DNA from: Friedmanniella luteola
GTDB taxonomy: Bacteria; Actinomycetota; Actinomycetes; Propionibacteriales; Propionibacteriaceae
Direction: 5' to 3'
DNA: 64,000 nucleotides
NCBI RefSeq assembly: GCF_900105065.1
Contig: NZ_LT629749.1
Location: 744,001 to 808,000 of the forward strand
Shown here: piece by piece, positions 1 through 64,000 of the stretch
Position numbering within the stretch: position 1 is the stretch's first letter
Layout of the letters: each line of letters opens with the position of its first letter
Notes under the pieces: model-generated
What the model was told of the DNA's origin: nothing
Database searches by the model: none
Seen by the model: only the letters and a program-made list of their open reading frames with translations
Translations under genes and position numbers: made by a program

Positions 1-1
1 C

Positions 2-700
2 GCAGCGGCGGCCGTCGTGGCGTTCCTCCTGGTCGAGCGTCGCGCACCCGCGCCGCTGATCCCACCGCACACATGGAGGATCGCCTCGCTGGTGTGGTCC
101 ACCCTGGTGATGCTCGGCATCACCGGCCTGCTGATCGGCACGGTCTTCCTCACCTCCAACGTCGTCCAGACCACGCTCGGCTACTCGGCCCTCACCGCCG
201 GGCTGGCGTTCCTGCCGCTGGCGACCGCGCTGGTCGTCGGGACCCACGTCGCCGCCCATGCCGCTGCGCACCTGTCGGGGCGGGTGATCGCGGCCGTCGG
301 GCTGGTGGTGGTCGCCGGTGGGTCGCTGCTGCTGGCGCGGGTCACCGCCGCCGCCTCCTACCGCACCGACCTGCTGCCCGGGCTGGTCGTCGTCGGGCTG
401 GGGTCCGGGCTGGTCTTCGTGGCGGTCTCGGCCGCGGCGATGCGCGACATCCCCGTCGAGCACGCAGGCCTGGCCTCCGGGTTCTTGATGACCGGTCACG
501 AGGTCGGCGCCGCCCTCGGCGTTGCGGTGCTGTCCGCCGTCGCGACCGCCGCCGGCCCGCTGACCACGCCTGACGGCGCCGCGGCCGCCGTCGCCCCCGG
601 CTTCATCACCGCCGCCGGGATCGCCGCCGCCCTCGCGGTCGTCGCCCTGCTCCGGATGCCCGCCACCCGCGGTGCCGCAGGTCCGATCCACCTGCACTGA
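2..700 (+). CDS. MFS transporter of the DHA2 (EmrB/QacA) type, C-terminal part
   Basis: This is the 3' end of a gene that begins before the window; the frame is open from base 2. About 232 residues remain, with roughly six hydrophobic segments and a hydrophilic end. The arrangement, including the GSGLVFVAVSAAAM segment and a GLASGF motif followed by GAALGVAVL, matches the last helices of 14-TM drug:H+ antiporters. Such proteins export drugs or other small hydrophobic compounds across the cytoplasmic membrane. The substrate cannot be read from this fragment. An internal GTG at 17 exists, but I regard the gene as truncated by the window edge, not as starting there. The next gene starts 70 bases downstream on the same strand and could be co-transcribed. 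Confidence 0.85.
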   Translation, partial: AAAAVVAFLLVERRAPAPLIPPHTWRIASLVWSTLVMLGITGLLIGTVFLTSNVVQTTLGYSALTAGLAFLPLATALVVGTHVAAHAAAHLSGRVIAAVGLVVVAGGSLLLARVTAAASYRTDLLPGLVVVGLGSGLVFVAVSAAAMRDIPVEHAGLASGFLMTGHEVGAALGVAVLSAVATAAGPLTTPDGAAAAVAPGFITAAGIAAALAVVALLRMPATRGAAGPIHLH

Positions 701-769
701 CCCCCGGTCGCCACCCGTTCCGGTCCACGCTCGCCAGCAGCGACCCACCCGCTCGAGAAGGAGACCACC

Positions 770-2149
770 ATGAGCGTCCAGACCCACCCGACCAGCCGGC
801 CGCAGCGCACGCCGGACCCGACCAGGGAAGCCACGAACCGCCGCCCCGCCGGGCGCACCATCGTCGCTTCTGCCGTTGCTGGCGCGGTCGCCGCGCTGGT
901 GCTCGCCCTCGTCGTGTTCGACGGTGGCACCGAGGCCACCATCACCGGGGCCCTGCTGCTCGGGTTCGGGTTCGGCTGGGCCCTGATGGCCGTGCTCACG
1001 GTGTGCCGCACCCGCCAACCGCAGCGGTGGGCGGTGGTGCCGGCGGTCGCCCTGGGCTTCACGGGCGCGGCCCTCGTGGTTCTCGAGCCGGGCGACCAGA
1101 CCCTCACCGCGTCGACCTGGGTGTGGCCGCCGCTCATGGTGGCGCTCGCGGGGTGGATGGTCGTCCAGGTGCGCCGCTCGGTGACCGGGAGGGCGCGCTG
1201 GGTGCTCGCCGCGGCGATCGCGGTGCTGGTCCTGGCCTCGATCGGCGCCGTCTACGGCAACGTCGCGCGGACGGCGGACCGGGCCGCGTTCCCCGCCCCC
1301 GGACAGCTGCACGACGTGGACGGTCACCGGCTCCACCTCGACTGCCGGGGCGAGGGCAGCCCGACCGTCGTGCTCTCCAACGGACTCGGCGGATCCTCGG
1401 CCGGGTGGGCACGGATCATGGGGCCCGTGGCCGCCACCGCCCGGGTGTGCGCCTACGACCGCGCCGGTCAGGGCTGGAGCGACGACGTCGCGAGCCCCCG
1501 GGACGGCGTGCAGTCGGCCGAGGACCTGCACACGTTGCTCGCGGTGGCCGGTGAGCACGGCCCCTACGTGCTGGTCGGGCACTCCACGGGCGGCACCGTC
1601 GCGATGACGTACGCCGCCCGGTATCCCGATCAGGTCGTCGGCCTGGTGCTGCTGGACAGCGCCAGCCCCGAGCAGTTCACCCGCCTGCCCGCCTACCCCG
1701 GCCAGTACCAGCTGCTGATGCGCCGGGGCCTGGCGCTGCTGCCGACGCTGAGCCGCCTCGGCCTGGTCCACCTGGTCCCCGGGACCTCCCACCTGCCGGC
1801 GGCCGACGCCGCGCGGGTCGACGCGCTCTCCGCCGCCCCGCGGGCCTACCGGAGCCAGCGGGACGAGATCTCGGTCCTCCCGGAGGTCTTCGCCCAGGCC
1901 CAGGCGCTCAGCACGCTCGGCGACCGACCGCTCGCCGTGCTGACCGCCTCCGCGAGCAGCACCGGGACCGACGGCTGGGTCGGCGCCCAGGACCAGCTCG
2001 CCGCGCTGTCGACCCGCTCCGTGCACCGCACGGTCGACTCCACCCACGAGGGCCTGCTCGAGGACGTCGCCCCCGCCGCGGAGTCCGTCCGCGCCATCAC
2101 CGACGTCGTCACCTCGGCCCGCACCGGCACGCCGCTGCCCTCCCGCTGA
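770..2149 (+). CDS. membrane-anchored alpha/beta hydrolase
   Basis: The protein has 459 residues. The first ~165 contain about five hydrophobic segments (near 31-50, 58-78, 88-105, 116-133, 143-162). An alpha/beta hydrolase domain follows from about residue 180. The nucleophile elbow is GHSTGG at 270-275 (Ser272), an oxyanion-type GLGG lies near 205-208, and the likely catalytic His is His426 in STHEGLLED. The ATG start has a strong GAAGGAG ribosome site. The catalytic domain would sit after the last helix at the membrane face; side and substrate are unknown. Family members with this architecture are annotated only as hydrolases. The upstream MFS exporter on the same strand hints at a shared transcript, nothing more. 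Confidence 0.85.
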   Translation: MSVQTHPTSRPQRTPDPTREATNRRPAGRTIVASAVAGAVAALVLALVVFDGGTEATITGALLLGFGFGWALMAVLTVCRTRQPQRWAVVPAVALGFTGAALVVLEPGDQTLTASTWVWPPLMVALAGWMVVQVRRSVTGRARWVLAAAIAVLVLASIGAVYGNVARTADRAAFPAPGQLHDVDGHRLHLDCRGEGSPTVVLSNGLGGSSAGWARIMGPVAATARVCAYDRAGQGWSDDVASPRDGVQSAEDLHTLLAVAGEHGPYVLVGHSTGGTVAMTYAARYPDQVVGLVLLDSASPEQFTRLPAYPGQYQLLMRRGLALLPTLSRLGLVHLVPGTSHLPAADAARVDALSAAPRAYRSQRDEISVLPEVFAQAQALSTLGDRPLAVLTASASSTGTDGWVGAQDQLAALSTRSVHRTVDSTHEGLLEDVAPAAESVRAITDVVTSARTGTPLPSR

Positions 2150-2202
2150 CCGCCGCCCACGCGCCCGCCAGCACGACCGTCCACGCGGCGGACGCTCGAC
2201 GA

Positions 2203-4329
2203 TCACCGCGCGGACAGGACCGCCTTCGTGCTCGCCTCGGGCCGCAGGTCGAGCCGGCGCAGCAGCTGCGCGTTGGCCGCGACCACGAGCGTGCTGGCCG
2301 ACATCAGCAGGGCGCCGACGGCCATGGGCAGCACGAAGCCGACAGGGGCGAGGAGACCGGCGGCGAGAGGGACGGAGACGAGGTTGTAGCCGGCGGCCCA
2401 GCCGAGGTTCTGCCGCATCGTGCGGTAGCCGGCCCGGGACAGCTCGAAGACGGACAGCACCGAGCGGGGGTCGTCGCTGGCGAGGACGACGCCGGCGGAG
2501 GCGATCGCGACGTCGGTGCCGGCGCCGATGGCGATGCCCACGTCGGCCCGGGCCAGGGCGGGGGCGTCGTTGACGCCGTCCCCGACCATGGCGACCCGGC
2601 GGCCCTGGGCCTGGAGCTCCTCGACCTTGTCGCCCTTGTCCTCGGGGCGAACCCCGGCGAACACCTGGTCGATGCCGAGCTCGGCGGCGACGCCCTGGGC
2701 GACCTGCTCGGCGTCGCCGGTGATCATCACGACGTGGTGGCCGAGCGCGTGCAGGGCGGAGACGGCCTCGCGGGACTCCGGGCGGACCTCGTCGGCCAGG
2801 GCGAGGGCGCCCGCGACCCGGCCGTCGACGAGGACGTGCAGGATGATCGCGCCGTCAGCCTTCCACGCCTCGGAACCCGGGAGCGGGGACAGCTGGTGCG
2901 CGCGGAGCAGGGCGGGCCCGCCGACGCTGACCCGGTGGTCGTCGACGGTGGCGGTGACGCCGACGGCGGTGGACGCCTGGAAGTCGGCCCCGCTGAGGCG
3001 GGGCAGGTCGCGGTCGGTGGCAGCGGTGACGACGGCGCGGGCGAGGGGGTGCTCGCTGTCGGCCTCCGCGGCTGCGGCCAGGGCCAGCAGCGCGTCCTCG
3101 GTCCGCCCGTCCACGGTCAGGACCGCGGTCAGGGCGGGCTCGCCGCGGGTGAGGGTGCCGGTCTTGTCGAACAGGACGGTGTCGACCGTGCGCATGGCCT
3201 CGAGCGCGGTGCGGTCCTTGACCAGCACACCGCCGCGGGCGGCGCGTTCGGTGGCGATCGAGACCACCAGCGGGATGGCCAGTCCCAGGGCGTGGGGGCA
3301 GGCGATGACCAGCACGCTGATCGTGCGGATGAGGGCGTCGTCGGGCTGTCCGAGGAGCATCCAGACGAGGGCGGTGACGGCGGCAGCGGCGAGGGCGAAC
3401 CAGAACAGCCAGCCCGCGGCGCGGTCGGCGAGCAGCTGCGCCCGCGACGAGGAGGCCTGTGCCTCGGCGACCAGGCGCTGGATGCCGGCGAGGGCGGTGT
3501 CGTCGCCGACGGCGGTGACGGCCACCCGCAGGGCGGAGTCGGTGGAGACGGTGCCGGCGGCCACGGTGTCGCCGACGGTGCGGGCGACGGGCCGGGACTC
3601 GCCGGTGATCATCGACTCGTCGACGTCGGCGGCGCCGTCGACGACGACCCCGTCGGCGGGGACGCGGCCGCCCGGGCGGACGACGACGACGTCGTGCAGC
3701 CGCAGGTCGGTGGGGGAGACCGTGACGACCTGGTCGCCCTCGACCCGTTCCGCCTCGTCCGGCAGCAGCGCCGCCAGGGACTCGAGCGCGGAGGCGGACC
3801 GGGCCAGGGACCGCATCTCGATCCAGTGGCCGAGCAGCATGATGACGATCAGCAGCGCCAGCTCCCACCAGAAGTCGAGCTCGTGGCTGAGCAGGCCCAG
3901 GCTGGAGCCGAGGGAGGACACGAACGCGACCGTGATGGCCAGGGCGACCAGCAGCATCATGCCGGGGCTCGTGGCGCGGACCTCGGCGGCGGCGCCGGTC
4001 AGGAACGGCTTCCCGCCCCACAGGTACATCAGGGTGCCCAGGACGGGGGAGACCCAGCCGACCCAGGCGGCGTCCGGCAGCGGGTAGCCCACGAGGGCCG
4101 CGAACATCTCGGAGAAGAGGACCACCGGCAGCCCCGTCGCCAGCATGATCCAGAACAGCCGCCGGAACACGTCCTCGTGGTCCCCGTGCCCGCCGTGGTC
4201 CTCGTGGTGCCCCGGCGCGGTGAGCCGGCCGCCGGGTGCGGCGTGGCCCTCCTGGGCGCCGGCGTCACCGGGACCGGTGGCGGTGCGGTCGCGCTGCAGG
4301 GCTGGCTCGTGCGGTGCTGGCTCGTCCAT
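2203..4329 (-). CDS. CopB-class heavy-metal (copper/silver) translocating P-type ATPase
   Basis: The 708-residue protein pumps metal out at the expense of ATP. It has a His-rich N-terminal tail (about 30-52) in place of a heavy-metal-associated domain. Eight hydrophobic segments, the actuator TGES motif, the membrane metal motif CPH (about 343-345), the phosphorylation motif DKTGT (about 384) and GDGVND (about 583) follow. CPH together with the His-rich tail is typical of the P1B-3/CopB group (copper or silver). The chosen ATG at 4329 has an AGGAG site. A longer in-frame start at 4389 would place the palindromic operator at 4344-4360 inside the gene, so I reject it. The operator indicates metal-responsive control. 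No csoR or copper chaperone gene is visible here. Confidence 0.93.
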   Translation of the reverse strand: MDEPAPHEPALQRDRTATGPGDAGAQEGHAAPGGRLTAPGHHEDHGGHGDHEDVFRRLFWIMLATGLPVVLFSEMFAALVGYPLPDAAWVGWVSPVLGTLMYLWGGKPFLTGAAAEVRATSPGMMLLVALAITVAFVSSLGSSLGLLSHELDFWWELALLIVIMLLGHWIEMRSLARSASALESLAALLPDEAERVEGDQVVTVSPTDLRLHDVVVVRPGGRVPADGVVVDGAADVDESMITGESRPVARTVGDTVAAGTVSTDSALRVAVTAVGDDTALAGIQRLVAEAQASSSRAQLLADRAAGWLFWFALAAAAVTALVWMLLGQPDDALIRTISVLVIACPHALGLAIPLVVSIATERAARGGVLVKDRTALEAMRTVDTVLFDKTGTLTRGEPALTAVLTVDGRTEDALLALAAAAEADSEHPLARAVVTAATDRDLPRLSGADFQASTAVGVTATVDDHRVSVGGPALLRAHQLSPLPGSEAWKADGAIILHVLVDGRVAGALALADEVRPESREAVSALHALGHHVVMITGDAEQVAQGVAAELGIDQVFAGVRPEDKGDKVEELQAQGRRVAMVGDGVNDAPALARADVGIAIGAGTDVAIASAGVVLASDDPRSVLSVFELSRAGYRTMRQNLGWAAGYNLVSVPLAAGLLAPVGFVLPMAVGALLMSASTLVVAANAQLLRRLDLRPEASTKAVLSAR

Positions 4330-4343
4330 CGTGGCTCCTCTCG

Positions 4344-4360
4344 ATACCCCCGGGGGGTAT
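4344..4360. promoter_or_regulatory. CsoR-type operator
   Basis: The sequence ATACCCCC-GGGGGGTAT is an almost perfect inverted repeat 14 bases upstream of the copper ATPase start. The TACCCC...GGGGTA pattern is the established recognition sequence of CsoR-family repressors (CsoR, RicR). It predicts repression of the ATPase gene that is relieved by Cu(I). The regulator gene itself is not in the window. Confidence 0.8.
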
Positions 4361-4468
4361 AGCGTTCTTGGAGTCGCCAACCAGTGCACGGTCGGGCCTA
4401 TTCCGTGACCCGTGACCTGGGTGCAACGGACAGGCCACGGCGCCGCAGCCGCTCGTCCCCGGTCACGT

Positions 4469-4856
4469 CAGGTCGATCATGTGGGTGAGGAGCGGCCGGG
4501 TGCCCAGACTGTAGGACACCGACAGCTGCGTGCCCTGGGCGCTCTCGACCAGGACGGCCTCGCCCGCGCCGGCCCGCCGTCGGCGCGGCGGACGGTCGCC
4601 CGCTTGATGCGGCCGAGGACATCCGTCGGCGGGATGGCGACGAACCGGGCCGGGGTGCCGCCGTCGACCCGGCTGACCGCCTCCTTCCCCAGAGGCTGTC
4701 CACGGCCGCGTAGGCGTTGGCGCGCTGCAGGCCCGCGGCCTTCGCCAGCTCGTACCCGGTCGACTCGGGTTGCTGGAGCAGGGCGACGTGCACGCGAGCC
4801 TCCGACGCGGTGAAACCCAGGCTGACGAGTCCTCGATCACGTCCGCAGGCTGGCGC
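4469..4856 (-). pseudogene. frameshifted TrmB-family transcriptional regulator remnant
   Basis: Reading leftward, one frame encodes GFTASEARVHVALLQQPES followed by a typical TrmB winged-helix ending ANAYAAVDSL. The similarity then jumps frame to a stretch containing EAVSRVDGGTPARFVAIPP, and jumps again to EAVLVESAQGTQLSVSYSLG, ending at a stop near 4469. At least two frameshifts therefore break the gene. The N-terminus also lacks a good start in the right frame, and a GTG near 4855 would need a third shift. TrmB proteins are sugar-sensing or general transcription regulators in which a coiled-coil and ligand domain follow the winged helix. Here the ligand domain is mostly absent. Sequencing error could explain the shifts, but the short total length argues for a real relic. 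Confidence 0.65.
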
Positions 4857-4859
4857 GAC

Positions 4860-4882
4860 GTAGTAGTGATCGCAACTACTAC
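4860..4882. promoter_or_regulatory. 8-bp inverted repeat, probable operator of the broken TrmB-like gene
   Basis: GTAGTAGT and ACTACTAC are exact reverse complements separated by 7 nt. A further ACTAC extends the right arm. The dyad sits directly upstream of the relic regulator's coding region and is notably less GC-rich than its surroundings, as expected for an autoregulatory operator. Function is inferred. Confidence 0.5.
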
Positions 4883-5110
4883 TACTCGTACCGGTCGGTG
4901 CCGACCGACCGGACGCCGCACGACGGCCACCAGGCGCCCCTCGTCCTCGTACGTCGGGGCAGGGGACTGGACGAAGGTCGTAGCACGCCTCATTTGTAGG
5001 GGATTGACCCACCCTGCCCGGGGGGTGTGAAGCCTGAACGGTCCGGGCACTCTGCTGTCACAGGGCCGGCAGCCGCCGGTCCCGACCGGCCGATCCAGGG
5101 GGCGTCACTG

Positions 5111-5527
5111 ATGATCCGAGTCCTGGTCGTCGACGACCACGAGTTCTTCCGCGACTGCCTGGTGAGCCTGGTCGAGGGCAGCGCGGACTTCGAGGTCGTG
5201 GGGCAGTGCGCCGACGGGGCCGAGGTCGTCGAGGCCGTGGCGGCGCTGCGGGCCGAGATCGTCCTGATGGACGTCCGGATGACCCAGGTGTCGGGCATCG
5301 AGGCGACGGCGATGCTGCACCGCGAGCACCCGACGGCGCGCGTCGTCATGCTGACCTGCGAGGCCGGCGACAGCAGCCGGGCCGCCGCGCGTGCTCACGG
5401 CGCCGTGGGCTACCTGGTCAAGGGGAGCAGTCACGACCTCGTCCTCGCCGCGCTCCGTCGGGTCGCCCTCGGGGGGACGGCCTGGCCGGAGGACCTCGCC
5501 GACCTGGGAGCGGTGCCGCTGTCCTGA
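5111..5527 (+). CDS. receiver-only response regulator (NarL/FixJ-type receiver without output domain)
   Basis: The 138 residues form a complete CheY-like receiver. Acidic residues are Asp8 and Asp9, the phosphorylation site is Asp54 (VLMDVRM), the switch Thr is Thr82 and the conserved Lys is Lys104 (YLVKG). Sequence style matches NarL-type regulators, where a LuxR helix-turn-helix normally follows. Here the protein stops about 30 residues after the Lys, in the usual linker. It is either a single-domain regulator acting by protein contact or a truncated gene. No histidine kinase is nearby. The gene ends 21 bases before the 3' end of the convergent phnE, so a deleted output domain is plausible. 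The start is set by ATG-ATC at 5111. Confidence 0.85.
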   Translation: MIRVLVVDDHEFFRDCLVSLVEGSADFEVVGQCADGAEVVEAVAALRAEIVLMDVRMTQVSGIEATAMLHREHPTARVVMLTCEAGDSSRAAARAHGAVGYLVKGSSHDLVLAALRRVALGGTAWPEDLADLGAVPLS

Positions 5528-5548
5528 GGGCGCGGCAGCGGGGCGCGC

Positions 5549-7201
5549 TCAGCGGAGGGAGCGCCGGATGCCGATGCTGGCCGCGTCGACCAGCAGCGAC
5601 AGGGCCACCAGGGTGAGCACCGTCGTGGCCATGGCGGGGAGGTCGAAGGCGACCCGCTGCTGCTCGAGCATCCGGCCCAGCCCGCCGGCCCCGACGAGGC
5701 CGACGATGACCGTCTCGCGCACGGCCACCTCCCAGCGGTAGAGGCTGAGGGAGGCGAACTGGCCCGCCGCCGCCGGCACGACGGCGTAGGCGAACGACGT
5801 CAGCGGCGGCGCGCCCTGCCGCACGAGGGCGTCGCGCGGCCGCCCGTCGAGGTTCTCGACGACCTCGGCGAACAGCCGGCCGAGGATCCCGAAGGTGTAG
5901 ATGCCCAGCGCCAGCGCACCGGGCAGCGGCCCCGGCAGCACCACGAACAGCACGAGCAGCGCCCACACCGGCGGCGGGACCGCCCGGGTGACGAGCAGCA
6001 GCGACCGGGCGAGCCAGCCGGCGCCCCGCCCCCACGGTGAGGTGGCGCCCCGGGCGGCGACGAAGGCGACGGCCACGCCGAGCGCGGTGGCCAGGGCTGC
6101 GGCGACGACGGACATCTGGAGGGTCTCGACCGCCCCGGCCAGCAGCCCCGGCCAGCCCTCCCGGGGCAGCCGCAGCGGTGTGACGTCGTCCAGCAGCTCG
6201 ACGAGCAGGCGCCAGGTCCGCGCCGAGGACCACCGCGACGCCTCCGGCGCCAGGTGCCAGACCGAGGCCCCGGCCAGCAGGGCGGCGAGGACGGCCGACA
6301 GCCGGCCCCGGACCGGGCTGGACCCCCGGCGGAGCCAGGCCCCCCAGCCGTCGACCGCGGCGCTGAGGACGACGAGCGCGTAGAGGGAGGTCCACATCTG
6401 GTCGTACTGCAGGCCCTGGAAGCTCAGCGACAGCTGGAAGCCGAGACCGCCCGCGCCGATCAGGCCGAGGATCACCGCCGCCCGGATGGAGCACTCGAAG
6501 CGGTAGAAGGCGTAGGACGTCAGGGAGCTGAGCGTGCTGGGGACGATCCCGTAGCAGAGTGCCGTCAGCCGGCCGGCGCCCGCCGCGCGGAAGGCGTCGT
6601 GGGGACCGTGGTCGGCCTCGTCGATGATCTCGGAGTAGACCTTGGCCGTGATCGCGCCGAACGGGAGGGCGATGGCGAGCACGCCGACCAGCGGGTCCCG
6701 GCCCAGCACGCTGACCAGCAGCAGGCCCCAGACCGCCTCGTGGACACCGCGCGGCAGCCCCGCCGCGACCCGCGTCGCCAGCAGCCCGGCGGTGGCCGCG
6801 GCCCGGGCGGGGCGGCGCCCGCCGGCAGGCGCCCACCAGGTCTGGCTCATGGGGACCGCGGCGGCGGCCCCGAGGACGAGGGCGAGGGCGCTGCCGAGGA
6901 CGGCGAAGGCGACGGTGGTCAGCGCGGCCTCGGCGGTGGCGCGGAGCGCCGCGGCGGACAGGTCCGGTCGCGCCGCGGCCGACCAGAACGCGCCCAGCAG
7001 CGGCAGGCCGGCCGGGTTGAGCAGCGGGCGGCCGCTGCCGAGGAGGTCGGCCACGCTCCAGGCGAGGGCCAGGGCCGCCACCAGGAGCCAGCCGCGGCGT
7101 CCGGTGCGGCGCCGACCCCGGTCGGCCGCCTGCCCGGTCCGGCGGGACCGGCCCGGCTGCTGCGCCGCCTCCAGGGAGCTGATCCCGGTGAGGCCGCTCA
7201 C
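5549..7201 (-). CDS. phnE: phosphonate/phosphite ABC transporter permease, tandem fusion
   Basis: The 550-residue protein carries two complete PhnE-type permease modules in one chain. Each half has its own EAA-like loop. The first contains EIIDEADHGPHDAFRAAG (around 200-220) followed by GLIGAGGLG. The second contains EVVENLDGRPRDAL (around 450) followed by GLVGAGGLG. A single chain could therefore supply both membrane subunits of the importer. The GTG start at 7201 overlaps the phnC stop by 4 bases (GTGA), indicating translational coupling. The operon order is phnD-phnC-phnE. No C-P lyase or phosphite dehydrogenase gene is in the window, so phosphonate, phosphite or similar phosphorus compounds are all possible substrates. 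Confidence 0.92.
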   Translation of the reverse strand: MSGLTGISSLEAAQQPGRSRRTGQAADRGRRRTGRRGWLLVAALALAWSVADLLGSGRPLLNPAGLPLLGAFWSAAARPDLSAAALRATAEAALTTVAFAVLGSALALVLGAAAAVPMSQTWWAPAGGRRPARAAATAGLLATRVAAGLPRGVHEAVWGLLLVSVLGRDPLVGVLAIALPFGAITAKVYSEIIDEADHGPHDAFRAAGAGRLTALCYGIVPSTLSSLTSYAFYRFECSIRAAVILGLIGAGGLGFQLSLSFQGLQYDQMWTSLYALVVLSAAVDGWGAWLRRGSSPVRGRLSAVLAALLAGASVWHLAPEASRWSSARTWRLLVELLDDVTPLRLPREGWPGLLAGAVETLQMSVVAAALATALGVAVAFVAARGATSPWGRGAGWLARSLLLVTRAVPPPVWALLVLFVVLPGPLPGALALGIYTFGILGRLFAEVVENLDGRPRDALVRQGAPPLTSFAYAVVPAAAGQFASLSLYRWEVAVRETVIVGLVGAGGLGRMLEQQRVAFDLPAMATTVLTLVALSLLVDAASIGIRRSLR

Positions 7202-7956
7202 CCCGAGGGCTCGAACGCGTACAGCTGACGGCGGAGGTCGGCGGTCACCGCTGCGGCCGGCAGGTCGAACACCACCCGGCCGGCGCGGACCCCGACCACC
7301 CGGTCGCAGTGCCGCAGCGCCAGGTCGACGTCGTGGAGGCTCACCAGCAGCGTCCGTTCCCGCCCGGTCGCCGTCTCGCCGAGCAGCCGCAGCACCTCCT
7401 CGGCGCGGGCGGGATCGAGGCTGGAGACCGGCTCGTCGGCCAGGACCAGCTCCGGGTCCTGGACCAGCAGGCGGGCGAGCGCGACGCGCTGCTGCTCCCC
7501 GCCGGACAGCTCGTCGGTCCGGGCGTCGACCAGGGCCTCGATGCCGGTCCGGGCCAGGGCCTGCCGTGCGGCGGCCACCTCGAGCGGCCTGACCAGGGAG
7601 AGGAGCGCCCGCCACCACGGCCAGGCGCCGAGCCGGCCCGCGTTCACGTTGTGCACCACCCGGAGCCGGCCGACCAGGTGCAGCCGCTGGTACAGGGCGC
7701 CGACACGTCGCCGGACCGCGGCGAGCTGCCGCGGCGTGGCCGACGTCAGGTCCTGCCCGAGGACCTCGACCGTCCCGCTCGTCGGCCGGACCGCGGCCGT
7801 GCACAGGGCGAGCAGGGTCGACTTGCCCGCGCCGCTGGGGCCGACGACCGCGACCCGTTCACCGGCGACGAGGGTGAGGTCGACGTCGTCGAGGGCGAGC
7901 AGCGGTCCGTACCGCACCCGCACGGCGCGCAGGGCCACGACCACGGCTGGGGTCAA
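7198..7956 (-). CDS. phnC: phosphonate/phosphite ABC transporter ATP-binding protein
   Basis: The 252-residue ABC ATPase has Walker A GPSGAGKST (39-47), signature LSGGEQQ (150-156) and Walker B ELVLADEP (169-176). It energises uptake through the fused PhnE permease. The likely start is TTG at 7956, overlapping the phnD stop by 4 bases (TTGA), matching the coupled overlap at the other end of the gene. A GTG a few codons downstream is an alternative start. The sequence is closest in style to PhnC, based on the short insertion between the two motifs (LYQRLHLVGRLRVVHNV) and on its gene neighbours. Confidence 0.92.
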   Translation of the reverse strand: MTPAVVVALRAVRVRYGPLLALDDVDLTLVAGERVAVVGPSGAGKSTLLALCTAAVRPTSGTVEVLGQDLTSATPRQLAAVRRRVGALYQRLHLVGRLRVVHNVNAGRLGAWPWWRALLSLVRPLEVAAARQALARTGIEALVDARTDELSGGEQQRVALARLLVQDPELVLADEPVSSLDPARAEEVLRLLGETATGRERTLLVSLHDVDLALRHCDRVVGVRAGRVVFDLPAAAVTADLRRQLYAFEPSG

Positions 7957-8867
7957 GTCAGCAGCCCCAGCTGACGGGCGATGCCCTCGATCTGGGCGTA
8001 GTCCTGCGGGGCGGCGGGGATGACCGACGAGGCCCCGTAGAGGTCCAGCACCTCCGTCTCCTGCACGTCGGACCCGTCGAGACCGAGCAGCGCGTCCCGG
8101 ATCCGGTCGGTGGAGCCCGCCCCCATCCGGTCGTCGACGTCAGGTCCGGCGACCCACTGGTAGTCGTGGTAGGTCGGGGTGGTGAACACCGCCTCCACCT
8201 TCGCGAGGTCGACCGTGCCGGCGTCGAGCCGGTCCTGCCAGACCTGCACGTTGAGCACCCCGGCCTCGTAGCTGCCGGACTCCACCAGGTCGACCGTCTT
8301 GTCGTGGGAGCCGGAGAAGCCGGGGGCGCCGGCGAAGTCGGTCGCGCTCGTCACGCCCGCCTGGGCGAGGAAGTACTCCGGCATCAGCCGGCCCGAGGTC
8401 GAGGACTCGCTGCCGAAGGTGAAGCGTTGGCCGCGCAGGGCCGCGAGGCCGGCGACGTCGCGCACCGCACCCACCCCGGCCGCCTTGTTGGCGATGAAGA
8501 CGCTCTTGAAGCTGGCGTCGATGTCGCGCTGGGCGAGCAGCACCGCGTCGGGCACCTGCTGGCGGGCCTGCACCCCGGTCAGCCCGCCGTAGAACACCAG
8601 GTCGAGGTCGCCGGTCCGGAAGAGGCTGACCGACGCCGCGTAGTCCGTGACCGGCACGTACTCGACCGGGACGTCCAGCGTGGTCCCCAGGTAGGCCGCG
8701 AGCGCCTTCTCGCGCGCGGCCAGCTCGGCCGGGTCCCGGTCCGGGATCGCGCTGATCCGCAACGGGGCCGGTGCGCCCGCGTCCGCCTGCTGGGGGCCGC
8801 CGCAGGCGGCGCCGACCAGGCAGAGCACCACGGCGGCCACGGCCGCGACCGTTCGCCCCACCGACAC
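7953..8867 (-). CDS. phnD: phosphonate/phosphite ABC transporter substrate-binding lipoprotein
   Basis: The 304-residue protein has a signal sequence ending in lipobox VGAAC (Cys22). It should be a membrane-anchored lipoprotein on the outside of the cell. The mature part begins with PLRISAIPDRDP and contains VEYVPVTDYAASVSLFRTGDLDLVFYGG-type segments typical of the PhnD/PtxB family, which bind phosphonates, phosphite or phosphate analogues. The GTG start has a GGAGG site 5 nt upstream. It is the first gene of the phnDCE operon, so a promoter is expected between 8868 and 9010. I see no clear Pho box there. Confidence 0.9.
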   Translation of the reverse strand: MSVGRTVAAVAAVVLCLVGAACGGPQQADAGAPAPLRISAIPDRDPAELAAREKALAAYLGTTLDVPVEYVPVTDYAASVSLFRTGDLDLVFYGGLTGVQARQQVPDAVLLAQRDIDASFKSVFIANKAAGVGAVRDVAGLAALRGQRFTFGSESSTSGRLMPEYFLAQAGVTSATDFAGAPGFSGSHDKTVDLVESGSYEAGVLNVQVWQDRLDAGTVDLAKVEAVFTTPTYHDYQWVAGPDVDDRMGAGSTDRIRDALLGLDGSDVQETEVLDLYGASSVIPAAPQDYAQIEGIARQLGLLT

Positions 8868-9010
8868 CGCGGCCTCCGTCGTGCGAGCTCATCGGCATCC
8901 CGGCTGCCGCTGGGACGGCAGCCTAACGACCGCTCGACCACGCTCCCCGACGGGTCCGGGTGGTGCGGCGGCGGTGGGGGGCCGTGCCGACACCCCCGTC
9001 CCGGCCGCCG

Positions 9011-10036
9011 TCAGGACCCGGAGGCCAACCGCCGGTAGTCCGCCCACGGGATGGTGGGACGGGGGAGCCCGCGCCGGTCGAGGTAGCGCTGGGTGGAGCG
9101 CCGCAGCCGGCGGACGGTGCGGGCCAGGGACAGCGGCGTGGTCGCCTCCGCCGCCGCGAGCACCCGGGTCGGCCGGAGGGCGACGAGGTCCTGCGCGGGC
9201 TCGAGCGTGCCCACGAGACCGAACTGCCGGAGGCGGCCCAGCTGGTCGTCGTGGCGGTGCAGCAGCAGGTTCGCCGACGACGCGTCGGGCACCTCGACGG
9301 GTTCGCCGCCCGCCAGCAGCAGGGTCCCCGTCGTCGGGTCGGCTGAGGGTCGGACCCGGCGGAGCACCGGCGGGGCGTCCCCGGTCACGGTGGCGAGCAC
9401 GCCGTCGCTGTAACCGGGGAGCCGGCGTGCCACCTGCCCGTAGGGGCTGTCGTCGGTGCGGGAGGGCTTCGGCCCGCGGGGCGGCGCCGGACGGACCAGG
9501 GGCGGCTGCGTGGTCACGCTGGTCGGGTCGACGGTCAGCACCAGCCGCATGTAGTAGAAGTCGAAGAGCCACCGGTCCAGCGGGGTGGAGCCGTAGCCGG
9601 ACGAGCCCGGCTGACGGCGCCACAGCTCCCGCCAGTACGTCTCCAGGCCCTCCGGGGAGGTGCGGATCTCGTCCGGGCAGTGGGCGGTCCCCTGCACCAG
9701 CACCTGCGGCAGGTCCGCCCGGCCGCTGCCCGTGGGGTCGGAGAACAGCAGCGCCACCCGCGGGTCCCGCCGGACGTTGAACGCCTTGCGGGGCAGCGCG
9801 ATCGAGGTGGTCAGCACGAGCCGGCCGGCGGCCCGGTCGTACCAGCTGACCGCCGGCCAGGCGACGGGCGTCCCCGCCCTCGTCACGGTGGCCAGCTCGC
9901 AGGTGCGGTAGCTGGCCAGGACGTCGGTGAGACCGTCCAGCACCGCCCGCGGGGCGGGCCGGGCCGGCGTCGGGACGGGGTCGCCGGGCGAGCCCGGGGA
10001 CGGGGCGAGGGGCAGGGGGTGCGCAGCAGGAGTCAT
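9011..10036 (-). CDS. pyridoxamine 5'-phosphate oxidase-like flavin-binding protein
   Basis: The 341-residue protein has an N-terminal split-barrel region. The segment TCELATVTRAGTPVAWP and the later ARVALLFSDP-like strand resemble PNPOx-family FMN-binding proteins, which act in F420/FMN-dependent reductions or as heme/flavin binders. The C-terminal half repeats a weaker barrel-like pattern (DGVLATVTGDAPPVLRRVRPSAD), so this may be a two-barrel protein. The ATG at 10036 is the last sensible start before the frame runs into the region antisense to the divergent gene. The gene is divergent from the hemerythrin-domain gene, with 156 bases between starts. The substrate cannot be told. Confidence 0.75.
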   Translation of the reverse strand: MTPAAHPLPLAPSPGSPGDPVPTPARPAPRAVLDGLTDVLASYRTCELATVTRAGTPVAWPAVSWYDRAAGRLVLTTSIALPRKAFNVRRDPRVALLFSDPTGSGRADLPQVLVQGTAHCPDEIRTSPEGLETYWRELWRRQPGSSGYGSTPLDRWLFDFYYMRLVLTVDPTSVTTQPPLVRPAPPRGPKPSRTDDSPYGQVARRLPGYSDGVLATVTGDAPPVLRRVRPSADPTTGTLLLAGGEPVEVPDASSANLLLHRHDDQLGRLRQFGLVGTLEPAQDLVALRPTRVLAAAEATTPLSLARTVRRLRRSTQRYLDRRGLPRPTIPWADYRRLASGS

Positions 10037-10192
10037 GCCGACGAGGCTGCCGTCGTCCTCTGGGTCCCGGCTGGGCCGCGGCCCGAGCTCGCTCCGGCCC
10101 GGGCCCCAGCCGGCTCCCAGCGCCAGTCCAGACCCGCCCGTCAGCGTGGTCGCGTCGCAGCTCGCGACCGGGACCGGGAGGACGAACCCCAG

Positions 10193-10945
10193 ATGACCAC
10201 CACCACGACGACGGGCGGAGACGTTCCGCAGGCCAGCTTCCCCGGGCAGGCGGCCGCGCCGCCCGGTCCGGCGGACCTGATGCCGATGTACCTCATGCAC
10301 CACGCGTTCCGTCGTGACCTGGCCGCGTTCACCGCGGCCGTGGCCGCCACCCCTCTCGACGACCGGCGGGCCTGGCGCCGGCTGGACCGCCGCTGGGGCC
10401 GCTTCGCCCGCGTCCTGCACCTGCACCACGCCGGCGAGGACGAGATCCTGTGGCCACTGCTGCTGACGGAGGTCGACCGCGCGGGCGACGTGAGCGGCCG
10501 GGCCACCCTCGAGGCGATGGAGGCCGAGCACGGCGAGATCGACCCGCTGCTGTCCGGGTGCGCCGCAGGTCTCCACCACCTGACGTCCGGCGGCGACGCC
10601 GACACCCGTGCGGCGCTCGTCGTGCGGATGGCGGCCGCGCGCGAGCGGCTCGGGCACCACCTCGGCCACGAGGAGTCCGACGCCATGGCCCTGGTGCAGC
10701 GGCACCTGACCCCGGCGGAGTGGGACGCGCTGCACCCGGAGTTCGGCCGGCACTACACGCCGAGGGACGGCCTGTTCGCGCTGCCCTGGGTGCTGCACGA
10801 CCTGCCCGTCGACCTGCGCCCGCGCGCCCTCGCGTTCGTCGGACGCGGTCCGGCGCTGGTCTGGACGCTGCTGCTGCGGGTCCCGTTCGCGCTGCGGGAG
10901 CGGCGGACCTTCCGGGCGGCCCGACGGGAGCGGTCCGGTGGGTGA
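10193..10945 (+). CDS. hemerythrin (HHE) domain protein
   Basis: The 250-residue cytoplasmic protein carries a non-heme di-iron hemerythrin-like helical bundle. Likely iron ligands are His36/His37, His76-His79 with Glu82, His113 in EAEHGE, and His155/His156/His159 with Glu160. The ATG has a GGGAGG site. Actinobacterial proteins of this type bind iron and oxygen or nitric oxide and are linked to stress responses; a specific role here is not proven. The C-terminal ~80 residues (LHPEFGRHYTPRDGL onward) form the extension common in this subfamily. The next gene overlaps by 8 bases, implying co-expression. Confidence 0.85.
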   Translation: MTTTTTTGGDVPQASFPGQAAAPPGPADLMPMYLMHHAFRRDLAAFTAAVAATPLDDRRAWRRLDRRWGRFARVLHLHHAGEDEILWPLLLTEVDRAGDVSGRATLEAMEAEHGEIDPLLSGCAAGLHHLTSGGDADTRAALVVRMAAARERLGHHLGHEESDAMALVQRHLTPAEWDALHPEFGRHYTPRDGLFALPWVLHDLPVDLRPRALAFVGRGPALVWTLLLRVPFALRERRTFRAARRERSGG

Positions 10946-11582
10946 GGCGCGCGCGTCGGCGACGGCGCGGCTGCGTCCGCTGCTCGGCCCGGCGCTGCTG
11001 ACCGTGCTGGTCACCGACCTGGTCGGCGGCCTGCTGGACGCCAGGGCGGGGCGGAGCTCGCTGGCGTCAGCGTGGAGCTCCGCGGCGACGCTGTGCGCAC
11101 CCTGGCCGATGATCGCCTTCCAGGTCGCCGCGTTCCTGGTGGTCCGGCGGGGCCGCGGAACCGTCGGCCGGGTGGCCGCCCTGCTCCTGGCGCTGGCCTG
11201 CCTCGTCTCGGTGCTGTCGGGGTTCTTCGACGGTCAGCTCGGTCGGGTCGACCTGAGCGCCGGGGAGCGGGCCCTCCAGGTCTGGCTGCTGGTGGCGACC
11301 GGTGCCCTGGGCCTGGCCGCCGCCGCCGCCGTCGCCGGTGACGCGGTCCGGGAGCCCAGGCCTCAGAACGCGAAGCGCTCGCGCAGCGCCGCGAACCACG
11401 CTGCCACCGGGACCAGCCCCCACGCCTGGCAGAGCCGGGCCGCCTCGTCGGCGTGGGCGGACGCGAGCCCGGTCTCCCCGACCGCGGCGGCGGCCAGCGC
11501 CAGGAAGGCGTCGACGGGCCCGAGAGGAGCGCCGGTGCCGGCGGACGACGCACGCCCCGCCCAGCCGGACATCAGCGGGTAG
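10938..11582 (+). CDS. small integral membrane protein, unknown function
   Basis: The predicted protein has 214 residues. About four hydrophobic segments lie in the first 140 residues (near 18-30, 48-70, 80-97, 118-136). After about residue 140 the sequence becomes low-complexity Ala/Ser/Arg and runs for 220 bases antisense to the end of the large regulator gene. Only the membrane part is convincing as protein; the tail may be read-through past a lost stop. The GTG start lies inside the last codons of the hemerythrin gene, so translation is probably coupled. The hydrophobic pattern resembles DUF6069-like small membrane proteins only in general terms; I do not assign a family. Confidence 0.55.
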   Translation: MGEARASATARLRPLLGPALLTVLVTDLVGGLLDARAGRSSLASAWSSAATLCAPWPMIAFQVAAFLVVRRGRGTVGRVAALLLALACLVSVLSGFFDGQLGRVDLSAGERALQVWLLVATGALGLAAAAAVAGDAVREPRPQNAKRSRSAANHAATGTSPHAWQSRAASSAWADASPVSPTAAAASARKASTGPRGAPVPADDARPAQPDISG

Positions 11583-14500
11583 ACCGCCGCGGCGAGCGCC
11601 GGCCGGTGCAGCAGCAGGGCGGCCTCGGCGCCGATGGCGAGGTCGAGGGGCGCGGCGAAGTCGTCGTCGACCAGCGGTACCGGCCGCTGGTCGAGGAGCG
11701 CGGCCGCCTCGTCCAGGCGCCCGCTGCGCAGCAGCAGGAGCAGCAGGGCGGTGCCCATGTCGGTCGGGCTCACCGCGTCGAGCGCCTGGAAGCGGTCGAG
11801 GAGCGCGCCCGCCTGACCCCGCCAGAGCGCCAGCCAGGCCTGCGCCGCGACCAGGGCCTCGTCCCGGAACGGGAACGAGGCCTGGGCGGCCCACCCCTGG
11901 CTGGCCTCCAGCTCCCGCTGGGCCTCGGCGAACTCCCCCTGCAGGGCGAGCCAGGGCACGTCGTAGCAGCCGAGCATGACCTGGAGGTAGCGCAGCCGCT
12001 GGTGCTGGGCGATCCGCCGGCACCCCAGGACGGCGTCGTCGCGGTCCGGCATCCGGCCGTCCTCGCCGGCCACGACGGCTTGCCAGAACAGGGCGACCGC
12101 CTCGAGCTCGGGGTCCCGCGCCGTCCGGGCGCAGGCGACGGACTCCTCCGCCAGCCGGACGCGCTGGGCCAGGGTGGCCGGCCGGAGCGCGGAGACGATC
12201 ACCGCCTGGCAGCCGAGGGCCCGCAGGCGCGGCGCGGCCAGCCGGCGCGCCATGGCGAGGGCTTGCTCGGCGTAGGCCTCGGCCTCGTGGCGCCCGGGCG
12301 CCCAGAACAGCTCCCGGGAGAGCGCGAGGAACACCTGGCAGCGCAGCTCGGTGTCCTCGCCGGGCAGCTGGGCCGCCGCGCGGTGCAGGGCGTCGACGGT
12401 GGCGGCGTCGACCTCGCCCTCGGGCCGGTTCGACCACAGCGCCCCCTCCGAGCTGGTGACGGCGGCCAGCGCGAGGCGTCCCACGGCGTCGGCCTCCGCG
12501 GCCAGCCGCACCGCCGCTGCCGTCGCGGCCCGTTGGCCCTCGCTGTCCGCGGCCGCCCGGCACGCCCGGCCCTGGGTCATCAGCAGGTCGTACCGGTCCT
12601 CCCAGCCGGGCTCCGGGTCGGCCCGCTGGGCGGCCACGGCCGCGGCCAGCAGCTCGGCGGCCTCCTCGTGGGCGGTCAGCGAGGTCGCGTACGCCGCAGC
12701 CCGCGCCGCCGCCCGCCACGCCTGGCCCGCGTGGGCCGGGCCCGCCTGCAGCCAGTGCACGGCGATCTCGCTCAGCTGCTCGGGGGCCTCGCCGCGCGCG
12801 GCCAGGTGCTGCGCCAGCCGGGCGTGCCGACGTTGCCGGCGGACGGGGGAGTCCGTCGCCGCGACGGCGTCCTTGACCAGGGCGTGGCTGAAGCGCAGCG
12901 CGCGGTCAGCCGGGTCGACGACGACGAGCCCGCCGGCCATCGCCGGCTCCAGCGCGTCCAGCACGTCGTCGGGCCCGCGCCCGTCCAGGGCGGCCAGCAC
13001 CGCCACGTCGAGGTGCCGGTTGAGCGCGGCGGCCGTGCGCAGCAGCTGCTGGGTGTCCGCCGGCAGCTGCGCGACCCTGGCCGCGATGACGTCCCCGACG
13101 GCCGCGGGGACGCCGCCCGCGTCCGCCACCGCGTCCCGGCCCGCGGCGCTCTCCCGCCAGCGCAGCAGCTCCACGACGTAGAAGGGGTTGCCCCCGGTCC
13201 GGTCCCGCAGGCGCCGGGCCTGGTCCGCGTCGATCCGGGTCTCACCGCGGGCGTCGGCGAGGGCGCGGACCTGCGCCGTGGTCAACCCGTCGACGTCCAG
13301 CCGCAGCGCCTGCCGGCGCGCCATCGCCGCGCCCAGGTCCGCCAACGGACCCGACGGCTCGGGGAACGGGCGCCGGGTGACGAGGAGGGCGAGCCGGCCC
13401 TGGTCCAGGTCCTCCGCCAGGTGCTGCACCAGGCGCAGGGTCGAGGCGTCGGCCCAGTGCAGGTCGTCGAGCGCCAGCAGGACGGGAACCCGTCGGGCGG
13501 CGTCCTCGACGGCGGTCAGCACCTCGTCGAAGAGCCGGTACCGGTGCCGGCCGTCGTCGCCGGGCTCCAGCAGCCGGTCCGGCGACGGACCGCCGACCTC
13601 CGGCAGCCGCCGGCCGAGCGTCCGGAGCACCCCCACCCACGGCCAGAGCGGTGGCGCCCCCTCGTCGGAGGAGCAGCGGGCCGAGAGCACGAGGAAGCCT
13701 CGGCCCCGGGCGGTCGCCGAGAGCTCGGCGACCAACCGGGTCTTGCCGATCCCGGCCTCGCCCACCAGGACGGCGAGCTGCGGCCGCCCGGACTCCGCCC
13801 CGTCCAGCAGCACCTCGAGCGCGGCGAGCTCGCGGTCCCGTCCGACCAGCGGCGGCCCGCCGTCGACGACCAGTCCGGAGGTCGGTGCCGGGTCGGGTGG
13901 CGGCGGTCCGGCCGGCGCCGGCTCGAGCGCCGGACCGGACGCCGGGGTCGGGGCGGTGACGTCCGCCGGCCCGGTCGTCCCCACGACGGACGGGTCCTGC
14001 CGCAGGAGGGCCAGCTCCAGGTCCTGCAGGGCCGGACCCGGGTCGAGGCCCAGCTCGTCGACCAGGGTCTGGCGGTGCGTGCGCAGGGCTTGCAGGGCCT
14101 CGACCTGACGCCCGCTGCGGGCCAGCGCGACGGCGAGCAGCGCCGTCACGTCCTCGCGCAGCGGGTCGCGCTGGACCAGGCTCGTCAGGTCCGCCGCCGC
14201 CTCCGCCGCTCGGCCGAGCGCCAGCAGGATGCGTGCGCGGTCCTGGACGGCTCCGCGGTGGAGCTCGGTCAACCGCGCCCGTTCGGCCTCGACCTCCAGG
14301 CGGCCGTCGAGCTCGGCGTACGCGGGCCCGCGCCACAGGGCGAGGGCGGCGTCGAGCCGACCCAGCAGCTCCTCCAGCGGCACGGACGGCGCCGGCGCCG
14401 CACGCACGTCGCCGGGCGCCAGGCGGTGCACCGCCTCGACGGCGCTGGTGAAACCAGCCACGTCCAGACCCGACGCGGGGACGTCCAGCCGGTAGCCCGG

Positions 14501-14770
14501 CGGCGCGGTGAGCAGCACCGTGGCGGCGCTCCGGGCGGCGCGGTCGGGCTCCAGCAGACGGCGCAGCGCCGCGACGTAGCCGTGCACGGAGGCGGTGACG
14601 GCAGCGGGCGGCCGGTCACCCCACACGAGGTCGGCCAGCCGGTCCATCGAGACCACCTCGCCCGCGTGCAGCGCCAGGGCCGCGAGCAGGGCCCGCTGCT
14701 TCTGCGGGCCGAGGTCGACCTCGGCCCCGCCGCGCAGCACCCGGAGCCGGCCGAGCACCCCGATCTGCAC
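11363..14770 (-). CDS. AfsR/SARP-family transcriptional activator with AAA ATPase and TPR-like domains
   Basis: The 1135-residue regulator starts with an OmpR-type winged helix (about 1-90, QIGVLGRLRVLRGG). A BTAD bacterial activation domain (about 95-245) ends in VDELGLDPGPALQDLE. A Pro-rich linker is followed by an NTPase domain with Walker A GEAGIGKTR (about 333-341) and Walker B LLALDDLHWAD (about 430). A long alpha-helical TPR-like C-terminus completes it. This is the large-SARP layout (AfsR), which often controls specialised metabolism after sensing ATP or partners. The start is GTG at 14770; further upstream the same frame reads a relic of another gene. No biosynthetic cluster lies beside it, so its targets are unknown. 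It is convergent with the membrane protein gene. Confidence 0.88.
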   Translation of the reverse strand: MQIGVLGRLRVLRGGAEVDLGPQKQRALLAALALHAGEVVSMDRLADLVWGDRPPAAVTASVHGYVAALRRLLEPDRAARSAATVLLTAPPGYRLDVPASGLDVAGFTSAVEAVHRLAPGDVRAAPAPSVPLEELLGRLDAALALWRGPAYAELDGRLEVEAERARLTELHRGAVQDRARILLALGRAAEAAADLTSLVQRDPLREDVTALLAVALARSGRQVEALQALRTHRQTLVDELGLDPGPALQDLELALLRQDPSVVGTTGPADVTAPTPASGPALEPAPAGPPPPDPAPTSGLVVDGGPPLVGRDRELAALEVLLDGAESGRPQLAVLVGEAGIGKTRLVAELSATARGRGFLVLSARCSSDEGAPPLWPWVGVLRTLGRRLPEVGGPSPDRLLEPGDDGRHRYRLFDEVLTAVEDAARRVPVLLALDDLHWADASTLRLVQHLAEDLDQGRLALLVTRRPFPEPSGPLADLGAAMARRQALRLDVDGLTTAQVRALADARGETRIDADQARRLRDRTGGNPFYVVELLRWRESAAGRDAVADAGGVPAAVGDVIAARVAQLPADTQQLLRTAAALNRHLDVAVLAALDGRGPDDVLDALEPAMAGGLVVVDPADRALRFSHALVKDAVAATDSPVRRQRRHARLAQHLAARGEAPEQLSEIAVHWLQAGPAHAGQAWRAAARAAAYATSLTAHEEAAELLAAAVAAQRADPEPGWEDRYDLLMTQGRACRAAADSEGQRAATAAAVRLAAEADAVGRLALAAVTSSEGALWSNRPEGEVDAATVDALHRAAAQLPGEDTELRCQVFLALSRELFWAPGRHEAEAYAEQALAMARRLAAPRLRALGCQAVIVSALRPATLAQRVRLAEESVACARTARDPELEAVALFWQAVVAGEDGRMPDRDDAVLGCRRIAQHQRLRYLQVMLGCYDVPWLALQGEFAEAQRELEASQGWAAQASFPFRDEALVAAQAWLALWRGQAGALLDRFQALDAVSPTDMGTALLLLLLRSGRLDEAAALLDQRPVPLVDDDFAAPLDLAIGAEAALLLHRPALAAAVYPLMSGWAGRASSAGTGAPLGPVDAFLALAAAAVGETGLASAHADEAARLCQAWGLVPVAAWFAALRERFAF

Positions 14771-14814
14771 GTCGTGAGTGTAGGACCGTGGACCAGTCCA
14801 GGAGCGGCGAAAGT

Positions 14815-15000
14815 GGCCCACCCATGACGTGCCCCGGGTCCCCAGGAGACCCGGCATCGTCGCGAGGCCCAGGAACCCGACGAGCCCGGTGACCGCGGCC
14901 AGCCGGGCGCCGCAGGCCCGGACCAGCGGGACGACCAGCATCGCCGGCACGATCCACAGGGCGTGGGCCCCGTGGTGGGCGAGTGACGTGACCCGGAGCC
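14815..15000 (-). pseudogene. C-terminal remnant of a membrane glycosyltransferase (GT87-like)
   Basis: Read leftward, the frame contains an HHGAHALW stretch, then VPAMLVVPLVRACGARLAAV and GLVGFLGLATMPGLL: two hydrophobic helices in the style of the end of GT87/DUF2029 alpha-mannosyltransferases, where an HHW-type motif precedes the last helices. Nothing upstream of about 15000 continues the gene, because the sequence switches to a different gene on the other strand. It is a truncated piece. Its frame joins that of the regulator gene without a stop, which makes the regulator look falsely longer. Assignment to GT87 is by pattern only. Confidence 0.45.
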
Positions 15001-15007
15001 TCGCGGG

Positions 15008-15387
15008 GCCTCGACACCAGCTCCAGGCGGCTCGGCGAGCGCCGCGGTCCCGGCGCCGGGCGGCCCGCCAAGCTGTACGCGCGCTCGAGCCGCGAGCTGG
15101 CGGTCACCGTGCCGGAACGCCGCTACGACGTGGCCGGCCAGCTGATGGCGCAGGCCATCGACGACTCGGCGCGCGACGGACTCCCGGTCGCCGCGGCGCT
15201 GCGCGCGGCCGCGGAGCGACGTGGCCGGCTGCTCGGGCAGCGGATCCTGACCGCGCTGCCGCGGGGGCGCAGCCGTGAACGGCTGCTGGATGCCACCAGC
15301 CGGGCCCTCGCCGAGCTGGGCTACGAGCCCACCCGGCGCGGGGCGGCGCTCGAGCTGCGCAACTGCCCGTTCCACCTGCTCGCGCAG
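15008..15387 (+). pseudogene. remnant of a COG2345 (ArsR-like) transcriptional regulator lacking its helix-turn-helix
   Basis: The frame reads RLGERRGPGAGRPAKLYARS, then PERRYDVAGQLMAQAI, and ends LGYEPTRRGAALELRNCPF. This is the second half of COG2345 predicted regulators, in which GRPAK follows the winged helix and RNCPF precedes the Cys-containing end. The winged helix is missing upstream of about 15008, and the end is cut just after CPFHLLAQE at about 15387, where a different protein begins in the same frame. It is therefore an internal fragment that happens to be fused in frame with the next remnant. Confidence 0.65.
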
Positions 15388-15712
15388 GAGCAGGTGGCGC
15401 GGTTCACCGGCGCGGCCGGCACCGTGACCGGCGTGCAGCTCGGTGACGGCGAGGTCGTGCCGGCCGACCTGGTCCTGGTGGGGGTCGGGATCACCCCCGA
15501 CGTGCAGCTGGCCCGCGACGCCGGCCTCGCCGTGGGCAACGGCATCAGCGTCGACGAGCACCTGCGCACCTCGCACCCGGACGTCTACGCCGCGGGAGAC
15601 GTCGCCGCCACCTGGCACCCGGAGCTGGGCGAGCGGCTGCGCGTGGAGCACTGGGCCAACGCGCGCCGGCAGGGGGCGGTCGCCGCGAGGGCGATGCTCG
15701 GCCAGCCGGCCA
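15388..15712 (+). pseudogene. fragment of a ferredoxin/rubredoxin-type FAD-NAD(P) reductase
   Basis: Beginning at QVARFTGAAGTVTGVQLGDG, the sequence follows FAD-dependent pyridine nucleotide oxidoreductases of the ferredoxin-reductase group. It includes the second FAD-binding motif VYAAGDVAATWHP and RVEHWANARRQGAVAARAML. The N-terminal FAD fold and the NAD site are missing, as is the C-terminal reductase domain after GQPATG. The piece is fused in frame to the preceding regulator remnant, giving an open reading frame from 15109 to 15780 that codes for an unnatural chimera. Ferredoxin reductases pass electrons from NAD(P)H to ferredoxin for cytochromes P450 or Rieske oxygenases. No partner genes are here. 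Confidence 0.7.
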
Positions 15713-15869
15713 CCGGTCGACCTCGCCTTCGCCGCGGGTCCAGGCACCCGCCGGGTCATCTCCGGCGAGCTGGCCCCTGACCGCGATCGCGACCGGCTTG
15801 GTCGAGGTGCTGCGCGGGCGCGGCGACCTCCTCGACCGCTTCGCGAGCACCTCCCACCTGGCCGCCTGA
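15713..15869 (+). pseudogene. third fused gene fragment, unknown C-terminus
   Basis: After the reductase fragment, two short frames look like ordinary coding sequence. VDLAFAAGPGTRRVISGELA is followed, after a one-base shift, by TAIATGLVEVLRGRGDLLDR and a TGA stop at 15867-15869. Together they look like the tail of one protein. I cannot name the family. It is the third piece joined in under 900 bases. Confidence 0.4.
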
Positions 15870-15911
15870 GCCGGCGCCCCGCGGGCCGGCCCCGCCGCGT
15901 ACGGCCGACTG

Positions 15912-15935
15912 GATACTTCAAGCAACTAACTATTC
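15912..15935. promoter_or_regulatory. AT-rich regulatory-looking element between the graveyard and the ABC operon
   Basis: A 24-base stretch with far lower GC than its surroundings contains ACTTCAAGCAACTAACTA and two CAACTA/TAACTA repeats. It resembles operators bound by MarR-type regulators more than random sequence. It may drive the ABC operon at 16040 or be left over from the lost genes to its left. Confidence 0.3.
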
Positions 15936-16039
15936 ATCGTCGTCCCGCGTTCGCCGTGCGTTCCCCGAGCGGTACCCCCTGAGCCACCCCGCGCGCCTAC
16001 GTTCCGCCTGAGAGTTTCACAGCGTCCAGGGGGTGGCCG

Positions 16040-16999
16040 ATGGAAGAGCAGTCTGCCGTCCGGGCTCGTGGGGTGACCAAGGCCTTCGGCGACGTCGTCG
16101 CCCTCGACCGGGTGGACCTCGACGTGGTCGAGGGGCAGGTGCACGGCCTGATCGGCCCCAACGGAGCCGGCAAGTCGACGCTGCTGGGTCTGCTCCTGGG
16201 CCTGGCCGTCGCCGACAGCGGCGAGCTCGAGATCCTCGGCACCCGCGTCGGCCGTCGGCTGCCGGTGCCCGAGGGGATCGCGGGCTTCGTCGACGGGCCC
16301 GGGCTGTACCCCTCCCTGACCCCGCGGCAGAACCTCGCGGCCCTGGCCTCGCTGCGGGGTCGTGGTGCCCGGAACGTCGACCGGGCGCTGGAGCGGGTGG
16401 GGCTGGGCGACGTCGCCGACGACCGGGTCCGCGGGTTCTCGCTCGGCATGCGGCAGCGTCTCGGGCTGGCCGCGGCGATCCTGACCCGGCCGCGGCTGCT
16501 GGTGCTCGACGAGCCCGCCAACGGCCTCGACCCCGTGGGCAGCCGCCAGGTCCACCGGGTGATCGCGCAGCTCGCCGACGCCGGGACCGCGGTGGTGCTG
16601 TCCAGCCATCGGATGGACGACCTGGCCGCGCTCTGCTCCGAGGTCACCCTCCTCGCCACCGGCCGGGTGGTGTTCTCCGGCCCGGTGGAGAAGCTCGCGG
16701 CCGAGAGCGGCGAGCTGGACTACCGGCTGCGCAGCACCGACCCCGCCACCGCGCGCGCCGTCGCCGCCCAGGTGCAGGGCCTCCGCCGCCCGACCGCCCG
16801 CGAGCCCCACCAGCGACGTGAGGAGGACGTCCTGGTCGTCCGGGGTCCGGTCCAGGCCCTCGACGAGCTGGTGGTGCGACTGGTCGGCGCCGGCGTGGGG
16901 ATCCGCGAGCTCGGACCGGTGGTGCCGCCACTGGAGGCGGCGTTCCTGGCCCTGACCGGCGACGACGACGCGACGGCCGTCGAGAAGGAGGTCCGATGA
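16040..16999 (+). CDS. ABC transporter ATP-binding protein
   Basis: The 319-residue ATPase has Walker A GPNGAGKST (39-47), an LGMRQR signature (135-140) and Walker B RLLVLDEPANGLDP (152-165). The C-terminal ~90 residues form the regulatory tail common in ABC-2 exporters of the CcmA/NatA group. The ATG follows a GGGGG-type site. The permease start overlaps its stop by 4 bases (ATGA), and a secreted propeller/phosphoesterase gene follows, so the three genes form one operon. The exporter's cargo is unknown. It may act on a cell-surface component that the third gene product also handles (inference). Confidence 0.88.
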   Translation: MEEQSAVRARGVTKAFGDVVALDRVDLDVVEGQVHGLIGPNGAGKSTLLGLLLGLAVADSGELEILGTRVGRRLPVPEGIAGFVDGPGLYPSLTPRQNLAALASLRGRGARNVDRALERVGLGDVADDRVRGFSLGMRQRLGLAAAILTRPRLLVLDEPANGLDPVGSRQVHRVIAQLADAGTAVVLSSHRMDDLAALCSEVTLLATGRVVFSGPVEKLAAESGELDYRLRSTDPATARAVAAQVQGLRRPTAREPHQRREEDVLVVRGPVQALDELVVRLVGAGVGIRELGPVVPPLEAAFLALTGDDDATAVEKEVR

Positions 17000-18348
17000 C
17001 GGCCGTCGCCCTGCCCGAGGTGGCGGCGCGGCCCGCGCCGGTGCTGAGCGCGTTCCGCTTCGAGCTGCTCAAGCTGCTGTCCCAGTGGCGGGTCCGCATC
17101 CTGCTGGCCGCGTGCTGGGTCGGACCCGGCGCGTTCGTCGCGGTGGTCAGCCGGCAGAGCGCGCTGCCGTCCGACACGGTCTTCGGCCGGCTGATGAACG
17201 CGAGCGGCTGGGCCGGGGCGCTGGTCGTGCTCGCCTTCGGGTGCAGCTGGGCCCTCCCGCTGCTCACGGCGCTGGTCGCGGGCGACGTCTTCGCGGTGGA
17301 GGACCGGCTGGGCACCTGGCGGCACCTGCTGGTCGCCGTCCGCTCGAAGCGCCGGATCTTCGCGGCCAAGGCGCTCGCGAGCGTCGGCGTGATCCTGCTG
17401 CTCGTGGCCGGGCTCGCCACCTCGAGCCTGGTCGGTGGTCTCGCCTCGGCGGGCGACCGCCCGCTGTCGGGCCTCGACGGCCACGGGTTCAGCGGCTCCC
17501 AGGTCGCCGGCCGGTTCCTGCTCGCCTGGCTGTGCGTGCTGGCCCCGACCCTGGCCTTCGCCGCCGTCGGGCTGCTGGGCTCGGTGGCCCTCGGACGGTC
17601 GCCGATGGGGCTGGTGCTGCCGGCCGTGCTCGCCGTCGGGCTGGCCCTCGTGGAGATGCTGCCGCTGCCGCTCGTCGTGCGGCTCGCCCTCCCCAGCCAG
17701 GCGTTCATCGCCTGGCGCGGCCTCTTCACCGAGGAGGCGCAGGCGGGACCCCTCGTCATCGGGGTGCTCGTCGCGCTGGCCTGGGCGGTGGTGGCCACGG
17801 CCGCCGCCCACCGCCTCTTCCTGCGCCGCGACTTCACCGACCTGGCGAACGACGGGTCCGGCACGCGGGTCGTGCTGGCCGGGCTCCTGCCCCTGGCGGT
17901 CCTCACCGCCCTGTCGGTCGTCGTGGTCGCGGTGGCCACCCCGGCCACGGGCTCGGGGATCGACCGGGCGAAGCTCGAGGGCTCCCTCGCCACGTCCTAC
18001 GGCCACCTCTACCGCCTCCAGACCGAGCAGCTGAACCGGCCCCCGGTCACGGAGGCGCAGCTGCAGACCACCGTGGCCTGCGACAAGGGCGGCTCCCTCG
18101 TGACCGACGACGGCCCCGGCACCGACTGGCGCTGCGTCGTGTCGTGGCACCTCCCGGGCGCGACCGCCGTCGGGTCCGCCACCTACCAGCTCGACGTCAC
18201 CGCCGACGGGCGCTACGTCGCCGACGGCGACGGGCCCCAGGAGGTCAACGGCTTCTTCCAGGTCCAGGCCCCCCACGGGATCGCTCCCAACCCCCTCTGG
18301 CAGTTCGACGGCTCCGTCGACCTGTTGTCCCCCCCTCGAAAGGACTGA
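16996..18348 (+). CDS. ABC-2 type permease with extracytoplasmic C-terminal domain
   Basis: The 450-residue protein has about six hydrophobic segments between residues 25 and 320. A roughly 120-residue soluble tail follows the last helix, predicted to face outside. The tail has two Cys (VACDKGG and DWRCVVSW) that could form a disulfide, and a VTADGRYVADGDGP turn. Most ABC-2 permeases lack such a domain. ATG-TGA overlap with the ATPase indicates coupled translation, and only 2 bases separate its stop from the next gene's start. It is the membrane part of the exporter; the outer domain may contact the secreted partner encoded next (inference). Confidence 0.82.
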   Translation: MTAVALPEVAARPAPVLSAFRFELLKLLSQWRVRILLAACWVGPGAFVAVVSRQSALPSDTVFGRLMNASGWAGALVVLAFGCSWALPLLTALVAGDVFAVEDRLGTWRHLLVAVRSKRRIFAAKALASVGVILLLVAGLATSSLVGGLASAGDRPLSGLDGHGFSGSQVAGRFLLAWLCVLAPTLAFAAVGLLGSVALGRSPMGLVLPAVLAVGLALVEMLPLPLVVRLALPSQAFIAWRGLFTEEAQAGPLVIGVLVALAWAVVATAAAHRLFLRRDFTDLANDGSGTRVVLAGLLPLAVLTALSVVVVAVATPATGSGIDRAKLEGSLATSYGHLYRLQTEQLNRPPVTEAQLQTTVACDKGGSLVTDDGPGTDWRCVVSWHLPGATAVGSATYQLDVTADGRYVADGDGPQEVNGFFQVQAPHGIAPNPLWQFDGSVDLLSPPRKD

Positions 18349-18350
18349 TC

Positions 18351-21212
18351 ATGCAGGTCAGACGCCAACGTCGATCCGCGACCCGGGCCCCCTCCCGGCC
18401 CTTCTGGCACCGTCGCCCCGGACAGCTCGTGGTGGTCGGCATCGCGACCCTCGCCGTCCTCAGCAGCGGGGCCGCCTACGGCACCACGAAGGTGTTCGGC
18501 CGGCACCAGGTGGGGACCACGTCCGCCGCCGGCCTGCAGATCTCCTCCGACCAGGTCCTGAAGCCGCTCGGCCAGCGCGTGGTCACCAGGTACGGCAAGT
18601 TCATGGGGTCCACCGTCAGCCCCGACCAGCGGTTCCTGGCGGCCAGCAGCACCGACAAGAACGTCGTGCTGCAGATCATCGACCTGGACCGCGGCACCCC
18701 GGTCTGGTTGGTCGGGAGCGCCGCCGGGGTCAACCAGAAGCTCGCCGACCGCAGCGTCGGCCAGGAAGGGCCGACGTACTCACCCGACGGCAAGTTCCTC
18801 TGGCTGCCCCAGGCCACCGGGCTGACCCGGTTCCCCGTGAACCCCGACGGCACCCTCGGTACCGCGACCACCATCGCGCTGCCGACGAAGACGATCACCC
18901 CCAGCTCGACGTCGCCCGACCTGGACGAGCTGGCCCCGCTGCCCGGGAAGTCGGTCTTCTCCGCCGACGGCTCGACGCTGTACGTGCCGGTGAACGGTCA
19001 GAACACGGTGGTGGCCCTCGACGCGACGACCGGCGAGGTGGAGCAGACCTGGGACGTCGGCATCGCACCCCGGGCGCTCGCCCTCGTCCGGAACAAGCTC
19101 TACGTCAGCAACGAGGGCGGCCGCACGGCCGAGGCCGGGGACACCACGATCGAGTCCTACGGCACCAGGGTGCCGGCGAACGGCGTCAAGGGCACCTCGA
19201 CGACCGGCACGGTGAGCGTCATCAACACGGCCGCACCCACGGCCGGGGTGAGCTCCGTCGAGGTGGGTCTGCACCCGACGGCGCTGCACGCGGAGGGGAA
19301 CGCGCTCTTCGTCACCAACACCTTCGACGACACCGTCTCGGTGATCGACACCGACGTCGACCAGGTCGTCCAGACCATCAGCACCAAGCCGTGGGCGTCG
19401 TCCAAGGTCGGGTACCAGCCCAACAGCGTCGCCACGACCAGGGACGGCCACCTGCTGGTGACGCTGGGTCGGGCGAACGCGGTCGCGGTGTACCGCTACC
19501 ACGGCGACCCGCAGGAGCCGGTGGACTACCTCGGACTGCTGCCGACGGACTACTACCCGGCGGACCTGGCGTCCCTCGGTGGCGGTGACGTCGTCGTCAC
19601 CAACACCCGGGGGATCGACGCCCGCGGTCCGGAGCTCGCCTTCGACAAGGGCCAGGGCACGGTGCTGGCCACCGGCCACGGCACGCACAGCACGACCGCG
19701 TCGCTGACCCGTTTCACCCTTCCGGCCGACCAGGAGATCGCCCGGTACACCAAGACGGTCTTCGCGCAGAACGGCTGGACCAAGAACGACGTCAAGAAGG
19801 CCACCGCCAAGAAGGCCACCGCCAAGAAGGCCGCGCCGGTGCCGGTGCCCGAGCGCGTCGGTGACCCGTCGACGATCGAGCACGTCTTCCTGCTGGTCAA
19901 GGAGAACCGCACCTACGACCAGGTCTACGGCGACGACGCGCGCGGCAACGGCGACCCGACGCTCGCCCAGTTCGGCCGCAGGGTCACCCCCAACCAGCAC
20001 GCGCTGGCCAAGCAGTTCGGCCTGTACGACAACTTCTACGACGTCGGCACCAACTCCGCCGAGGGCCACAACTGGGTGATGCAGGGGGACAACCCGGAGT
20101 ACACCGAGTCCAGCGCGGGCGAGTACATCCGGAGCTACGACACGGAGAACGACGTCCTCGGTCACCAGCGGTCCGGCTTCCTGTGGACCGCCGTCCAGGC
20201 TGCCGGCGGCACGGCTCGCAACTTCGGCGAGTTCATGGCGTTCGAGAACAAGCCGGAAGGCGCCACGTGGCAGCAGTACTACTGCGCCTCCACGAGCGTG
20301 GAGGCCGGCGGCAACCCCGCGCAGCTGACCGACCCGGACATCCGGGTGGACGAGCAGTCGCCCATCCCGTCGCTGAACGCGATCTCGAACCACGACGCGC
20401 CGCAGTTCGACACCGACATCCCGGACCTCTACCGCTACCAGATCTGGAAGCAGGAGTTCGAGAGAAAGGGCCCCGCCAACCTCAACATGATGTGGCTCTC
20501 CAGCGACCACACGGGTGGGCCGGTCAGCCCGGAGGCCCAGGTGGCCGACGGTGACGTCGCGGTGGGCAAGATCGTCGACGAGATCTCGCACAGCAAGTAC
20601 TGGAAGAACTCGGTCGTCTTCGTCGTCGAGGACGACAGCCAGGACGGCGCGGACCACGTGGACGGCCACCGGGCCCCGGTCCAGGTGATCAGCCCGTGGG
20701 CGTCGCACGGCAAGGTGGACTCCACCTACTACTCCCAGATCACCATGGTCCGCACGATCGAGCAGATCCTCGGCGCCCAGCCGCTCAACCAGAAGGTGGC
20801 CGCGGCGACGCCCATGTACGGGGCCTTCACCCAGAAGCCGGACTACAAGCCGTTCACCACGCGCCCGAACCAGGTGCCGCTGACCGAGGGCATCCAGACG
20901 CCGCCGGCGTGCGGACCGGACACGCTCGGCCTGAAGGGCGTCGCGGCCGAGAAGCTCGCGACGACGCAGGAGCGGGCGACGGCGGTGCCTGCCGCCCGGA
21001 AGGCCGTCGCCGGGGCCTGGTCGGCGTGGAGCCGCAACCAGCACTTCGGGGGCAACAGTGCTCGGCCGGACTACGCCCACCCCGAGCAGATGAACCGCTA
21101 CACCTGGTACCGGACGCACGGCTGGACGAAGCCCTACCCGGGTGACTCCACGATCTACGCCCCCACCGAGGTGCCGGGCGCAGCCATCCCCGGGGTCGAC
21201 GGTGATCGCTGA
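18351..21212 (+). CDS. surface-anchored or secreted YncE-like beta-propeller fused to a phosphoesterase domain
   Basis: The 953-residue protein begins with a basic region and a single hydrophobic segment (26-44), a signal anchor or uncleaved signal. A YncE-type propeller (about 55-480) follows, with repeats such as SVINTAAPT and VSVIDTDVDQVVQTI. A Lys/Ala linker built on KKATAKKATAKK (482-496) joins it to a PF04185-type phosphoesterase domain (about 505-830), with EHVFLLVKENRTYDQ, TNSAEGHNW and VVFVVEDDSQDGADHVDGHR as metal-site segments. That family includes acid phosphatases and phospholipase C-like enzymes. It would act outside the membrane, possibly releasing phosphate or processing phospholipid or polymer. 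It is the last gene of the ABC operon, with a GAAAGGA ribosome site. Confidence 0.88.
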   Translation: MQVRRQRRSATRAPSRPFWHRRPGQLVVVGIATLAVLSSGAAYGTTKVFGRHQVGTTSAAGLQISSDQVLKPLGQRVVTRYGKFMGSTVSPDQRFLAASSTDKNVVLQIIDLDRGTPVWLVGSAAGVNQKLADRSVGQEGPTYSPDGKFLWLPQATGLTRFPVNPDGTLGTATTIALPTKTITPSSTSPDLDELAPLPGKSVFSADGSTLYVPVNGQNTVVALDATTGEVEQTWDVGIAPRALALVRNKLYVSNEGGRTAEAGDTTIESYGTRVPANGVKGTSTTGTVSVINTAAPTAGVSSVEVGLHPTALHAEGNALFVTNTFDDTVSVIDTDVDQVVQTISTKPWASSKVGYQPNSVATTRDGHLLVTLGRANAVAVYRYHGDPQEPVDYLGLLPTDYYPADLASLGGGDVVVTNTRGIDARGPELAFDKGQGTVLATGHGTHSTTASLTRFTLPADQEIARYTKTVFAQNGWTKNDVKKATAKKATAKKAAPVPVPERVGDPSTIEHVFLLVKENRTYDQVYGDDARGNGDPTLAQFGRRVTPNQHALAKQFGLYDNFYDVGTNSAEGHNWVMQGDNPEYTESSAGEYIRSYDTENDVLGHQRSGFLWTAVQAAGGTARNFGEFMAFENKPEGATWQQYYCASTSVEAGGNPAQLTDPDIRVDEQSPIPSLNAISNHDAPQFDTDIPDLYRYQIWKQEFERKGPANLNMMWLSSDHTGGPVSPEAQVADGDVAVGKIVDEISHSKYWKNSVVFVVEDDSQDGADHVDGHRAPVQVISPWASHGKVDSTYYSQITMVRTIEQILGAQPLNQKVAAATPMYGAFTQKPDYKPFTTRPNQVPLTEGIQTPPACGPDTLGLKGVAAEKLATTQERATAVPAARKAVAGAWSAWSRNQHFGGNSARPDYAHPEQMNRYTWYRTHGWTKPYPGDSTIYAPTEVPGAAIPGVDGDR
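19794..19832 (+). repeat. 15-base in-frame tandem repeat in the interdomain linker
   Basis: The unit AAGAAGGCCACCGCC occurs twice and is followed by a partial third copy, encoding the KKATA linker of the propeller/phosphoesterase protein. Unit number could vary between strains without breaking the frame. Confidence 0.8.
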
Positions 21213-21244
21213 CCGCCACCGCTGACCTCCGCGTCGGTGCGACC

Positions 21245-21278
21245 AGGACGGCTCGCCGGGTGACCGGCGGGCCGTCCT
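21245..21278 (+). terminator. hairpin terminator after the ABC/phosphoesterase operon
   Basis: AGGACGGC (21245-21252) pairs exactly with GCCGTCCT (21271-21278), with an inner GCCGG/CCGGC pairing, 33 bases after the phosphoesterase stop. There is no U-tract, as is usual in high-GC actinobacteria. Confidence 0.7.
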
Positions 21279-21419
21279 GCCGCCCGGGGCCCGAGCCTCG
21301 CCGGGCGGCGGCAACCACCCCCGTTAGGACTTGTCAAGACCACCGCCTACCTTGGAGTGATCGGGAGGGAGCGCCAGCCGGCGCGTCCACTCGACCATGA
21401 ATCGGAAGCGGACGGACTT

Positions 21420-21806
21420 ATGCGCAGCGGTACCTTGAAGGCCACAGGACTCGGATCGAAGAGCTTCGAGGGGGACGAGGGCGTCGCCCTGTCACCCCGG
21501 CGGCAGCTGGACTTCGAGTGCCCCGCCCACCATCGCTTCTCCATCGTCTTCTCCGACGAGGCGCAGCTGCCCACCGCGTGGGACTGCCCGACCTGCTGGG
21601 CGACTGCGGTCCGCAGCGACGGCGTCACCTCGGTGGCTCCCGACGTGAAGCCGACCCGCACCCACTGGGACATGCTGCGCGAGCGTCGCTCCGTCGCGGA
21701 GCTCGAGGAGATCCTCGCCGAGCGGCTCGCGCTGCTCAAGGCCGGCACCATCGGCCCGAACGCCTACGAGCGGATCGCCATCGCCGGCAAGCGCAAGGCC
21801 GGCTAG
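21420..21806 (+). CDS. rbpA: RNA polymerase-binding protein RbpA
   Basis: The 128-residue protein matches RbpA, which binds the principal sigma factor and RNA polymerase and stabilises the open promoter complex in actinobacteria. Visible features are the zinc-ribbon ligands (CPAHH, then WDCPTC) and the sigma-interaction end containing RTHWDMLRERRSVAELEEIL. The conserved LxxRLALLKAG-type end matches other members. ATG at 21420 is chosen because family members begin 20-25 residues before the ribbon. The gene stands alone with a terminator on its left and a convergent gene on its right. RbpA is normally essential or strongly growth-promoting. Confidence 0.92.
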   Translation: MRSGTLKATGLGSKSFEGDEGVALSPRRQLDFECPAHHRFSIVFSDEAQLPTAWDCPTCWATAVRSDGVTSVAPDVKPTRTHWDMLRERRSVAELEEILAERLALLKAGTIGPNAYERIAIAGKRKAG

Positions 21807-21824
21807 CCGACCGGCGGGTCCGGC

Positions 21825-24380
21825 TCACGTCGGGGGCTGCCGCGTCAGCTCGCTCAGCCCCAGCATCCGGTCCATCAGCCGGAGGCGGTAGCTGAGCCCC
21901 AGGGCGAGGAACCAGAGCAGCAGCAGCGGGAGCGCCGTCTCGTAGACGATCCCGGCCGGCCTGGTCAGCCCGAAGTAGTCCCGCAGCGTGGGGACCACCA
22001 GGGCGGTGACCAGGCCCGCGAGGAGGACGACGACGAGGACCGCGGGCCGCTTGTCCGGGCTCGGACGCGTCCAGGCGGCGAACAGCCGGCCGGGCGGTTC
22101 GAGGAACAGGATCAGCAGGATGGACGCCAGCGAGACGAAGGTCGAGAGTCCGGTCTGGGCGCCGAGGGTGGCCGCCGCCTCGGTGAAGGCGGCGTCCACG
22201 CCGTAGGTCAGGCCGGTGTACTGCTCGAACTCGGCGACGAGCCGGTCCCGCACCCCCGGGTCGTCGAAGCCCCGGGTGATGCTGGTGTAGAGGAACGTGT
22301 AGACGGCCACGGCGAAGCCCGCCGTCAGCACGGCCGCGGGAAGCACGAAGCGGGCCAGCTCGAGCAGCAGGTGCGGGTCGGGTCCGCGAGGCCGCGCCCA
22401 GGCGGTGAGGAAGAGCGTGGGCAGCCCGACGGTGAAGAGCGTGAGCCCGGTCTGCGCCGGTGAGTAGGGGAACCCCAGCCCGAGCATCGTGACGGTGACG
22501 ATGATCAGCGCCTGGGTGCACACCCGCGTCAGGAACACCTGCGCCGAGACGGCGATCCCGCCGATGATCCGACGGCCCTCGCGGCGGGCGGGCAGCAGGG
22601 CGGCCAGCGAGTCCTCGAGCAGGACGATGTCGGCGACGTCGCGGGCGACGGTGCTGCCGCTCCGCATCGCCACGCCCACGTCGGCGGCCTTCAGCGCCCG
22701 GGCGTCGTTCACGCCGTCGCCCACCATGGCCACGGAGCGGCCCCGCCGCTGCAGCGAGCGGACGACCCGCTCCTTCTGCTCGGGGGTGACCCGCCCGAAG
22801 ACGCTGCTGCGGGCCACGAGCACGTCCAGCTCGGCGTCGCCGAGCTGGTCGAGGCCGGCGCCGTGCACCGGTTCGGCCGACGGCAGCCCGGCGCGGGCGG
22901 CGAGGGTGGCGACGGTGCCCGGGTCGTCCCCGGAGAGGACCACCAGCTCGATGCCCTCCGCCCGCAGCCGGGCGACGGTGTCGGGGACGTCGGGGCGGAG
23001 CTCGTCCGCGAGGGCCACCAGGGCGAGCGGCTCGAGCGCCGGCAGCGCGGGCTGGCCGTCCGGCGAGCGGAGCGGGGCGGCCGGGTCGGTGGCGCGGGCG
23101 AAGACGAGCACCCGCAGCCCCTCGGCGGTCCGCGAGCGCACGGCGGGGCCGAGGTCGGGCCCGCCCAGGACCGCGGCGAGCGCCTCGGGCGCCCCCAGCA
23201 CCCACAGGGACTGCGTGGTGCGGACGGCGCTCCACCGCAGCGAGGACCGGAAGGGCACCTCCTCGAGCACCGGCACGCGCGCTGCGGGCAGCCGGGCGGC
23301 CAGGGCGGTGCCGGTGAGGTTCGCCGAGCCGGAGCTGGCGGCCATCGCCCCGAGCTCCTGCTCGACCTCGACGCCGTCGTGCCCGTCGAGCGGCGCCACC
23401 TCGACGACGGTGAGGCGGCCGGTGGTGAGGGTGCCGGTCTTGTCGGTGCAGACGACGTCGACGTTGCTCACCGACTCGACCGCGTTGACCCGCTGCACGA
23501 GCGCCCCGCGCCGCGACGAGGCGACGGCGCCGGCCGTGTAGGCGAGCACGATGAGGAAGAACAGGCCGTAGGGGACCAGGCCGGACAGCACGGCCGCGAT
23601 CTGCACGACCCGCACCAGCGTGAAGCCCTCCAGGGCGGCCTCCCCCAGGATGGCCCCGCTCATCAGGACCGCGACGACCATCACCAGGCGGACGCAGAAC
23701 GCCACCTGCTTCTGCAGGGGGGTGGTGTCGGTCGAGGCCTGCCGGGCCTCGGCGGTGAGCCGGGCCGCGTAGCTCGCCGCCCCCACGTCGCGCGCGAGCT
23801 GCCGCCCGCTGCCCCCGACGCTGTGGCTCCCCGAGAGCAGGTCCTCCCCAGGTCCCCGCAGCTGGGCGTCGGACTCCCCGGTCAGCAAGGACTCGTCCAC
23901 CTCGACGGCGCCGTCGAGGAGCGGCCCGTCGACGACCAGCTGGTCGCCGGGACGGATCCGGACGACGTCACCTCGGACCACCTCCTCGGGCAGCACCTCG
24001 GTGTCCCGCCCGTCCCGGACGACGAGCACCGGGCTGCGCTCCAGCAGCTGCAGGTGGTCGAGCTGACGCTTGGCCCGGATCTCCTGCACGGCGCTGATCA
24101 CCGCGTTCAGCAGCCCGATCGCCACGCTGATGAAGGCGTCGCCGGAGCGGCCGAGTGCGAGCAGGCCCGCCCCGATGACGAAGAGGATGCTGTTGTAGAA
24201 GTTGAAGACGTTCGTCCTGAGGATCCACAGGTACCCCCGCGACGACGCGCTCACCGCCCGGTTGCCCTCGCCCCGGCGCAGACGTGCTGCGGCCTCACCG
24301 CCCGTCAGGCCCGTCACCGGGGTGGTCGTGAGCTCCCCGTCGGTGATCGGGTCGCGGGCCGGGCGGGGCATGGGGACCAT
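21825..24380 (-). CDS. cation-translocating P-type ATPase (CtpE-like)
   Basis: The 851-residue pump has an N-terminal cation-ATPase region, an actuator with LLTGES (around 149-154), the phosphorylation motif DKTGTLT (about 310), GDGVND (about 553) and a C-terminal multi-helix region. The membrane motif before the phosphorylation site is LVPYGL, in place of the CPC/CPH of heavy-metal pumps or the PEGL of SERCA-type pumps. This points to the CtpE-type group; M. tuberculosis CtpE is implicated in calcium uptake. Two ATG codons (24380 and 24371) are possible starts and neither has a clear ribosome site. It is convergent with rbpA and divergent from a small hypothetical gene. Confidence 0.88.
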   Translation of the reverse strand: MVPMPRPARDPITDGELTTTPVTGLTGGEAAARLRRGEGNRAVSASSRGYLWILRTNVFNFYNSILFVIGAGLLALGRSGDAFISVAIGLLNAVISAVQEIRAKRQLDHLQLLERSPVLVVRDGRDTEVLPEEVVRGDVVRIRPGDQLVVDGPLLDGAVEVDESLLTGESDAQLRGPGEDLLSGSHSVGGSGRQLARDVGAASYAARLTAEARQASTDTTPLQKQVAFCVRLVMVVAVLMSGAILGEAALEGFTLVRVVQIAAVLSGLVPYGLFFLIVLAYTAGAVASSRRGALVQRVNAVESVSNVDVVCTDKTGTLTTGRLTVVEVAPLDGHDGVEVEQELGAMAASSGSANLTGTALAARLPAARVPVLEEVPFRSSLRWSAVRTTQSLWVLGAPEALAAVLGGPDLGPAVRSRTAEGLRVLVFARATDPAAPLRSPDGQPALPALEPLALVALADELRPDVPDTVARLRAEGIELVVLSGDDPGTVATLAARAGLPSAEPVHGAGLDQLGDAELDVLVARSSVFGRVTPEQKERVVRSLQRRGRSVAMVGDGVNDARALKAADVGVAMRSGSTVARDVADIVLLEDSLAALLPARREGRRIIGGIAVSAQVFLTRVCTQALIIVTVTMLGLGFPYSPAQTGLTLFTVGLPTLFLTAWARPRGPDPHLLLELARFVLPAAVLTAGFAVAVYTFLYTSITRGFDDPGVRDRLVAEFEQYTGLTYGVDAAFTEAAATLGAQTGLSTFVSLASILLILFLEPPGRLFAAWTRPSPDKRPAVLVVVLLAGLVTALVVPTLRDYFGLTRPAGIVYETALPLLLLWFLALGLSYRLRLMDRMLGLSELTRQPPT

Positions 24381-24470
24381 TGTGGGTCAGGCCTGGGCAG
24401 GTCGAGCCGGCTCGGCGACCCGGGGTCAGGGTCCGGCCGGGGCCGGCGTCGGCCGGGAGCGTCCCGCCCG

Positions 24471-24476
24471 TACGGT
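24471..24476 (+). promoter_or_regulatory. -10 box of a leaderless transcript
   Basis: TACGGT lies 6 bases before the GTG at 24483, and no ribosome site intervenes. This spacing puts the transcription start at or next to the start codon. Confidence 0.45.
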
Positions 24477-24482
24477 GACCAG

Positions 24483-24908
24483 GTGCACGTGAAGTCCCTC
24501 ATCCCCGGCGGCCGGCCCGTCCCGGCCCTGCTGGCCGCCACCAGCCCGGACGAGCTGCTCCGCCTGCGGCTCTCCCGGCAGGGCTGGGTCCCGTTCGGCC
24601 GGGCCCTGCAGCCGGGAGCCGTCGGGGAGGTGCGGGTCGGGGTCGACCGGGTCCAGGTGCTGGCCAACGGTCGGCTGGTGCTCGACGACAGCACGAACGC
24701 GGTCTCACCGCCCGGCTGGTGGGCCGCCGTCGACGACCTCGGCGGGCACTGCGTCGTCGTGGTGGTCCGGGAGGGGGCGGCCGACCTGACCGGACCGGAC
24801 GCCAGCGACCAGCTCGTCGCCCTCCTCGGCGCCGACCAGGCCATCTCCGCCGCGCTGCCGGTGGTCACCGACCTCGTCGACCGGGAGCCGACGGCGCCGC
24901 CCCGCTGA
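24483..24908 (+). CDS. hypothetical protein, soluble, 141 residues
   Basis: No family is recognised. The protein is acidic with no signal or membrane segment. Alternating hydrophobic strands (VRVGVDRVQVLANGRLVL, GGHCVVVVVREGAADL) suggest a small alpha/beta fold. The central PPGWWAAVDDLGGH segment is followed by a helix-rich end. The GTG start is supported by a TACGGT -10 box 6 bases upstream, consistent with leaderless expression, and by the divergent P-type ATPase gene ending the available space. The codon pattern (strong third-position GC) supports coding. It could be a partner of the divergent ATPase, but nothing in the sequence shows this. Confidence 0.6.
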   Translation: MHVKSLIPGGRPVPALLAATSPDELLRLRLSRQGWVPFGRALQPGAVGEVRVGVDRVQVLANGRLVLDDSTNAVSPPGWWAAVDDLGGHCVVVVVREGAADLTGPDASDQLVALLGADQAISAALPVVTDLVDREPTAPPR

Positions 24909-25507
24909 GCCAGCGCTCGTGACCCGATCCGGCCCGGGCGGGCCCACCCCGCGGCTCCTGGTCGTCCCCGCGGCGTCAGCCGACGCCGCGTCGACGAGCC
25001 GAGGCCGTGGAGTCTCCGACGGCCCGTCGCGCCCGGGACGGCAGCGCGGGCGACGAGCGCCCCAGAAACTGCCGTCATCTGGTGCCGGAGTGCGGTAGGA
25101 GAGCGCTCGTGTGGGTAGTGGCCCGAAAGACCGGAGCAGGCCCACGCATCCCGCCGGCCCGTGTTCCCCGCGCTGGCCGCGCGACCCCCCTGTGCGGGTG
25201 GCCTGTTCCGGTCTGACCCGCGTCGGCCCGCCACCCGGGCCCTTCGCCCCACGTCGCCGGGCCGATGGTCCTGCGCTCTCGCCGTTCGGCCGTGCAGAGG
25301 TGCCGTTCTCCCGTAGGTTGCCGCCAGGCTCCGCAGGTCTTGGGGGAGCTCGACCGCGGAGCTCAGGTCGGCGACACCCTGACGGGTCGCCGGCCGCTCC
25401 GCCGGCCGGTCGCTCCGGCCGCGCACGCCGTCGGGACGACGGCGGCCCCGCGACCCGGGTCCTCGACGTGCTCCTGCCCCGACGGCCGATCCGTCCGATG
25501 AGACGGC
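24909..25507. other. gene-poor interval
   Basis: About 600 bases without a convincing gene. Open frames exist on both strands but are Arg/Pro/Gly-rich, lack similarity and start without ribosome sites. A frame beginning GTG-TGG at 25112 after TAGGAG gives 34 residues and is not believable on its own. No rRNA, tmRNA, RNase P or SRP signature is seen. It may hold decayed coding sequence. Confidence 0.5.
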
Positions 25508-25540
25508 TGAGGGCCGGCTGACCAGGTCAGCCGGCCCTCA
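25508..25540. terminator. perfect 14-bp hairpin terminator
   Basis: TGAGGGCCGGCTGA (25508-25521) pairs perfectly with TCAGCCGGCCCTCA (25527-25540) around a 5-base loop. It lies 62 bases beyond the stop of the leftward small membrane protein gene and probably ends that transcript, and any transcript from the left. Confidence 0.75.
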
Positions 25541-25601
25541 CCGGGAGCGTGCAGTTCCCGTCGCCGATCAGGTGGGCGCGGTCACCGCGCCCGCGAGCAG
25601 A

Positions 25602-25886
25602 TCAGGCGTCGTAGACCTCGCGGCTGCCGGACTTGGCGAGGCCACGGGCCAGCATGTAGGCGATCGTCAGGTAGACGACGTAGCGGATGGCGGTGGTGGC
25701 GCCGAAGGGGTCGCCACCGGTGCCGTCGCCGCTGCCGTCGTAGAGGTTGGCGGTGACGACGACGGCCACGACCGCGAGCACGAAGGCGATGAGCTCGGTG
25801 GTCTTCGTCGCGTTCTTCGTCTCGGTGGACAGACGACGGGGGGCGTAGTCGACGTCGTTGCCGCGCGTGTCGGTGGAGGTGCTCAT
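25602..25886 (-). CDS. small two-helix membrane protein
   Basis: The 94-residue protein has a hydrophilic N-terminus (about 30 residues, Thr/Asn/Arg-rich) and two predicted membrane helices (about 32-48 and 66-84), joined by a Gly/Asp-rich loop. The ending is KSGSREVYDA. Similar small proteins of unknown function are widespread in Geodermatophilaceae-like genomes as far as I can judge. The ATG start follows an AGAGAG-type weak site. It is divergent from the TetR gene, and the dyad at 25958-25987 lies between them, so it may share TetR control. Confidence 0.75.
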   Translation of the reverse strand: MSTSTDTRGNDVDYAPRRLSTETKNATKTTELIAFVLAVVAVVVTANLYDGSGDGTGGDPFGATTAIRYVVYLTIAYMLARGLAKSGSREVYDA

Positions 25887-25957
25887 GAGGTGATCTCTCT
25901 GCTGGGTGCGGACCGTGGTCCCGCGCTGGCGGTGCCGGCTCCCGACATCTTCGCCAT

Positions 25958-25987
25958 GACCTACAAGCGATGTCTACGCTGTAGGTC
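25958..25987. promoter_or_regulatory. TetR-type operator between the small membrane gene and tetR
   Basis: GACCTACA (25958-25965) is the exact reverse complement of TGTAGGTC (25980-25987). Pairing continues inward (GCG/CGC) with a one-base bulge. The half-site TGTAG-TC/GA-CTACA recurs as the palindrome upstream of the desaturase gene at 26826-26841, so one regulator probably binds both. Confidence 0.6.
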
Positions 25988-26011
25988 TATGGCTTAGACG
26001 TTACAGGTAGG

Positions 26012-26800
26012 GTGGCGGAAGTCCAACCGGGCCCCCGTTCCGGGGCCCGCCGTTCCTCCCCTGAGCAGGCCTCCGTGACGAACGTCCCCTCCGGTCCCGC
26101 AGCCGGTGACAAGGCGGGCCAGCGCGTCCCGCTGACCCGCGAGCGCGTGCTGACCGCCGCCCTGCGCCTCGTCGACGACGAGGGTCTCGACGCCCTCACC
26201 CGACGACGGCTGGGCCAGGAGCTGGGCCGGGACGCGATGGCCCTCTACCGGCACGCGCCCGACCGGGCGGCGCTCCTCGACGGGATCGTCGAGCTGGTGC
26301 TCGACGAGCTCGACATCCCCGACGGCGGGCAGGACTGGCAGACGCAGCTGTCCCGCACGGCGCACGACTTCCGGCGGATCGGGCTGGCGCACCCGCACGT
26401 CGTCAGCCTGATCGTCACCCGGCCCCTGTCCACCCCGCTCGGCCTCCGGCCGCTGGGGACCCTCCGGCCGCTGGAGCGGCTGCTGCGGCTGCTCACCGAC
26501 GCCGGCTTCCCGCCCGACCTCGCGCTGAGGGTCTACCGCCTCTACATCGGCTTCCTCTACGGCCACATGCTCACCGAGCTCCAGGAGCTGGTGGCGGACC
26601 CGGAGGAGACGAACGACCTGCTCCGGCTGGGCCTGCACCGGCTGCCGCCCCGGGAGTTCCCCCTGATCCGGGGCCTGGCCCCCGTGCTCGCCGCCTACGA
26701 CGGCGAGGCGGAGCTGGACCAGGGCCTGGCCGTGCTCTTCACCGGGCTCCGGACAGAGCTGGCCACCGCGCAGGACGAGGAGCCGGACCCGCGGACGTGA
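26012..26800 (+). CDS. TetR-family transcriptional regulator with TetR_C-type ligand domain
   Basis: The 262-residue regulator has an N-terminal helix-turn-helix (TRERVLTAALRLVDDEGLDA followed by LTRRRLGQELGRDAMALYRH). A helical C-terminal domain resembles the TetR_C_1 type. Starts at 26012 (GTG) and 26075 (GTG) are both possible. The first 21 residues are low-information and the shorter form would be typical, but the longer one lies nearer the operator. A related palindrome precedes the desaturase gene just downstream, so the likely target is that gene plus its own promoter. The ligand may be a fatty acyl-CoA, as in other regulators of desaturases (inference). Confidence 0.85.
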   Translation: MAEVQPGPRSGARRSSPEQASVTNVPSGPAAGDKAGQRVPLTRERVLTAALRLVDDEGLDALTRRRLGQELGRDAMALYRHAPDRAALLDGIVELVLDELDIPDGGQDWQTQLSRTAHDFRRIGLAHPHVVSLIVTRPLSTPLGLRPLGTLRPLERLLRLLTDAGFPPDLALRVYRLYIGFLYGHMLTELQELVADPEETNDLLRLGLHRLPPREFPLIRGLAPVLAAYDGEAELDQGLAVLFTGLRTELATAQDEEPDPRT

Positions 26801-26825
26801 CCTTGGGCCGACGGTGTAGAGTTAC

Positions 26826-26841
26826 GTTGTAGATCTACAAC
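26826..26841. promoter_or_regulatory. perfect 16-bp palindromic operator of the desaturase gene
   Basis: GTTGTAGATCTACAAC is a perfect palindrome 83 bases before the desaturase start and 26 bases after the tetR stop. Its TGTAG-TC/GA-CTACA half-sites match the dyad upstream of tetR. Confidence 0.7.
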
Positions 26842-26924
26842 AGTGCGAGTTGGGTTCAAACCGCTGCTCACGTGTCGTCCTGTTGGAAGGCCTCGATCCC
26901 CGACCTTCCCGTGCACGTGCCTAG

Positions 26925-28046
26925 ATGGGCCCACCCGTGACTCTTCTGACCGACCCTCCCGCGCCCGCCGGCTCCCTGCCGGCGCCGGCCCGCCGCCGAC
27001 CGGCCGAGCGCGCCACCAGCGACTTCACCGCCCTCGCCAAGGCCGTGCAGGACGCCGGCCTGATGCGACGCCGCTACGGCTACTACTGGACCAAGCTCAT
27101 CGGCGCGGCCGTCCTGCTGGCGGCCTGGGCCGTCGGCTTCGTCCTCGTCGGGGACAGCTGGTGGCAGCTCGGCAGCGCCGTCGTCCTGTCGGTCCTGCTC
27201 ACCCAGACCGCGTTCCTCGGCCACGACGCCGCGCACCGGCAGATCTTCCGGTCGGGCCGGTGGAACGACTGGACCAGCCTGGTGGTCGCGAACCTGTTCG
27301 TCGGGCTCAGCTACGGCTGGTGGCAGAGCAAGCACACCCGCCACCACGCCGCTCCCAACGAGGAGGGCGCGGACCCCGACATCGACCTGGCCGTCATCGC
27401 CTTCACCCCGGCGCGCGCCACCCGGCCGCGCCCCCGCGCGCTGCGCTGGCTGGTCGCCCGGCAGGGCTGGTACTTCTTCCCGACCCTGCTCCTCGAGGGC
27501 GTCTCGCTGCACGCCGACGGTCTGATCCGCGTCCTCGGCCGCGGCAAGCTCAAGCGCCGCTGGGTCGAGCTGACGATGCTGGTGCTCCGTCTCGGCGGCC
27601 TGCTGACCCTCGTCTTCGTCGTGCTCCCCCCGGGCAAGGGTGCCGCCTTCATGGCGGTGCAGCTGGCCGTGTTCGGGCTGTACATGGGCGGCTCGTTCGC
27701 CCCCAACCACATCGGGATGCCCCTGGTGCCGGCCCGGCTGCGGCTCGACTTCCTGCGCCGTCAGGTGCTGATGAGCCGCAACGTCTCCGGTGGTCGGCCG
27801 ATGTCGGTCCTGATGGGCGGGCTGAACTACCAGGTCGAGCACCACCTGTTCCCCTCGATGGCCCGGCCGCACCTGCGCCGGGTGCAGCCGATGGTGGAGG
27901 CGCACTGCGCCGCGATGGGCGTGCCGTACACCCAGACCACCCTGTGGCAGTCCTACGGCATCGTCATCCGCTACCTGAACACCGTCGGGCTCAAGGGCCG
28001 CGACCCCTTTCTCTGCCCGCTCGTCGCCGGCCGCCGCGCCCTCTGA
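26925..28046 (+). CDS. membrane fatty acid desaturase (acyl-lipid or acyl-CoA type)
   Basis: The 373-residue di-iron membrane enzyme carries the three His boxes: HDAAH (100-104), HTRHH (137-141) and QVEHHLF (about 303-309). The QXXHH third box places it with front-end/acyl-lipid desaturases of the DesA3-like type. It would introduce a double bond into membrane acyl chains using oxygen and electrons from a reductase. Four hydrophobic stretches flank the boxes. ATG at 26925 or GTG at 26937 may be the start. The upstream palindrome and the adjacent TetR suggest repression by that regulator. A 30-codon membrane peptide gene follows 31 bases downstream and may be co-transcribed. No ferredoxin reductase gene is adjacent. 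Confidence 0.93.
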   Translation: MGPPVTLLTDPPAPAGSLPAPARRRPAERATSDFTALAKAVQDAGLMRRRYGYYWTKLIGAAVLLAAWAVGFVLVGDSWWQLGSAVVLSVLLTQTAFLGHDAAHRQIFRSGRWNDWTSLVVANLFVGLSYGWWQSKHTRHHAAPNEEGADPDIDLAVIAFTPARATRPRPRALRWLVARQGWYFFPTLLLEGVSLHADGLIRVLGRGKLKRRWVELTMLVLRLGGLLTLVFVVLPPGKGAAFMAVQLAVFGLYMGGSFAPNHIGMPLVPARLRLDFLRRQVLMSRNVSGGRPMSVLMGGLNYQVEHHLFPSMARPHLRRVQPMVEAHCAAMGVPYTQTTLWQSYGIVIRYLNTVGLKGRDPFLCPLVAGRRAL

Positions 28047-28077
28047 CGACCCGTTCCCGACCTCCCAGGAGAACAAC

Positions 28078-28170
28078 ATGCGGGTGTCCCGCGTCGGCTG
28101 CCTCGCCTCGATCGCCATCTCGCTCGTGCTGTCGGTGGTCCTGACCGTCCTGCTCAACCTGGTGTTCTAG
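28078..28170 (+). CDS. 30-residue single-helix membrane peptide
   Basis: This is a short gene: ATG, then 29 more codons and a TAG stop, preceded by a strong AGGAGAACAAC ribosome site. The peptide begins MRVSRVGC, is followed by about 20 hydrophobic residues and ends LNLVF. It would form one membrane helix with a short basic N-terminus and one Cys. Its position 31 bases after the desaturase suggests the same transcript. It could be a regulator or subunit of the desaturase, a membrane-stress peptide, or unrelated. I infer coding from the ribosome site, the clean helix and the codon use. Confidence 0.7.
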   Translation: MRVSRVGCLASIAISLVLSVVLTVLLNLVF

Positions 28171-28317
28171 CGTCGGCGGGCCCCGCGCCGCCGCGTCGGT
28201 CGGACCCCGCCATACCGGTCGCCGGGGGTCGGTGGTTGACTGCAGGGGAACCCGCGGTCAAGAGGCTGAGCCGCTCCACCTGGTGCCCGCACGGGCATCT
28301 GGACGAAGGAGCACGCC

Positions 28318-29253
28318 ATGTACCTCCACATCCAGAAGCTGATCAACGAGATCGCGACGGACGAGCCGGATCCCGGCGCCGCGAACGCCCTCCAGGAGGG
28401 CCTGGGCGGCCAGTTCGGCGAGATGCGCACGATGATGCAGTACCTGTTCCAGTCGATGAACTTCCGCGGCGACCCGTCGTCGCAGCCCTACAAGGACCTG
28501 CTGCAGGCCGTCGGCACCGAGGAGATCAGCCACGTCGAGCTGATCGGCACCACGATCGCCCGGTTGCTGGACGGGGCGCCGGGCTACACGGGCAAGCCGA
28601 GCGACCCGGTCGACAAGCCCGGGGCGAAGGGTGCCACGCCGCTGAGCATCGCCAAGGACACCGGCAACATCCACCACTTCCTGGTGGGGGCGCAGGGGGC
28701 GCTGCCCGTCGACGCGGTGGGCAACCCGTGGAGCGGCTCGTACGTCTACAACTCGGGCAACCTGGTCCTGGACCTGCTGTACAACCTGATGCTCGAGTCC
28801 ACGGGCCGGCTGCAGAAGTGCCGGATCTACGAGATGACCGACAACAAGGCCGCCCGCTCGACCATCGCCTACCTGATCGTCCGCGACCAGGCCCACGAGA
28901 ACGCCTTCGCGAAGGCGCTCGAGAGCCTGGGCGTCAACTGGGGCAAGGTGCTGCCGATCCCGAAGACCAACGCCGAGGCCTTCCCGGAGGTCAAGAAGCT
29001 GCTCGACCAGGGGCTGCAGAGCGTCCAGTACACCTTCGACGCCGAGCACGCGAGCCAGGCGGCCAAGCTCTACCGTGGCGCGTCGCCCTCGGGTGACGGC
29101 ACCGAGCTGAGCACCGCGCAGATGCCGCAGGGCGGCCCGCCGATCACCATCGCGCCCGAGCGCCGGGAGGAGTTCGCCCCCGGTCTGGACGCGGAGCTGC
29201 TGAGCCTGATCCAGGCCACGGCCGAGATCGAGATCGAGAAGGAGTCCAGCTAA
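28318..29253 (+). CDS. manganese catalase
   Basis: The 311-residue cytoplasmic enzyme breaks down hydrogen peroxide with a di-manganese site. The ferritin-like four-helix bundle shows the expected ligands: Glu35 (FGEMRTMMQYL), Glu69 and His72 (EEISHVEL), Glu near 160 (MLESTGR) and His near 192 (DQAHENAF). Length and the C-terminal tail fit the family. The ATG has a GAAGGAG site. The gene stands alone; the preceding 140 bases contain no obvious operator. Catalase next to a desaturase and the small membrane genes gives the impression of a stress island. Confidence 0.95.
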   Translation: MYLHIQKLINEIATDEPDPGAANALQEGLGGQFGEMRTMMQYLFQSMNFRGDPSSQPYKDLLQAVGTEEISHVELIGTTIARLLDGAPGYTGKPSDPVDKPGAKGATPLSIAKDTGNIHHFLVGAQGALPVDAVGNPWSGSYVYNSGNLVLDLLYNLMLESTGRLQKCRIYEMTDNKAARSTIAYLIVRDQAHENAFAKALESLGVNWGKVLPIPKTNAEAFPEVKKLLDQGLQSVQYTFDAEHASQAAKLYRGASPSGDGTELSTAQMPQGGPPITIAPERREEFAPGLDAELLSLIQATAEIEIEKESS

Positions 29254-29325
29254 CCCTGGACGGGCCTGAGGGGGGCGCGACCGTGACGACCCGGTCGAGC
29301 TCCCCCCAGGTCCTGCCCGGTCACC

Positions 29326-29946
29326 TCAGGCCCCGAGGTGCCGCCGGAGCCGCCGGCCGAGGTCGGTACGGGCGGGCCGGCGGGCCAGCGGCACGTCGTT
29401 GGCCCAGGTGGCGAGGAGCGTGACCGGGGACCGCGCCGCCGGCCGTCGCCGTGGGCCGGCCGGGGCCCCCGCCCCGGTCCGCACCCGGACCTGCGGCCGC
29501 ACGGGCGCAGGTCCACCGTTCACGGCGGCCAGGTGCTCGGTGAAGGCCGCCCGCCAGACCACCCGCTGGAGCAGCAGCTCGTCCCGCGGCCCGGCCCGGC
29601 CAGCCCGGGCCCGACGCCAGATGCCCTGCACGCGGGTCACGTCGAACGCCTCGCCCCAGGAGTCGGGCCGTTCCACCAGCTCGTCGACCAGCTCGGCGTC
29701 GCTCTCCTCCCACAGCCGCGGCTGCCGGACGGCCTGCCGCTGCCGCAGCGTGGCGCTGAAGTAGGGGACGCCGGCCCACCGGGGAACCAGCCGCCGGATC
29801 AGCGCGGTGTGCAGCGCGCTGGCCCGGCTCTGGGCGGTGGTCAGGCCCAGGGCGGCCAGCGGCTCCGCTCGCCCGGGTCGGCCCACAGGGCCAGCCCCAG
29901 CCCGCCGCGGGTGACCGTCCGGGGGAGCGTCGGCGTCCCGCTCAGG
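29326..29946 (-). pseudogene. frameshifted 3' remnant, possibly of an asparagine synthase-like protein
   Basis: Leftward coding sequence starts in one frame (GTPTLPRTVTRGGLGLALWA, ending DPGE) at about 29940. It continues after a frameshift near 29870 in another (LTTAQSRASALHTALIRRLV, then PRWAGVPYF and LLLQRVVWRAAF). The tail, with a W..AFD..RV..IW pattern and RVVWR.AF near the end, resembles the C-terminus of asparagine synthase-related proteins. The N-terminal glutaminase and most of the synthetase domain are absent. It ends at 29326 close to the catalase end. Family assignment is tentative; the broken state is clear. Confidence 0.45.
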
Positions 29947-29948
29947 GG

Positions 29949-30173
29949 CGCTTACCAGCGCGCCACCCGCTGCAGACCGGCCTCGACGCGGTCGGGGGAC
30001 GGCGCTGCGGCGTCGAGGGCGAAGGCCACGAGGGTCTGCACGGTGCTCCGGGGGGAGCGGTCGGGGCAGCGCCGGGTCGGCGCCAGGACATCGATGACTC
30101 GCCCGCGCGCCGGCCCTGGATGCGGAACGCGTGCTGCGATCGGCAGCCCGGACGCCGGCACCCCTTGCGCCAC
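29949..30173 (-). pseudogene. short coding-like fragment, unknown
   Basis: A frame of about 73 codons ends in TAA at 29952-29954 and reads STVQTLVAFALDAAAPSPDR near its end. This looks protein-like, whereas its first half is Arg/Pro-rich. It lies directly upstream of the broken gene at 29326-29946 in the same direction and may be another relic. I do not recognise it. Confidence 0.25.
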
Positions 30174-30199
30174 CGCTACTCATCGTTACTATGTACTGG

Positions 30200-30218
30200 T
30201 ACTCAGCGTCACTGAGTA
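30200..30218. promoter_or_regulatory. PadR-type operator
   Basis: TACTCAG (30200-30206) and CTGAGTA (30212-30218) are exact reverse complements separated by 5 bases. A second, offset pair ATGTACT (30191-30197) and AGTACAT (30215-30221) surrounds it. The site ends 19 bases before the padR start. PadR-family repressors bind ATGT-N-ACAT-like dyads, which suits autoregulation of this operon. Confidence 0.65.
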
Positions 30219-30240
30219 CATCACCGGAGGGAGGTGCTCG

Positions 30241-30570
30241 ATGGGCAAGCAGCTGACGGAGATGCTCAAGGGCACGCTCGAGGGCCTCGTGCTGGCGATC
30301 CTGTCGGGCCGGCCCGCCTACGGCTACGAGATCACCACGTGGCTGCGGGAGCAGGGCTTCACCGACCTCGCCGAGGGCACGGTCTACGCGCTCCTCGTCC
30401 GGATCGAGCAGCGCGGCCTGGTCGACGTGGAGAAGGTCCCGTCGGAGAAGGGCCCGCCCCGGAAGGTCTACTCACTCAACGCGCAGGGCCGCGAACAGCT
30501 CGACGAGTTCTGGAGGAACTGGAGCTTCCTCGCAGGACGTCTCGAACAGCTCCACGAAGGAGGTCGATGA
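30241..30570 (+). CDS. PadR-family transcriptional regulator
   Basis: The 109-residue winged-helix repressor starts MGKQLTEMLKGTLEGLVLAI, the classic PadR N-terminus. GYEITTWLREQGFTDLAEGT forms the recognition helix region, and PPRKVYSLNAQGREQLDEF forms the wing and start of the C-terminal helix (subfamily 2, short). The ATG follows GGAGGGAGGT. It is the first gene of a four-gene operon whose later genes encode an efflux-type ABC transporter. PadR repressors of this kind are displaced by the toxic compound that the exporter removes. Confidence 0.92.
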   Translation: MGKQLTEMLKGTLEGLVLAILSGRPAYGYEITTWLREQGFTDLAEGTVYALLVRIEQRGLVDVEKVPSEKGPPRKVYSLNAQGREQLDEFWRNWSFLAGRLEQLHEGGR

Positions 30571-30926
30571 CCATGTCCATCGCGAAGTTCACCACCAAGG
30601 TGATCGGCGACAAACGTCGCTGGCGCCAGTACAAGGCCCGCGCCCGGGCCCTGCCCGCAGCCCACCGCGCCGCCATCGAGGGGTTCGAGCGGTACCTGAT
30701 GGTCTTCGGCACCACCGACGCGGACAGCGCGGCGCAGATGTTCGAGGACCTCGTCGAGCTGTTCGAGCAGAGCGTGGCCGACGGGACCTCGGTGCGCGGG
30801 CTCGTCGGCGAGGACCCGCTGGAGTTCGCCGAGGCGTTCCTCGCCAACTACCCGGAGGGGTGGACCAGCAAGGAGCGTCAGCGGCTGACCGACGCGGTCG
30901 ACCGGGCGGCGGGGGACCGGCCGTGA
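30567..30926 (+). CDS. DUF1048-family protein
   Basis: The 119-residue soluble helical protein contains KVIGDKRRWRQYKARARALP and an FEDLVELFEQSVADG segment that match DUF1048. That family is repeatedly found beside padR and ABC exporter genes. Its ATG overlaps the padR stop by 4 bases, and its own stop overlaps the next gene's GTG by 4, so the operon is tightly coupled. Its function is unknown; the conserved pairing suggests it helps PadR sense or bind its effector (inference). Confidence 0.85.
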   Translation: MTMSIAKFTTKVIGDKRRWRQYKARARALPAAHRAAIEGFERYLMVFGTTDADSAAQMFEDLVELFEQSVADGTSVRGLVGEDPLEFAEAFLANYPEGWTSKERQRLTDAVDRAAGDRP

Positions 30927-31732
30927 CGGGCGGGAGGACGGGCACCTCGGAGCCGGCCGTCCGCGTGCGCGGTCTCGCGAAGTCCTACAAGGACCTGGCG
31001 GTGCTGCGGGGCCTCGACTTCGAGGTGGAGCGGGGCGCCATCTTCGCCCTGCTGGGCTCGAACGGGGCCGGCAAGACCACGGCGGTGAAGATCCTGAGCA
31101 CGCTGCTCAGGGCCGACGCCGGGACGGCCAGCGTCAACGGCTTCGACGTCGCCCGCGAGCCCGCGGAGGTGCGGCGCTCGATCAGCCTCACCGGCCAGTT
31201 CGCGGCGGTCGACGAGATCCTCACCGGGCGGGAGAACCTCCTGCTGGTGGCGCAGCTGCGCCACCTGCCCGACCCGGGCCCGGTCGCGGACGACCTGCTC
31301 GAGCGGTTCGGGCTCACCGACGCCGGCGGCCGGCGGGTCGCGACCTGGTCGGGCGGCATGCGGCGTCGGCTGGACATCGCGATGAGCCTGATCGGCGACC
31401 CGGCGGTGATCTTCCTGGACGAGCCGACGACGGGGCTCGACCCGGAGTCCCGCGTCGAGGTGTGGCGCACCATCCAGCGGCTGGCTGAGCAGGGGACGAC
31501 GGTGCTGCTCACGACCCAGTACCTCGACGAGGCCGAGCACCTGGCCGACCAGATCGCGATCCTGCACGAGGGCCGGATCATCGTGGACGGCACCCTCGCC
31601 GAGCTCAAGCAGCTGCTGCCGCCCGCGGAGGTCGAGTACGTCGAGAAGCAGCCGACCCTCGAGGACGTCTTCTTCGCCCTCGTCGGCACCCGGACGGCAG
31701 GACCGCGACCGACCACCGAGGAGCGAGCATGA
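30923..31732 (+). CDS. DrrA-like ABC exporter ATP-binding protein
   Basis: The 269-residue ATPase has Walker A GSNGAGKTT near residues 44-52, signature TWSGGMRRRLDIAMSL and Walker B PAVIFLDEPTTGLDP. The C-terminal region with VEYVEKQPTLEDVFFAL is characteristic of daunorubicin-resistance DrrA proteins. A GTG start overlaps the DUF1048 stop (GTGA). With the DrrB-like permease it should export drugs or lipids from the cell. Compared with classic DrrA (about 330 residues) the tail is shortened. Confidence 0.9.
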   Translation: MTGGRTGTSEPAVRVRGLAKSYKDLAVLRGLDFEVERGAIFALLGSNGAGKTTAVKILSTLLRADAGTASVNGFDVAREPAEVRRSISLTGQFAAVDEILTGRENLLLVAQLRHLPDPGPVADDLLERFGLTDAGGRRVATWSGGMRRRLDIAMSLIGDPAVIFLDEPTTGLDPESRVEVWRTIQRLAEQGTTVLLTTQYLDEAEHLADQIAILHEGRIIVDGTLAELKQLLPPAEVEYVEKQPTLEDVFFALVGTRTAGPRPTTEERA

Positions 31733-32496
31733 CGACCACCACCCATCCCGTCGGCGACACCGCCATCCTGCTGCGCCGGTCCCTGCGCCACGTCCTGCGC
31801 AGCCCCGACACCATCATCACCACGGCGATCATGCCGATCGCGTTCCTGCTGCTGTTCGTCTACGTGTTCGGCGGGGCGATCGACGCCGGGCCGGGCTCCT
31901 ACGTGAACTACCTGCTGCCCGGCATCCTGCTCATCACCATCGCCTCCGGGATCGCCTACACGGCGTTCCGGCTGTTCACGGACCTGAAGGGCGGGATCTT
32001 CGAGCGGTTCCAGTCGATGCCGATCGCCCGCCCGTCGGTCCTCTGGGCCCACGTGCTGACGTCGCTGGTGGCGAACCTGGTCTCGCTGGCGGTGGTCGTC
32101 GCGGTCGCCCTGGTGATCGGCTTCCGGTCCGCGGCGGGCGTGGGGGCGTGGCTGGCCGTCACCGGCATCCTGGTCCTGTTCACTCTGGCGCTGACCTGGG
32201 TGGCGGTGATCCCCGGTCTCACCGCGACGTCCGTGGAGGGGGCGAGCGCGTTCTCCTACCCGCTGATCTTCCTGCCCTTCCTCAGCTCGGCGTTCGTGCC
32301 GACCGAGAGCATGCCCGGCCCGGTGCGCGCCTTCGCCGAGAACCAGCCGGTGACGGCGATCGTCGACGCGATCCGCGCCCTCTTCGCGGGGCAGCCGGTC
32401 GGCTCCGACCTCGGGGTGGCCCTGGGCTGGTGCGTCGGCATCCTGGTCGTGGCCTACGTCGTCGCCACGGCCACCTACCGCCGGACGATCTCCTAG
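31729..32496 (+). CDS. DrrB-like ABC-2 permease
   Basis: The 255-residue membrane protein has six predicted helices. It includes SPDTIITTAIMPIAFLLLFV (first helix), a GGIFERFQSMPIARPSVL cytoplasmic loop and LPFLSSAFVPTESMPGPV near the fifth helix, all hallmarks of DrrB-type daunorubicin-family exporters. Its ATG overlaps the drrA stop by 4 bases. It is the last gene of the padR-DUF1048-drrA-drrB operon. Substrate unknown. Confidence 0.9.
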   Translation: MTTTTHPVGDTAILLRRSLRHVLRSPDTIITTAIMPIAFLLLFVYVFGGAIDAGPGSYVNYLLPGILLITIASGIAYTAFRLFTDLKGGIFERFQSMPIARPSVLWAHVLTSLVANLVSLAVVVAVALVIGFRSAAGVGAWLAVTGILVLFTLALTWVAVIPGLTATSVEGASAFSYPLIFLPFLSSAFVPTESMPGPVRAFAENQPVTAIVDAIRALFAGQPVGSDLGVALGWCVGILVVAYVVATATYRRTIS

Positions 32497-32519
32497 CGGG
32501 TGCTCCCCGCACCTCCTGC

Positions 32520-33170
32520 TCAGCCGGGGGCGCGTGCGCCGGTCCGGGCGCCGGTGGCGACCTCGGCGAGGTGGTCCAGCCGCGCCAGCTCCGAGGCGTT
32601 GAAGGGGTCGGGACCCACCCGGCCGACGAGCAGCGCCCGTCCCGGCGGCAGTGCGACGACGGCCACCTGGGTGGGTCCGGAGCCGGCCGGGCAGCCGTCC
32701 GGCAGCTCGACGGCACGGGTCTGCTGGAGCCCGGCCAGCGGGACCAGGTCCGAGGGCTCCAGCAGCGGGGCGCGCGCGGTGCGGAAGGTGAGCCGGTGGG
32801 GCAGCTCCACCAGCGCGGCCCAGGTGCCCCCGCACAGCAGCGGGGCGGCGGTGGCCAGGACCTGCGGCGCGAGCTCGGACCCGCTCCGGGTCAGCCGCTG
32901 CACCAGCTCGAGGTCCTGGTGGAGATCGGCCCCGGCCGGGTACTCGACCACCTGCTCGACGTCCACCCCGTCGAGGTCCTGGCAGTGCTGCACCACGAGG
33001 TCCAGCGGCTGCCCGGCCGGCACGTCCAGCAGCAGGTCCAGCACCACGTGGTGCGCGTCCTTGCGCCGGGTCTGCAACCGGTTGATGTCCACGCCCGCCT
33101 CGCCCAGCCGGGTCGCGACGCTGCCCAGCACCGTCGCCCCGGTGGCCATCCGGACCCGCATCAGGTGCAC
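32520..33170 (-). CDS. ACT-domain protein, amino acid-binding regulator type
   Basis: The 216-residue soluble protein starts with an ACT-like domain (about 1-80, HLMRVRMATGATVLGSVATR and GVDINRLQTRR), the fold that binds small effectors such as amino acids. A C-terminal domain of about 120 residues resembles a degenerate GAF fold (CGGTWAALVELPHRLTF). Such ACT proteins are common in actinobacteria and have no assigned role. The GTG at 33170 has a GGAG site 8 bases upstream; an ATG three codons later is an alternative start. The gene is convergent with drrB and divergent from the 76-residue gene. Confidence 0.7.
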   Translation of the reverse strand: MHLMRVRMATGATVLGSVATRLGEAGVDINRLQTRRKDAHHVVLDLLLDVPAGQPLDLVVQHCQDLDGVDVEQVVEYPAGADLHQDLELVQRLTRSGSELAPQVLATAAPLLCGGTWAALVELPHRLTFRTARAPLLEPSDLVPLAGLQQTRAVELPDGCPAGSGPTQVAVVALPPGRALLVGRVGPDPFNASELARLDHLAEVATGARTGARAPG

Positions 33171-33527
33171 GAGAGGCTCCGGCCCGGGCGCGCCTGTGGC
33201 GTGCGGTGGTGGTCGGACCTGCGGGGGACGCTGGGCAGGAGGGGCTCCCTCGGTGGAGTGCGGTCCAGGCTCGTGATCAACCGGTCGTCCTCTCATCCTC
33301 ACAGACGGCTCGGGTCGGAGGGTAGAGGCGGCTGGCCCGTCGCCCGATCCGGCCCGTACCGGGACGGTACCCGTGGGTCGCACGAGTCACACGGGTCACA
33401 GCGGGCGGCCGGGGAGGCCCGCTCCCCGAGATCTCGTCGCGCACCCGGGAGACAGCGGGTCCGGGTGGGTAGGGAGGACCACGATCGGTGGTCACGCCCC
33501 GATCCGGTCCACGACAGGAGGCCAGAG
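33171..33527. other. divergent intergenic region with candidate regulatory dyad
   Basis: 357 bases between the leftward ACT gene and the rightward 76-residue gene. They contain the inverted repeat GACCAC-GATCG-GTGGTC at 33477-33493, preceded by a possible -10 TAGGGA (33470-33475), and another short dyad CGTACCGGGACGGTAC near 33355. No protein or RNA gene is seen. Confidence 0.4.
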
Positions 33528-33758
33528 GTGGCAGCCGTTGAACGCTCTGAGGACGACCTCCTCGCACGGTGGGTGGGTCAGGTCGCCCGCCGGTGGCGGG
33601 CGACCGGGGTGTCGGCGCGACGTCGGCTCGACCTGTACAGCCGGCTCGTGGGCCGCCTGACCGAGGTCCGCGTCACCCTCGGCACCACCACCCCGCTCAC
33701 CAGTGCGGACCCGGCGAGCTTCGCCGACGCGACCGCGGCGGAGTGGTCCGCGGACTGA
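33528..33758 (+). CDS. hypothetical protein, 76 residues
   Basis: No family recognised. The N-terminal half is basic and amphipathic (VGQVARRWRATGVSARRRLD) and the C-terminal half is acidic and Ala/Thr-rich. There is no membrane segment. The GTG start is supported by a CAGGAG site 8 bases upstream, and the 6-base dyad at 33477-33493 suggests regulation. It could be a small DNA- or protein-binding protein. Confidence 0.55.
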   Translation: MAAVERSEDDLLARWVGQVARRWRATGVSARRRLDLYSRLVGRLTEVRVTLGTTTPLTSADPASFADATAAEWSAD

Positions 33759-33817
33759 GCGGGCCGCCGGACCCCGGTCGACCCCGGGCGCCCGGCGGCG
33801 AAGCAGGGCGGCTGCGG

Positions 33818-34669
33818 TCAGCGCCAGAGGTGCAGCGTCGTCGACGCCATCTCCTCGCTGAACCGGCCGCTGGGGCTCGCCTGGTCGAGCAGCCGCCGGA
33901 GCTCGGCGTCGAAGGTGGGGAGGCGGTCGCCGAGCAGGTGCGGGGTCGAGCTCGAGAGGGAGTAGACCGAGGCCGCCACCTCCTCGGCCGTCCGTTCGAG
34001 GACGCGACCCGGGATCTCGACGCGGTGCGGCCCGGTGAAGCCGGCGGCCCGGTAGACGGCGTCTTCGCCGCCGGGTGTGCCCGCGGCCAGCACCCCGCGC
34101 CCGGCTCGTCGCCGGTCGCCGAGGTGCTGGCGCACCAGCCGTCGGATCGCGTCCCGGGGCGGCTGGGGGTGCGGCAGGGCGGCCTCGGTCGGAACGCCCT
34201 CGTGGGTCGTCGCGCTGACGTGCACCAGAGCACCCCCCGGGGCGATCAGGCCGCGCAGCGCCGACGCGACCCGGGGTCGGTCCATCCAGTGGAAGGACTG
34301 GGCCAGGGTCGCCACGCGGATCTCCGGCAGGCCGGCCGGGAGGTCCTCGCCCCGCAAGTGCCGCCAGCTGACGTGCTCGACGTGCGCCGCGGCCGCGAGC
34401 CGGGCGGCCACCGCCGGCACGTCGGCATCCGCGTCGACGCCGATCGCCTCGGCGAACAGCGGGGCGAGGAGCAACGTCAGCGACCCGGGGCCGCAGCCCA
34501 CGTCGAGGAGCCGGCTCTGCCCGTCGAGCGCCAGCTCGGCCCGGAGCCCTTCGGCGATCTCGGCCGGGTAGGGGGCGCGGCCGACGGCGTAGAACGCTGC
34601 GCTCCCGGCGTAGAGCGAGGGGTCCCACGACCACGGCTGGGCGTCCTGCTGCGCCTCGTCGGACGACAC
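33818..34669 (-). CDS. class I SAM-dependent methyltransferase
   Basis: The 283-residue cytoplasmic enzyme has SAM-binding motif I LLDVGCGPGS (about 53-62), an acidic IGVDAD at the end of strand 2 and ATLAQSFHWMD (motif IV region), typical of methyltransferase_11-like proteins related to UbiE/MenG but lacking their specific signatures. The substrate is a small molecule of unknown identity. The GTG at 34669 is preceded by CATGCT 6 bases upstream, again compatible with a leaderless transcript. An overlapping ATG at 34680 belongs to another frame. Confidence 0.85.
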   Translation of the reverse strand: MSSDEAQQDAQPWSWDPSLYAGSAAFYAVGRAPYPAEIAEGLRAELALDGQSRLLDVGCGPGSLTLLLAPLFAEAIGVDADADVPAVAARLAAAAHVEHVSWRHLRGEDLPAGLPEIRVATLAQSFHWMDRPRVASALRGLIAPGGALVHVSATTHEGVPTEAALPHPQPPRDAIRRLVRQHLGDRRRAGRGVLAAGTPGGEDAVYRAAGFTGPHRVEIPGRVLERTAEEVAASVYSLSSSTPHLLGDRLPTFDAELRRLLDQASPSGRFSEEMASTTLHLWR

Positions 34670-34889
34670 CGCTCGAGCATGGCACGGCCTCGCGGGCCGG
34701 CGAGTCTCACAGGTCCCGCACAGCCGTGCCCCAGGCTGCTGCCGGGTGCGGGGCCGAGGGTGGCCGCGAGGTCGACCGACCTCGACTCCCCGGACCGAGG
34801 ACGTCTCCGATGCTCCAGCCCTGCCAGCGACCGGCTCCGCGCCGGTCACCGTCGCCCTGCCCGACCGCCCACCGCCCGGGAGCCCGGGC

Positions 34890-35189
34890 ATGACGCCCCG
34901 GGACCTCGGCCCCGGCTTCCACAGCCACGAGACGTTCTTCGTGCTCCCCTTCCTCGCCGCCCTGCTCGTGCTGGTGGCCCTGACCGTCGCCGGGCTGCAC
35001 CTGGTGCGCTCGGGGAAGCTGTCGCTGGGCGGGCCCGCCCGCCCGGAGGAGGAGGCCAAGCGGGTGCTCGCCGAGCGCTTCGCCCGCGGCGACATCGACG
35101 GCGAGGAGTTCATGGAGCGCTCCAGCCTGCTGAACTGGACGCCGGGCGTCGCGGAGGTCCGCCCCCGGCTCCGCCGGCTGCGCCGCTGA
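34890..35189 (+). CDS. SHOCT-domain small membrane protein
   Basis: The 99-residue protein has one strong membrane helix (about 19-38, FVLPFLAALLVLVALTV). A C-terminal SHOCT domain (about 52-78) reads PEEEAKRVLAERFARGDIDG followed by EEF. SHOCT domains are short oligomerisation modules often at the end of small membrane proteins. The ATG has a CGGGAG site. It is convergent with the DUF1540 gene; the hairpin at 35234-35263 separates them. Confidence 0.8.
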   Translation: MTPRDLGPGFHSHETFFVLPFLAALLVLVALTVAGLHLVRSGKLSLGGPARPEEEAKRVLAERFARGDIDGEEFMERSSLLNWTPGVAEVRPRLRRLRR

Positions 35190-35233
35190 CGACCTCCGGG
35201 CGGTCTGGTGCTGCTCCGTGGTCTCACGCCGCG

Positions 35234-35263
35234 GCGCAGTGCCGTGACTGCACGGCACTGCGC
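35234..35263. terminator. 13-bp perfect hairpin, bidirectional terminator
   Basis: GCGCAGTGCCGTG (35234-35246) pairs with CACGGCACTGCGC (35251-35263) across a 4-base loop. It lies between two convergent stops (35189 and 35287) and can end both transcripts. Confidence 0.8.
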
Positions 35264-35286
35264 AGCGAGGTCGTGGCCGGACCGGG

Positions 35287-35571
35287 TCAGGCCGCCTGGT
35301 AGGAGAGGCAGCCGGCGTCCGCGCTGGTGGAGCCGACCGTGATGGAGGGGGCCCGGCACTCCAGGTCCGCGTTGTGCACGCAGTCCTGGCGCTGGCACGC
35401 GCCCACCTGGGCGACGACGTCGAGGCCGCCCTTCGCGTTGAGCGAGAGGAAGGTGCCGCAGGCGGCGGAGGAGTTGATCGTGACCGCGTAGGCGTGGCAG
35501 CCGTCGTGGTTGTAGGCGCAGCTGGTGGCTGTGCACGCGGTGACGTGCGGCATCTCCAGGGTGGCGGTCAT
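35287..35571 (-). CDS. DUF1540-type cysteine-rich protein
   Basis: The 94-residue protein has about eight Cys in the spaced pattern CTATSCAYN, HDGCHAY, CGTF, CQRQDC, ECRAP and GC, which is duplicated DUF1540-style. Such small proteins probably bind metal through the Cys clusters; the role is unknown. The ATG follows a GGAGAC site. Confidence 0.85.
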   Translation of the reverse strand: MTATLEMPHVTACTATSCAYNHDGCHAYAVTINSSAACGTFLSLNAKGGLDVVAQVGACQRQDCVHNADLECRAPSITVGSTSADAGCLSYQAA

Positions 35572-35675
35572 GGTGTCTCCTCCGGGCAGGGTCGGTTGAG
35601 CCGAACGTAGCCCTCGAAAGGCGCTCTGACCAGGCAGGTGAGGCTTCGCTCACCGCTGCTGAGGTGAGGCTGCGC

Positions 35676-36509
35676 TCACCCCGCCGTCGCGCTCACCGGA
35701 GCGCCGAGGAAGTCGGCGAAGGGGCGGACGAAGGACGGCCGGGCGATGTTGGCGGCGTTGTGCGAGCAGCCGGGGAGGACCACGGCGCGGCCGCCGGGGA
35801 TCGCGGCGGCCAGCGCCGCGCAGTTCTCGGCGAAGTAGGTCGAGCTCCGGCTCCCGGCCGCGAGGAGCACCTCGGCGGTGATGCCGGTGTAGTCGCTCGC
35901 CGGCCCGTCGTGCTCGGCGATCCGCCGGACCTCGGGCGGCACGGTGGGCAGCAGCTCGACGAAGCGCCGACCGATCGGGGTGCGCAGGAAGGCCCGCGTG
36001 AGCAGCTCGGCGGCGGCGTAGGGCAGCTTCGCCCCGGGGTCCTGGGGGTGCACGGCCCGGGCCATGACGGTCATCGCCCGGGCGTGCTGCCCGCGGCTCA
36101 CGGCCTCCTCGAACGCCTCGAGGAACGCGAAGGACGGGCGACCGTCGACCGACAGCCCCGGGTCGTAGACGGCGATCCGCTCCAGCGGCAGCGCGAGCCC
36201 GGCCCGCAGGGCGACGAAACCGCCGCCGCTGTGGCCGAAGACCTGCCGGGCGCCCGTGTGCTCCAGCACCGCGGCGAGGTCCGCCACGTCCGTCGCCACG
36301 GTCTCGGTGCCGTCCAGCGGCGGGGAGCCCGGCCGACCGCGCCGGTCGTAGAGGTGCACGGTGCAGCGCTCGGCGAGGGCCGCCGCGAGCCGGTGGTAGT
36401 CGCGCGCGGCGATCCCCCCGCCGTGCAGGACGACCACGCCGGGGCCGGAGCCGACGGTGCTGACGAGGATCGTGCCCCCGTCGGCTGAACGGGCCGTGGA
36501 CTCGAGCAT
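35676..36509 (-). CDS. alpha/beta hydrolase
   Basis: The 277-residue hydrolase has the oxyanion-type HGGGIAARDY after strand 3, the nucleophile elbow GHSGGGF (Ser around 93), a catalytic Asp region (YDPGL or the later DYTG) and His in GCSHNAANI near the end. The ATG at 36509 has GGGAGG upstream. It is divergent from a tetR gene whose palindromic operator lies between the two starts, so this enzyme is very probably the regulator's target. The substrate is unknown. Confidence 0.88.
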   Translation of the reverse strand: MLESTARSADGGTILVSTVGSGPGVVVLHGGGIAARDYHRLAAALAERCTVHLYDRRGRPGSPPLDGTETVATDVADLAAVLEHTGARQVFGHSGGGFVALRAGLALPLERIAVYDPGLSVDGRPSFAFLEAFEEAVSRGQHARAMTVMARAVHPQDPGAKLPYAAAELLTRAFLRTPIGRRFVELLPTVPPEVRRIAEHDGPASDYTGITAEVLLAAGSRSSTYFAENCAALAAAIPGGRAVVLPGCSHNAANIARPSFVRPFADFLGAPVSATAG

Positions 36510-36525
36510 CGGGCCTCCCTGGTGG

Positions 36526-36542
36526 TGCGAACAATGTTCGCA
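36526..36542. promoter_or_regulatory. palindromic TetR operator
   Basis: TGCGAACA-A-TGTTCGCA is a 17-base palindrome centred between the divergent hydrolase (start 36509) and tetR (36559) genes. Its position overlapping both promoters fits repression of both genes by the TetR protein. Confidence 0.75.
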
Positions 36543-36545
36543 GTT

Positions 36546-36551
36546 TAGGCT
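36546..36551 (+). promoter_or_regulatory. -10 box of leaderless tetR transcript
   Basis: TAGGCT lies 7 bases before the GTG at 36559 with no ribosome site between. Confidence 0.45.
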
Positions 36552-36558
36552 GGTGCTC

Positions 36559-37260
36559 GTGCCGGACGCAACCCCCGAGGCCTCCACCGCCGGACCGACC
36601 CGTCCGTCGGTCTGGACGCGACCGGACCGGGGAGGCCGTGGCCCGCAGCCGGAGCACAGCCGGGAGGCGATCGCCGCGGCGGCCGTGGCGCTCGCCGACG
36701 CCGGGGGGCTGGGCGCGGCGACGATGCGCGCCGTGGCGGCCGCGCTGGGGACCGCCGCCGCCTCCCTCTACCGCTACCTGTCCTCCCGCGACGACCTGCT
36801 CGACCTGATGGTCGACGCCGTGCTGGCGGAGCTGCCCCCGGAGCAGCCGCCCGGCCCGGACTGGCTCGAGGACCTCGTCGACCTCGGCCGCGCCCAGCTC
36901 GACCTGCACCGGCGCCACCCCTGGCTGCTGGAGGCGGGGCTGCGGGGGACCGCCGTCGGGCCCCACGGCACCGACCACATCGAGCGCTGCCTCCGGCTGA
37001 TGGCCCCGGCCGGCGCCGGGTCCGCGGCCAGGATGGAGGCCGTCGCGCTGATCACCGGGGTCGTCTCGCTGTTCGCGCGGCCGGCTCCGGTCGACACGCG
37101 GGCGCTGGCCCCGGCGGACCTCTTCGCGGTGGCGTCGGCGGACCGGCACCCCCACCTGGTGGCCGCGCTCACCCGACCCACCCCGCCCGGGCCGCGGCCG
37201 GACCTCTTCGAGCACACCCTCCGCAGCGTGCTGCGGGGGCTGCTGGTCGAGCCCGGCTGA
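36559..37260 (+). CDS. TetR-family transcriptional regulator
   Basis: The 233-residue regulator has a helix-turn-helix (REAIAAAAVALADAGGLGAA then MRAVAAALGTAAASLYRYL) after a Pro/Arg-rich N-terminal arm of about 40 residues. The C-terminal helical ligand domain resembles TetR_C_1. GTG at 36559 fits leaderless initiation after TAGGCT; GTG at 36553 is an alternative. It is paired divergently with the alpha/beta hydrolase gene around the palindrome at 36526-36542. Confidence 0.88.
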   Translation: MPDATPEASTAGPTRPSVWTRPDRGGRGPQPEHSREAIAAAAVALADAGGLGAATMRAVAAALGTAAASLYRYLSSRDDLLDLMVDAVLAELPPEQPPGPDWLEDLVDLGRAQLDLHRRHPWLLEAGLRGTAVGPHGTDHIERCLRLMAPAGAGSAARMEAVALITGVVSLFARPAPVDTRALAPADLFAVASADRHPHLVAALTRPTPPGPRPDLFEHTLRSVLRGLLVEPG

Positions 37261-37278
37261 CCGCGCGCGGGCCCGGGG

Positions 37279-39777
37279 TCAGGCCGGCCCGGTCAGCCGG
37301 CGGGCGAGGTGCGTGCCGGTCGGCCCGGCGCGGCGGCGGACGACGTCGGCCGGCGGGCCCGCGTCCACCAGCCGCCCGCCCGCGTCGCCGCCGCCCGGTC
37401 CGAGGTCGAGCAGCCAGTCGGCGCCCAGGGCCACGGCGGCGTCGTGCTCGACGACGACCACGGTGCTGCCGGCGTCGACCAGCTCGTGCAGCAGCCGGAG
37501 CAGCCGCTCGACGTCGGACGGGTGCAGGCCGGTCGTCGGCTCGTCGAGCAGGTAGAGCGTGCCGGTCAGCCGGGAGCGCTGCAGCTCGGTGGCGAGCTTG
37601 ATCCGCTGCGCCTCGCCGCCGGAGAGCTCGGTGGCGGGCTGGCCGAGCCGCAGGTAGCCGAGGCCGACGTCACGCAGGGCGGTCAGCCCGCGGACGGCGG
37701 CCGGGATGTCGTCCAGGGCCGTGACCGCGTCGTCGACGCTGAGGTCCAGGACGTCGGCGATCGTGCGGCCGCGGTGGGTGACCTCGAGGGTGTCGGCCGC
37801 GTAGCGGGAGCCGTGGCAGGTGGGGCAGGGGGCGTAGGTGCCCGGCAGGAACAGCATCCGGACGACCAGGAACCCCTCGCCCTTGCAGGTGGGGCAGCGA
37901 CCGGCCGCGACGTTGAAGGAGAACCAGCTCGCCGTCCAGCGGCGGCGGCGGGCCTCGGGGGTGCGGGCGAAGACGGTCCGCACCGCGTCGAAGAGCCCGG
38001 TGTAGGTGGCCAGGTTCGAGCGCGGGGTGCGACCGATCGGCCGCTGGTCCACCACGACGAGCCGGCGGACCGCCGCCAACCCGTCGACCCGGCCGACCGA
38101 CCAGCCGATCCCGGGACCGGCGTCGGCGACCGGGCCGCCCTCCTGCGGGGCGTCGTCGGCGTCCTCCGGCGCCGGTTCCTCCTCGTCGACGTCGGCGGGC
38201 AGCCCGAGGTGCGCCCGGACGACCTCGGCCAGGACCTGCGTGACCAGCGTCGACTTGCCGGCGCCCGACACCCCGGTGACCACCGTGAAGGCGCCGAGCG
38301 GCAGCGCGACGTCGAGGCCGCGCAGGTTGTGCGCCGTGACCCCCGTCAGGGACAGCCAGCCGCTCGGCGCCCGCGGCGCCGGCCGGAGCCGGGGGCGGTG
38401 CGCGGGGTCGAGGAAGCGGCGGGTCGCCGAGGCCGGCACGGCCTGCAGGCCCGCCACCGGCCCGCTGTGCAGCACCCGGCCGCCGGCGCCGCCCGCCCCG
38501 GGTCCGACGTCGACCAGCCAGTCCGCCCCGCGCACCAGCTCGAGGTCGTGCTCGACCAGCAGCACGGTGTTGCCCGCGTCGCGGAGCCCCAGCAGCACCG
38601 CCCACAGGGCTTCGGTGTCGGCGGGGTGCAGCCCGGCGGAGGGCTCGTCGAGGACGTAGACCACGCCGAACAGGCCGGACCGGAGCTGGGTGGCCAGCCG
38701 GAGCCGCTGCAGCTCGCCCGACGACAGGGTCGGCACGGCCCGGTCCAGCGCCAGGTAGCCGAGCCCCAGGTCGACGACGAGCTCGCTGCGGCCCAGCAGG
38801 TCGGCCAGCACCGTGCCCGCCGTGCTCTCCGGCTCGTGCTCCGCCGCCGCGGCGCGGAGCACCGCGGTGAGCTCGGCCAGCGGTCGCGCGGCCAGGTCGG
38901 CGATGTCCTGCCCGGCGAAGGTGACGGCGAGCGCCTCCGGCCGGAGCCGCCGCCCACCGCAGACCGGGCAGGGGGTGGCGTCGAGGTAGCCGCGGAGCCG
39001 GCGGCGCACCGGCGCCGACCGGGTCGACGCGAAGGTCTCGAGGACGTGGGCGCGGACGCTGGTCCACCGGCCCTGGTAGGGCCGCTGGATGCGGCCGGCC
39101 TCGCGCTCGGCGTGCACGGTGACGACGGGCTGCTCGTCGGTGAACAGGATCCACCGCCGTGCCTCCGGGTCCAGCTCGCGCCACGGACGGTCGACGTCGT
39201 GGCCCAGGGTGGCGAGGATGTCCCGGAAGTTCTTCCCCAGCCAGGCGCCCGGCCAGGCGGCCACGGCGCCCTGGCGGATGCTCAGCGACGGGTCGGGCAC
39301 GACGGAGGACTCGCTCACGTCGTAGGTCACGCCGACGCCGTGGCAGTGCGGGCAGGCGCCGGCCGCCGTGTTCGCGGAGAAGGCGTCGGAGTCCAGCCGC
39401 TCGGCCCCGGCCGGGTAGGTCCCGGCGCGCGAGAACAGCATGCGCAGCGAGTTGGACAGCGTGGTCACCGTGCCGACCGACGAGCGCGACGACCCGGCGG
39501 CCCGCTGCTGCTGCAGGGCGACGGCGGGCGGCAGCCCGGTCACCGACGTCACCCGCGGCACCCCGGCCTGCTGGATCAGCCGCCGCGCGTAGGGCGCCAC
39601 CGACTCCAGGTAGCGACGCTGGGCCTCGGCGAAGACGGTGCCGAAGGCGAGCGAGGACTTGCCGGACCCGGAGATGCCGGTGACGGCGACGACGGCCTCC
39701 CGCGGCAGCCGGACGTCCACGTCGCGCAGGTTGTGCTCCCGCGCCCCCCGGACCTCGATGAAGGCGTCGCGCGGCAC
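37279..39777 (-). CDS. UvrA-like ABC ATPase, class II (UvrA2)
   Basis: The 832-residue protein has two ABC ATPase halves: Walker A GISGSGKSS (34-42) and GVSGAGKST (about 507-515), with signatures LSSGELQRLRLA and LSGGEAQRIKLA. Zinc-finger Cys sets are visible (CPHCHGVG, CPVCGGRR, CPTCKGEG, CPTCHGSRY). At 832 residues it lacks the UvrB-binding domain that makes housekeeping UvrA about 950-1000 long. It therefore belongs to the UvrA2/drug-resistance group (as in Streptomyces DrrC and Deinococcus UvrA2), which helps with DNA lesions from intercalators. An acidic insertion with EEEPAPEDADDAPQE precedes the second half. The true uvrA should be elsewhere. Confidence 0.9.
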   Translation of the reverse strand: MPRDAFIEVRGAREHNLRDVDVRLPREAVVAVTGISGSGKSSLAFGTVFAEAQRRYLESVAPYARRLIQQAGVPRVTSVTGLPPAVALQQQRAAGSSRSSVGTVTTLSNSLRMLFSRAGTYPAGAERLDSDAFSANTAAGACPHCHGVGVTYDVSESSVVPDPSLSIRQGAVAAWPGAWLGKNFRDILATLGHDVDRPWRELDPEARRWILFTDEQPVVTVHAEREAGRIQRPYQGRWTSVRAHVLETFASTRSAPVRRRLRGYLDATPCPVCGGRRLRPEALAVTFAGQDIADLAARPLAELTAVLRAAAAEHEPESTAGTVLADLLGRSELVVDLGLGYLALDRAVPTLSSGELQRLRLATQLRSGLFGVVYVLDEPSAGLHPADTEALWAVLLGLRDAGNTVLLVEHDLELVRGADWLVDVGPGAGGAGGRVLHSGPVAGLQAVPASATRRFLDPAHRPRLRPAPRAPSGWLSLTGVTAHNLRGLDVALPLGAFTVVTGVSGAGKSTLVTQVLAEVVRAHLGLPADVDEEEPAPEDADDAPQEGGPVADAGPGIGWSVGRVDGLAAVRRLVVVDQRPIGRTPRSNLATYTGLFDAVRTVFARTPEARRRRWTASWFSFNVAAGRCPTCKGEGFLVVRMLFLPGTYAPCPTCHGSRYAADTLEVTHRGRTIADVLDLSVDDAVTALDDIPAAVRGLTALRDVGLGYLRLGQPATELSGGEAQRIKLATELQRSRLTGTLYLLDEPTTGLHPSDVERLLRLLHELVDAGSTVVVVEHDAAVALGADWLLDLGPGGGDAGGRLVDAGPPADVVRRRAGPTGTHLARRLTGPA

Positions 39778-39797
39778 CGGCTCAGTATCGGCCCTCG

Positions 39798-39816
39798 CCC
39801 TTCGACAGGCTCAGGG
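39798..39816. repeat. copy 1 of a dispersed palindromic repeat
   Basis: CCCTTCGACAGGCTCAGGG, located between the uvrA2 start and the end of the oxidoreductase gene (its last bases overlap that gene's tail). A near-identical copy is at 45324-45342. This sequence type is a known style of short interspersed element in high-GC genomes. Confidence 0.65.
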
Positions 39817-40845
39817 GGCGGGGGCGGGGGCGGTGGGCGTCCAGCCGAGCGCCGGTCCCAGGTGGGCGGCGATGTCGGTGAGGATCTGGACGTAGTCCTC
39901 GGGCTCGAAGCTGAACGGCAGGGCGAAGGCCACCTCGTCGACCTCCCGGAAGCCGGCGTGGGCGTGCAGCTGCTCCGCGATCTGCTCGGCCGGCCCCACC
40001 AGGTCCTCGGCGAAGAGCAGCCGACCGGGTCCCTGCGGGACCCCGACCCGGCCCCGGCGGCCGGCGGCGTACTGCTCGTACCTCTGCCGCTGGGCCGGCG
40101 TGGCCGAGTCGGTGGGGATGACGACGAGGCCCTGGGACACCCGGGCCCGCTCGCCGTCGGGGTGGGCGGCGCGGAAGGCGCGGACCTGCGTCTGCTGGAT
40201 GGCGGCGAAGTCGACCGAGTCCTCGGCCTTGACCACGCTGCTGGTGAGGAAGTTCATCCCGTGCTCGCCGGCCCACCGCGCCGAGCGCAGGCTGGCACCG
40301 CCGTACCAGAGCCGGCGGGCCAGACCGGGGGAGTGCGGCTGCACGCGGTCGGAGAACACCTCGATGCCCTCGACGCCGCTCCAGTCCGTGGCGGGCTCGC
40401 CGCGCACCAGCCGGAGCAGCCGCTCGACCCGGCCGTAGCCGAAGTCCTCGCGGTCGGCGGTGTCGGGGTACAGCGCACGCTGCACCCGCTCCCACTGCAT
40501 CGGCGGGCCGACGCTGACGCCGGGGTTGAGCCGTCCGCCGGAGAGCAGGTCGACGGTGGCCAGGTCCTCGGCCAGCCGCAACGGGTTCTCCCAGCCCAGC
40601 GGGATGACGGCGGTGCCCAGCTCGATGCGGTGGGTGCGCTGACTCGCCGCCGCCAGCACCGCGACGGGGGAGGAGATCCCGTGCTGCAGGTGGCGGTGCC
40701 GCACCCACGCGCTGTCGTAGCCGAGCTGCTCGCCGAGCGCGATCACGTCGAGGGTCGCCCGGTGCCCCGGTCCGGGGTCGGCCGGGTCGAAGACGCCGAT
40801 GGTCAGGAAGCCGAGCTTGCGCAGCGGCTGGCCGGGCAGGGGCAC
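39811..40845 (-). CDS. LLM-class flavin-dependent oxidoreductase
   Basis: The 344-residue TIM-barrel enzyme belongs to the luciferase-like monooxygenase family (FMN or F420). Segments RIELGTAVIPLGWENPLRLA, LATVDLLSGGRLNPGVSVG and RRLWYGGASLRSARWAGEHG are the conserved strands. The ATG at 40845 has an adequate site. Compared with F420-dependent actinobacterial members the sequence is typical, but substrate cannot be inferred. The PIG-L gene lies upstream on the same strand, 22 bases away, so the two may form one operon. Confidence 0.9.
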   Translation of the reverse strand: MPLPGQPLRKLGFLTIGVFDPADPGPGHRATLDVIALGEQLGYDSAWVRHRHLQHGISSPVAVLAAASQRTHRIELGTAVIPLGWENPLRLAEDLATVDLLSGGRLNPGVSVGPPMQWERVQRALYPDTADREDFGYGRVERLLRLVRGEPATDWSGVEGIEVFSDRVQPHSPGLARRLWYGGASLRSARWAGEHGMNFLTSSVVKAEDSVDFAAIQQTQVRAFRAAHPDGERARVSQGLVVIPTDSATPAQRQRYEQYAAGRRGRVGVPQGPGRLLFAEDLVGPAEQIAEQLHAHAGFREVDEVAFALPFSFEPEDYVQILTDIAAHLGPALGWTPTAPAPAP

Positions 40846-40867
40846 GGAGTGGTCCTTCCGGGACGGG

Positions 40868-41635
40868 TCAGTTGAGGCGGGAGACGGCGAAGAGCTCGGC
40901 CAGCCGTCCCTCGGGCAGGCCGGCGAGCGCCGCGTTGCCGGCGTTCCAGCCGCGCAGCATCTCCTCCAGGCCCGCGCCCTGGTGACCGGTCTGGGACGTG
41001 TGCGCGGTGAGGGCGGCGACCTTGCGGTCGAACCGGTCGGTGATGTCGACGGCGTGCGGGAGCTCGGGGTGGCCCATCAGCCACAGCTCGGTGACCTTCC
41101 ACGGCTCGAGGCCCTGCTCGAGCAGCTCCGGCCAGGCGAAACGGTTCTCCGCGGCCGGGTAGACGGCCCGCACGGTCGCCTCGCCCGCGGCCAGGTGGTC
41201 GGGGTGGGAGGCCTGCAGCCGCTGGTAGAGCCGCTGCGGCGACTGCGTCAGCACCCGCTGCGGCCGGACCTGCCGGATCACCTCGACGACGGCGCGCTGC
41301 AGCTCCCACGAGGGCTCCAGCCAGCCGTCGCTCCAGCCGTCCAGGAAGCGGACGTCGGTCACCCCCAGCTCGGCCGAGGCGGCCTGCTGCTCCCGCTCGC
41401 GGATCGCGGGCATCTGCTCGCGCGGGGTGTCGTCGAAGCCGCCCTGCTCGCCCCGCGTGCAGAGCAGCAGGGTCACCTCGACGCCCGCGGCGACCCAGCC
41501 GGCCAACGTGCCGGCGGCGCCGAAGTCGGCGTCGTCCGGGTGCGCGGTGACCACGAGGGCCCGTTGCACCTCCGCGTCGGGCACGGGCTCGGCCCAGCCG
41601 TAGGGGTTCGGGCGCGCGGGCGGCTGGTCGGTCAC
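40868..41635 (-). CDS. PIG-L (LmbE) family deacetylase
   Basis: The 255-residue zinc hydrolase has the AHPDDAD motif (about 31-37), whose His and Asp bind zinc, and a second zinc-site region SHPDHLAAGE. The family removes acetyl groups from N-acetylglucosamine-type sugars. MshB (mycothiol) and Mca are relatives, but the short length and lack of the MshB-specific end make this a general PIG-L member. The GTG start gives a basic N-terminal PPARPNPYGWAEP. It is followed closely by the flavin oxidoreductase gene, so it could modify a mycothiol conjugate or sugar in the same path (inference). Confidence 0.88.
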   Translation of the reverse strand: MTDQPPARPNPYGWAEPVPDAEVQRALVVTAHPDDADFGAAGTLAGWVAAGVEVTLLLCTRGEQGGFDDTPREQMPAIREREQQAASAELGVTDVRFLDGWSDGWLEPSWELQRAVVEVIRQVRPQRVLTQSPQRLYQRLQASHPDHLAAGEATVRAVYPAAENRFAWPELLEQGLEPWKVTELWLMGHPELPHAVDITDRFDRKVAALTAHTSQTGHQGAGLEEMLRGWNAGNAALAGLPEGRLAELFAVSRLN

Positions 41636-41666
41636 CCGCTCACCCTAGGCGGGGCCCGACGCCGAC

Positions 41667-41699
41667 GTGCGGCCCCGGGGTGGAGCCCCGGGGCCGCAC
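41667..41699 (-). terminator. 14-bp perfect hairpin terminator
   Basis: GTGCGGCCCCGGGG (41667-41680) pairs with CCCCGGGGCCGCAC (41686-41699) across a 5-base loop, 12 bases after the stop of the leftward ScyD/ScyE-like gene. It has no U-tract. Confidence 0.8.
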
Positions 41700-41710
41700 G
41701 ACCGAGGACG

Positions 41711-42823
41711 TCAGCTCCGCCGGAGCGGGACGAACGCCTTCGGGCTGACGGTCACGACCTGACCGGCCGCGGGGATGCCGAGGAAGCCCGCGATCGACCA
41801 GGCCGAGGCGTAGAGCTTCCCGTCCCGCACCAGCAGACCGCTCGGCATGGTCACCTGCGCGTAGCTGCGCTTGTGCGCGGAGCTGGGCTCGCGCTTGACG
41901 ATCTGGCCGACCGCGCTGGGGTCGAACCCGGGCGGCGGCGGGTCGTCGCCCTCCGGTGCGCCCTGGAGCAGCTCGGAGACGTACACGTTGCCCTTCTTGT
42001 CCACGGCCACGCCGGTCGGGGAGGTGAAGCCGCCGATCGTGTAGACCAGCTTCCCGGTCTTCGGGTCGACCTTGTAGACGCGGCCCTGGCCGCGGACCTC
42101 GGAGGTCAGCGCCGAGACGTAGAGCAGGCCGTCGGGACCGTAGGCCAGGCCGGTGGGGACCGCGTCGCAGCCCTTGCCGCTCGCGTTGTTGTTCGGCTGG
42201 TCCGCGCAGGCGCCGGTGACCTGGGTCGGGGGGACGAAGAAGGTCGACACCCTGCCCTTGCGGTCCACCTTGAGGACGGTGTTCGCCCCCGCGTCGGCCA
42301 CCAGCAGGAAGCCGTTCTTGCTGCGGTCGCGGAGCACGTAGTAGGGGTTCGACAGGGCGTCGAGGGGTGCATCGTCGGGGCCGAACTGGGTCTGCCCGTC
42401 CGGGTTGGCCTTCAGCTCGTAGGCCAGCAGGTCGGCGAACAGCGTCGGCTTCTCCCCGGGCCGGGCGACCATGATGGCCGGCCGCGCGTCCCCTGCGGGG
42501 GCGTCCGGGGCCGGCCCGCCGGTCGCCACGTAGATCTTGCCGCCCACCTTGGCCACCCCCTGCGGGCTGGCCAGACCGGAGACGACGACGGACTTCGCGC
42601 CGGTCCGCGGGTTGACGCGCGTGATCTCACCCGAGTCGGACTCCGCGACGTAGAGCCGGCCGCCGTTCGCGCTGACCTGGCGGGGACCGTCGAGGCCGCG
42701 GGTCACCACCTTCACGGTCCCGGCCTTCGCCGGCGCGCTGTCGGCCCATCCCGGCGTCGCGACCAGCGCGACGGCACAGGTGGCCGCGGCCAGCACGAGG
42801 ACCGGTCTGCTCCTTCTGAACAT
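41711..42823 (-). CDS. secreted ScyD/ScyE-family beta-propeller protein
   Basis: The 370-residue protein has a signal peptide (about 1-28, MFRRSRPVLVLAAATCAVAL, cleaved after WADSA). A six-bladed propeller follows, with repeats such as RLYVAESDSGEITRVNPRTG, KIYVATGGPAP and LYVSALTSEVRGQGRVYKVD. ScyD/ScyE-family proteins are named for cyanobacterial scytonemin genes but occur widely in actinobacteria without known function. ATG at 42823 is chosen for its GGGGGGAAGC site; an upstream in-frame codon is an unlikely start. Two Cys (ACADQ and GCDAV) may form a disulfide outside the cell. Confidence 0.85.
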   Translation of the reverse strand: MFRRSRPVLVLAAATCAVALVATPGWADSAPAKAGTVKVVTRGLDGPRQVSANGGRLYVAESDSGEITRVNPRTGAKSVVVSGLASPQGVAKVGGKIYVATGGPAPDAPAGDARPAIMVARPGEKPTLFADLLAYELKANPDGQTQFGPDDAPLDALSNPYYVLRDRSKNGFLLVADAGANTVLKVDRKGRVSTFFVPPTQVTGACADQPNNNASGKGCDAVPTGLAYGPDGLLYVSALTSEVRGQGRVYKVDPKTGKLVYTIGGFTSPTGVAVDKKGNVYVSELLQGAPEGDDPPPPGFDPSAVGQIVKREPSSAHKRSYAQVTMPSGLLVRDGKLYASAWSIAGFLGIPAAGQVVTVSPKAFVPLRRS

Positions 42824-43006
42824 GCTTCCCCCCAAGGGTTCGTCGGGCCGCGCCGGGCACAGGCGCGGTCAGGGGCGACGCTAGTGAGGGCCCCGTGGCC
42901 CGGGGTGAGAGGTGAGAAAGTTGCCCACGACGTTCCCGGTGTGTTCACCGGGGAGCGTCCGACCCCCTCCGACGGCGCCGCGACGCGCCGGTGCCTTGAC
43001 CGCTAT

Positions 43007-43022
43007 TCGCACACGTGTTCGA
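43007..43022 (+). promoter_or_regulatory. LexA-like SOS box
   Basis: TCGCAC-ACGT-GTTCGA differs by one base from the actinobacterial LexA consensus TCGAAC-N4-GTTCGA. It lies between a -35 TTGACC (42996-43001) and a -10 GATACT (43021-43026), the standard place for a repressor to block RNA polymerase. The start ATG follows at 43032. Confidence 0.65.
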
Positions 43023-43031
43023 TACTGGGGC

Positions 43032-43373
43032 ATGGCCACCCGGGACAACCTGCTCTCCTCCGTCCTGCACGGGACGGCCTGGCGGGCCGCGGTCGAGCAC
43101 CGCTCCATCGACGACGCCCTCGTCGAGCTCCGCGCGCTCGCCCGCGGTCGCGACGACGTGCTGGCGGAGGCGGCCGGGGTGACGGCCGGTTCCTGGATGG
43201 CCTGGCCCGAGGTCCGCGTCGGCCACGAGCTGGTGGTCGCCGGACTGCTGGTGATGGCGGCCGAGCGGCTGGACTACGACCTCCTCGCGCACTGGGTGCG
43301 GGTGGGCTACGAACGGGGCCTGCAGGCCCGCCGGCCGGTGCACGGCGAACCGCTCGGGAACGGGATCGACTGA
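43032..43373 (+). CDS. hypothetical protein, possibly SOS-regulated
   Basis: The 113-residue protein is soluble and rich in Ala, Arg and Asp, with mostly helical segments (DDALVELRALARGRDDVLA and AGLLVMAAERLDYDLLA). No family is recognised. The ATG lies 5 bases after the -10 box, so the mRNA is likely leaderless. A LexA-like box overlaps that promoter, so a role in DNA damage response is possible. It ends 34 bases before the SDR gene. Confidence 0.65.
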   Translation: MATRDNLLSSVLHGTAWRAAVEHRSIDDALVELRALARGRDDVLAEAAGVTAGSWMAWPEVRVGHELVVAGLLVMAAERLDYDLLAHWVRVGYERGLQARRPVHGEPLGNGID

Positions 43374-43407
43374 GCCGCCGGACGAGGGCGTCTGCTTGGG
43401 TGGGGTC

Positions 43408-44202
43408 GTGCACATCGATCTGAGCGGCCGGACCGCCCTGGTGACGGGCTCGACGCAGGGCATCGGGGCCGCCATCGCCGCCGGCCTGGCGGGGGCGGGC
43501 GCCCGCGTCGGCGTCAACGGGCGCACCCCGGAGTCCGTCGGCCGCGCGGTCGCGGAGCTGCGGCAGCGGCTGCCGGCCGCCGACCTGGTCGAGGTGGCGG
43601 CCGACGTCACCACCGAGGAGGGCACCGCCCGCGCCCTCGCGCTGCTGCCCGACGTGGACGTGCTGGTCAACAACCTGGGCATCTTCGAGGCGACGCCGGC
43701 CCTGGAGATCGACGACGCGGCGTGGCGGCGCTACTTCGAGGTCAACGTGCTGACCGCCGTGCGGTTGACGCGGGCCCACCTGCCGGGCATGACCGCGCGC
43801 GGCTGGGGGCGGGTGCTGAACATCGCCAGCGACTCGGCCGTGGTCATCCCCGTCGAGATGATCCACTACGGCACGTCCAAGACGGCGCTGCTGGCCGTCT
43901 CCCGCGGGTTCGCCAAGGAGGCCGCGGGCACCGGCGTCACCGTCAACGCCGTCATCGCCGGGCCGACGCACACGGGGGGCGTCGAGGCCTTCGTCCGCTC
44001 GCTGGTGGGCGACGAGCTGCCCTGGGACCAGGCGCAGCGGGAGTTCATGCGCCACCACCGACCCCAGTCGCTGATCCAGCGGCTGATCGAACCTGAGGAG
44101 ATCGCGAACATGGTCACCTATCTCGCCTCGCCGCTGGCGTCGGCGACCACCGGCGGCGCGCTGCGCGTCGACGGCGGCTACGTCGACGGGATCCTCCCGT
44201 GA
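43408..44202 (+). CDS. short-chain dehydrogenase/reductase (SDR)
   Basis: The 264-residue NAD(P)-dependent oxidoreductase has the nucleotide motif TGSTQGIG (about 12-19), NNLG (around 85-88), catalytic Ser in IASDSAVV and the YGTSK motif (Tyr/Lys). It belongs to the classical SDR family; ADRHHR-type Arg residues after the second strand hint at NADP. The start is GTG at 43408, with TTG at 43396 as an in-frame alternative. Its stop overlaps the start of the TolB-like gene (GTGA), so the two are coupled. Confidence 0.9.
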   Translation: MHIDLSGRTALVTGSTQGIGAAIAAGLAGAGARVGVNGRTPESVGRAVAELRQRLPAADLVEVAADVTTEEGTARALALLPDVDVLVNNLGIFEATPALEIDDAAWRRYFEVNVLTAVRLTRAHLPGMTARGWGRVLNIASDSAVVIPVEMIHYGTSKTALLAVSRGFAKEAAGTGVTVNAVIAGPTHTGGVEAFVRSLVGDELPWDQAQREFMRHHRPQSLIQRLIEPEEIANMVTYLASPLASATTGGALRVDGGYVDGILP

Positions 44203-45089
44203 GCCTCGAGCCCGGGGTCCGGGCCGAGCTGCGGGTGCACACGCTGTCCACCGGGGCGGACCAGCTGGTGCTGGCCACCGACGCCCACGTCGAGGCGCCG
44301 AACTGGACGCCGGACGGGAGGTGGCTGGTCGTCAACGCCGACGGACGCGTCTACCGCATCCCGGTGGGGGGTGGCGCGCTGGAGCTGGTCGAGACCGCGC
44401 CCCTCGACCAGCTCAACAACGACCACGTGCTGAGCCCGGACGGGCGGACCCTGTACCTGTCCTCGTCCTCGGACGGGCACCTCTACCGGGTGCCGCTCAC
44501 CGGCGGCCGACCGGAGCGGATCACCAACGACCGCGGGCCCGGGTTCACCCACTACCTGCACGGTGTCTCCCCGGACGAGACGATGCTGGCCTACGTCGGC
44601 GTGCAGACCGACGAGCAGGGCCGGCGCACCAGCAACATCTTCACCGTCCCCAGCGCCGGCGGCGCCGACGAGCAGCTGACCCGCACGACCGCGCCCACGG
44701 ACGGGCCGGAGTACAGCCCGGACGGCGCGTGGGTCTACTTCAACAGCGAGCTGCGGCCCGAGGGTGCGCCGGCCGCGGCGCCCGGGCACGCGCAGGTCTT
44801 CCGGATGCGCCCGGACGGCAGCGGCATCAGCCAGCTCACCGACGACGAGGCGGTGAACTGGTTCCCGCACGTGTCCCCGGACGGGACGACGGTGCTGGTG
44901 CTCAGCTTCCCGCCCGGGACGACCGGTCACCCGGGCGGACGCCAGGTGCGGTTGCGGACGATGGGCCCGGCCGGGGAGGACCTGCGCGACGTGCTCGCCT
45001 TCCGCGGCGGCCAGGGCACGGTCAACGTCAACAGCTGGGCGCCCGACTCCGACCGCTTCGCCTACGTCGCCTACCCCGCGACGACGTGA
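44199..45089 (+). CDS. TolB-like PD40 beta-propeller protein
   Basis: The 296-residue protein has PD40 repeats (APNWTPDGRWLVV, DHVLSPDGRTLYL, PEYSPDGAWVYF, PHVSPDGTTVLVL), giving a propeller as in TolB and DPP-IV-like proteins. There is no signal peptide, so it is cytosolic. GTG start overlaps the SDR stop by 4 bases. Function unknown; coupling with the SDR suggests it acts with that enzyme on a shared substrate (inference). Confidence 0.85.
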   Translation: MSLEPGVRAELRVHTLSTGADQLVLATDAHVEAPNWTPDGRWLVVNADGRVYRIPVGGGALELVETAPLDQLNNDHVLSPDGRTLYLSSSSDGHLYRVPLTGGRPERITNDRGPGFTHYLHGVSPDETMLAYVGVQTDEQGRRTSNIFTVPSAGGADEQLTRTTAPTDGPEYSPDGAWVYFNSELRPEGAPAAAPGHAQVFRMRPDGSGISQLTDDEAVNWFPHVSPDGTTVLVLSFPPGTTGHPGGRQVRLRTMGPAGEDLRDVLAFRGGQGTVNVNSWAPDSDRFAYVAYPATT

Positions 45090-45261
45090 CTTAGGACCCT
45101 GGTGCCGGGCCCCGGCGGCCGCTACCGTCAGGCCGACACCGTGGTGGTCACGACCGCTCGCCAGTCCCGGTTGACGACGGGGGATCACCGTCAGACACAG
45201 GACGAGGACGACCTCGGCGCTCGGGGGTCAGACGTGGTCCGGCTCCGCCGGACCGTTCGCC

Positions 45262-45290
45262 GGACCTCGAGTCGCCGGAGCTCGAGGTCC
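45262..45290. terminator. hairpin, candidate terminator
   Basis: GGACCTCGAG (45262-45271) pairs exactly with CTCGAGGTCC (45281-45290) across 9 bases. It lies between the rightward TolB-like gene and the leftward ArsR-like gene. Confidence 0.5.
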
Positions 45291-45306
45291 GCCGGCGCCC
45301 CCGTTG

Positions 45307-45342
45307 CCTGAGCTCGTCGGAGGCCCTTCGACAAGTTCAGGG
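45307..45342. repeat. inverted pair of the dispersed repeat (copy 2)
   Basis: CCCTTCGACAAGTTCAGGG (45324-45342) matches copy 1 at 39798-39816 in 17 of 19 bases. Directly upstream, CCTGAGCTCGTCGGAGG (45307-45323) is a 14-of-17 match to its reverse complement, so the pair can fold as a long hairpin. It sits between convergent genes. Confidence 0.6.
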
Positions 45343-45371
45343 CGCGGACGACAGCGGGCGCAGAGGAGTGC

Positions 45372-45890
45372 TCAGGGGCCCGACGTCGCCGCCAGCACCA
45401 CGAAGAGCGGGATCAGCCGCTCGGGGGGCACCTGGTGCTGGCCGCGGGTGGTGACGCGGAGCCAGCCGCCGCCGACCAGCTGGCGCAGGTGGTGGTAGAT
45501 CTGCCCCGTGGTGCCCAGCCCGTCCGCGTGCGCCAGCTCGGCCGCGGTGCGGGCGCGGCCGGTGGCCACGAGCTGCAGGATCTGCATCCGGGACGGGTGG
45601 CCGAGGGCGGCCAGGGCGGGGACCGAGGTGGTCCAGTCCGTGGTCGTCAGGTCCTCGGCGCCGCGGGTGATCTGCCAGGAGACGGGGGCGCCGTCGGCGT
45701 CGGCCGCCGTGCCGCCGAAGGCCACGGCCGCGGCGAGGTCGCGCTCCCGCAGCGCGTCCAGCAGCCAGAAGGTGTCGGCTGCGGTGCCGCCCGCCGCCGG
45801 CTCCTCGCGGGGCTCGTCGCCGCCCAGCCGGGCCTCCAGCCGCCGGACCCGCTCCTCCAGGTCGGCCAGGGCTTGATCCCTCGCGTCCAC
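45372..45890 (-). CDS. ArsR-like winged-helix transcriptional regulator with coiled-coil N-terminus
   Basis: The 172-residue protein begins with a short coiled coil (ALADLEERVRRLEARLG). A central ~60-residue region precedes an ArsR-type winged helix in the second half (VPALAALGHPSRMQILQLVA, GLGTTGQIYHHLRQLV, GGWLRVTTRGQHQV). Metal-binding Cys are absent, so the effector is not a typical metal. The GTG start has an AGGAG site 5 bases upstream. It faces the TolB-like gene across the repeat region. Confidence 0.8.
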   Translation of the reverse strand: MDARDQALADLEERVRRLEARLGGDEPREEPAAGGTAADTFWLLDALRERDLAAAVAFGGTAADADGAPVSWQITRGAEDLTTTDWTTSVPALAALGHPSRMQILQLVATGRARTAAELAHADGLGTTGQIYHHLRQLVGGGWLRVTTRGQHQVPPERLIPLFVVLAATSGP

Positions 45891-45961
45891 CGGCGCTCCT
45901 GCCGCTCTTCCGTGATGACGTCGAGACGTTAGCAGGGGCGGGCGCGGCGGCCCTGGACGCA

Positions 45962-45995
45962 CGGAGGGCCGGCGCCCTGCGGCGCCGGCCCTCCG
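45962..45995 (-). terminator. 15-bp perfect hairpin terminator of the peptide importer operon
   Basis: CGGAGGGCCGGCGCC (45962-45976) pairs perfectly with GGCGCCGGCCCTCCG (45981-45995) around a 4-base loop, 38 bases beyond the stop of the binding-protein gene. Confidence 0.8.
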
Positions 45996-46032
45996 GTCAG
46001 GTCTCCCGCGTGCGCGGGGTCGTGCTAGCGGC

Positions 46033-47718
46033 TCACTTCTGGAAGCCGATGTTCTCCCACTGCGGGCTGCTCAGGCCGAACGCGCCGTAGTTGGCGAGCT
46101 TGGCCTTGGTCGCGATCAGCTCGGGCCGCTGGTAGAGCGGGACGATGCCCACGCTGGTCCACAGCTGCTCGGCGACCTGGTTGGCCAGGTCGATCCGGGC
46201 GGCGGGGTCGGTCTCCTTGCTGATCTCGGTGATGAGCTTGTCCGTCTCCGGCAGCGAGACCTGCTGGTAGTTGCTCTCCGAGCCCGTGCCGTACAGCTGG
46301 TTGATGTTGGCGAACGGGAACGGGGTGCCGATCCAGGTGAAGGCGATCAGCTCGAAGGAGTGGCTGGACAGCGTCGTGTTGAACTCGTCGGCGGGGACGT
46401 TGACGATGTCGACCTTGACGCCGATCTCCTTGAGCTGGTTCTGCGTCTGCAGCGCCTCGTTCTGCGACGCCGGGACGCCGTCGAGGGCGGAGAACTTGAC
46501 GGTGAGCTTCTTGCCGTCCTTCTCGCGGATGCCGTCGGAACCGGCGACCCAGCCCAGGCCCTCCAGGTCGGACTTGGCCTGCTCGACGTTGTAGTCGATG
46601 CCGGTCTTCTGGCCCAGGTCCACGTAGCCCTGCTGGTTCGACAGGATGATGCCGTTGTTCAGCTGGGTGACCGGCCAGTCGATGCCGGCCAGGTCGGACG
46701 CGCCGATGGCGGCCCGGTCGAGGCCCTTGACCAGCGCCTGGCGGACCTTCTCGTCCTTCAGCACGCCGGCCTTGGAGTTGAAGGTGATGTGGCGCCAGTT
46801 CGGGCCGGCGGCCTTGCGCACGGCGCCGTCCGCGACACCGGAGGCCAGCTGGAAGCCGTTCGGGTCGGGGCCGATGTCGAAGGCGTCGATCTCGCCGTTG
46901 ACGAAGGCGTTCGGGGTGGCGTCCGTGGCGACGGTGCGCCAGGTGATCTTGTCGAGGAGCGGCTTGTCGCCCCACCACTTGTCGTTCGGGACGACGCTCA
47001 CCGTCTTCTGGGTCTTGTCCTCGGCGTCGACCTTGTAGGGCCCGGCGAGCCAGTCGTTGTCGAGCTCGGTCCAGCCGTCGTTGAAGGTCTTCGCGTCCTT
47101 GACGCTCTCCGCCTTCAGCGTCAGCGAGAGGGGCGAGGCCCAGTCCGGGTAGGCCTGGCTGAAGGTCACGGTCACGTCGAACTTGTCGGCGCCGGAGGTG
47201 ACGCTCGCGATCTTGTCGAAGCCGTCGGTGGAGGCGCAGCGGAAGGACTTGTCCTTGCCGTTGCACGCCTCCCAGGTGGCCTTGATGTCGTCGACGTCGA
47301 TGGCCGAGCCGTCGCCCCAGACCGCCTTCGGGTTCAGCTTCAGGTTGATCGTCGTCGGGTCGTCGGACACGACGTCGGCCGAGGTGACGAACGGCGCGTT
47401 CGGGGTGTAGGCGCCCTTCGCGTCGAAGTTGAAGAAGTTCGGCAAGAACGTGTTCCGGATGCCGGTGAGCTCGTTGTTGTTGCCGTCGATCTGGAGTGGG
47501 TTCCAGTTCGTGCCGAGGTCGCTGACGGCCAGCCGGAGCTCACCGCCCTGGGCGAGGTTCGCCCGGTCCTGGACGTTGATGTCCTGGGCCGTGACGGGGG
47601 CGATGCTCGGCTGGTCCGAGCTGTCGGTCGCCGGGTCGTTCGACGAACCGGAGCCGCAGGCGGCCAGGGCGAAAGCCCCCAGCAGCAACGGCCCCGCAAA
47701 GATCTTGCGTGACTTCAC
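46033..47718 (-). CDS. oligopeptide/dipeptide ABC transporter substrate-binding lipoprotein
   Basis: The 561-residue SBP_bac_5 family protein has a lipoprotein signal ending LAAC (Cys21). Conserved segments include GTNWNPLQIDGNNNEL near the start of the mature part, DDIKATWEACNGKDK, and the C-terminal AEQLWTSVGIVPLYQRP. It would capture peptides (or, in some members, other solutes such as nickel or sugars) on the outside of the membrane. The GTG start has GGAGGAACA upstream. It is last in the operon and is separated by 130 bases with a possible -10 TAGAGT (47769-47774), so it may also have its own promoter to make extra binding protein. Confidence 0.92.
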   Translation of the reverse strand: MKSRKIFAGPLLLGAFALAACGSGSSNDPATDSSDQPSIAPVTAQDINVQDRANLAQGGELRLAVSDLGTNWNPLQIDGNNNELTGIRNTFLPNFFNFDAKGAYTPNAPFVTSADVVSDDPTTINLKLNPKAVWGDGSAIDVDDIKATWEACNGKDKSFRCASTDGFDKIASVTSGADKFDVTVTFSQAYPDWASPLSLTLKAESVKDAKTFNDGWTELDNDWLAGPYKVDAEDKTQKTVSVVPNDKWWGDKPLLDKITWRTVATDATPNAFVNGEIDAFDIGPDPNGFQLASGVADGAVRKAAGPNWRHITFNSKAGVLKDEKVRQALVKGLDRAAIGASDLAGIDWPVTQLNNGIILSNQQGYVDLGQKTGIDYNVEQAKSDLEGLGWVAGSDGIREKDGKKLTVKFSALDGVPASQNEALQTQNQLKEIGVKVDIVNVPADEFNTTLSSHSFELIAFTWIGTPFPFANINQLYGTGSESNYQQVSLPETDKLITEISKETDPAARIDLANQVAEQLWTSVGIVPLYQRPELIATKAKLANYGAFGLSSPQWENIGFQK

Positions 47719-47848
47719 TGTTCCTCCATGAGATCTGGCGGTCGGCTCGTGGTCGACCGCGCATCAACACTCTACGAGCGGGGGCACGATGCCCGCGTTC
47801 CCACGCCCGGCGGTGCGTCAACTGTGCCTTCTGCGTGCAACAGGGGTG

Positions 47849-50005
47849 TTACCGGGCGCCTCCGTCTGGTGCGGCCGGCGCGGTCACGGGCTGGACCACG
47901 CGGACCTCCTCGTTGTAGTGGCAGGCGGAGGTGTGGTCGGGCCGACCGATCTGGTACAGCTCCGGGACGACCTCGACGCAGCGGCTCCGCTCGGTCTCGC
48001 CCAGGGTCGCGAACCGCTGGCAGCGGGTCCGGAACCGGCAGCCGCTGGGCGGGTTGGCCGGGCTCGGCAGGTCGCCGGTGAGGATGATCCGCCGCCGGCT
48101 GCGCTCGGCGTGCGGGTCGGGGATCGGGATCGCCGACAGCAGGGCCTGGGTGTAGGGGTGGGTCGGGTGGTCGTAGACGTCGTCGACCTCGCCGATCTCG
48201 ACGATCTTGCCGAGGTACATGACGGCGACCCGGTCGGCGATGTGCCGGATCACCGCCAGGTCGTGGGCGACGAACAGGTACGAGAGCGACAGCTTGGCCT
48301 TGAGCTCGTCCAGCAGGTTGATCACGCCGGCCTGGATGGAGACGTCGAGCGCTGACACCGGCTCGTCCAGGACGATCAGCTTGGGCTCCAGGGCGAGGGC
48401 CCGCGCGATCCCGATGCGCTGCCGCTGACCGCCGGAGAACTGGCCCGGGTAGCGGTTCGCGTGGGACGGCTCGAGCCCGACGAGGCCGAGCAGCTCGCGC
48501 ACCCGTCGCTCGATCTCGGCCTTGCCGACGCCGAACACCCCCATCGGCTCGGCGATCAGGTCGAAGACCGGCATCCGCGGGTCCAGCGAGGCCATGGGGT
48601 CCTGGAACACCACCTGCAGGTCGCGGCGCATCTCGCGCCGCTCCACGTTCTTCAGCTGCCCGGTGTCGCGGCCCAGCACGACGACGCGCCCCTCGGTGGG
48701 CGCCTTGAGGTTCAGCACCTCGAGCAGCGTCGAGGACTTGCCGCAACCGGACTCGCCGACCAGGCCGAGCGTCTCGCCCTCCTTGATCTCGAGGTCGATC
48801 CCGTCGACGGCGTGCACGGTGCCGATCCGCCGGCGGTAGATCGCGCCCTTCATCAGCGGGTAGTGCCGCTTCATGCCCTCGAGCTGCAGCACCGTGGAGC
48901 GCTCCTCGCGCGGCAGCCGCTCCAGCGGCGAGTGCGCCGGGGCGGGGGTCGGGAAGATGTCGTCGTAGCCGAGGTCGCCGGCGGCCACCTTGCCGACGTG
49001 GATGCAGGCGGCGACGTGGGCCGGGTGCCCCGCCGGGACGAGCGGCGGCTCGACCTCCCGGCACTCCGGGGTCGACAGCGGGCAGCGGGGCTCGAAGGGG
49101 CAGCCCGGGGGCAGGTTGACCACCGAGGGCGGGTTCCCCTCGAGCGTGGCGAGCGCCTTCTTCTCGGTGGCGTCCAGCCGGGGCACCGCCCCCAGCAGGC
49201 CGATGGTGTAGGGCATCCGCGGGCGGTAGAAGATGTCGTCGACGCTGCCCTGCTCGACGGGGCGGCCGGCGTACATGACCGTGACCTGGTCGGCGATGCC
49301 GGCGACCACCCCGAGGTCGTGGGTGATCATGATCATGGCCGCGCCGGTCTCGCGCTGGGCCTTCTTGAGCACCTCCAGCACCTGCGCCTGGATGGTGACG
49401 TCGAGGGCGGTCGTCGGCTCGTCGGCGATGATGACGTCGGGGTCGTTCGCGATCGACATGGCGATCATCGCCCGCTGCCGCATGCCGCCCGAGAACTCGT
49501 GCGGGAACGACTTGACGCGCACCTGCGGGTTGGGGATGCCGACCAGGTCCAGCAGGTCGACGGCGCGCTGGGTGGCGGCCGCCCGCGAGAGGTCGTGGTG
49601 GGTCTGGATCGCCTCGACGATCTGGTCCCCGATCGTGTACACCGGCGTGAGCGCCGACAGCGGGTCCTGGAAGATCATCGCCAGCGACTCACCACGCAGC
49701 CGGGACATCTTCTCGTCGCTGCGGCCCAGCAGCTCGTCGCCGTGCAGCGTGACCGAGCCGCTGATCTTCGCGCTGGCCGGGTGCAGCCCCATGATCGCCA
49801 TCGAGGTCACGGACTTGCCCGAGCCGGACTCGCCGACGATGGCCATCGTCTCGCCGGCGGCCAGGTCGAAGCTGAGGCCGCGGACGGCCTGCACGGGCCC
49901 GGCCTCGCTCGGGAAGGTGACGTGCAGGTCCTGCACGCTCAAGACGGTGCCGGACGACGTCCGGCGGACCTTGCCCGGGCCGGCGGGCGTTGTGGTGGTG
50001 CTCAT
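47849..50005 (-). CDS. fused dual ATP-binding subunit of a peptide ABC transporter (DppD-DppF type)
   Basis: The 718-residue protein carries two ABC ATPase domains in one chain. The first has Walker A GESGSGKSV (about 54-62) and signature SGGMRQRAMIA, the second has GESGCGKSS near residue 415 and FSGGQRQRIGIARAL. Each domain ends with an oligopeptide-transporter C-terminal region with a CxxRC-like cluster (PFEPRCPLSTPEC and CRFRTRCQRF). In E. coli DppD and DppF are separate. ATG start overlaps the upstream permease stop by 4 bases (ATGA). Confidence 0.93.
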   Translation of the reverse strand: MSTTTTPAGPGKVRRTSSGTVLSVQDLHVTFPSEAGPVQAVRGLSFDLAAGETMAIVGESGSGKSVTSMAIMGLHPASAKISGSVTLHGDELLGRSDEKMSRLRGESLAMIFQDPLSALTPVYTIGDQIVEAIQTHHDLSRAAATQRAVDLLDLVGIPNPQVRVKSFPHEFSGGMRQRAMIAMSIANDPDVIIADEPTTALDVTIQAQVLEVLKKAQRETGAAMIMITHDLGVVAGIADQVTVMYAGRPVEQGSVDDIFYRPRMPYTIGLLGAVPRLDATEKKALATLEGNPPSVVNLPPGCPFEPRCPLSTPECREVEPPLVPAGHPAHVAACIHVGKVAAGDLGYDDIFPTPAPAHSPLERLPREERSTVLQLEGMKRHYPLMKGAIYRRRIGTVHAVDGIDLEIKEGETLGLVGESGCGKSSTLLEVLNLKAPTEGRVVVLGRDTGQLKNVERREMRRDLQVVFQDPMASLDPRMPVFDLIAEPMGVFGVGKAEIERRVRELLGLVGLEPSHANRYPGQFSGGQRQRIGIARALALEPKLIVLDEPVSALDVSIQAGVINLLDELKAKLSLSYLFVAHDLAVIRHIADRVAVMYLGKIVEIGEVDDVYDHPTHPYTQALLSAIPIPDPHAERSRRRIILTGDLPSPANPPSGCRFRTRCQRFATLGETERSRCVEVVPELYQIGRPDHTSACHYNEEVRVVQPVTAPAAPDGGAR

Positions 50006-50946
50006 CGGGCGGATCCTCCGGAGGCCGAGTTGGGGTCGAGTGCGTCGCGCAGGCCGTCACCGACGGCGTTGACGCACAGCACGAGGGCGACGACGGCGAT
50101 CGCCGGGCTGACGAACAGCCACGGGAAGCTGTTCACCTGGCGGGCACCCTCGCCGAGCAGCGTGCCCAGCGAGGTGTCGGGCGGCTGCACGCCGAAACCG
50201 AAGAACGACAGCCCGGTCTCGGCGAGGATCGCGGAGCTCACGTTGAGCGTCGCGTCGATGATCAGCAGGGACGAGATGTTGGGCAGCACGTGCCGGACGA
50301 TCGTCTTGGGTGCGGACAGGCCCATGAAGCGGGCGGCCTGCACGTACTCGCGCTCCTTGATCGACATGCTCAGGCTGCGGACCACGCGGGAGGCGAGCAT
50401 CCACCCGAAGGCGGCCAGCAGGACCACGAGCAGCAGCCAGGAGTTGGGCCCCTTCGGGCCGCTCGTGGTCAGCACCGCGATCAGCAGGAACGAGGGGACC
50501 ACGAGCAGCAGGTCCACCACCCAGAGCGCGACCCGCTCGAACCAGCCGCCGAAGTAGGCCGCGAACGAGCCGACGATCGCGGCGATGCCGGTGGACAGGA
50601 TGGCGACCAGGAAGCCGATCAGCAGCGACTTGCGCAACCCGCGGAGGGTGAGCGCCAACATGTCGCGGCCGCTCTGGGTGCTGCCCAGCGGGTGCCGGTC
50701 GCTGGGGGGCTTGAGGTAGGCCTGCCGGTCGATCTCGTCGTAGGCCCAGTTGGACAGGTAGGGACCCAGCAGGGCGACGGCCACGAAGACCACGAGCAGC
50801 ACGAGCCCGACGACGGCGCTCTTGTTGCGCAGGAAGCGGCGCACCACCAGCCGGTTGCGCGAGATCCGCCTGCCGCCGTCCTCCGCGGTCGGCGGCGGGT
50901 TGCCGATCGGGTGCTCGTCGGCGAGCTCGAGAAGGTTCTGGCCCAT
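50002..50946 (-). CDS. peptide ABC transporter permease, OppC/DppC type
   Basis: The 314-residue inner-membrane subunit has a cytoplasmic N-terminus (about 35 residues, with OppC_N-like RNRLVVRRFLRNKSAVVGLV) and six predicted helices. The EAA loop reads EYVQAARFMGLSAPKTIVRH followed by VLPNISSLLII. Its stop overlaps the fused ATPase start by 4 bases. It lies 9 bases after the OppB-type gene. Confidence 0.92.
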   Translation of the reverse strand: MGQNLLELADEHPIGNPPPTAEDGGRRISRNRLVVRRFLRNKSAVVGLVLLVVFVAVALLGPYLSNWAYDEIDRQAYLKPPSDRHPLGSTQSGRDMLALTLRGLRKSLLIGFLVAILSTGIAAIVGSFAAYFGGWFERVALWVVDLLLVVPSFLLIAVLTTSGPKGPNSWLLLVVLLAAFGWMLASRVVRSLSMSIKEREYVQAARFMGLSAPKTIVRHVLPNISSLLIIDATLNVSSAILAETGLSFFGFGVQPPDTSLGTLLGEGARQVNSFPWLFVSPAIAVVALVLCVNAVGDGLRDALDPNSASGGSAR

Positions 50947-50955
50947 CCGGATCTC

Positions 50956-51939
50956 CTAGCTGAGGCGCACGCGCGGGTCGAGGATGGCCACGGCGATGTC
51001 GGACAGGACGGCACCGACCAGCACGCAGGCGCCGCTGAAGGCGACCACGGCCACGGTGCCGTTGACGTCCTGGCCCGTGATGGTGGAGACGCCGTACTCG
51101 CCCATGCCGTGGAAGGCGAAGATGATCTCCATGAAGGTGGCGCCCGTGAACAGGGTCGCGATGCTGAATGCGAAGTAGGTCCCGGTGGGGATCAGCGACG
51201 TGCGCAGCGCGTGCTTCATCACCGCCCGGGAGCGCCGGAGGCCCTTGGCCCTGGCCGTGCGGACGAAGTCCGAGCCCAGGGCGTCGAGCATGAGGTTGCG
51301 CTGGATGCGGCTGAAGAAGGCCGCGTTGATCAGCGTCAGGGCGATCGTCGGCAGGATGAGGTGCTGGGCCCGGTCGACGAACGCCGCGCCCACGTAGTCG
51401 CCGCGGTCGCCGGTCTCGCCGATGAACTCGAACAGCCGCAGCCCGGTGCCGTTGTTGACCTTGGTCGCCACGACCTGCAGGGCGCTGGCGATGACGAAGG
51501 ACGGGACCGAGAGGATGAAGAGCGAGGCCGCCGTGGAGATCCGGTCCGACGGCTTGTACTGGCGGGTCGCGGTCCACGCCCCGAGCAGCACGCCGACGAG
51601 CGTGCCCAGCAGCGAGCCCAGGGTGATCAGCCGGATGCTCACCCAGATCCGGCGGCCGACCTCGTCGACGACCTCGCCGCCCTTCGGCGCCTCGCCCCAG
51701 TCCCAGTGCAGGACGACGCCCTTCAGCCACACCCAGTAGCGCTCCAGCAGCGGCACCTGGTCGCTGAGGTTGCGCAACCGGAGATTGCTCTCGACCGAGA
51801 CGGGGTCCAGCGGCGGGTTGACCAGCTCGTAGAGCCGTCGCGGCTGCAGCTGGCTCGCCGCCAGGAGGTAGCTGAGGCTGACCGCGATGAAGAGCAGGAC
51901 GACGTAGTTCAGGAGACGTCGTGCGACGTACGACCCCAC
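50956..51939 (-). CDS. peptide ABC transporter permease, OppB/DppB type
   Basis: The 327-residue membrane subunit is the first gene of the operon. The N-terminus (VARRLLNYVVLLFIAVSLSY) and an EAA-type loop (SDFVRTARAKGLRRSRAVMK) are the OppB hallmarks. An elongated periplasmic-side loop containing RRLYELVNPPLDP follows the first helix. The intergenic space to the left-reading pmt gene upstream is about 130 bases, where the operon's promoter is expected; I see no specific operator there. Confidence 0.92.
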   Translation of the reverse strand: MGSYVARRLLNYVVLLFIAVSLSYLLAASQLQPRRLYELVNPPLDPVSVESNLRLRNLSDQVPLLERYWVWLKGVVLHWDWGEAPKGGEVVDEVGRRIWVSIRLITLGSLLGTLVGVLLGAWTATRQYKPSDRISTAASLFILSVPSFVIASALQVVATKVNNGTGLRLFEFIGETGDRGDYVGAAFVDRAQHLILPTIALTLINAAFFSRIQRNLMLDALGSDFVRTARAKGLRRSRAVMKHALRTSLIPTGTYFAFSIATLFTGATFMEIIFAFHGMGEYGVSTITGQDVNGTVAVVAFSGACVLVGAVLSDIAVAILDPRVRLS

Positions 51940-52073
51940 GGAGACCGGCCTCTCACCTCGTCCGGGGAACGGTGCGACCCCGGTGGTCCCCGAACTCTAG
52001 TCGCGCAGCGGGCGCGACCCGCCTCCGGCCGGGCACCGGTTGAGCGCCGGCTCGGCAGGACAGCTCCCCGCTC

Positions 52074-53705
52074 TCAGATCCAGCTCCGGAACCACATCCG
52101 CGACAGCCACGCCGGGTAGGGCAGCAGTGTGTCGGTGAGGACCGGGTAGAGGTAGGCGAAGTTGGCCGCCACCAGGGCGAGGAAGGCCCCGGCGATGATG
52201 GCGCCGACCATCCGCCGGTCGCCGCCGGCGCGTGGTCCGAGGACCCGGCCGAGGCACAGCGCCACGGCCATCACCGAGAACGGGATGATCGCGATCGCGT
52301 AGAAGAAGAAGAGCGGGCGCGTGTCGTGGCTGAACCAGGGCAGCCAGGCGGCGAGGACGCCGACCACCGGGATGCCGAAGCGCCAGTCTCGGCCGCCGAC
52401 CCAGAACAGCACGGCGGCGACGAGGGCGAAGATCGCCGCCCACCACAGCACCGGCGTGCCGATGCCGCTGATCACCCGGATGCAGTTGTCGGGGCCCAGG
52501 CAGCCGTCGGTGCCGGGGGTGATCCCGTTGACGGCGTCGATGCCGATCGGCCGGGCCACCACCAGCCAGCCCGCCGGGTCGGCGCGGTAGGCGTGGGTCG
52601 CGGAGTTGATGAAGCTGCCCGTGTGGAAGGCGTAGATGTCGCGCTGGTACTGGAGCAGCGAGGCGAGGTCGGCGCCGAGGAGCCGGACGCTGGTCGCTCC
52701 CGGGTGCTGAGCCCCCCACTGGCGGTCGTACCCGCCGCTGGTGGCCAGCCAGCCGGCCCAGCTGGCGCCGTAGACGAGGACGGCGAGCACGACGAGCGAC
52801 ACGAAGGCGGGGATGCCGTCCTTCAGCACGGCGGTCGGGGCGCGCCACCCGGCGCCGGCCAGGCGCCGGGCCCCGACGTCCCAGGCGAGGGAGAGCAGGG
52901 CGAAGGCGGCGAGCAGGTAGAGGGCGTTCCACTTGGAGCCCAGGGCCAGCCCGAAGCAGACGCCGGCCGCGATCCGCCAGGGCCGCACCAGGAGCAGCGG
53001 GCCGTAGCGGCCCCCGAGGTCGGGGAGCCCGCGCGTCTCCAGGTGGCCGGCCAGCCGGCCGCGCATCCAGTCCCGGTCGGCGGCCAGGCAGGCCACCGCC
53101 GCCATCACGAAGAAGGCCAGGAAGATGTCCAGCAGCGCGGTCCGCGACATGACGAAGGCCAGGCCGTCGAAGGTCAGCAGCAGGCCGGCGACGCCCCCGA
53201 CGAGCGTGGACCGTGCGACGCGCCGGACCAGCCGGATCGTCACCATCACCAGCAGGGTCCCGAACACCAGGGAGGCGAACCGCCAGCCGAAGGAGTTCAT
53301 CCCGAACAGCTGCTCGCCGCCGGCGATCAGCCACTTGCCGACGGGTGGGTGGACGATGAACGACGGCTGCTGCAGCATCACGTCCGGCGTGCCGCCGGTG
53401 ACCTGCGCGTCCGCGCCGGACGGCCAGCTGCGCTCGTAGCCGTGCCGGAGCAGCGAGTAGGCGTCCTTGGCGTAGTAGGTCTCGTCGAAGACCAGCTTGT
53501 TCGGGTAGCCCAGGCCGACCACGCGGAGGCCGAAGGCGATCGCCCCGATGACCAGGGTCACGAGCCAGCCCGTGAGGCGGTCGGCCGGCATGGGGTGCCG
53601 CAGCCGCTCGACCGTGGTCGGCGGACGCGGGGCGGGGGGCGGGGTCCTGGGCGGGGAGTCGAGGACGGGCGTCATGTGCTCGACCGCGGCTACCTGCTCG
53701 GTCAC
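52074..53705 (-). CDS. pmt: protein O-mannosyltransferase (dolichyl/polyprenyl-phosphate-mannose protein mannosyltransferase)
   Basis: The 543-residue polytopic enzyme transfers mannose from polyprenyl-phosphate-mannose to secreted proteins. It has the GT39/PMT catalytic region [19 protein letters not shown] in the first outer loop (DE dyad), [13 protein letters not shown] and about ten membrane segments. It is the counterpart of M. tuberculosis Rv1002c, which is likewise divergent from rsmI. GTG at 53705 is preceded by TAGGAT 6 bases upstream, so translation is probably leaderless; ATG at residue 11 is an alternative start. Confidence 0.93.
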
Positions 53706-53711
53706 CGGACC

Positions 53712-53717
53712 ATCCTA
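53712..53717 (-). promoter_or_regulatory. -10 box of leaderless pmt transcript
   Basis: On the leftward strand TAGGAT lies 6 bases before the GTG start at 53705. It sits in the 38-base space shared with the divergent rsmI gene. Confidence 0.5.
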
Positions 53718-53743
53718 GGTGTGGCGTCTGGGACCCTGGGGGG

Positions 53744-54631
53744 ATGAGCGCAGCGAGTGGCGAGAACCGTGACCCGGGCGGGTCGGGCGGCTCGGGCGGC
53801 GTCGTCGTGCTGGCCGGTACGCCGATCGGGGACGTTTCCGACGCCTCGCCGCGGCTGCGGCGGGAGCTGGTGGGGGCCGACGTCATCGCCGCCGAGGACA
53901 CCCGGCGGCTGCGCGGGCTGCTGCAGCGGCTCGAGCTGACGACCACCGCGCGCGTCGTCTCCTACTTCGAGGGCAACGAGGTGCAGCGGACGCCGGAGCT
54001 GCTGGCGGCGCTGGCCGAGGGGTCCCGGGTGCTGCTGGTCACCGACGCCGGGATGCCGTCGGTCTCCGACCCGGGCTACCGGCTGGTCGCCGCCGCGGTC
54101 GAGGCCGGGTTCCCGGTCACCGCCGTGCCCGGCCCGTCCGCGGTGCTCACCGCGCTGGCCGTCTCGGGCCTGCCGGTCGACCGCTTCTGCTTCGAGGGGT
54201 TCCTGCCCCGCAAGCCCGGCGAGCGCGGCCGCCGGCTGGCCGAGCTGGCGGCGGAGCCCCGCACCCTCGTCTTCTTCGAGGCCCCGCACCGGACGGCGGA
54301 GGCGCTGGCGGCGCTGGCCCTCGCCTTCGGCGGGGACCGCCGGGGGGCGGTCTGCCGCGAGCTGACCAAGACCTACGAGGAGGTCGTCCGCGGCCCGCTG
54401 GACGCCCTGGTCGCCTGGGCGCAGCGGGAGGTCCGCGGCGAGGTGACCCTGGTCGTCGAGGGAGCGCCCGTCGTCGTCGCCGACCTCGACACCGCCGCCG
54501 CGGACGTGCTCGCCCTGGTCGCGGCCGGGACGCGGCTGAAGCCAGCGGTCGCCACGATCGCCGCCGAGACGGGGCTGGCCAAGAACGCGCTCTACGAGGT
54601 CGCCCTGCGACGGCAGGCGCCGTCGGCCTGA
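53744..54631 (+). CDS. rsmI: 16S rRNA (cytidine-1402-2'-O)-methyltransferase
   Basis: The 295-residue SAM-dependent enzyme of the tetrapyrrole methylase-like fold methylates C1402 of 16S rRNA at the 2'-O position. It has [15 protein letters not shown] (family GTPIGN-type motif), [14 protein letters not shown], the [13 protein letters not shown] motif and [13 protein letters not shown] Gly/Ser-rich N-terminal leader of about 18 residues precedes the conserved fold. ATG at 53744 has a weak GGGGGG site. It is divergent from pmt as in mycobacteria (Rv1003). Confidence 0.95.
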
Positions 54632-54696
54632 CCGGGCCCCGCCCCCCTGACCGGCCGAGCGGGCCGGCGCGTCCACGGACCTGCGAGGGTGACCCG

Positions 54697-55521
54697 GTGG
54701 ACCTGCCCGCCCTGCCCGACCCGCTGCCGCACCCGGTCGTCGACACGCACTGCCACCTCGACGCGACCCTCGAGCTCTCCGGCCTCGACCCCGCCGAGGC
54801 GCTGGACCGGGCGGCGGCCGTCGGCGTGCCGCGCGTCGTGCAGGTGGGCTGCGACGTGCCCAGCTCGGTGTGGGCGGTCGAGGCCGCGGCCCGTCTCCCC
54901 GGCGTGGTCGCCGCCGTCGCCCTGCACCCCAACGACGCCGCCCGGCTGGGCGACGGGCTCACCGCCGGACTGGAGGCCGTCGCCGCGCTGGCCGGGCGGC
55001 CCGGTGTCCGCGCGGTGGGGGAGACCGGCCTGGACTTCTTCCGCACGCCCGACGCCGAGGGCCAGGCCCGCCAGCGCGAGGCCTTCGCCGCGCACATCGC
55101 CCTGGCCCACCAGCACGACCTCACCCTCGTCATCCACGACCGGGACGCGCACGCGGCCGTCCTGGACGTGCTCGACGCCGAGGGCGTGCCCGACCGGGTC
55201 GTCATGCACTGCTTCTCCGGCGACGCGGCCTTCGCCCGCGCCTGCCTGGACCGCGGGGCGCACCTCTCCTTCGCCGGGCCGGTCACGTTCAAGCCCAACC
55301 ACCACCTCCGGGCGGCGCTCGCCCTCACCCCGGCGGACCGGCTGCTGACCGAGACGGACGCGCCGTACCTGACCCCCGTGCCGCTCCGCGGCCGGCCCAA
55401 CGCCTCCTACCTGGTGCCGCACACGGTGCGCTTCCTGGCGGCGGCGCTCGACGTCGACCTGGCCGCGCTCTGCGCGCGGCTGGACGCCAACGCCGAGGCC
55501 GCGTTCGGCGGGGCCTGGTAG
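54697..55521 (+). CDS. TatD-family metal-dependent hydrolase
   Basis: The 274-residue TIM-barrel hydrolase has metal ligands in DTHCHLD, the GETGLDFF motif, MHCFSG and TETDAPYLTPVP. It corresponds to tatD of the Rv1008 position. TatD proteins are DNases or 3'-5' exonucleases involved in repair and RNA/DNA turnover. The GTG follows GAGGGT by 6 bases, again consistent with leaderless expression. Compared with the mycobacterial locus, metG is missing between rsmI and tatD. Confidence 0.93.
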   Translation: MDLPALPDPLPHPVVDTHCHLDATLELSGLDPAEALDRAAAVGVPRVVQVGCDVPSSVWAVEAAARLPGVVAAVALHPNDAARLGDGLTAGLEAVAALAGRPGVRAVGETGLDFFRTPDAEGQARQREAFAAHIALAHQHDLTLVIHDRDAHAAVLDVLDAEGVPDRVVMHCFSGDAAFARACLDRGAHLSFAGPVTFKPNHHLRAALALTPADRLLTETDAPYLTPVPLRGRPNASYLVPHTVRFLAAALDVDLAALCARLDANAEAAFGGAW

Positions 55522-55523
55522 CG

Positions 55524-56147
55524 GTGGAGCTCAGCGAGGCGCTCCGCCGTCGCCGGATGGTCCGCCGCTACGACCCGGATCGTCCCGTCGCCGCCGCCGC
55601 CCTGGAGTCCGTGCTCGCGGCCGCGCGGCGTGCGCCGTCGGCCGGCTTCACCCAGGGCGTCTCGCTCCTGGTGCTGGACACGCCGCCCGCCCGCCAGGCT
55701 TTCTGGGCCGCGACCGCCCTGCCCGGCGCCGACCCGCACCGGCCCAGCCGCTGGCTGGCCGGGATGCGGACGGCGCCGGTGCTCGTCCTGGTGTGGACGA
55801 GCCGCGACGCCTACCTCGACCGCTACGCCGAGCCCGACAAGGGCTGGTCCGACCGCGACCCGGAGCGGTGGTCGGCGCCCTACTGGTTCGTCGACGCCGG
55901 GATGGCGGCGATGGCCGCCCTGCTGGCCGCCGTCGACGCCGGGCTCGGCGCCTGCTTCTTCGGCGTGCCCGCCAGCCGCGTCCAGGCCGTCCGCGCCGCC
56001 TTCGGGGTGCCCGGGGACCAGCTGAGCGTCGGCGCGCTGAGCCTCGGGCACCCGGCCCCGGACGCCCGGGCGGGCGGCTCCGCGGCCCGCCGCGCCCGCC
56101 GGCCGGCCGAGGACCTCGTGCACCGCGGCCGCTGGTCCAGCCCCTAG
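55524..56147 (+). CDS. nitroreductase-family protein
   Basis: The 207-residue protein starts VELSEALRRRRMVRRYDPDR, the usual nitroreductase N-terminus where the conserved RRS/RR-Y motif binds FMN. It contains GMAAMAALLAAVDAGLGACF and SVGALSLGHPAPD, the FMN-contact segments. FMN-dependent NAD(P)H oxidoreductase activity is expected; the substrate is unknown. The GTG start is 2 bases after the tatD stop, so it is co-transcribed. This gene is an extra between tatD and rpfB in comparison with M. tuberculosis. Confidence 0.85.
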   Translation: MELSEALRRRRMVRRYDPDRPVAAAALESVLAAARRAPSAGFTQGVSLLVLDTPPARQAFWAATALPGADPHRPSRWLAGMRTAPVLVLVWTSRDAYLDRYAEPDKGWSDRDPERWSAPYWFVDAGMAAMAALLAAVDAGLGACFFGVPASRVQAVRAAFGVPGDQLSVGALSLGHPAPDARAGGSAARRARRPAEDLVHRGRWSSP

Positions 56148-56197
56148 CAGCCACGGTCGTGCTGAGCGCGGATTTCGCGTCGTGTCGGCCCGCCCGT

Positions 56198-56203
56198 TAC
56201 TAT
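56198..56203 (+). promoter_or_regulatory. -10 box of rpfB promoter
   Basis: TACTAT fits the actinobacterial TAnnnT -10 and is the only AT-rich hexamer before rpfB; a start site near 56210 would give an 80-base leader. Confidence 0.4.
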
Positions 56204-56254
56204 TCCGTGACCGTTTTCGGGGACCGGCTCGTCGCTGCGCCCTGAAGTCGCCGA

Positions 56255-56273
56255 GGTCCGCGCCCTGCGGACC
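56255..56273 (+). promoter_or_regulatory. hairpin in the rpfB 5' leader
   Basis: GGTCCGC and GCGGACC (7 bp, 5-base loop) end 7 bases before the CAGGAG ribosome site of rpfB. It may affect access to the ribosome site or mRNA stability. The leader is too short for the c-di-AMP riboswitch found before some rpf genes. Confidence 0.4.
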
Positions 56274-56288
56274 ACCTCCAGGAGTGCT

Positions 56289-57476
56289 GTGCGCAAGATC
56301 ATCCCCGTCGTCGCCGCTGGCGCCGCTCTGGCCGTGGCCGGGACGTCCGTGGGCTGGGCCGCCCTGAACAAGGACGTCACCATGTCCGTCGACGGCTCGC
56401 CGACGACCGTGACCACCACCGCCGGGACCGTGGGCGAGCTGCTGCAGGACCAGGGCATCGCCGTCACCAGCCGCGACGTCGTGGCCCCGGACGTGTCCGC
56501 CAAGGTCACCGACGGCACCCGCGTGGCCGTGCAGTTCGCCCGCCAGGTGACCTTCACCGTCGACGGGCAGAAGAAGACGGTGTGGACCACGGCGACCAGC
56601 CTCGACCAGGCGCTGGCCGCGCTGGGCGTCAACACCACCGGCGCCGACCTGTCGACCAGCCGCAGCGCCAGCATCGGCCGCGAGGGCCTGGCCGTCGACG
56701 TCGACACCCTCAAGACCGTCACGATCAAGGCCGCCGGCAAGAAGCGCCAGGTCGAGACGACGGGCACGACCGTCGCGGACGCGCTGGCCGCGGCCAAGAT
56801 CAAGGTCGACGAGGACGACCGGCTGAGCGTCGACCCCGACGACGAGCTGAAGAACGGCGACGCCTTCACCTGGACCAAGGTGGACGTCAGCACGGAGACG
56901 AAGAAGCAGGACGTCGCGTTCACGACCGTGCGCAAGGACTCCAAGACCCTGGCCCGCGGCACCACCAAGGTCGGCACCACCGGCCGGGAGGGCACCCGCA
57001 CGCTGACCTACCGCGTGGTGCGTGAGAACGGCGAGGTCGCGAAGCGGACCAAGGTGGCCAGCAAGGTGACCGAGGCCCCGCGCGCCCAGGTCGTCCTGGT
57101 CGGCACCAAGGCGCCGGCCGCGCCGAAGGCCCCGGCCCGCTCCTCCTCGAGCGGCTCGAAGAGCTCCGGCTCTTCCTCGAGCGGCTCGACGAGCTCCGGC
57201 TCCGGCTCGTCCGGGTCCTCGGCGCCCAGCGTCGCCTCCGGCAGCGTCTGGGACCGCCTGGCGCAGTGCGAGTCGGGCGGCAACTGGAGCATCAACACCG
57301 GCAACGGCTTCTACGGCGGGCTGCAGTTCACCCCCAGCACGTGGCGCGCCTACGGCGGCAGCGGCATGCCGCACCAGGCCAGCCGCGAGCAGCAGATCGC
57401 CGTCGCCCAGAAGGTCCAGGCCGGGCAGGGCTGGGGCGCGTGGCCGGCCTGCACGTCGAAGCTGGGCATCCGCTGA
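56289..57476 (+). CDS. rpfB: resuscitation-promoting factor RpfB
   Basis: The 395-residue secreted peptidoglycan-cleaving enzyme has an N-terminal signal/anchor helix (about 5-25). Repeated DUF348 domains follow ([20 protein letters not shown] and [20 protein letters not shown], then [19 protein letters not shown]). A G5 domain ([17 protein letters not shown]) precedes a Ser/Gly low-complexity linker (about 275-320) and the catalytic lysozyme-like Rpf domain ([20 protein letters not shown], Glu in CESGG, with a disulfide to the final CTSK Cys). The synteny matches Rv1009. A GTG start follows CAGGAG. It cleaves peptidoglycan during growth resumption. Confidence 0.95.
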
Positions 57477-58339
57477 GCCTCCTCGACCCGACCGCGGTCC
57501 GCCGGATCGCCACCGGGCTGGGCCTGCGGCCCACCAAGCAGCGGGGCCAGAACTTCGTCACCGACGCCAACACCGTGCGGCGCATCGTCGCCGCCTCCGG
57601 GGTGGGTCCCGACGACGTCGTCCTGGAGATCGGGCCGGGCCTGGGGTCGCTGACCCTCGGCCTGCTCGAGGTCGCCGACGCCGTCGTCGCCGTGGAGATC
57701 GACGAGCTGCTGGCCGGCGAGCTGCCGACGACCGTCGCCGAGCGGATGCCCGCCCGGGCGGACGCGCTGGCCGTGGTCACCGCGGACGCCCTGGGCGTGA
57801 CGACCCTGCCGCGCGACCCCACCGTGGTGGTGGCGAACCTGCCCTACAACGTCTCGGTGCCGGTGCTGCTGCACCTGCTGGCCACCTTCCCGAGCTGGCA
57901 GCGCGGGCTGGTCATGGTCCAGCTCGAGGTGGCGGACCGGCTGGTGGCCGGGCCGGGCTCGAAGATCTACGGCGTGCCGTCGGTCAAGATGGCCTGGTAC
58001 GCCGCGTCGTCCCGGATCGGGACGGTGCCGCCCAGCGTCTTCTGGCCGGTGCCGAACGTGGACTCCGGGCTGGTGCAGATCGTCCGCCGGCCCCCGCCCG
58101 CCACCACCGCGACCCGCGAGCAGGTGTTCGCCGTGGTCGACGCCGCCTTCGGGCAGCGCCGCAAGATGCTCCGCTCCGCCCTGTCGGGGCTGGTCGGCAG
58201 CTCCGCCGCCGCCAGCGAGGTGCTGAGCGCCGCCGACGTCGACCCGCAGGCCCGGGGCGAGATGCTCCAGGTCGGCGACTTCGCGCGCATCGCCGAGCAG
58301 CTGGAGCACGCCCGTGCCGCCCGCGACGTCCAGGGCTGA
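57473..58339 (+). CDS. rsmA: 16S rRNA (adenine-1518/1519-N6)-dimethyltransferase (KsgA/RsmA)
   Basis: The 288-residue enzyme dimethylates two adenines near the 3' end of 16S rRNA. It has SAM motif [17 protein letters not shown], the acidic VEIDELL of strand 2 and the catalytic [15 protein letters not shown]. Family members begin near [20 protein letters not shown], so translation most likely starts at CTG 57473. The CTG overlaps the rpfB stop by 4 bases (CTGA), mirroring the ATGA, GTGA and TTGA overlaps elsewhere in the window. No ATG, GTG or TTG fits this position. The nearest alternative is GTG at 57440, giving 299 residues. Confidence 0.9.
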
Positions 58340-58370
58340 GCCCAGCCGAGGGCGGGTCGGCCTCACGCCG

Positions 58371-58376
58371 TAGCCT
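58371..58376 (+). promoter_or_regulatory. -10 box of leaderless ispE transcript
   Basis: TAGCCT lies 6 bases before the GTG at 58383 with no ribosome site between. Confidence 0.5.
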
Positions 58377-58382
58377 CGGTCC

Positions 58383-59312
58383 GTGGCCTCACCTCTCCCG
58401 CCGACCCCCGTCGGAGTACGGGTCCGTGTGCCCGCCAAGATCAACCTCGCCCTGAAGGTGGGCGGGCGGCGTCCGGACGGCTACCACCCGCTGGCGACCG
58501 TCTACCACGCCGTCTCCCTCTACGACGAGGTCGAGGCGGCCTGGGCCGAGCCCGACGAGTTCGCGGTCGCGGTGAGCGGTGAGGGGGCCGCGCAGGTCCC
58601 GCTCGACGACTCCAACCTGGCGCTGCGGGCGGCCCGGCTGCTGGCCCGGACCCACGGGCCCTACGACTCCCTCGGGGCGCACCTGACCATCCGCAAGGCC
58701 ATCCCGGTGGCCGCGGGGCTGGCCGGGGGCTCCTCGAACGGGGCGGCGGCGCTGCTGGCCTGCTCGGTGCTGTGGGACCTCGACGTCTCCTCCGACGGCC
58801 TCCGCGAGCTGGCCGCCGAGCTGGGCAGCGACGTCCCCTTCGCGCTGCTCGGCGGCACCGCGCTGGGCAGCGGCCGGGGCGAGGAGGTCGTGCCCGCCCT
58901 GGCCCGCGGCACCTACCACTGGGTGCTGGCGTTCGGGCACCACGGGCTGTCCACCCCGGCCGTCTACGGCCGCTTCGACGAGCTGACGCCGGACGCCGGC
59001 GCCCCCGAGGTGCCCGACGACCTGATGAACGCGCTGCGCAGCGGCGACCCGGCCCTGCTGGGCGCCGCCCTGAGCAACGACCTGCAGGACGCCGCCCTGG
59101 ACCTGCAGCCCCGGCTGCGGCAGGTGCTGGAGGCCGGCCTGGAGTACGGGGCGGTGGGCGCCGTCGTGTCGGGCTCGGGACCCACCTGCGCCTTCCTGGC
59201 CGCCAACGAGGCCGCGGCCATCGACCTCACCGTCGCGCTCAGTGCGGACGGCGTCTGCCGCGAGGTCCGCCGGGTGAGCGGCCCGGTGGTGGGGGCGCGG
59301 GTCGTCGCGTAG
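58383..59312 (+). CDS. ispE: 4-diphosphocytidyl-2-C-methyl-D-erythritol kinase
   Basis: The 309-residue GHMP kinase phosphorylates CDP-methylerythritol in the MEP isoprenoid route. N-terminal VRVPAKINLALKVGGRRPDG and the ATP-binding glycine loop PVAAGLAGGSSNGAAALLAC are diagnostic, as is MSGSGPTCAFLA-like VVSGSGPTCAFLA. The GTG start follows TAGCCT by 6 bases, so it is probably leaderless and independently transcribed despite being 43 bases behind rsmA. Order rsmA-ispE matches Rv1010-Rv1011. Confidence 0.95.
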   Translation: MASPLPPTPVGVRVRVPAKINLALKVGGRRPDGYHPLATVYHAVSLYDEVEAAWAEPDEFAVAVSGEGAAQVPLDDSNLALRAARLLARTHGPYDSLGAHLTIRKAIPVAAGLAGGSSNGAAALLACSVLWDLDVSSDGLRELAAELGSDVPFALLGGTALGSGRGEEVVPALARGTYHWVLAFGHHGLSTPAVYGRFDELTPDAGAPEVPDDLMNALRSGDPALLGAALSNDLQDAALDLQPRLRQVLEAGLEYGAVGAVVSGSGPTCAFLAANEAAAIDLTVALSADGVCREVRRVSGPVVGARVVA

Positions 59313-59359
59313 CGCGCGCCGGGAGGTCCGCGGCGTAGCGCGCGGGTCGGCCGGTCGCC

Positions 59360-59365
59360 TAGCGT
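59360..59365 (+). promoter_or_regulatory. -10 box of leaderless ltrA-like transcript
   Basis: TAGCGT lies 7 bases before the ATG at 59373, with no ribosome site between. Confidence 0.5.
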
Positions 59366-59372
59366 GCGGCGC

Positions 59373-60587
59373 ATGAGCGTCGCGCCCGCCACCTCCCTGG
59401 TCCGCCGTCTCGTCCCGCGGGACCCCGGCGAGGAGCACCGGGTCGCGACGCCGCTGGAGCTGCTGACGGACCTCTGCTTCGTCGTGGCCGTCGCCGCCGC
59501 CGCCACCGAGCTGCACCACGCCGTCGCCGAGGACCACGTCGTCGCCGGCGTGACCGGGTTCCTGATGGCCTTCTTCGCCATCTGGTGGGCCTGGTTGAAC
59601 TTCACCTGGTTCGCCTCGGCCTACGACAACGACGACGTCGTCTACCGGCTGCTGACGATCGTGCAGATCCTGGGCGTGCTCGTGCTGGCCGCGGGGATCC
59701 CGCTGGTCTTCGAGGGCCACTTCGCGGTGGTGGTGCTCGGCTACGTGGTGATGCGCATCGCGCTGGTGCTGCAGTGGCTGCGCGCCGCCCGGCACGACCC
59801 CGCCCACCGGGCGACCAACCGGCGCTACGCCCTCGGGATCGTCGTCGTCCAGCTGGCCTGGGTGTCGTTCATCCCGCTCGCCGAGCTGGAGTGGCTGCGG
59901 CTGCCGGCCTTCCTCGTCTTCGCCGCCGCCGACATGGCCGTCCCGGTGTGGGCCGAGCGCGCCGGGCTGACCAGCTGGCACCCGCACCACGTCGCCGAGC
60001 GCTACGGCCTGTTCTTCATCATCGTGCTGGGCGAGACGATCCTCGCGGCCACGACCGCGGTCGGGCGGGCGTTCGCCGACCCGGCCGCCCGGGCCGGTGT
60101 GCTCGTCGTCGTGCTCAGCGCCGTGCTGATCGTCTTCAGCTGCTGGTGGCTGTACTTCTCCCGCGAGGCCGGTGCCGTGCTCGAGCGGGCGCGGGACGAC
60201 GACCTCGGGCTCGCGTTCCGCTGGGGGTTCGGGCACTACGCGGTGTTCGCCGCGGCCGCCGCGGTGGGTGCCGGGCTGGCCGCCCGGGTCGACCACTGGA
60301 CCCACCACGCCGAGGCCTCGGAGCTGGTGACCGGGGCCTCGGTCACCGTGCCGACCGCGGTCCTGGTGGCCATGATCTGGCTGATCCAGCTGCGCGGCCA
60401 CGACGCGTCGCCCCGCACGGCCGTCCCCTTCGGGCTGGCCGTGGTGCTGGTCCTCGCCGGGACCCTCACCCCGGTGCCCGAGCTGGTCGCCGGCCTCGTC
60501 GTCGCCGCCTTGCTGGTGGTGGAGGTCCGGCTGGCCGCGGCGGCGGGCCGGGCCGGGTCGACGCTCGCGGCCGCGGGCAACCGCTGA
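59373..60587 (+). CDS. low temperature requirement protein A (LtrA) family membrane protein
   Basis: The 404-residue polytopic protein has about ten to twelve membrane helices. The N-terminal soluble segment before TPLELLTDLCFVVAVAAAAT is followed by HHAVAEDHVV and AFFAIWWAWLNFTWFASAYD, diagnostic of LtrA proteins, and by the internal ERYGLFFIIVLGETILA motif. First noted in Listeria for growth at low temperature; the activity is not known. ATG at 59373 fits the TAGCGT box 7 bases before. Ends just before the kinase-like gene, which may be co-transcribed. Confidence 0.88.
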   Translation: MSVAPATSLVRRLVPRDPGEEHRVATPLELLTDLCFVVAVAAAATELHHAVAEDHVVAGVTGFLMAFFAIWWAWLNFTWFASAYDNDDVVYRLLTIVQILGVLVLAAGIPLVFEGHFAVVVLGYVVMRIALVLQWLRAARHDPAHRATNRRYALGIVVVQLAWVSFIPLAELEWLRLPAFLVFAAADMAVPVWAERAGLTSWHPHHVAERYGLFFIIVLGETILAATTAVGRAFADPAARAGVLVVVLSAVLIVFSCWWLYFSREAGAVLERARDDDLGLAFRWGFGHYAVFAAAAAVGAGLAARVDHWTHHAEASELVTGASVTVPTAVLVAMIWLIQLRGHDASPRTAVPFGLAVVLVLAGTLTPVPELVAGLVVAALLVVEVRLAAAAGRAGSTLAAAGNR

Positions 60588-60619
60588 CGCCCCCCGACGT
60601 CGACCGCGACGGAGATCTG

Positions 60620-61159
60620 ATGCTGCGCCCCCTGGTCCTCACCGGCGGACCCGCCGTGGGCAAGTCCACCTGCGCCCGGCTGCTCGCCGAGGCCCTCCCG
60701 CGGGCCGCGGTCGTCGACGCCGACGACGTCCGCCAGCTGGTGGTCGCGGGTGCCGCCGCACCCTGGCAGGGACACGAGGGGCAGGTCCAGCACGCCCTCG
60801 GGGCCCAGAACGCCGCGGGCCTGGCCCGCGGTCTGCACGGCGCCGGGTTCGCCGTCGTCGTCGCGGACGTGGTCACCCCCGCCACGGCGGCGGTCTACCG
60901 CGTCGGGCTGCCGGGCTGCCTGCTGGTGCACCTGCGGATCTCCCAGGCCGGTGCGCGGCGCCGCGCGGCGACGCGCACCGTGCACCTCACCGACGCGGAG
61001 TTCGTGCTGCTGCACGACTGGCAGGCCGCCGACCCGCCGCGGGCCGACGTCGTCCTCGACGTCGACGGGCTGTCCCTCGCCGAGCAGGTGGCGGAGGTCC
61101 GCCGGCTCTGGGAGGCGGCCGGGGACGGTCAGGGCGCGGCCGTCGGCTCCTCGCGGTAG
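60620..61159 (+). CDS. small P-loop ATPase, kinase-like
   Basis: The 179-residue cytosolic protein has Walker A GGPAVGKST (about 9-17) and an Asp-rich VVDADDVRQLV after the first strand, similar to shikimate/gluconate/chloramphenicol kinase-like P-loop proteins (AAA_33 type). A Walker-B-like VVVADVV lies near 82-88 and an Arg-rich region near 112-118 (ARRRAATRT). Substrate unknown. Start ATG 60620 has a GGAG site. The last 31 bases overlap the convergent marR gene. Confidence 0.75.
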   Translation: MLRPLVLTGGPAVGKSTCARLLAEALPRAAVVDADDVRQLVVAGAAAPWQGHEGQVQHALGAQNAAGLARGLHGAGFAVVVADVVTPATAAVYRVGLPGCLLVHLRISQAGARRRAATRTVHLTDAEFVLLHDWQAADPPRADVVLDVDGLSLAEQVAEVRRLWEAAGDGQGAAVGSSR

Positions 61160-61653
61160 ACGACGAGCAGCCGGCGCAGCGTCTGGGCCAGCTGGTGCTG
61201 GTCGCCCTCGTCGAGCCCCGCCAGCAGCTGCTGCTCCGCCTCCAGCAGGTCGGCCAGGGCGGCGTCGACGGCGAGCCGGCCGGCGTCGGTCAGCCCGACG
61301 AGCACCCCGCGCTTGTCGCCCGGGTGCAGGTCGCGGCGGACGAGGCCCCGCGCGGCCAGCCGGTCGACCCGGTTGGTCATGGTGCCGGAGGTGACCATCG
61401 TCTCCCGCAGCAGCTGGCCGGGGGAGAGCTGGTTCGGCGCGCCCGCCCGGCGGAGCGCGGCCAGCACGTCGAACTCCCACGTCTCCAGGCCGTGCGCGTT
61501 GAACGACGCCGCCCGCTGCCGGTCCAGGTGGCGGGCCAGCCGGGTCACCCGCGACAGCACCCGCATCGGCGTCACGTCGAGGTCCGGCCGCTCGCGGGAC
61601 CAGGCCTCGACGACGAGGTCGACCTCGTCGCGTGGTTCGCGGTCGACGGCCAT
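61129..61653 (-). CDS. MarR-family transcriptional regulator
   Basis: The 174-residue winged-helix repressor has helices typical of MarR proteins: RVTRLARHLDRQRAASFNAH, then LETWEFDVLAALRRAGAPNQ, LLRETMVTSGTMTNRVDRLA (recognition helix) and the beta-wing RDLHPGDKRGVLVGLTDAGR. The ATG at 61653 is 7 bases after TAGGAT, so the transcript is probably leaderless. An upstream ATG at 61662 gives MRAMAV. The downstream neighbour on the same strand is an MFS gene with its own promoter region, a plausible target (inference). Confidence 0.9.
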   Translation of the reverse strand: MAVDREPRDEVDLVVEAWSRERPDLDVTPMRVLSRVTRLARHLDRQRAASFNAHGLETWEFDVLAALRRAGAPNQLSPGQLLRETMVTSGTMTNRVDRLAARGLVRRDLHPGDKRGVLVGLTDAGRLAVDAALADLLEAEQQLLAGLDEGDQHQLAQTLRRLLVVYREEPTAAP

Positions 61654-61660
61654 GGCCCGC

Positions 61661-61666
61661 ATCCTA
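61661..61666 (-). promoter_or_regulatory. -10 box of leaderless marR transcript
   Basis: Read leftward, TAGGAT ends 7 bases before the ATG start at 61653. Confidence 0.5.
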
Positions 61667-61717
61667 CGGGCGGTGGGCGGAGCGGCCCGGGGTCCCGGGC
61701 GGCCCGACGGGCGGGGC

Positions 61718-62935
61718 TCAGCCGCGGTCGCGGGGGCCGGCGAGGTCGGTGTCGGTGCGCGGCATGGTCGCGGCCAGGGCGATGATGCCGGCGCAGAGCA
61801 CGGCCGGCACGGCCATCGTGTGCTGGATGCCCAGGTGCCGGACGAGGAAGCCGATGACGGCCGGCCCCATCAGGAAGGCCGCGTAGCCGAAGGTGACGAC
61901 GACGGCCAGCACCCGGCCGCCGCCGAGGTGGCCGGCCACCGCGTAGACCTGCGGGGCGATCATCCCGACGCCGAAGCCCACCAGGCACCAGCCGGCGACG
62001 AGCAGCGGCAGGCTGCCCACCAGGGTCACGACCACGTAGCCGAGGGCGGCGCAGGTGCCGCCGAACCGCACGACGGCGCGGCGGCCGAACCGGGCGACCA
62101 GCCGGTCGCCCAGCAGACGGATGACCACCATGAAGCCGTTGACGGCGATCAGCCCCAGCGCGCCGGTCGTCGGGTCCACCCGGGCGACGTCGGTGACGTG
62201 GATGGCCGACCAGTCGACGGCGGTGCCCTCGGCCAGGCCGAAGGCCAGCGCCATCGCGCCCAGCACCCAGGCCGCGCGCGGGATCCGCGCCCGGACGCCG
62301 TCGACGGAGTGCGGGACGACGGCGCTCTGCGGGGTGATCCGCAGCAGCACCACCAGCACCACGGCGGCGATCACGGCCAGCCCCAGCATCAGCGGGGTGA
62401 CGATCCCGCCGCCCTCGATGCCCAGCACGCGGGCGAGCAGCAGCACGGCCCCGGCACCGGCGAAGCCCCCGATCGAGAACCACGCGTGGAAGGTGCTCAT
62501 CACCGGCCGGCGGCGGGCCGCCTCCACCTGCACGCCCAGCGCGTTCATGCCCACGTCCATCGCCCCGTTGCCGAGCCCCAGCAGGACCAGGCCGACGACG
62601 GCGACACCGAAGGAGGGGGCGAGGGCGATCGTCACCGCCGCGCCGATCAGCAGCGGCAGGCCGCACAGCGCCACCGTCCGGGCGCCGACGGCGTCGGCGA
62701 GCCGGCCGCCCACCTGCATCGAGAGGATGCCCGCGACGCCCGCGCAGAACAGCATCGCCGCGATGTGCCCGTCGTCGATCAGCAGCTTCGCGCGCAGCGA
62801 CGGCAGCGCCCCGGCGTTGCCGCCGATCAGCATGCCGTTGACCGCGAACAGCACGGCGACCGCGAGGGAGGCGGCCTTCGAGTCGAGCGGGGCGGTCCGG
62901 CCGGTGGGCGGGGCGGGGGAGAGGGTCGAGGTCAC
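61718..62935 (-). CDS. MFS transporter, 12-TM
   Basis: The 405-residue exporter or permease has twelve predicted helices with a middle loop around 205-215 (SVDGVRARIPRAAW). It resembles the sugar/FucP-like group of YbjJ-type MFS members (GMDVGMNALGVQVEAARRRP signature). No substrate can be assigned. The GTG start is preceded by an AT-rich 5' region with a GTATCG/CGATAC inverted pair at 62952-62981, perhaps the operator of the nearby MarR (inference). It ends 55 bases upstream of the marR start and reads in the same direction. Confidence 0.88.
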   Translation of the reverse strand: MTSTLSPAPPTGRTAPLDSKAASLAVAVLFAVNGMLIGGNAGALPSLRAKLLIDDGHIAAMLFCAGVAGILSMQVGGRLADAVGARTVALCGLPLLIGAAVTIALAPSFGVAVVGLVLLGLGNGAMDVGMNALGVQVEAARRRPVMSTFHAWFSIGGFAGAGAVLLLARVLGIEGGGIVTPLMLGLAVIAAVVLVVLLRITPQSAVVPHSVDGVRARIPRAAWVLGAMALAFGLAEGTAVDWSAIHVTDVARVDPTTGALGLIAVNGFMVVIRLLGDRLVARFGRRAVVRFGGTCAALGYVVVTLVGSLPLLVAGWCLVGFGVGMIAPQVYAVAGHLGGGRVLAVVVTFGYAAFLMGPAVIGFLVRHLGIQHTMAVPAVLCAGIIALAATMPRTDTDLAGPRDRG

Positions 62936-62951
62936 AGCGGGTCCGTCTTCT

Positions 62952-62981
62952 GTATCGATTTAGATGCCGAGACGACGATAC
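62952..62981. promoter_or_regulatory. possible operator upstream of the MFS gene
   Basis: GTATCG (62952-62957) and CGATAC (62976-62981) are exact reverse complements flanking AT-rich TAGAT sequence, in the MFS promoter region. The arms are short and far apart. Confidence 0.3.
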
Positions 62982-63024
62982 GGCCCGTCGAGGGGACGGG
63001 GCAAGCCGGCCGGGCGCGCGGTGC

Positions 63025-63690
63025 TCAGCGGGCCGGATCGGTGACCAGGGTGGGCTTGGCCTGCAGGTGGCTGAGCCCGTTCCAGGACAGGTTGACGAGG
63101 TGGGCCGCCACCTCGCGCTTGCCCGGGCGCTGCACGTCCAGCCACCACTGGCCGGTGCTGGCCACCATGCCGACGAGCATCTGCGCGTAGATCGGTGAGT
63201 GCTTGGGCTCGAGGCCCTGCCGCTTGAACTCGGCGGACAGGATGCCCTCCACCTGCGTGGCGACGTCGTTGAGGATGGTCGCGAAGGAGCCGCCGGCGTG
63301 GCCGAGGGAGGAGTCGCGGGCCAGGATGCGGAAGCCGTCGGTGTGGGCCTCGATGTAGTCGAGCAGGGCCAGCGCGGCCTGCTCCAGCAGCTCGCGCTGG
63401 TGACCCGAGGTCAGCGAGCTGCGGATGCCGTCCAGCAGGGTGCGGACCTCCCGGTCGACGACGACGGCGTAGAGCCCCTCCTTGCCACCGAAGTGCTCGT
63501 AGACCACCGGCTTGCTGACCATCGCCGTGGCGGCGATCTCCTCCACCGACGTGCCGTCGAAGCCGCGGAGCGCGAACAGCGAGCGGGCCACGTCGATCAG
63601 CTGCTCGCGGCGGTCCGCCCCGGTCATCCGGACGCGGCCGGGACGCCGGGCGCGCGTGGACTCGCGCCGTTCCGGTTCCCGTGTGGCCAT
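63025..63690 (-). CDS. TetR-family regulator, Rv1019-like
   Basis: The 221-residue regulator has a conserved TetR helix-turn-helix: RREQLIDVARSLFALRGFDG, then TSVEEIAATAMVSKPVVYEH and FGGKEGLYAVVVDRE. The last segment closely resembles M. tuberculosis Rv1019, which lies next to glmU (Rv1018c). The helical C-terminal domain continues to LVTDPAR. ATG at 63690 follows CAGACT by 7 bases (leaderless pattern); MTG at residue 22 is a shorter alternative. Its target and ligand are not known here. Confidence 0.9.
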   Translation of the reverse strand: MATREPERRESTRARRPGRVRMTGADRREQLIDVARSLFALRGFDGTSVEEIAATAMVSKPVVYEHFGGKEGLYAVVVDREVRTLLDGIRSSLTSGHQRELLEQAALALLDYIEAHTDGFRILARDSSLGHAGGSFATILNDVATQVEGILSAEFKRQGLEPKHSPIYAQMLVGMVASTGQWWLDVQRPGKREVAAHLVNLSWNGLSHLQAKPTLVTDPAR

Positions 63691-63697
63691 GCTGCCC

Positions 63698-63703
63698 AGT
63701 CTG
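63698..63703 (-). promoter_or_regulatory. -10 box of leaderless tetR transcript
   Basis: Read leftward, CAGACT lies 7 bases before the ATG at 63690; it fits TAnnnT except at the first base. Confidence 0.35.
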
Positions 63704-63829
63704 CGGGCTGGGCCGCCGCGGGCGAAACCTGGGCTCCGACGCGTCGGTCGCGCGTGCCGCCGCGGGCCTGCGGCGACCCTCCGGCGCGCTCGGGCCGAGC
63801 GTGCGGCAGGGGTCCCGCGTGCGTAGTGT

Positions 63830-63865
63830 GGTCCCCGGTCGGTCCCCGGATCGGTCGTTCCCCGG
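63830..63865 (+). repeat. three copies of TCCCCGG upstream of and within the tRNA 5' end
   Basis: TCCCCGG occurs at 63832-63838, 63843-63849 and 63859-63865, the last being the tRNA acceptor 5' strand. The first two are 11 bases apart and preceded by GG. They could be remnants of duplication or of integration at the tRNA. Confidence 0.5.
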
Positions 63866-63937
63866 TTGGTCTGCCGGCAGGGCCCGCCTGACTTTGAATC
63901 AGGACCAGCGACGTAGGTTCGACTCCTACCCGGGGAG
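63859..63937 (+). tRNA. tRNA-Gln (anticodon UUG)
   Basis: The acceptor strands TCCCCGG and CCGGGGA (63859-63865 and 63930-63936) pair fully. The anticodon stem CCTGA/TCAGG encloses loop CTTTGAA with anticodon TTG at 63894-63896 (reads CAA, Gln). The T arm GTAGG/CCTAC has loop TTCGACT. The D arm can form GGTC/GGCC. The discriminator is G and CCA is not encoded. The variable region is about 9 bases, longer than the usual 4-5 for tRNA-Gln. A -10-like TAGTGT is at 63824-63829. Confidence 0.75.
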
Positions 63938-63976
63938 CTCCGCCGACACGTCCCACCACCCAGCGAAGAGAGCTCC

Positions 63977-64000
63977 ATGCCCCGACAGCCCGACGCGCCC
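63977..64000 (+). CDS. start of a gene cut by the window edge (possibly glmU)
   Basis: ATG at 63977 after GAAGAGAGCTCC opens a frame (MPRQPDAP, 8 codons) that runs off the window. In M. tuberculosis the Rv1019-like tetR is next to glmU; glmU would fit here, but 8 codons cannot show this. Confidence 0.5.

Follow-up and report, generated by a model that had tools for sequence, protein, structure and literature searches.

LexA blocks the promoters under its control, and RecA-stimulated self-cleavage of LexA opens them. The question raised by the locus described here is whether this control extends to a small gene that lies directly behind a LexA-type box, and what kind of protein would then be produced upon DNA damage. 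The window, i.e., the whole 64,000-nt stretch of DNA analyzed (G000:C1:744001-808000), is part of the 4.72-Mb single-contig genome of a Microlunatus relative, in a genus that takes in Microlunatus kandeliicorticis and M. flavus.

Putative Promoter, Box, and Gene in the Window

The features of the locus are the following:

42996..43001, + strand: -35-like hexamer TTGACC, from the sequence (TTGACG at the same position in the related genome G091)
43007..43022, + strand: predicted LexA box (SOS box) TCGCACACGTGTTCGA, from its single mismatch to TCGAAC-N4-GTTCGA, its matrix score, and its retention in relatives
43021..43026, + strand: -10-like hexamer GATACT, from the sequence (relatives have GATACT or other hexamers at the same position)
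43032..43373, + strand: gene for a 113-residue protein of an unnamed family, leaderless by layout, from selection relative to G091, profile homologues, and the absence of a family match
43408..44202, + strand: short-chain dehydrogenase (Pfam adh_short), 34 nt 3' of the 113-codon gene

A sequence-only reading of this DNA had placed the hexamers, the box, the ATG, and the stop codon exactly at these positions, and had described the box as one mismatch away from TCGAAC-N4-GTTCGA; both statements hold, and TCGCACACGTGTTCGA is the sole match to this consensus at up to one mismatch in the 64 kb. It sits between TTGACC and GATACT and ends 9 nt 5' of the ATG at 43032, from which the gene runs to a stop codon ending at 43373. 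The last 2 bases of the box (GA) are shared with GATACT, within what is a putative promoter. The 19-bp spacer between the hexamers is long for sigma-70 and not ideal, and the 5 nt from GATACT to the ATG give a layout that would fit a leaderless transcript.

The coding sequence is 91% alike in the window and in G091, with the likeness starting at the ATG, and upstream identity is 80% from -45 to -1 and 55% from -170 to -46. A longer in-frame ORF, from a GTG at 42912, was rejected as the gene because its upstream frame is not conserved in G091.

Regarding the neighbors, the short-chain dehydrogenase could be expressed by read-through from the promoter of the 113-codon gene; across the neighborhoods of 17 loci, it adjoins the family gene in the window genome and in G091 only. 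A divergent ScyD/ScyE-type gene was considered as the main target of the box and rejected, because the neighbors differ in M. flavus, G090, and G099, yet the box stays with the family gene. An ORF on the minus strand (37279-39777, 832 residues), 3 kb from the 113-codon gene, looks UvrA-like by eye, and the scan of the 64-kb window found no LexA box at up to one mismatch with it.

The Predicted LexA Regulon of the Genome

The window genome has a single copy of lexA, whose product carries the Pfam domains LexA_DNA_bind and Peptidase_S24, and the gene scores above the cut-off in all 20 Microlunatus genomes. At up to one mismatch, the whole genome (4.72 Mb) contains 26 sites, versus eight for a reversed-pattern control, so that about one third of such matches are at chance level. 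The sites were also ranked with a symmetrised matrix built from 57 sites, taken at up to two mismatches within 600 nt upstream of lexA in the 19 other Microlunatus genomes, a choice that implies that a few of the 57 may be chance matches.

This ranking, which the sequence-only reading had suggested as a check, gives TCGCACACGTGTTCGA a score of 22.6 bits, the seventh of the 26 sites, above the boxes of recA and ruvC in the same genome (19.9 bits each). The second-best matrix site in the window reaches 11.2 bits, and 100 simulated (first-order) 64-kb sequences contained no site at 22.6 bits. One intragenic site in the genome scores 20.6 bits, so the separation by the matrix is imperfect below that score.

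The sites were placed relative to genes with a simple codon-usage gene caller made for this analysis. By this caller, 14 of the 26 are intragenic, or 13 without the site at the radical SAM gene, for which the caller sets a start that overruns the box. Of the other 13 sites, three are upstream of lexA and a gene divergent from it, and one each is upstream of recA, of ruvC, of the genes for the radical SAM protein and for a DUF222-HNH protein, of an imuA-like gene, of the gene for a 122-residue protein, and of the 113-codon gene of the window; the remaining three (1086651, 1375915, and 3239294) have no clear target. Pfam bears out RecA, LexA, RuvC, Radical_SAM, and DUF222/HNH beside the boxes, and gives no match for the imuA-like, lexA-divergent, and 122-residue proteins. 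The boxes at recA, lexA, ruvC, and the radical SAM and DUF222-HNH genes indicate that this motif is the working one in the genome, and it is position together with conservation that lifts TCGCACACGTGTTCGA out from the chance matches. Its half-site variant TCGCAC is also present in lexA-upstream boxes of three other genomes (L084, L086, and L091).

Two further observations concern the regulon at large. The 122-residue protein (L006; G000:C1:1825054) starts 15 nt past the LexA-type box TCGAACGCATGTACGA, which scores 21.8 bits, and the gene on the other side of this box looks HIT-like by eye. Moreover, 16 of the 20 Microlunatus genomes have at least two sites (up to two mismatches) within 600 nt upstream of lexA (L078-L097), often 16 and 51 nt apart.

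The Protein Family

The sequence-only reading could not place the protein in a family, and the libraries searched agree: Pfam and NCBIfam give no match for the 113-residue protein, and PHROGs and PADLOC none for the six Microlunatus members of alignment A1. Profile searches of PDB sequences returned nothing meaningful, the best E values being 0.037 with alignment A2 and 0.19 with A1. Pfam matches of single distant members, of which the best was DUF5304 (E 0.0058, one of 16 sequences), were not accepted.

As defined by profiles, the family comprises 11 copies in 10 of the 20 Microlunatus genomes, and distant members occur in other actinobacteria. A search with the single protein matched 10 of the 198 genomes of the taxonomic family, all within the genus; the first contig scan gave no match, and a second one with profile A1 gave M. 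kandeliicorticis and M. flavus. Profile searches then matched 16 of 391 genomes in the order sample, 14 (A1) and 22 (A2) of 394 in the class sample, several of the latter being weak and dropped, five of 12 in the genus of G558, and 16 of 245, at 18 places, in the family of G208.

Among the class-sample rows dropped for A2 were G678 (E 2.8e-7), G236, and a second place in G531, all short-chain dehydrogenases by eye, a second place in G238 (E 3e-5), and G739, G677, G268, and G231 (E 1.4e-4 to 8.9e-4); for A1 they were G643 (inspected), G758, G604, and G434. In one profile search, all matches outside the 10 Microlunatus genomes (E 1e-3 to 0.1) were also dropped. One of these, in G105 (E 0.0013, internal stops), is perhaps a remnant, and the window's own genome has a weak second match at 553310.

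Alignment A2 holds 16 sequences of 102-131 residues. The window protein is 95, 50, 40, 39, and 36% identical to the other Microlunatus members and 25-40% identical to the ten remaining ones; the residues M1, A16, A37, D42, G49, and G53 are invariant. The 113-residue protein is under purifying selection: relative to G091, dN is 0.031 and dS 0.307 (dN/dS ∼0.1), and three pairs in the M. flavus group give dN of 0.07-0.12 and dS of 0.40-0.52. No membrane-spanning stretch was found, the best 19-residue Kyte-Doolittle mean being 1.37 (1.13-1.52 in three members), and crude secondary-structure propensities are mixed to mostly helical.

In the open literature, as far as titles and the starts of abstracts go and mostly outside subscription papers, no description of the family was found. 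The sole paper found with both Microlunatus and LexA (PMC9239090) has each word once, and no paper joining Nocardioides, LexA, and SOS box was found in a literature that mostly excludes subscription papers.

Conservation of the Box across Relatives

For the comparison of upstream regions, 37 copies were counted: 11 in Microlunatus, 18 in family f3, which we guess to be Nocardioidaceae, five in genus g76, and three in family f39. The two pieces on G103 contig 407 count as one copy, as do the two pieces in G106. The search covered 300-600 nt upstream; at the G826 copy, it gave a two-mismatch sequence at a distance of 253 nt, which was left out of the count.

A box at up to one mismatch precedes the gene, or a two-gene unit containing it, in 16 of the 37 copies (7/11 in Microlunatus, 5/18 in f3, 4/5 in g76, and 0/3 in f39), and it is exact in G374, G558, G549, G531, and G227 contig 17. 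Boxes with two mismatches occur in G103 and G227 contig 22. The remaining 19 copies have no box at up to two mismatches near the start (three in Microlunatus, 12 in f3, one in g76, and three in f39); they are chiefly distant or broken, and those in Microlunatus are G102, cut by a contig end, G103 contig 101, with internal stops, and G107, with no clear start. As to background, the 35 loci that hold 35 of the 37 copies contain 18 sites at up to one mismatch in 239,840 bp, 15 at family genes and three elsewhere.

The spacing is conserved as well. In 13 of the 15 copies with a direct arrangement, three of which are broken (G103, G106, and G521), a script placed the box 7-12 nt before the start codon, which supports the leaderless layout proposed for the window gene. 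The other two are G374, at 19 nt, and G302, at 43 nt to an ATG and 7 nt to an in-frame GTG.

The box is kept before Microlunatus copies at 36-50% identity, those of the M. flavus group being at another chromosomal place, and it also precedes some of the still more distant copies from other actinobacterial families. Loss of the box from orthologues had been named as evidence against LexA control, and the outcome is divided. All six intact Microlunatus copies of A1 are boxed, and conservation extends to f3 and g76, but 12 of the 18 copies in f3 and all three in f39 are boxless, so control by the box is not universal.

Both copies of G227 and that of G254 have the box ahead of a small ORF1, which runs up to the start of the family gene. 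This ORF1, seen in f3 genomes (L160:1340-1498, L121:4580-4738, and, on the reverse strand, L146), codes for about 50-67 residues, and what look by eye like similar peptides lie ahead of the boxless copies in L122 and L168. Also by eye, the boxless f39 copies (L152, L161, and L153) have a common upstream stretch, about TCGGCCGGAG, before the start, which is perhaps another kind of control.

Genomic Settings of the Family

The copies in the window and in G091 have common neighbors in a plain chromosomal setting, and those of G090, G099, and M. flavus occupy one common locus, different from that of the window. Among the rest of the 17 loci compared, no common neighborhood of note was seen. Tape-measure, head-decoration, or endolysin genes are close to the copies in G356 and G246 (two), weaker phage-type matches are close to that of G399, phage-type integrases to those of G549 and G521, and a GntR regulator to that of G558. 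Queries of phages, plasmids, and viral contigs found no family relative; one match in a viral collection, inside a long tail-like ORF, was taken as chance. With these queries and no PHROG match, the protein falls outside the known phage protein families.

Other neighbors are occasional. A tandem HTH_17/Rv2175c-like DNA-binding protein adjoins the family gene at L119:4062-4664 and L121:5117-5698; as a partner (L119, L121, and L160) it was set aside, being occasional and absent from the Microlunatus loci searched. The G827 family copy is followed by a gene (L168:2017-3297) that by eye codes for DNA polymerase IV and that matches plasmid genes so annotated.

Comparison with Known Systems

The gene at box G000:C1:1395763 of the window genome, which we take to be imuA-like, has the same arrangement, with TTGACG, the box, and a GTG start 10 nt past the box, but codes for a different protein of 221 residues. 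The locus is like the actinobacterial LexA regulon in its motif and in the kind of place that the motif takes over the putative promoter, and the genome has recA, lexA, and the other regulon genes as expected; unlike that regulon, the target protein in the window is in no family of the libraries searched.

In Streptomyces venezuelae, the LexA consensus is given as tCGAAC-N4-GNNCGa, and in a table of the same study the small hypothetical gene pvnz_37140 is enriched in LexA ChIP and induced 15-fold by mitomycin (PMC9380542). We identified this gene by its box sequence (14 bases), which occurs once in the linear plasmid NZ_CP018075 and begins 24 nt 5' of the ATG of an 83-residue ORF, versus the position of -14 in the table. 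Like the window gene, pvnz_37140 codes for a small hypothetical protein and has a leaderless-type layout, its own box ending 8 nt before the ATG; the two proteins are not homologous, as the family profile reaches no better than E 0.71 in the plasmid.

Alternative Readings

If TCGCACACGTGTTCGA were a chance resemblance, the gene would lie outside LexA control. The 26 genomic sites versus eight in the reversed-pattern control, and the 14 (or 13) of the 26 marked intragenic, leave room for such coincidences, but 16 of the 37 family copies are boxed at the gene start or before ORF1, only three of 18 sites lie elsewhere in 240 kb of the relatives' loci, and the site scores above the recA and ruvC boxes; we regard coincidence as extremely improbable. 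It is also conceivable, if rather unlikely, that the gene is a cargo or control gene of a mobile element, prophage or integrative, timed by the host SOS response, and that the Microlunatus copies are domesticated remnants. The copies near phage-type genes (G356, G246 with two, and weakly G399), integrases (G549 and G521), or a GntR regulator (G558) point this way, as do the patchy distribution over different loci and several broken copies. Against it stand the lack of relatives in phages, plasmids, or viral contigs with the queries tried, the boxless state of the four copies near phage structural genes, and the plain chromosomal neighborhood of the window and G091 copies, which are under purifying selection.

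The known SOS division inhibitors SulA, YneA, ChiZ, and SidA are small, SOS-controlled, and poorly conserved, and the window protein, being small, fast-diverging, and predicted to be under SOS control, resembles them in these respects. A further point in favor of a division inhibitor of a new type, working as they do, is that Streptomyces has no clear homologues of the known ones according to the authors of the S. venezuelae study (PMC9380542). Unlike the YneA, ChiZ, and SidA type, however, the window protein has no Pfam match, hence no LysM, and no membrane-spanning stretch (best mean 1.37), and no link to FtsZ or FtsW was found; we think it improbable that it works in this way.

Probable LexA Control and a Proposed Mechanism

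LexA control, the reading that we prefer, is strongly supported by the single lexA gene, by a box that outscores those of recA and ruvC, and by its retention in distant copies, and pvnz_37140 of S. venezuelae offers a precedent. It is highly probable that the 113-codon gene belongs to the SOS regulon under LexA. Many of its distant relatives have this box in the same position, which makes it very likely that the gene is an as yet undescribed component of the SOS response of bacteria to DNA damage.

As long as the DNA is intact, LexA dimers would occupy the box, between the -35 and -10 hexamers, and exclude RNA polymerase. Upon DNA damage, RecA on single-stranded DNA would prompt the self-cleavage of LexA and the promoter would open, with a transcript starting at or beside the ATG and translated without a leader. 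The product would be a small, presumably soluble, and probably mainly helical protein. Our guess is that it serves as an effector in the SOS response and that it most likely does so through binding to another protein, e.g., as a damage checkpoint or as an accessory factor in repair or tolerance; such a checkpoint or repair-accessory role is a speculative assignment, which we hold to be somewhat doubtful. Since 10 of the 20 Microlunatus genomes have no family match, the protein is dispensable for the SOS response in the genus.

What the Family May Mean

What is already known here is the control layout, and what is new is the controlled protein. We read these proteins as a putative new family within the SOS regulon, carried in part by mobile elements. 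Tentatively, it may be a small SOS effector family, spread over several actinobacterial families and moving between chromosomes, prophages, and integrative elements, in which the LexA box is part of the gene unit in many members and which, in some f3 genomes, takes the second position in an SOS unit of two genes, the first coding for a protein of ∼50-67 residues.

A small gene that stays under a LexA box over a long evolutionary distance, and whose product lies outside the searched libraries, is a direct lead to an unfamiliar step in the actinobacterial response to DNA damage. If the proposal is true, this small SOS effector family could supply a missing damage checkpoint or a new repair modulator.
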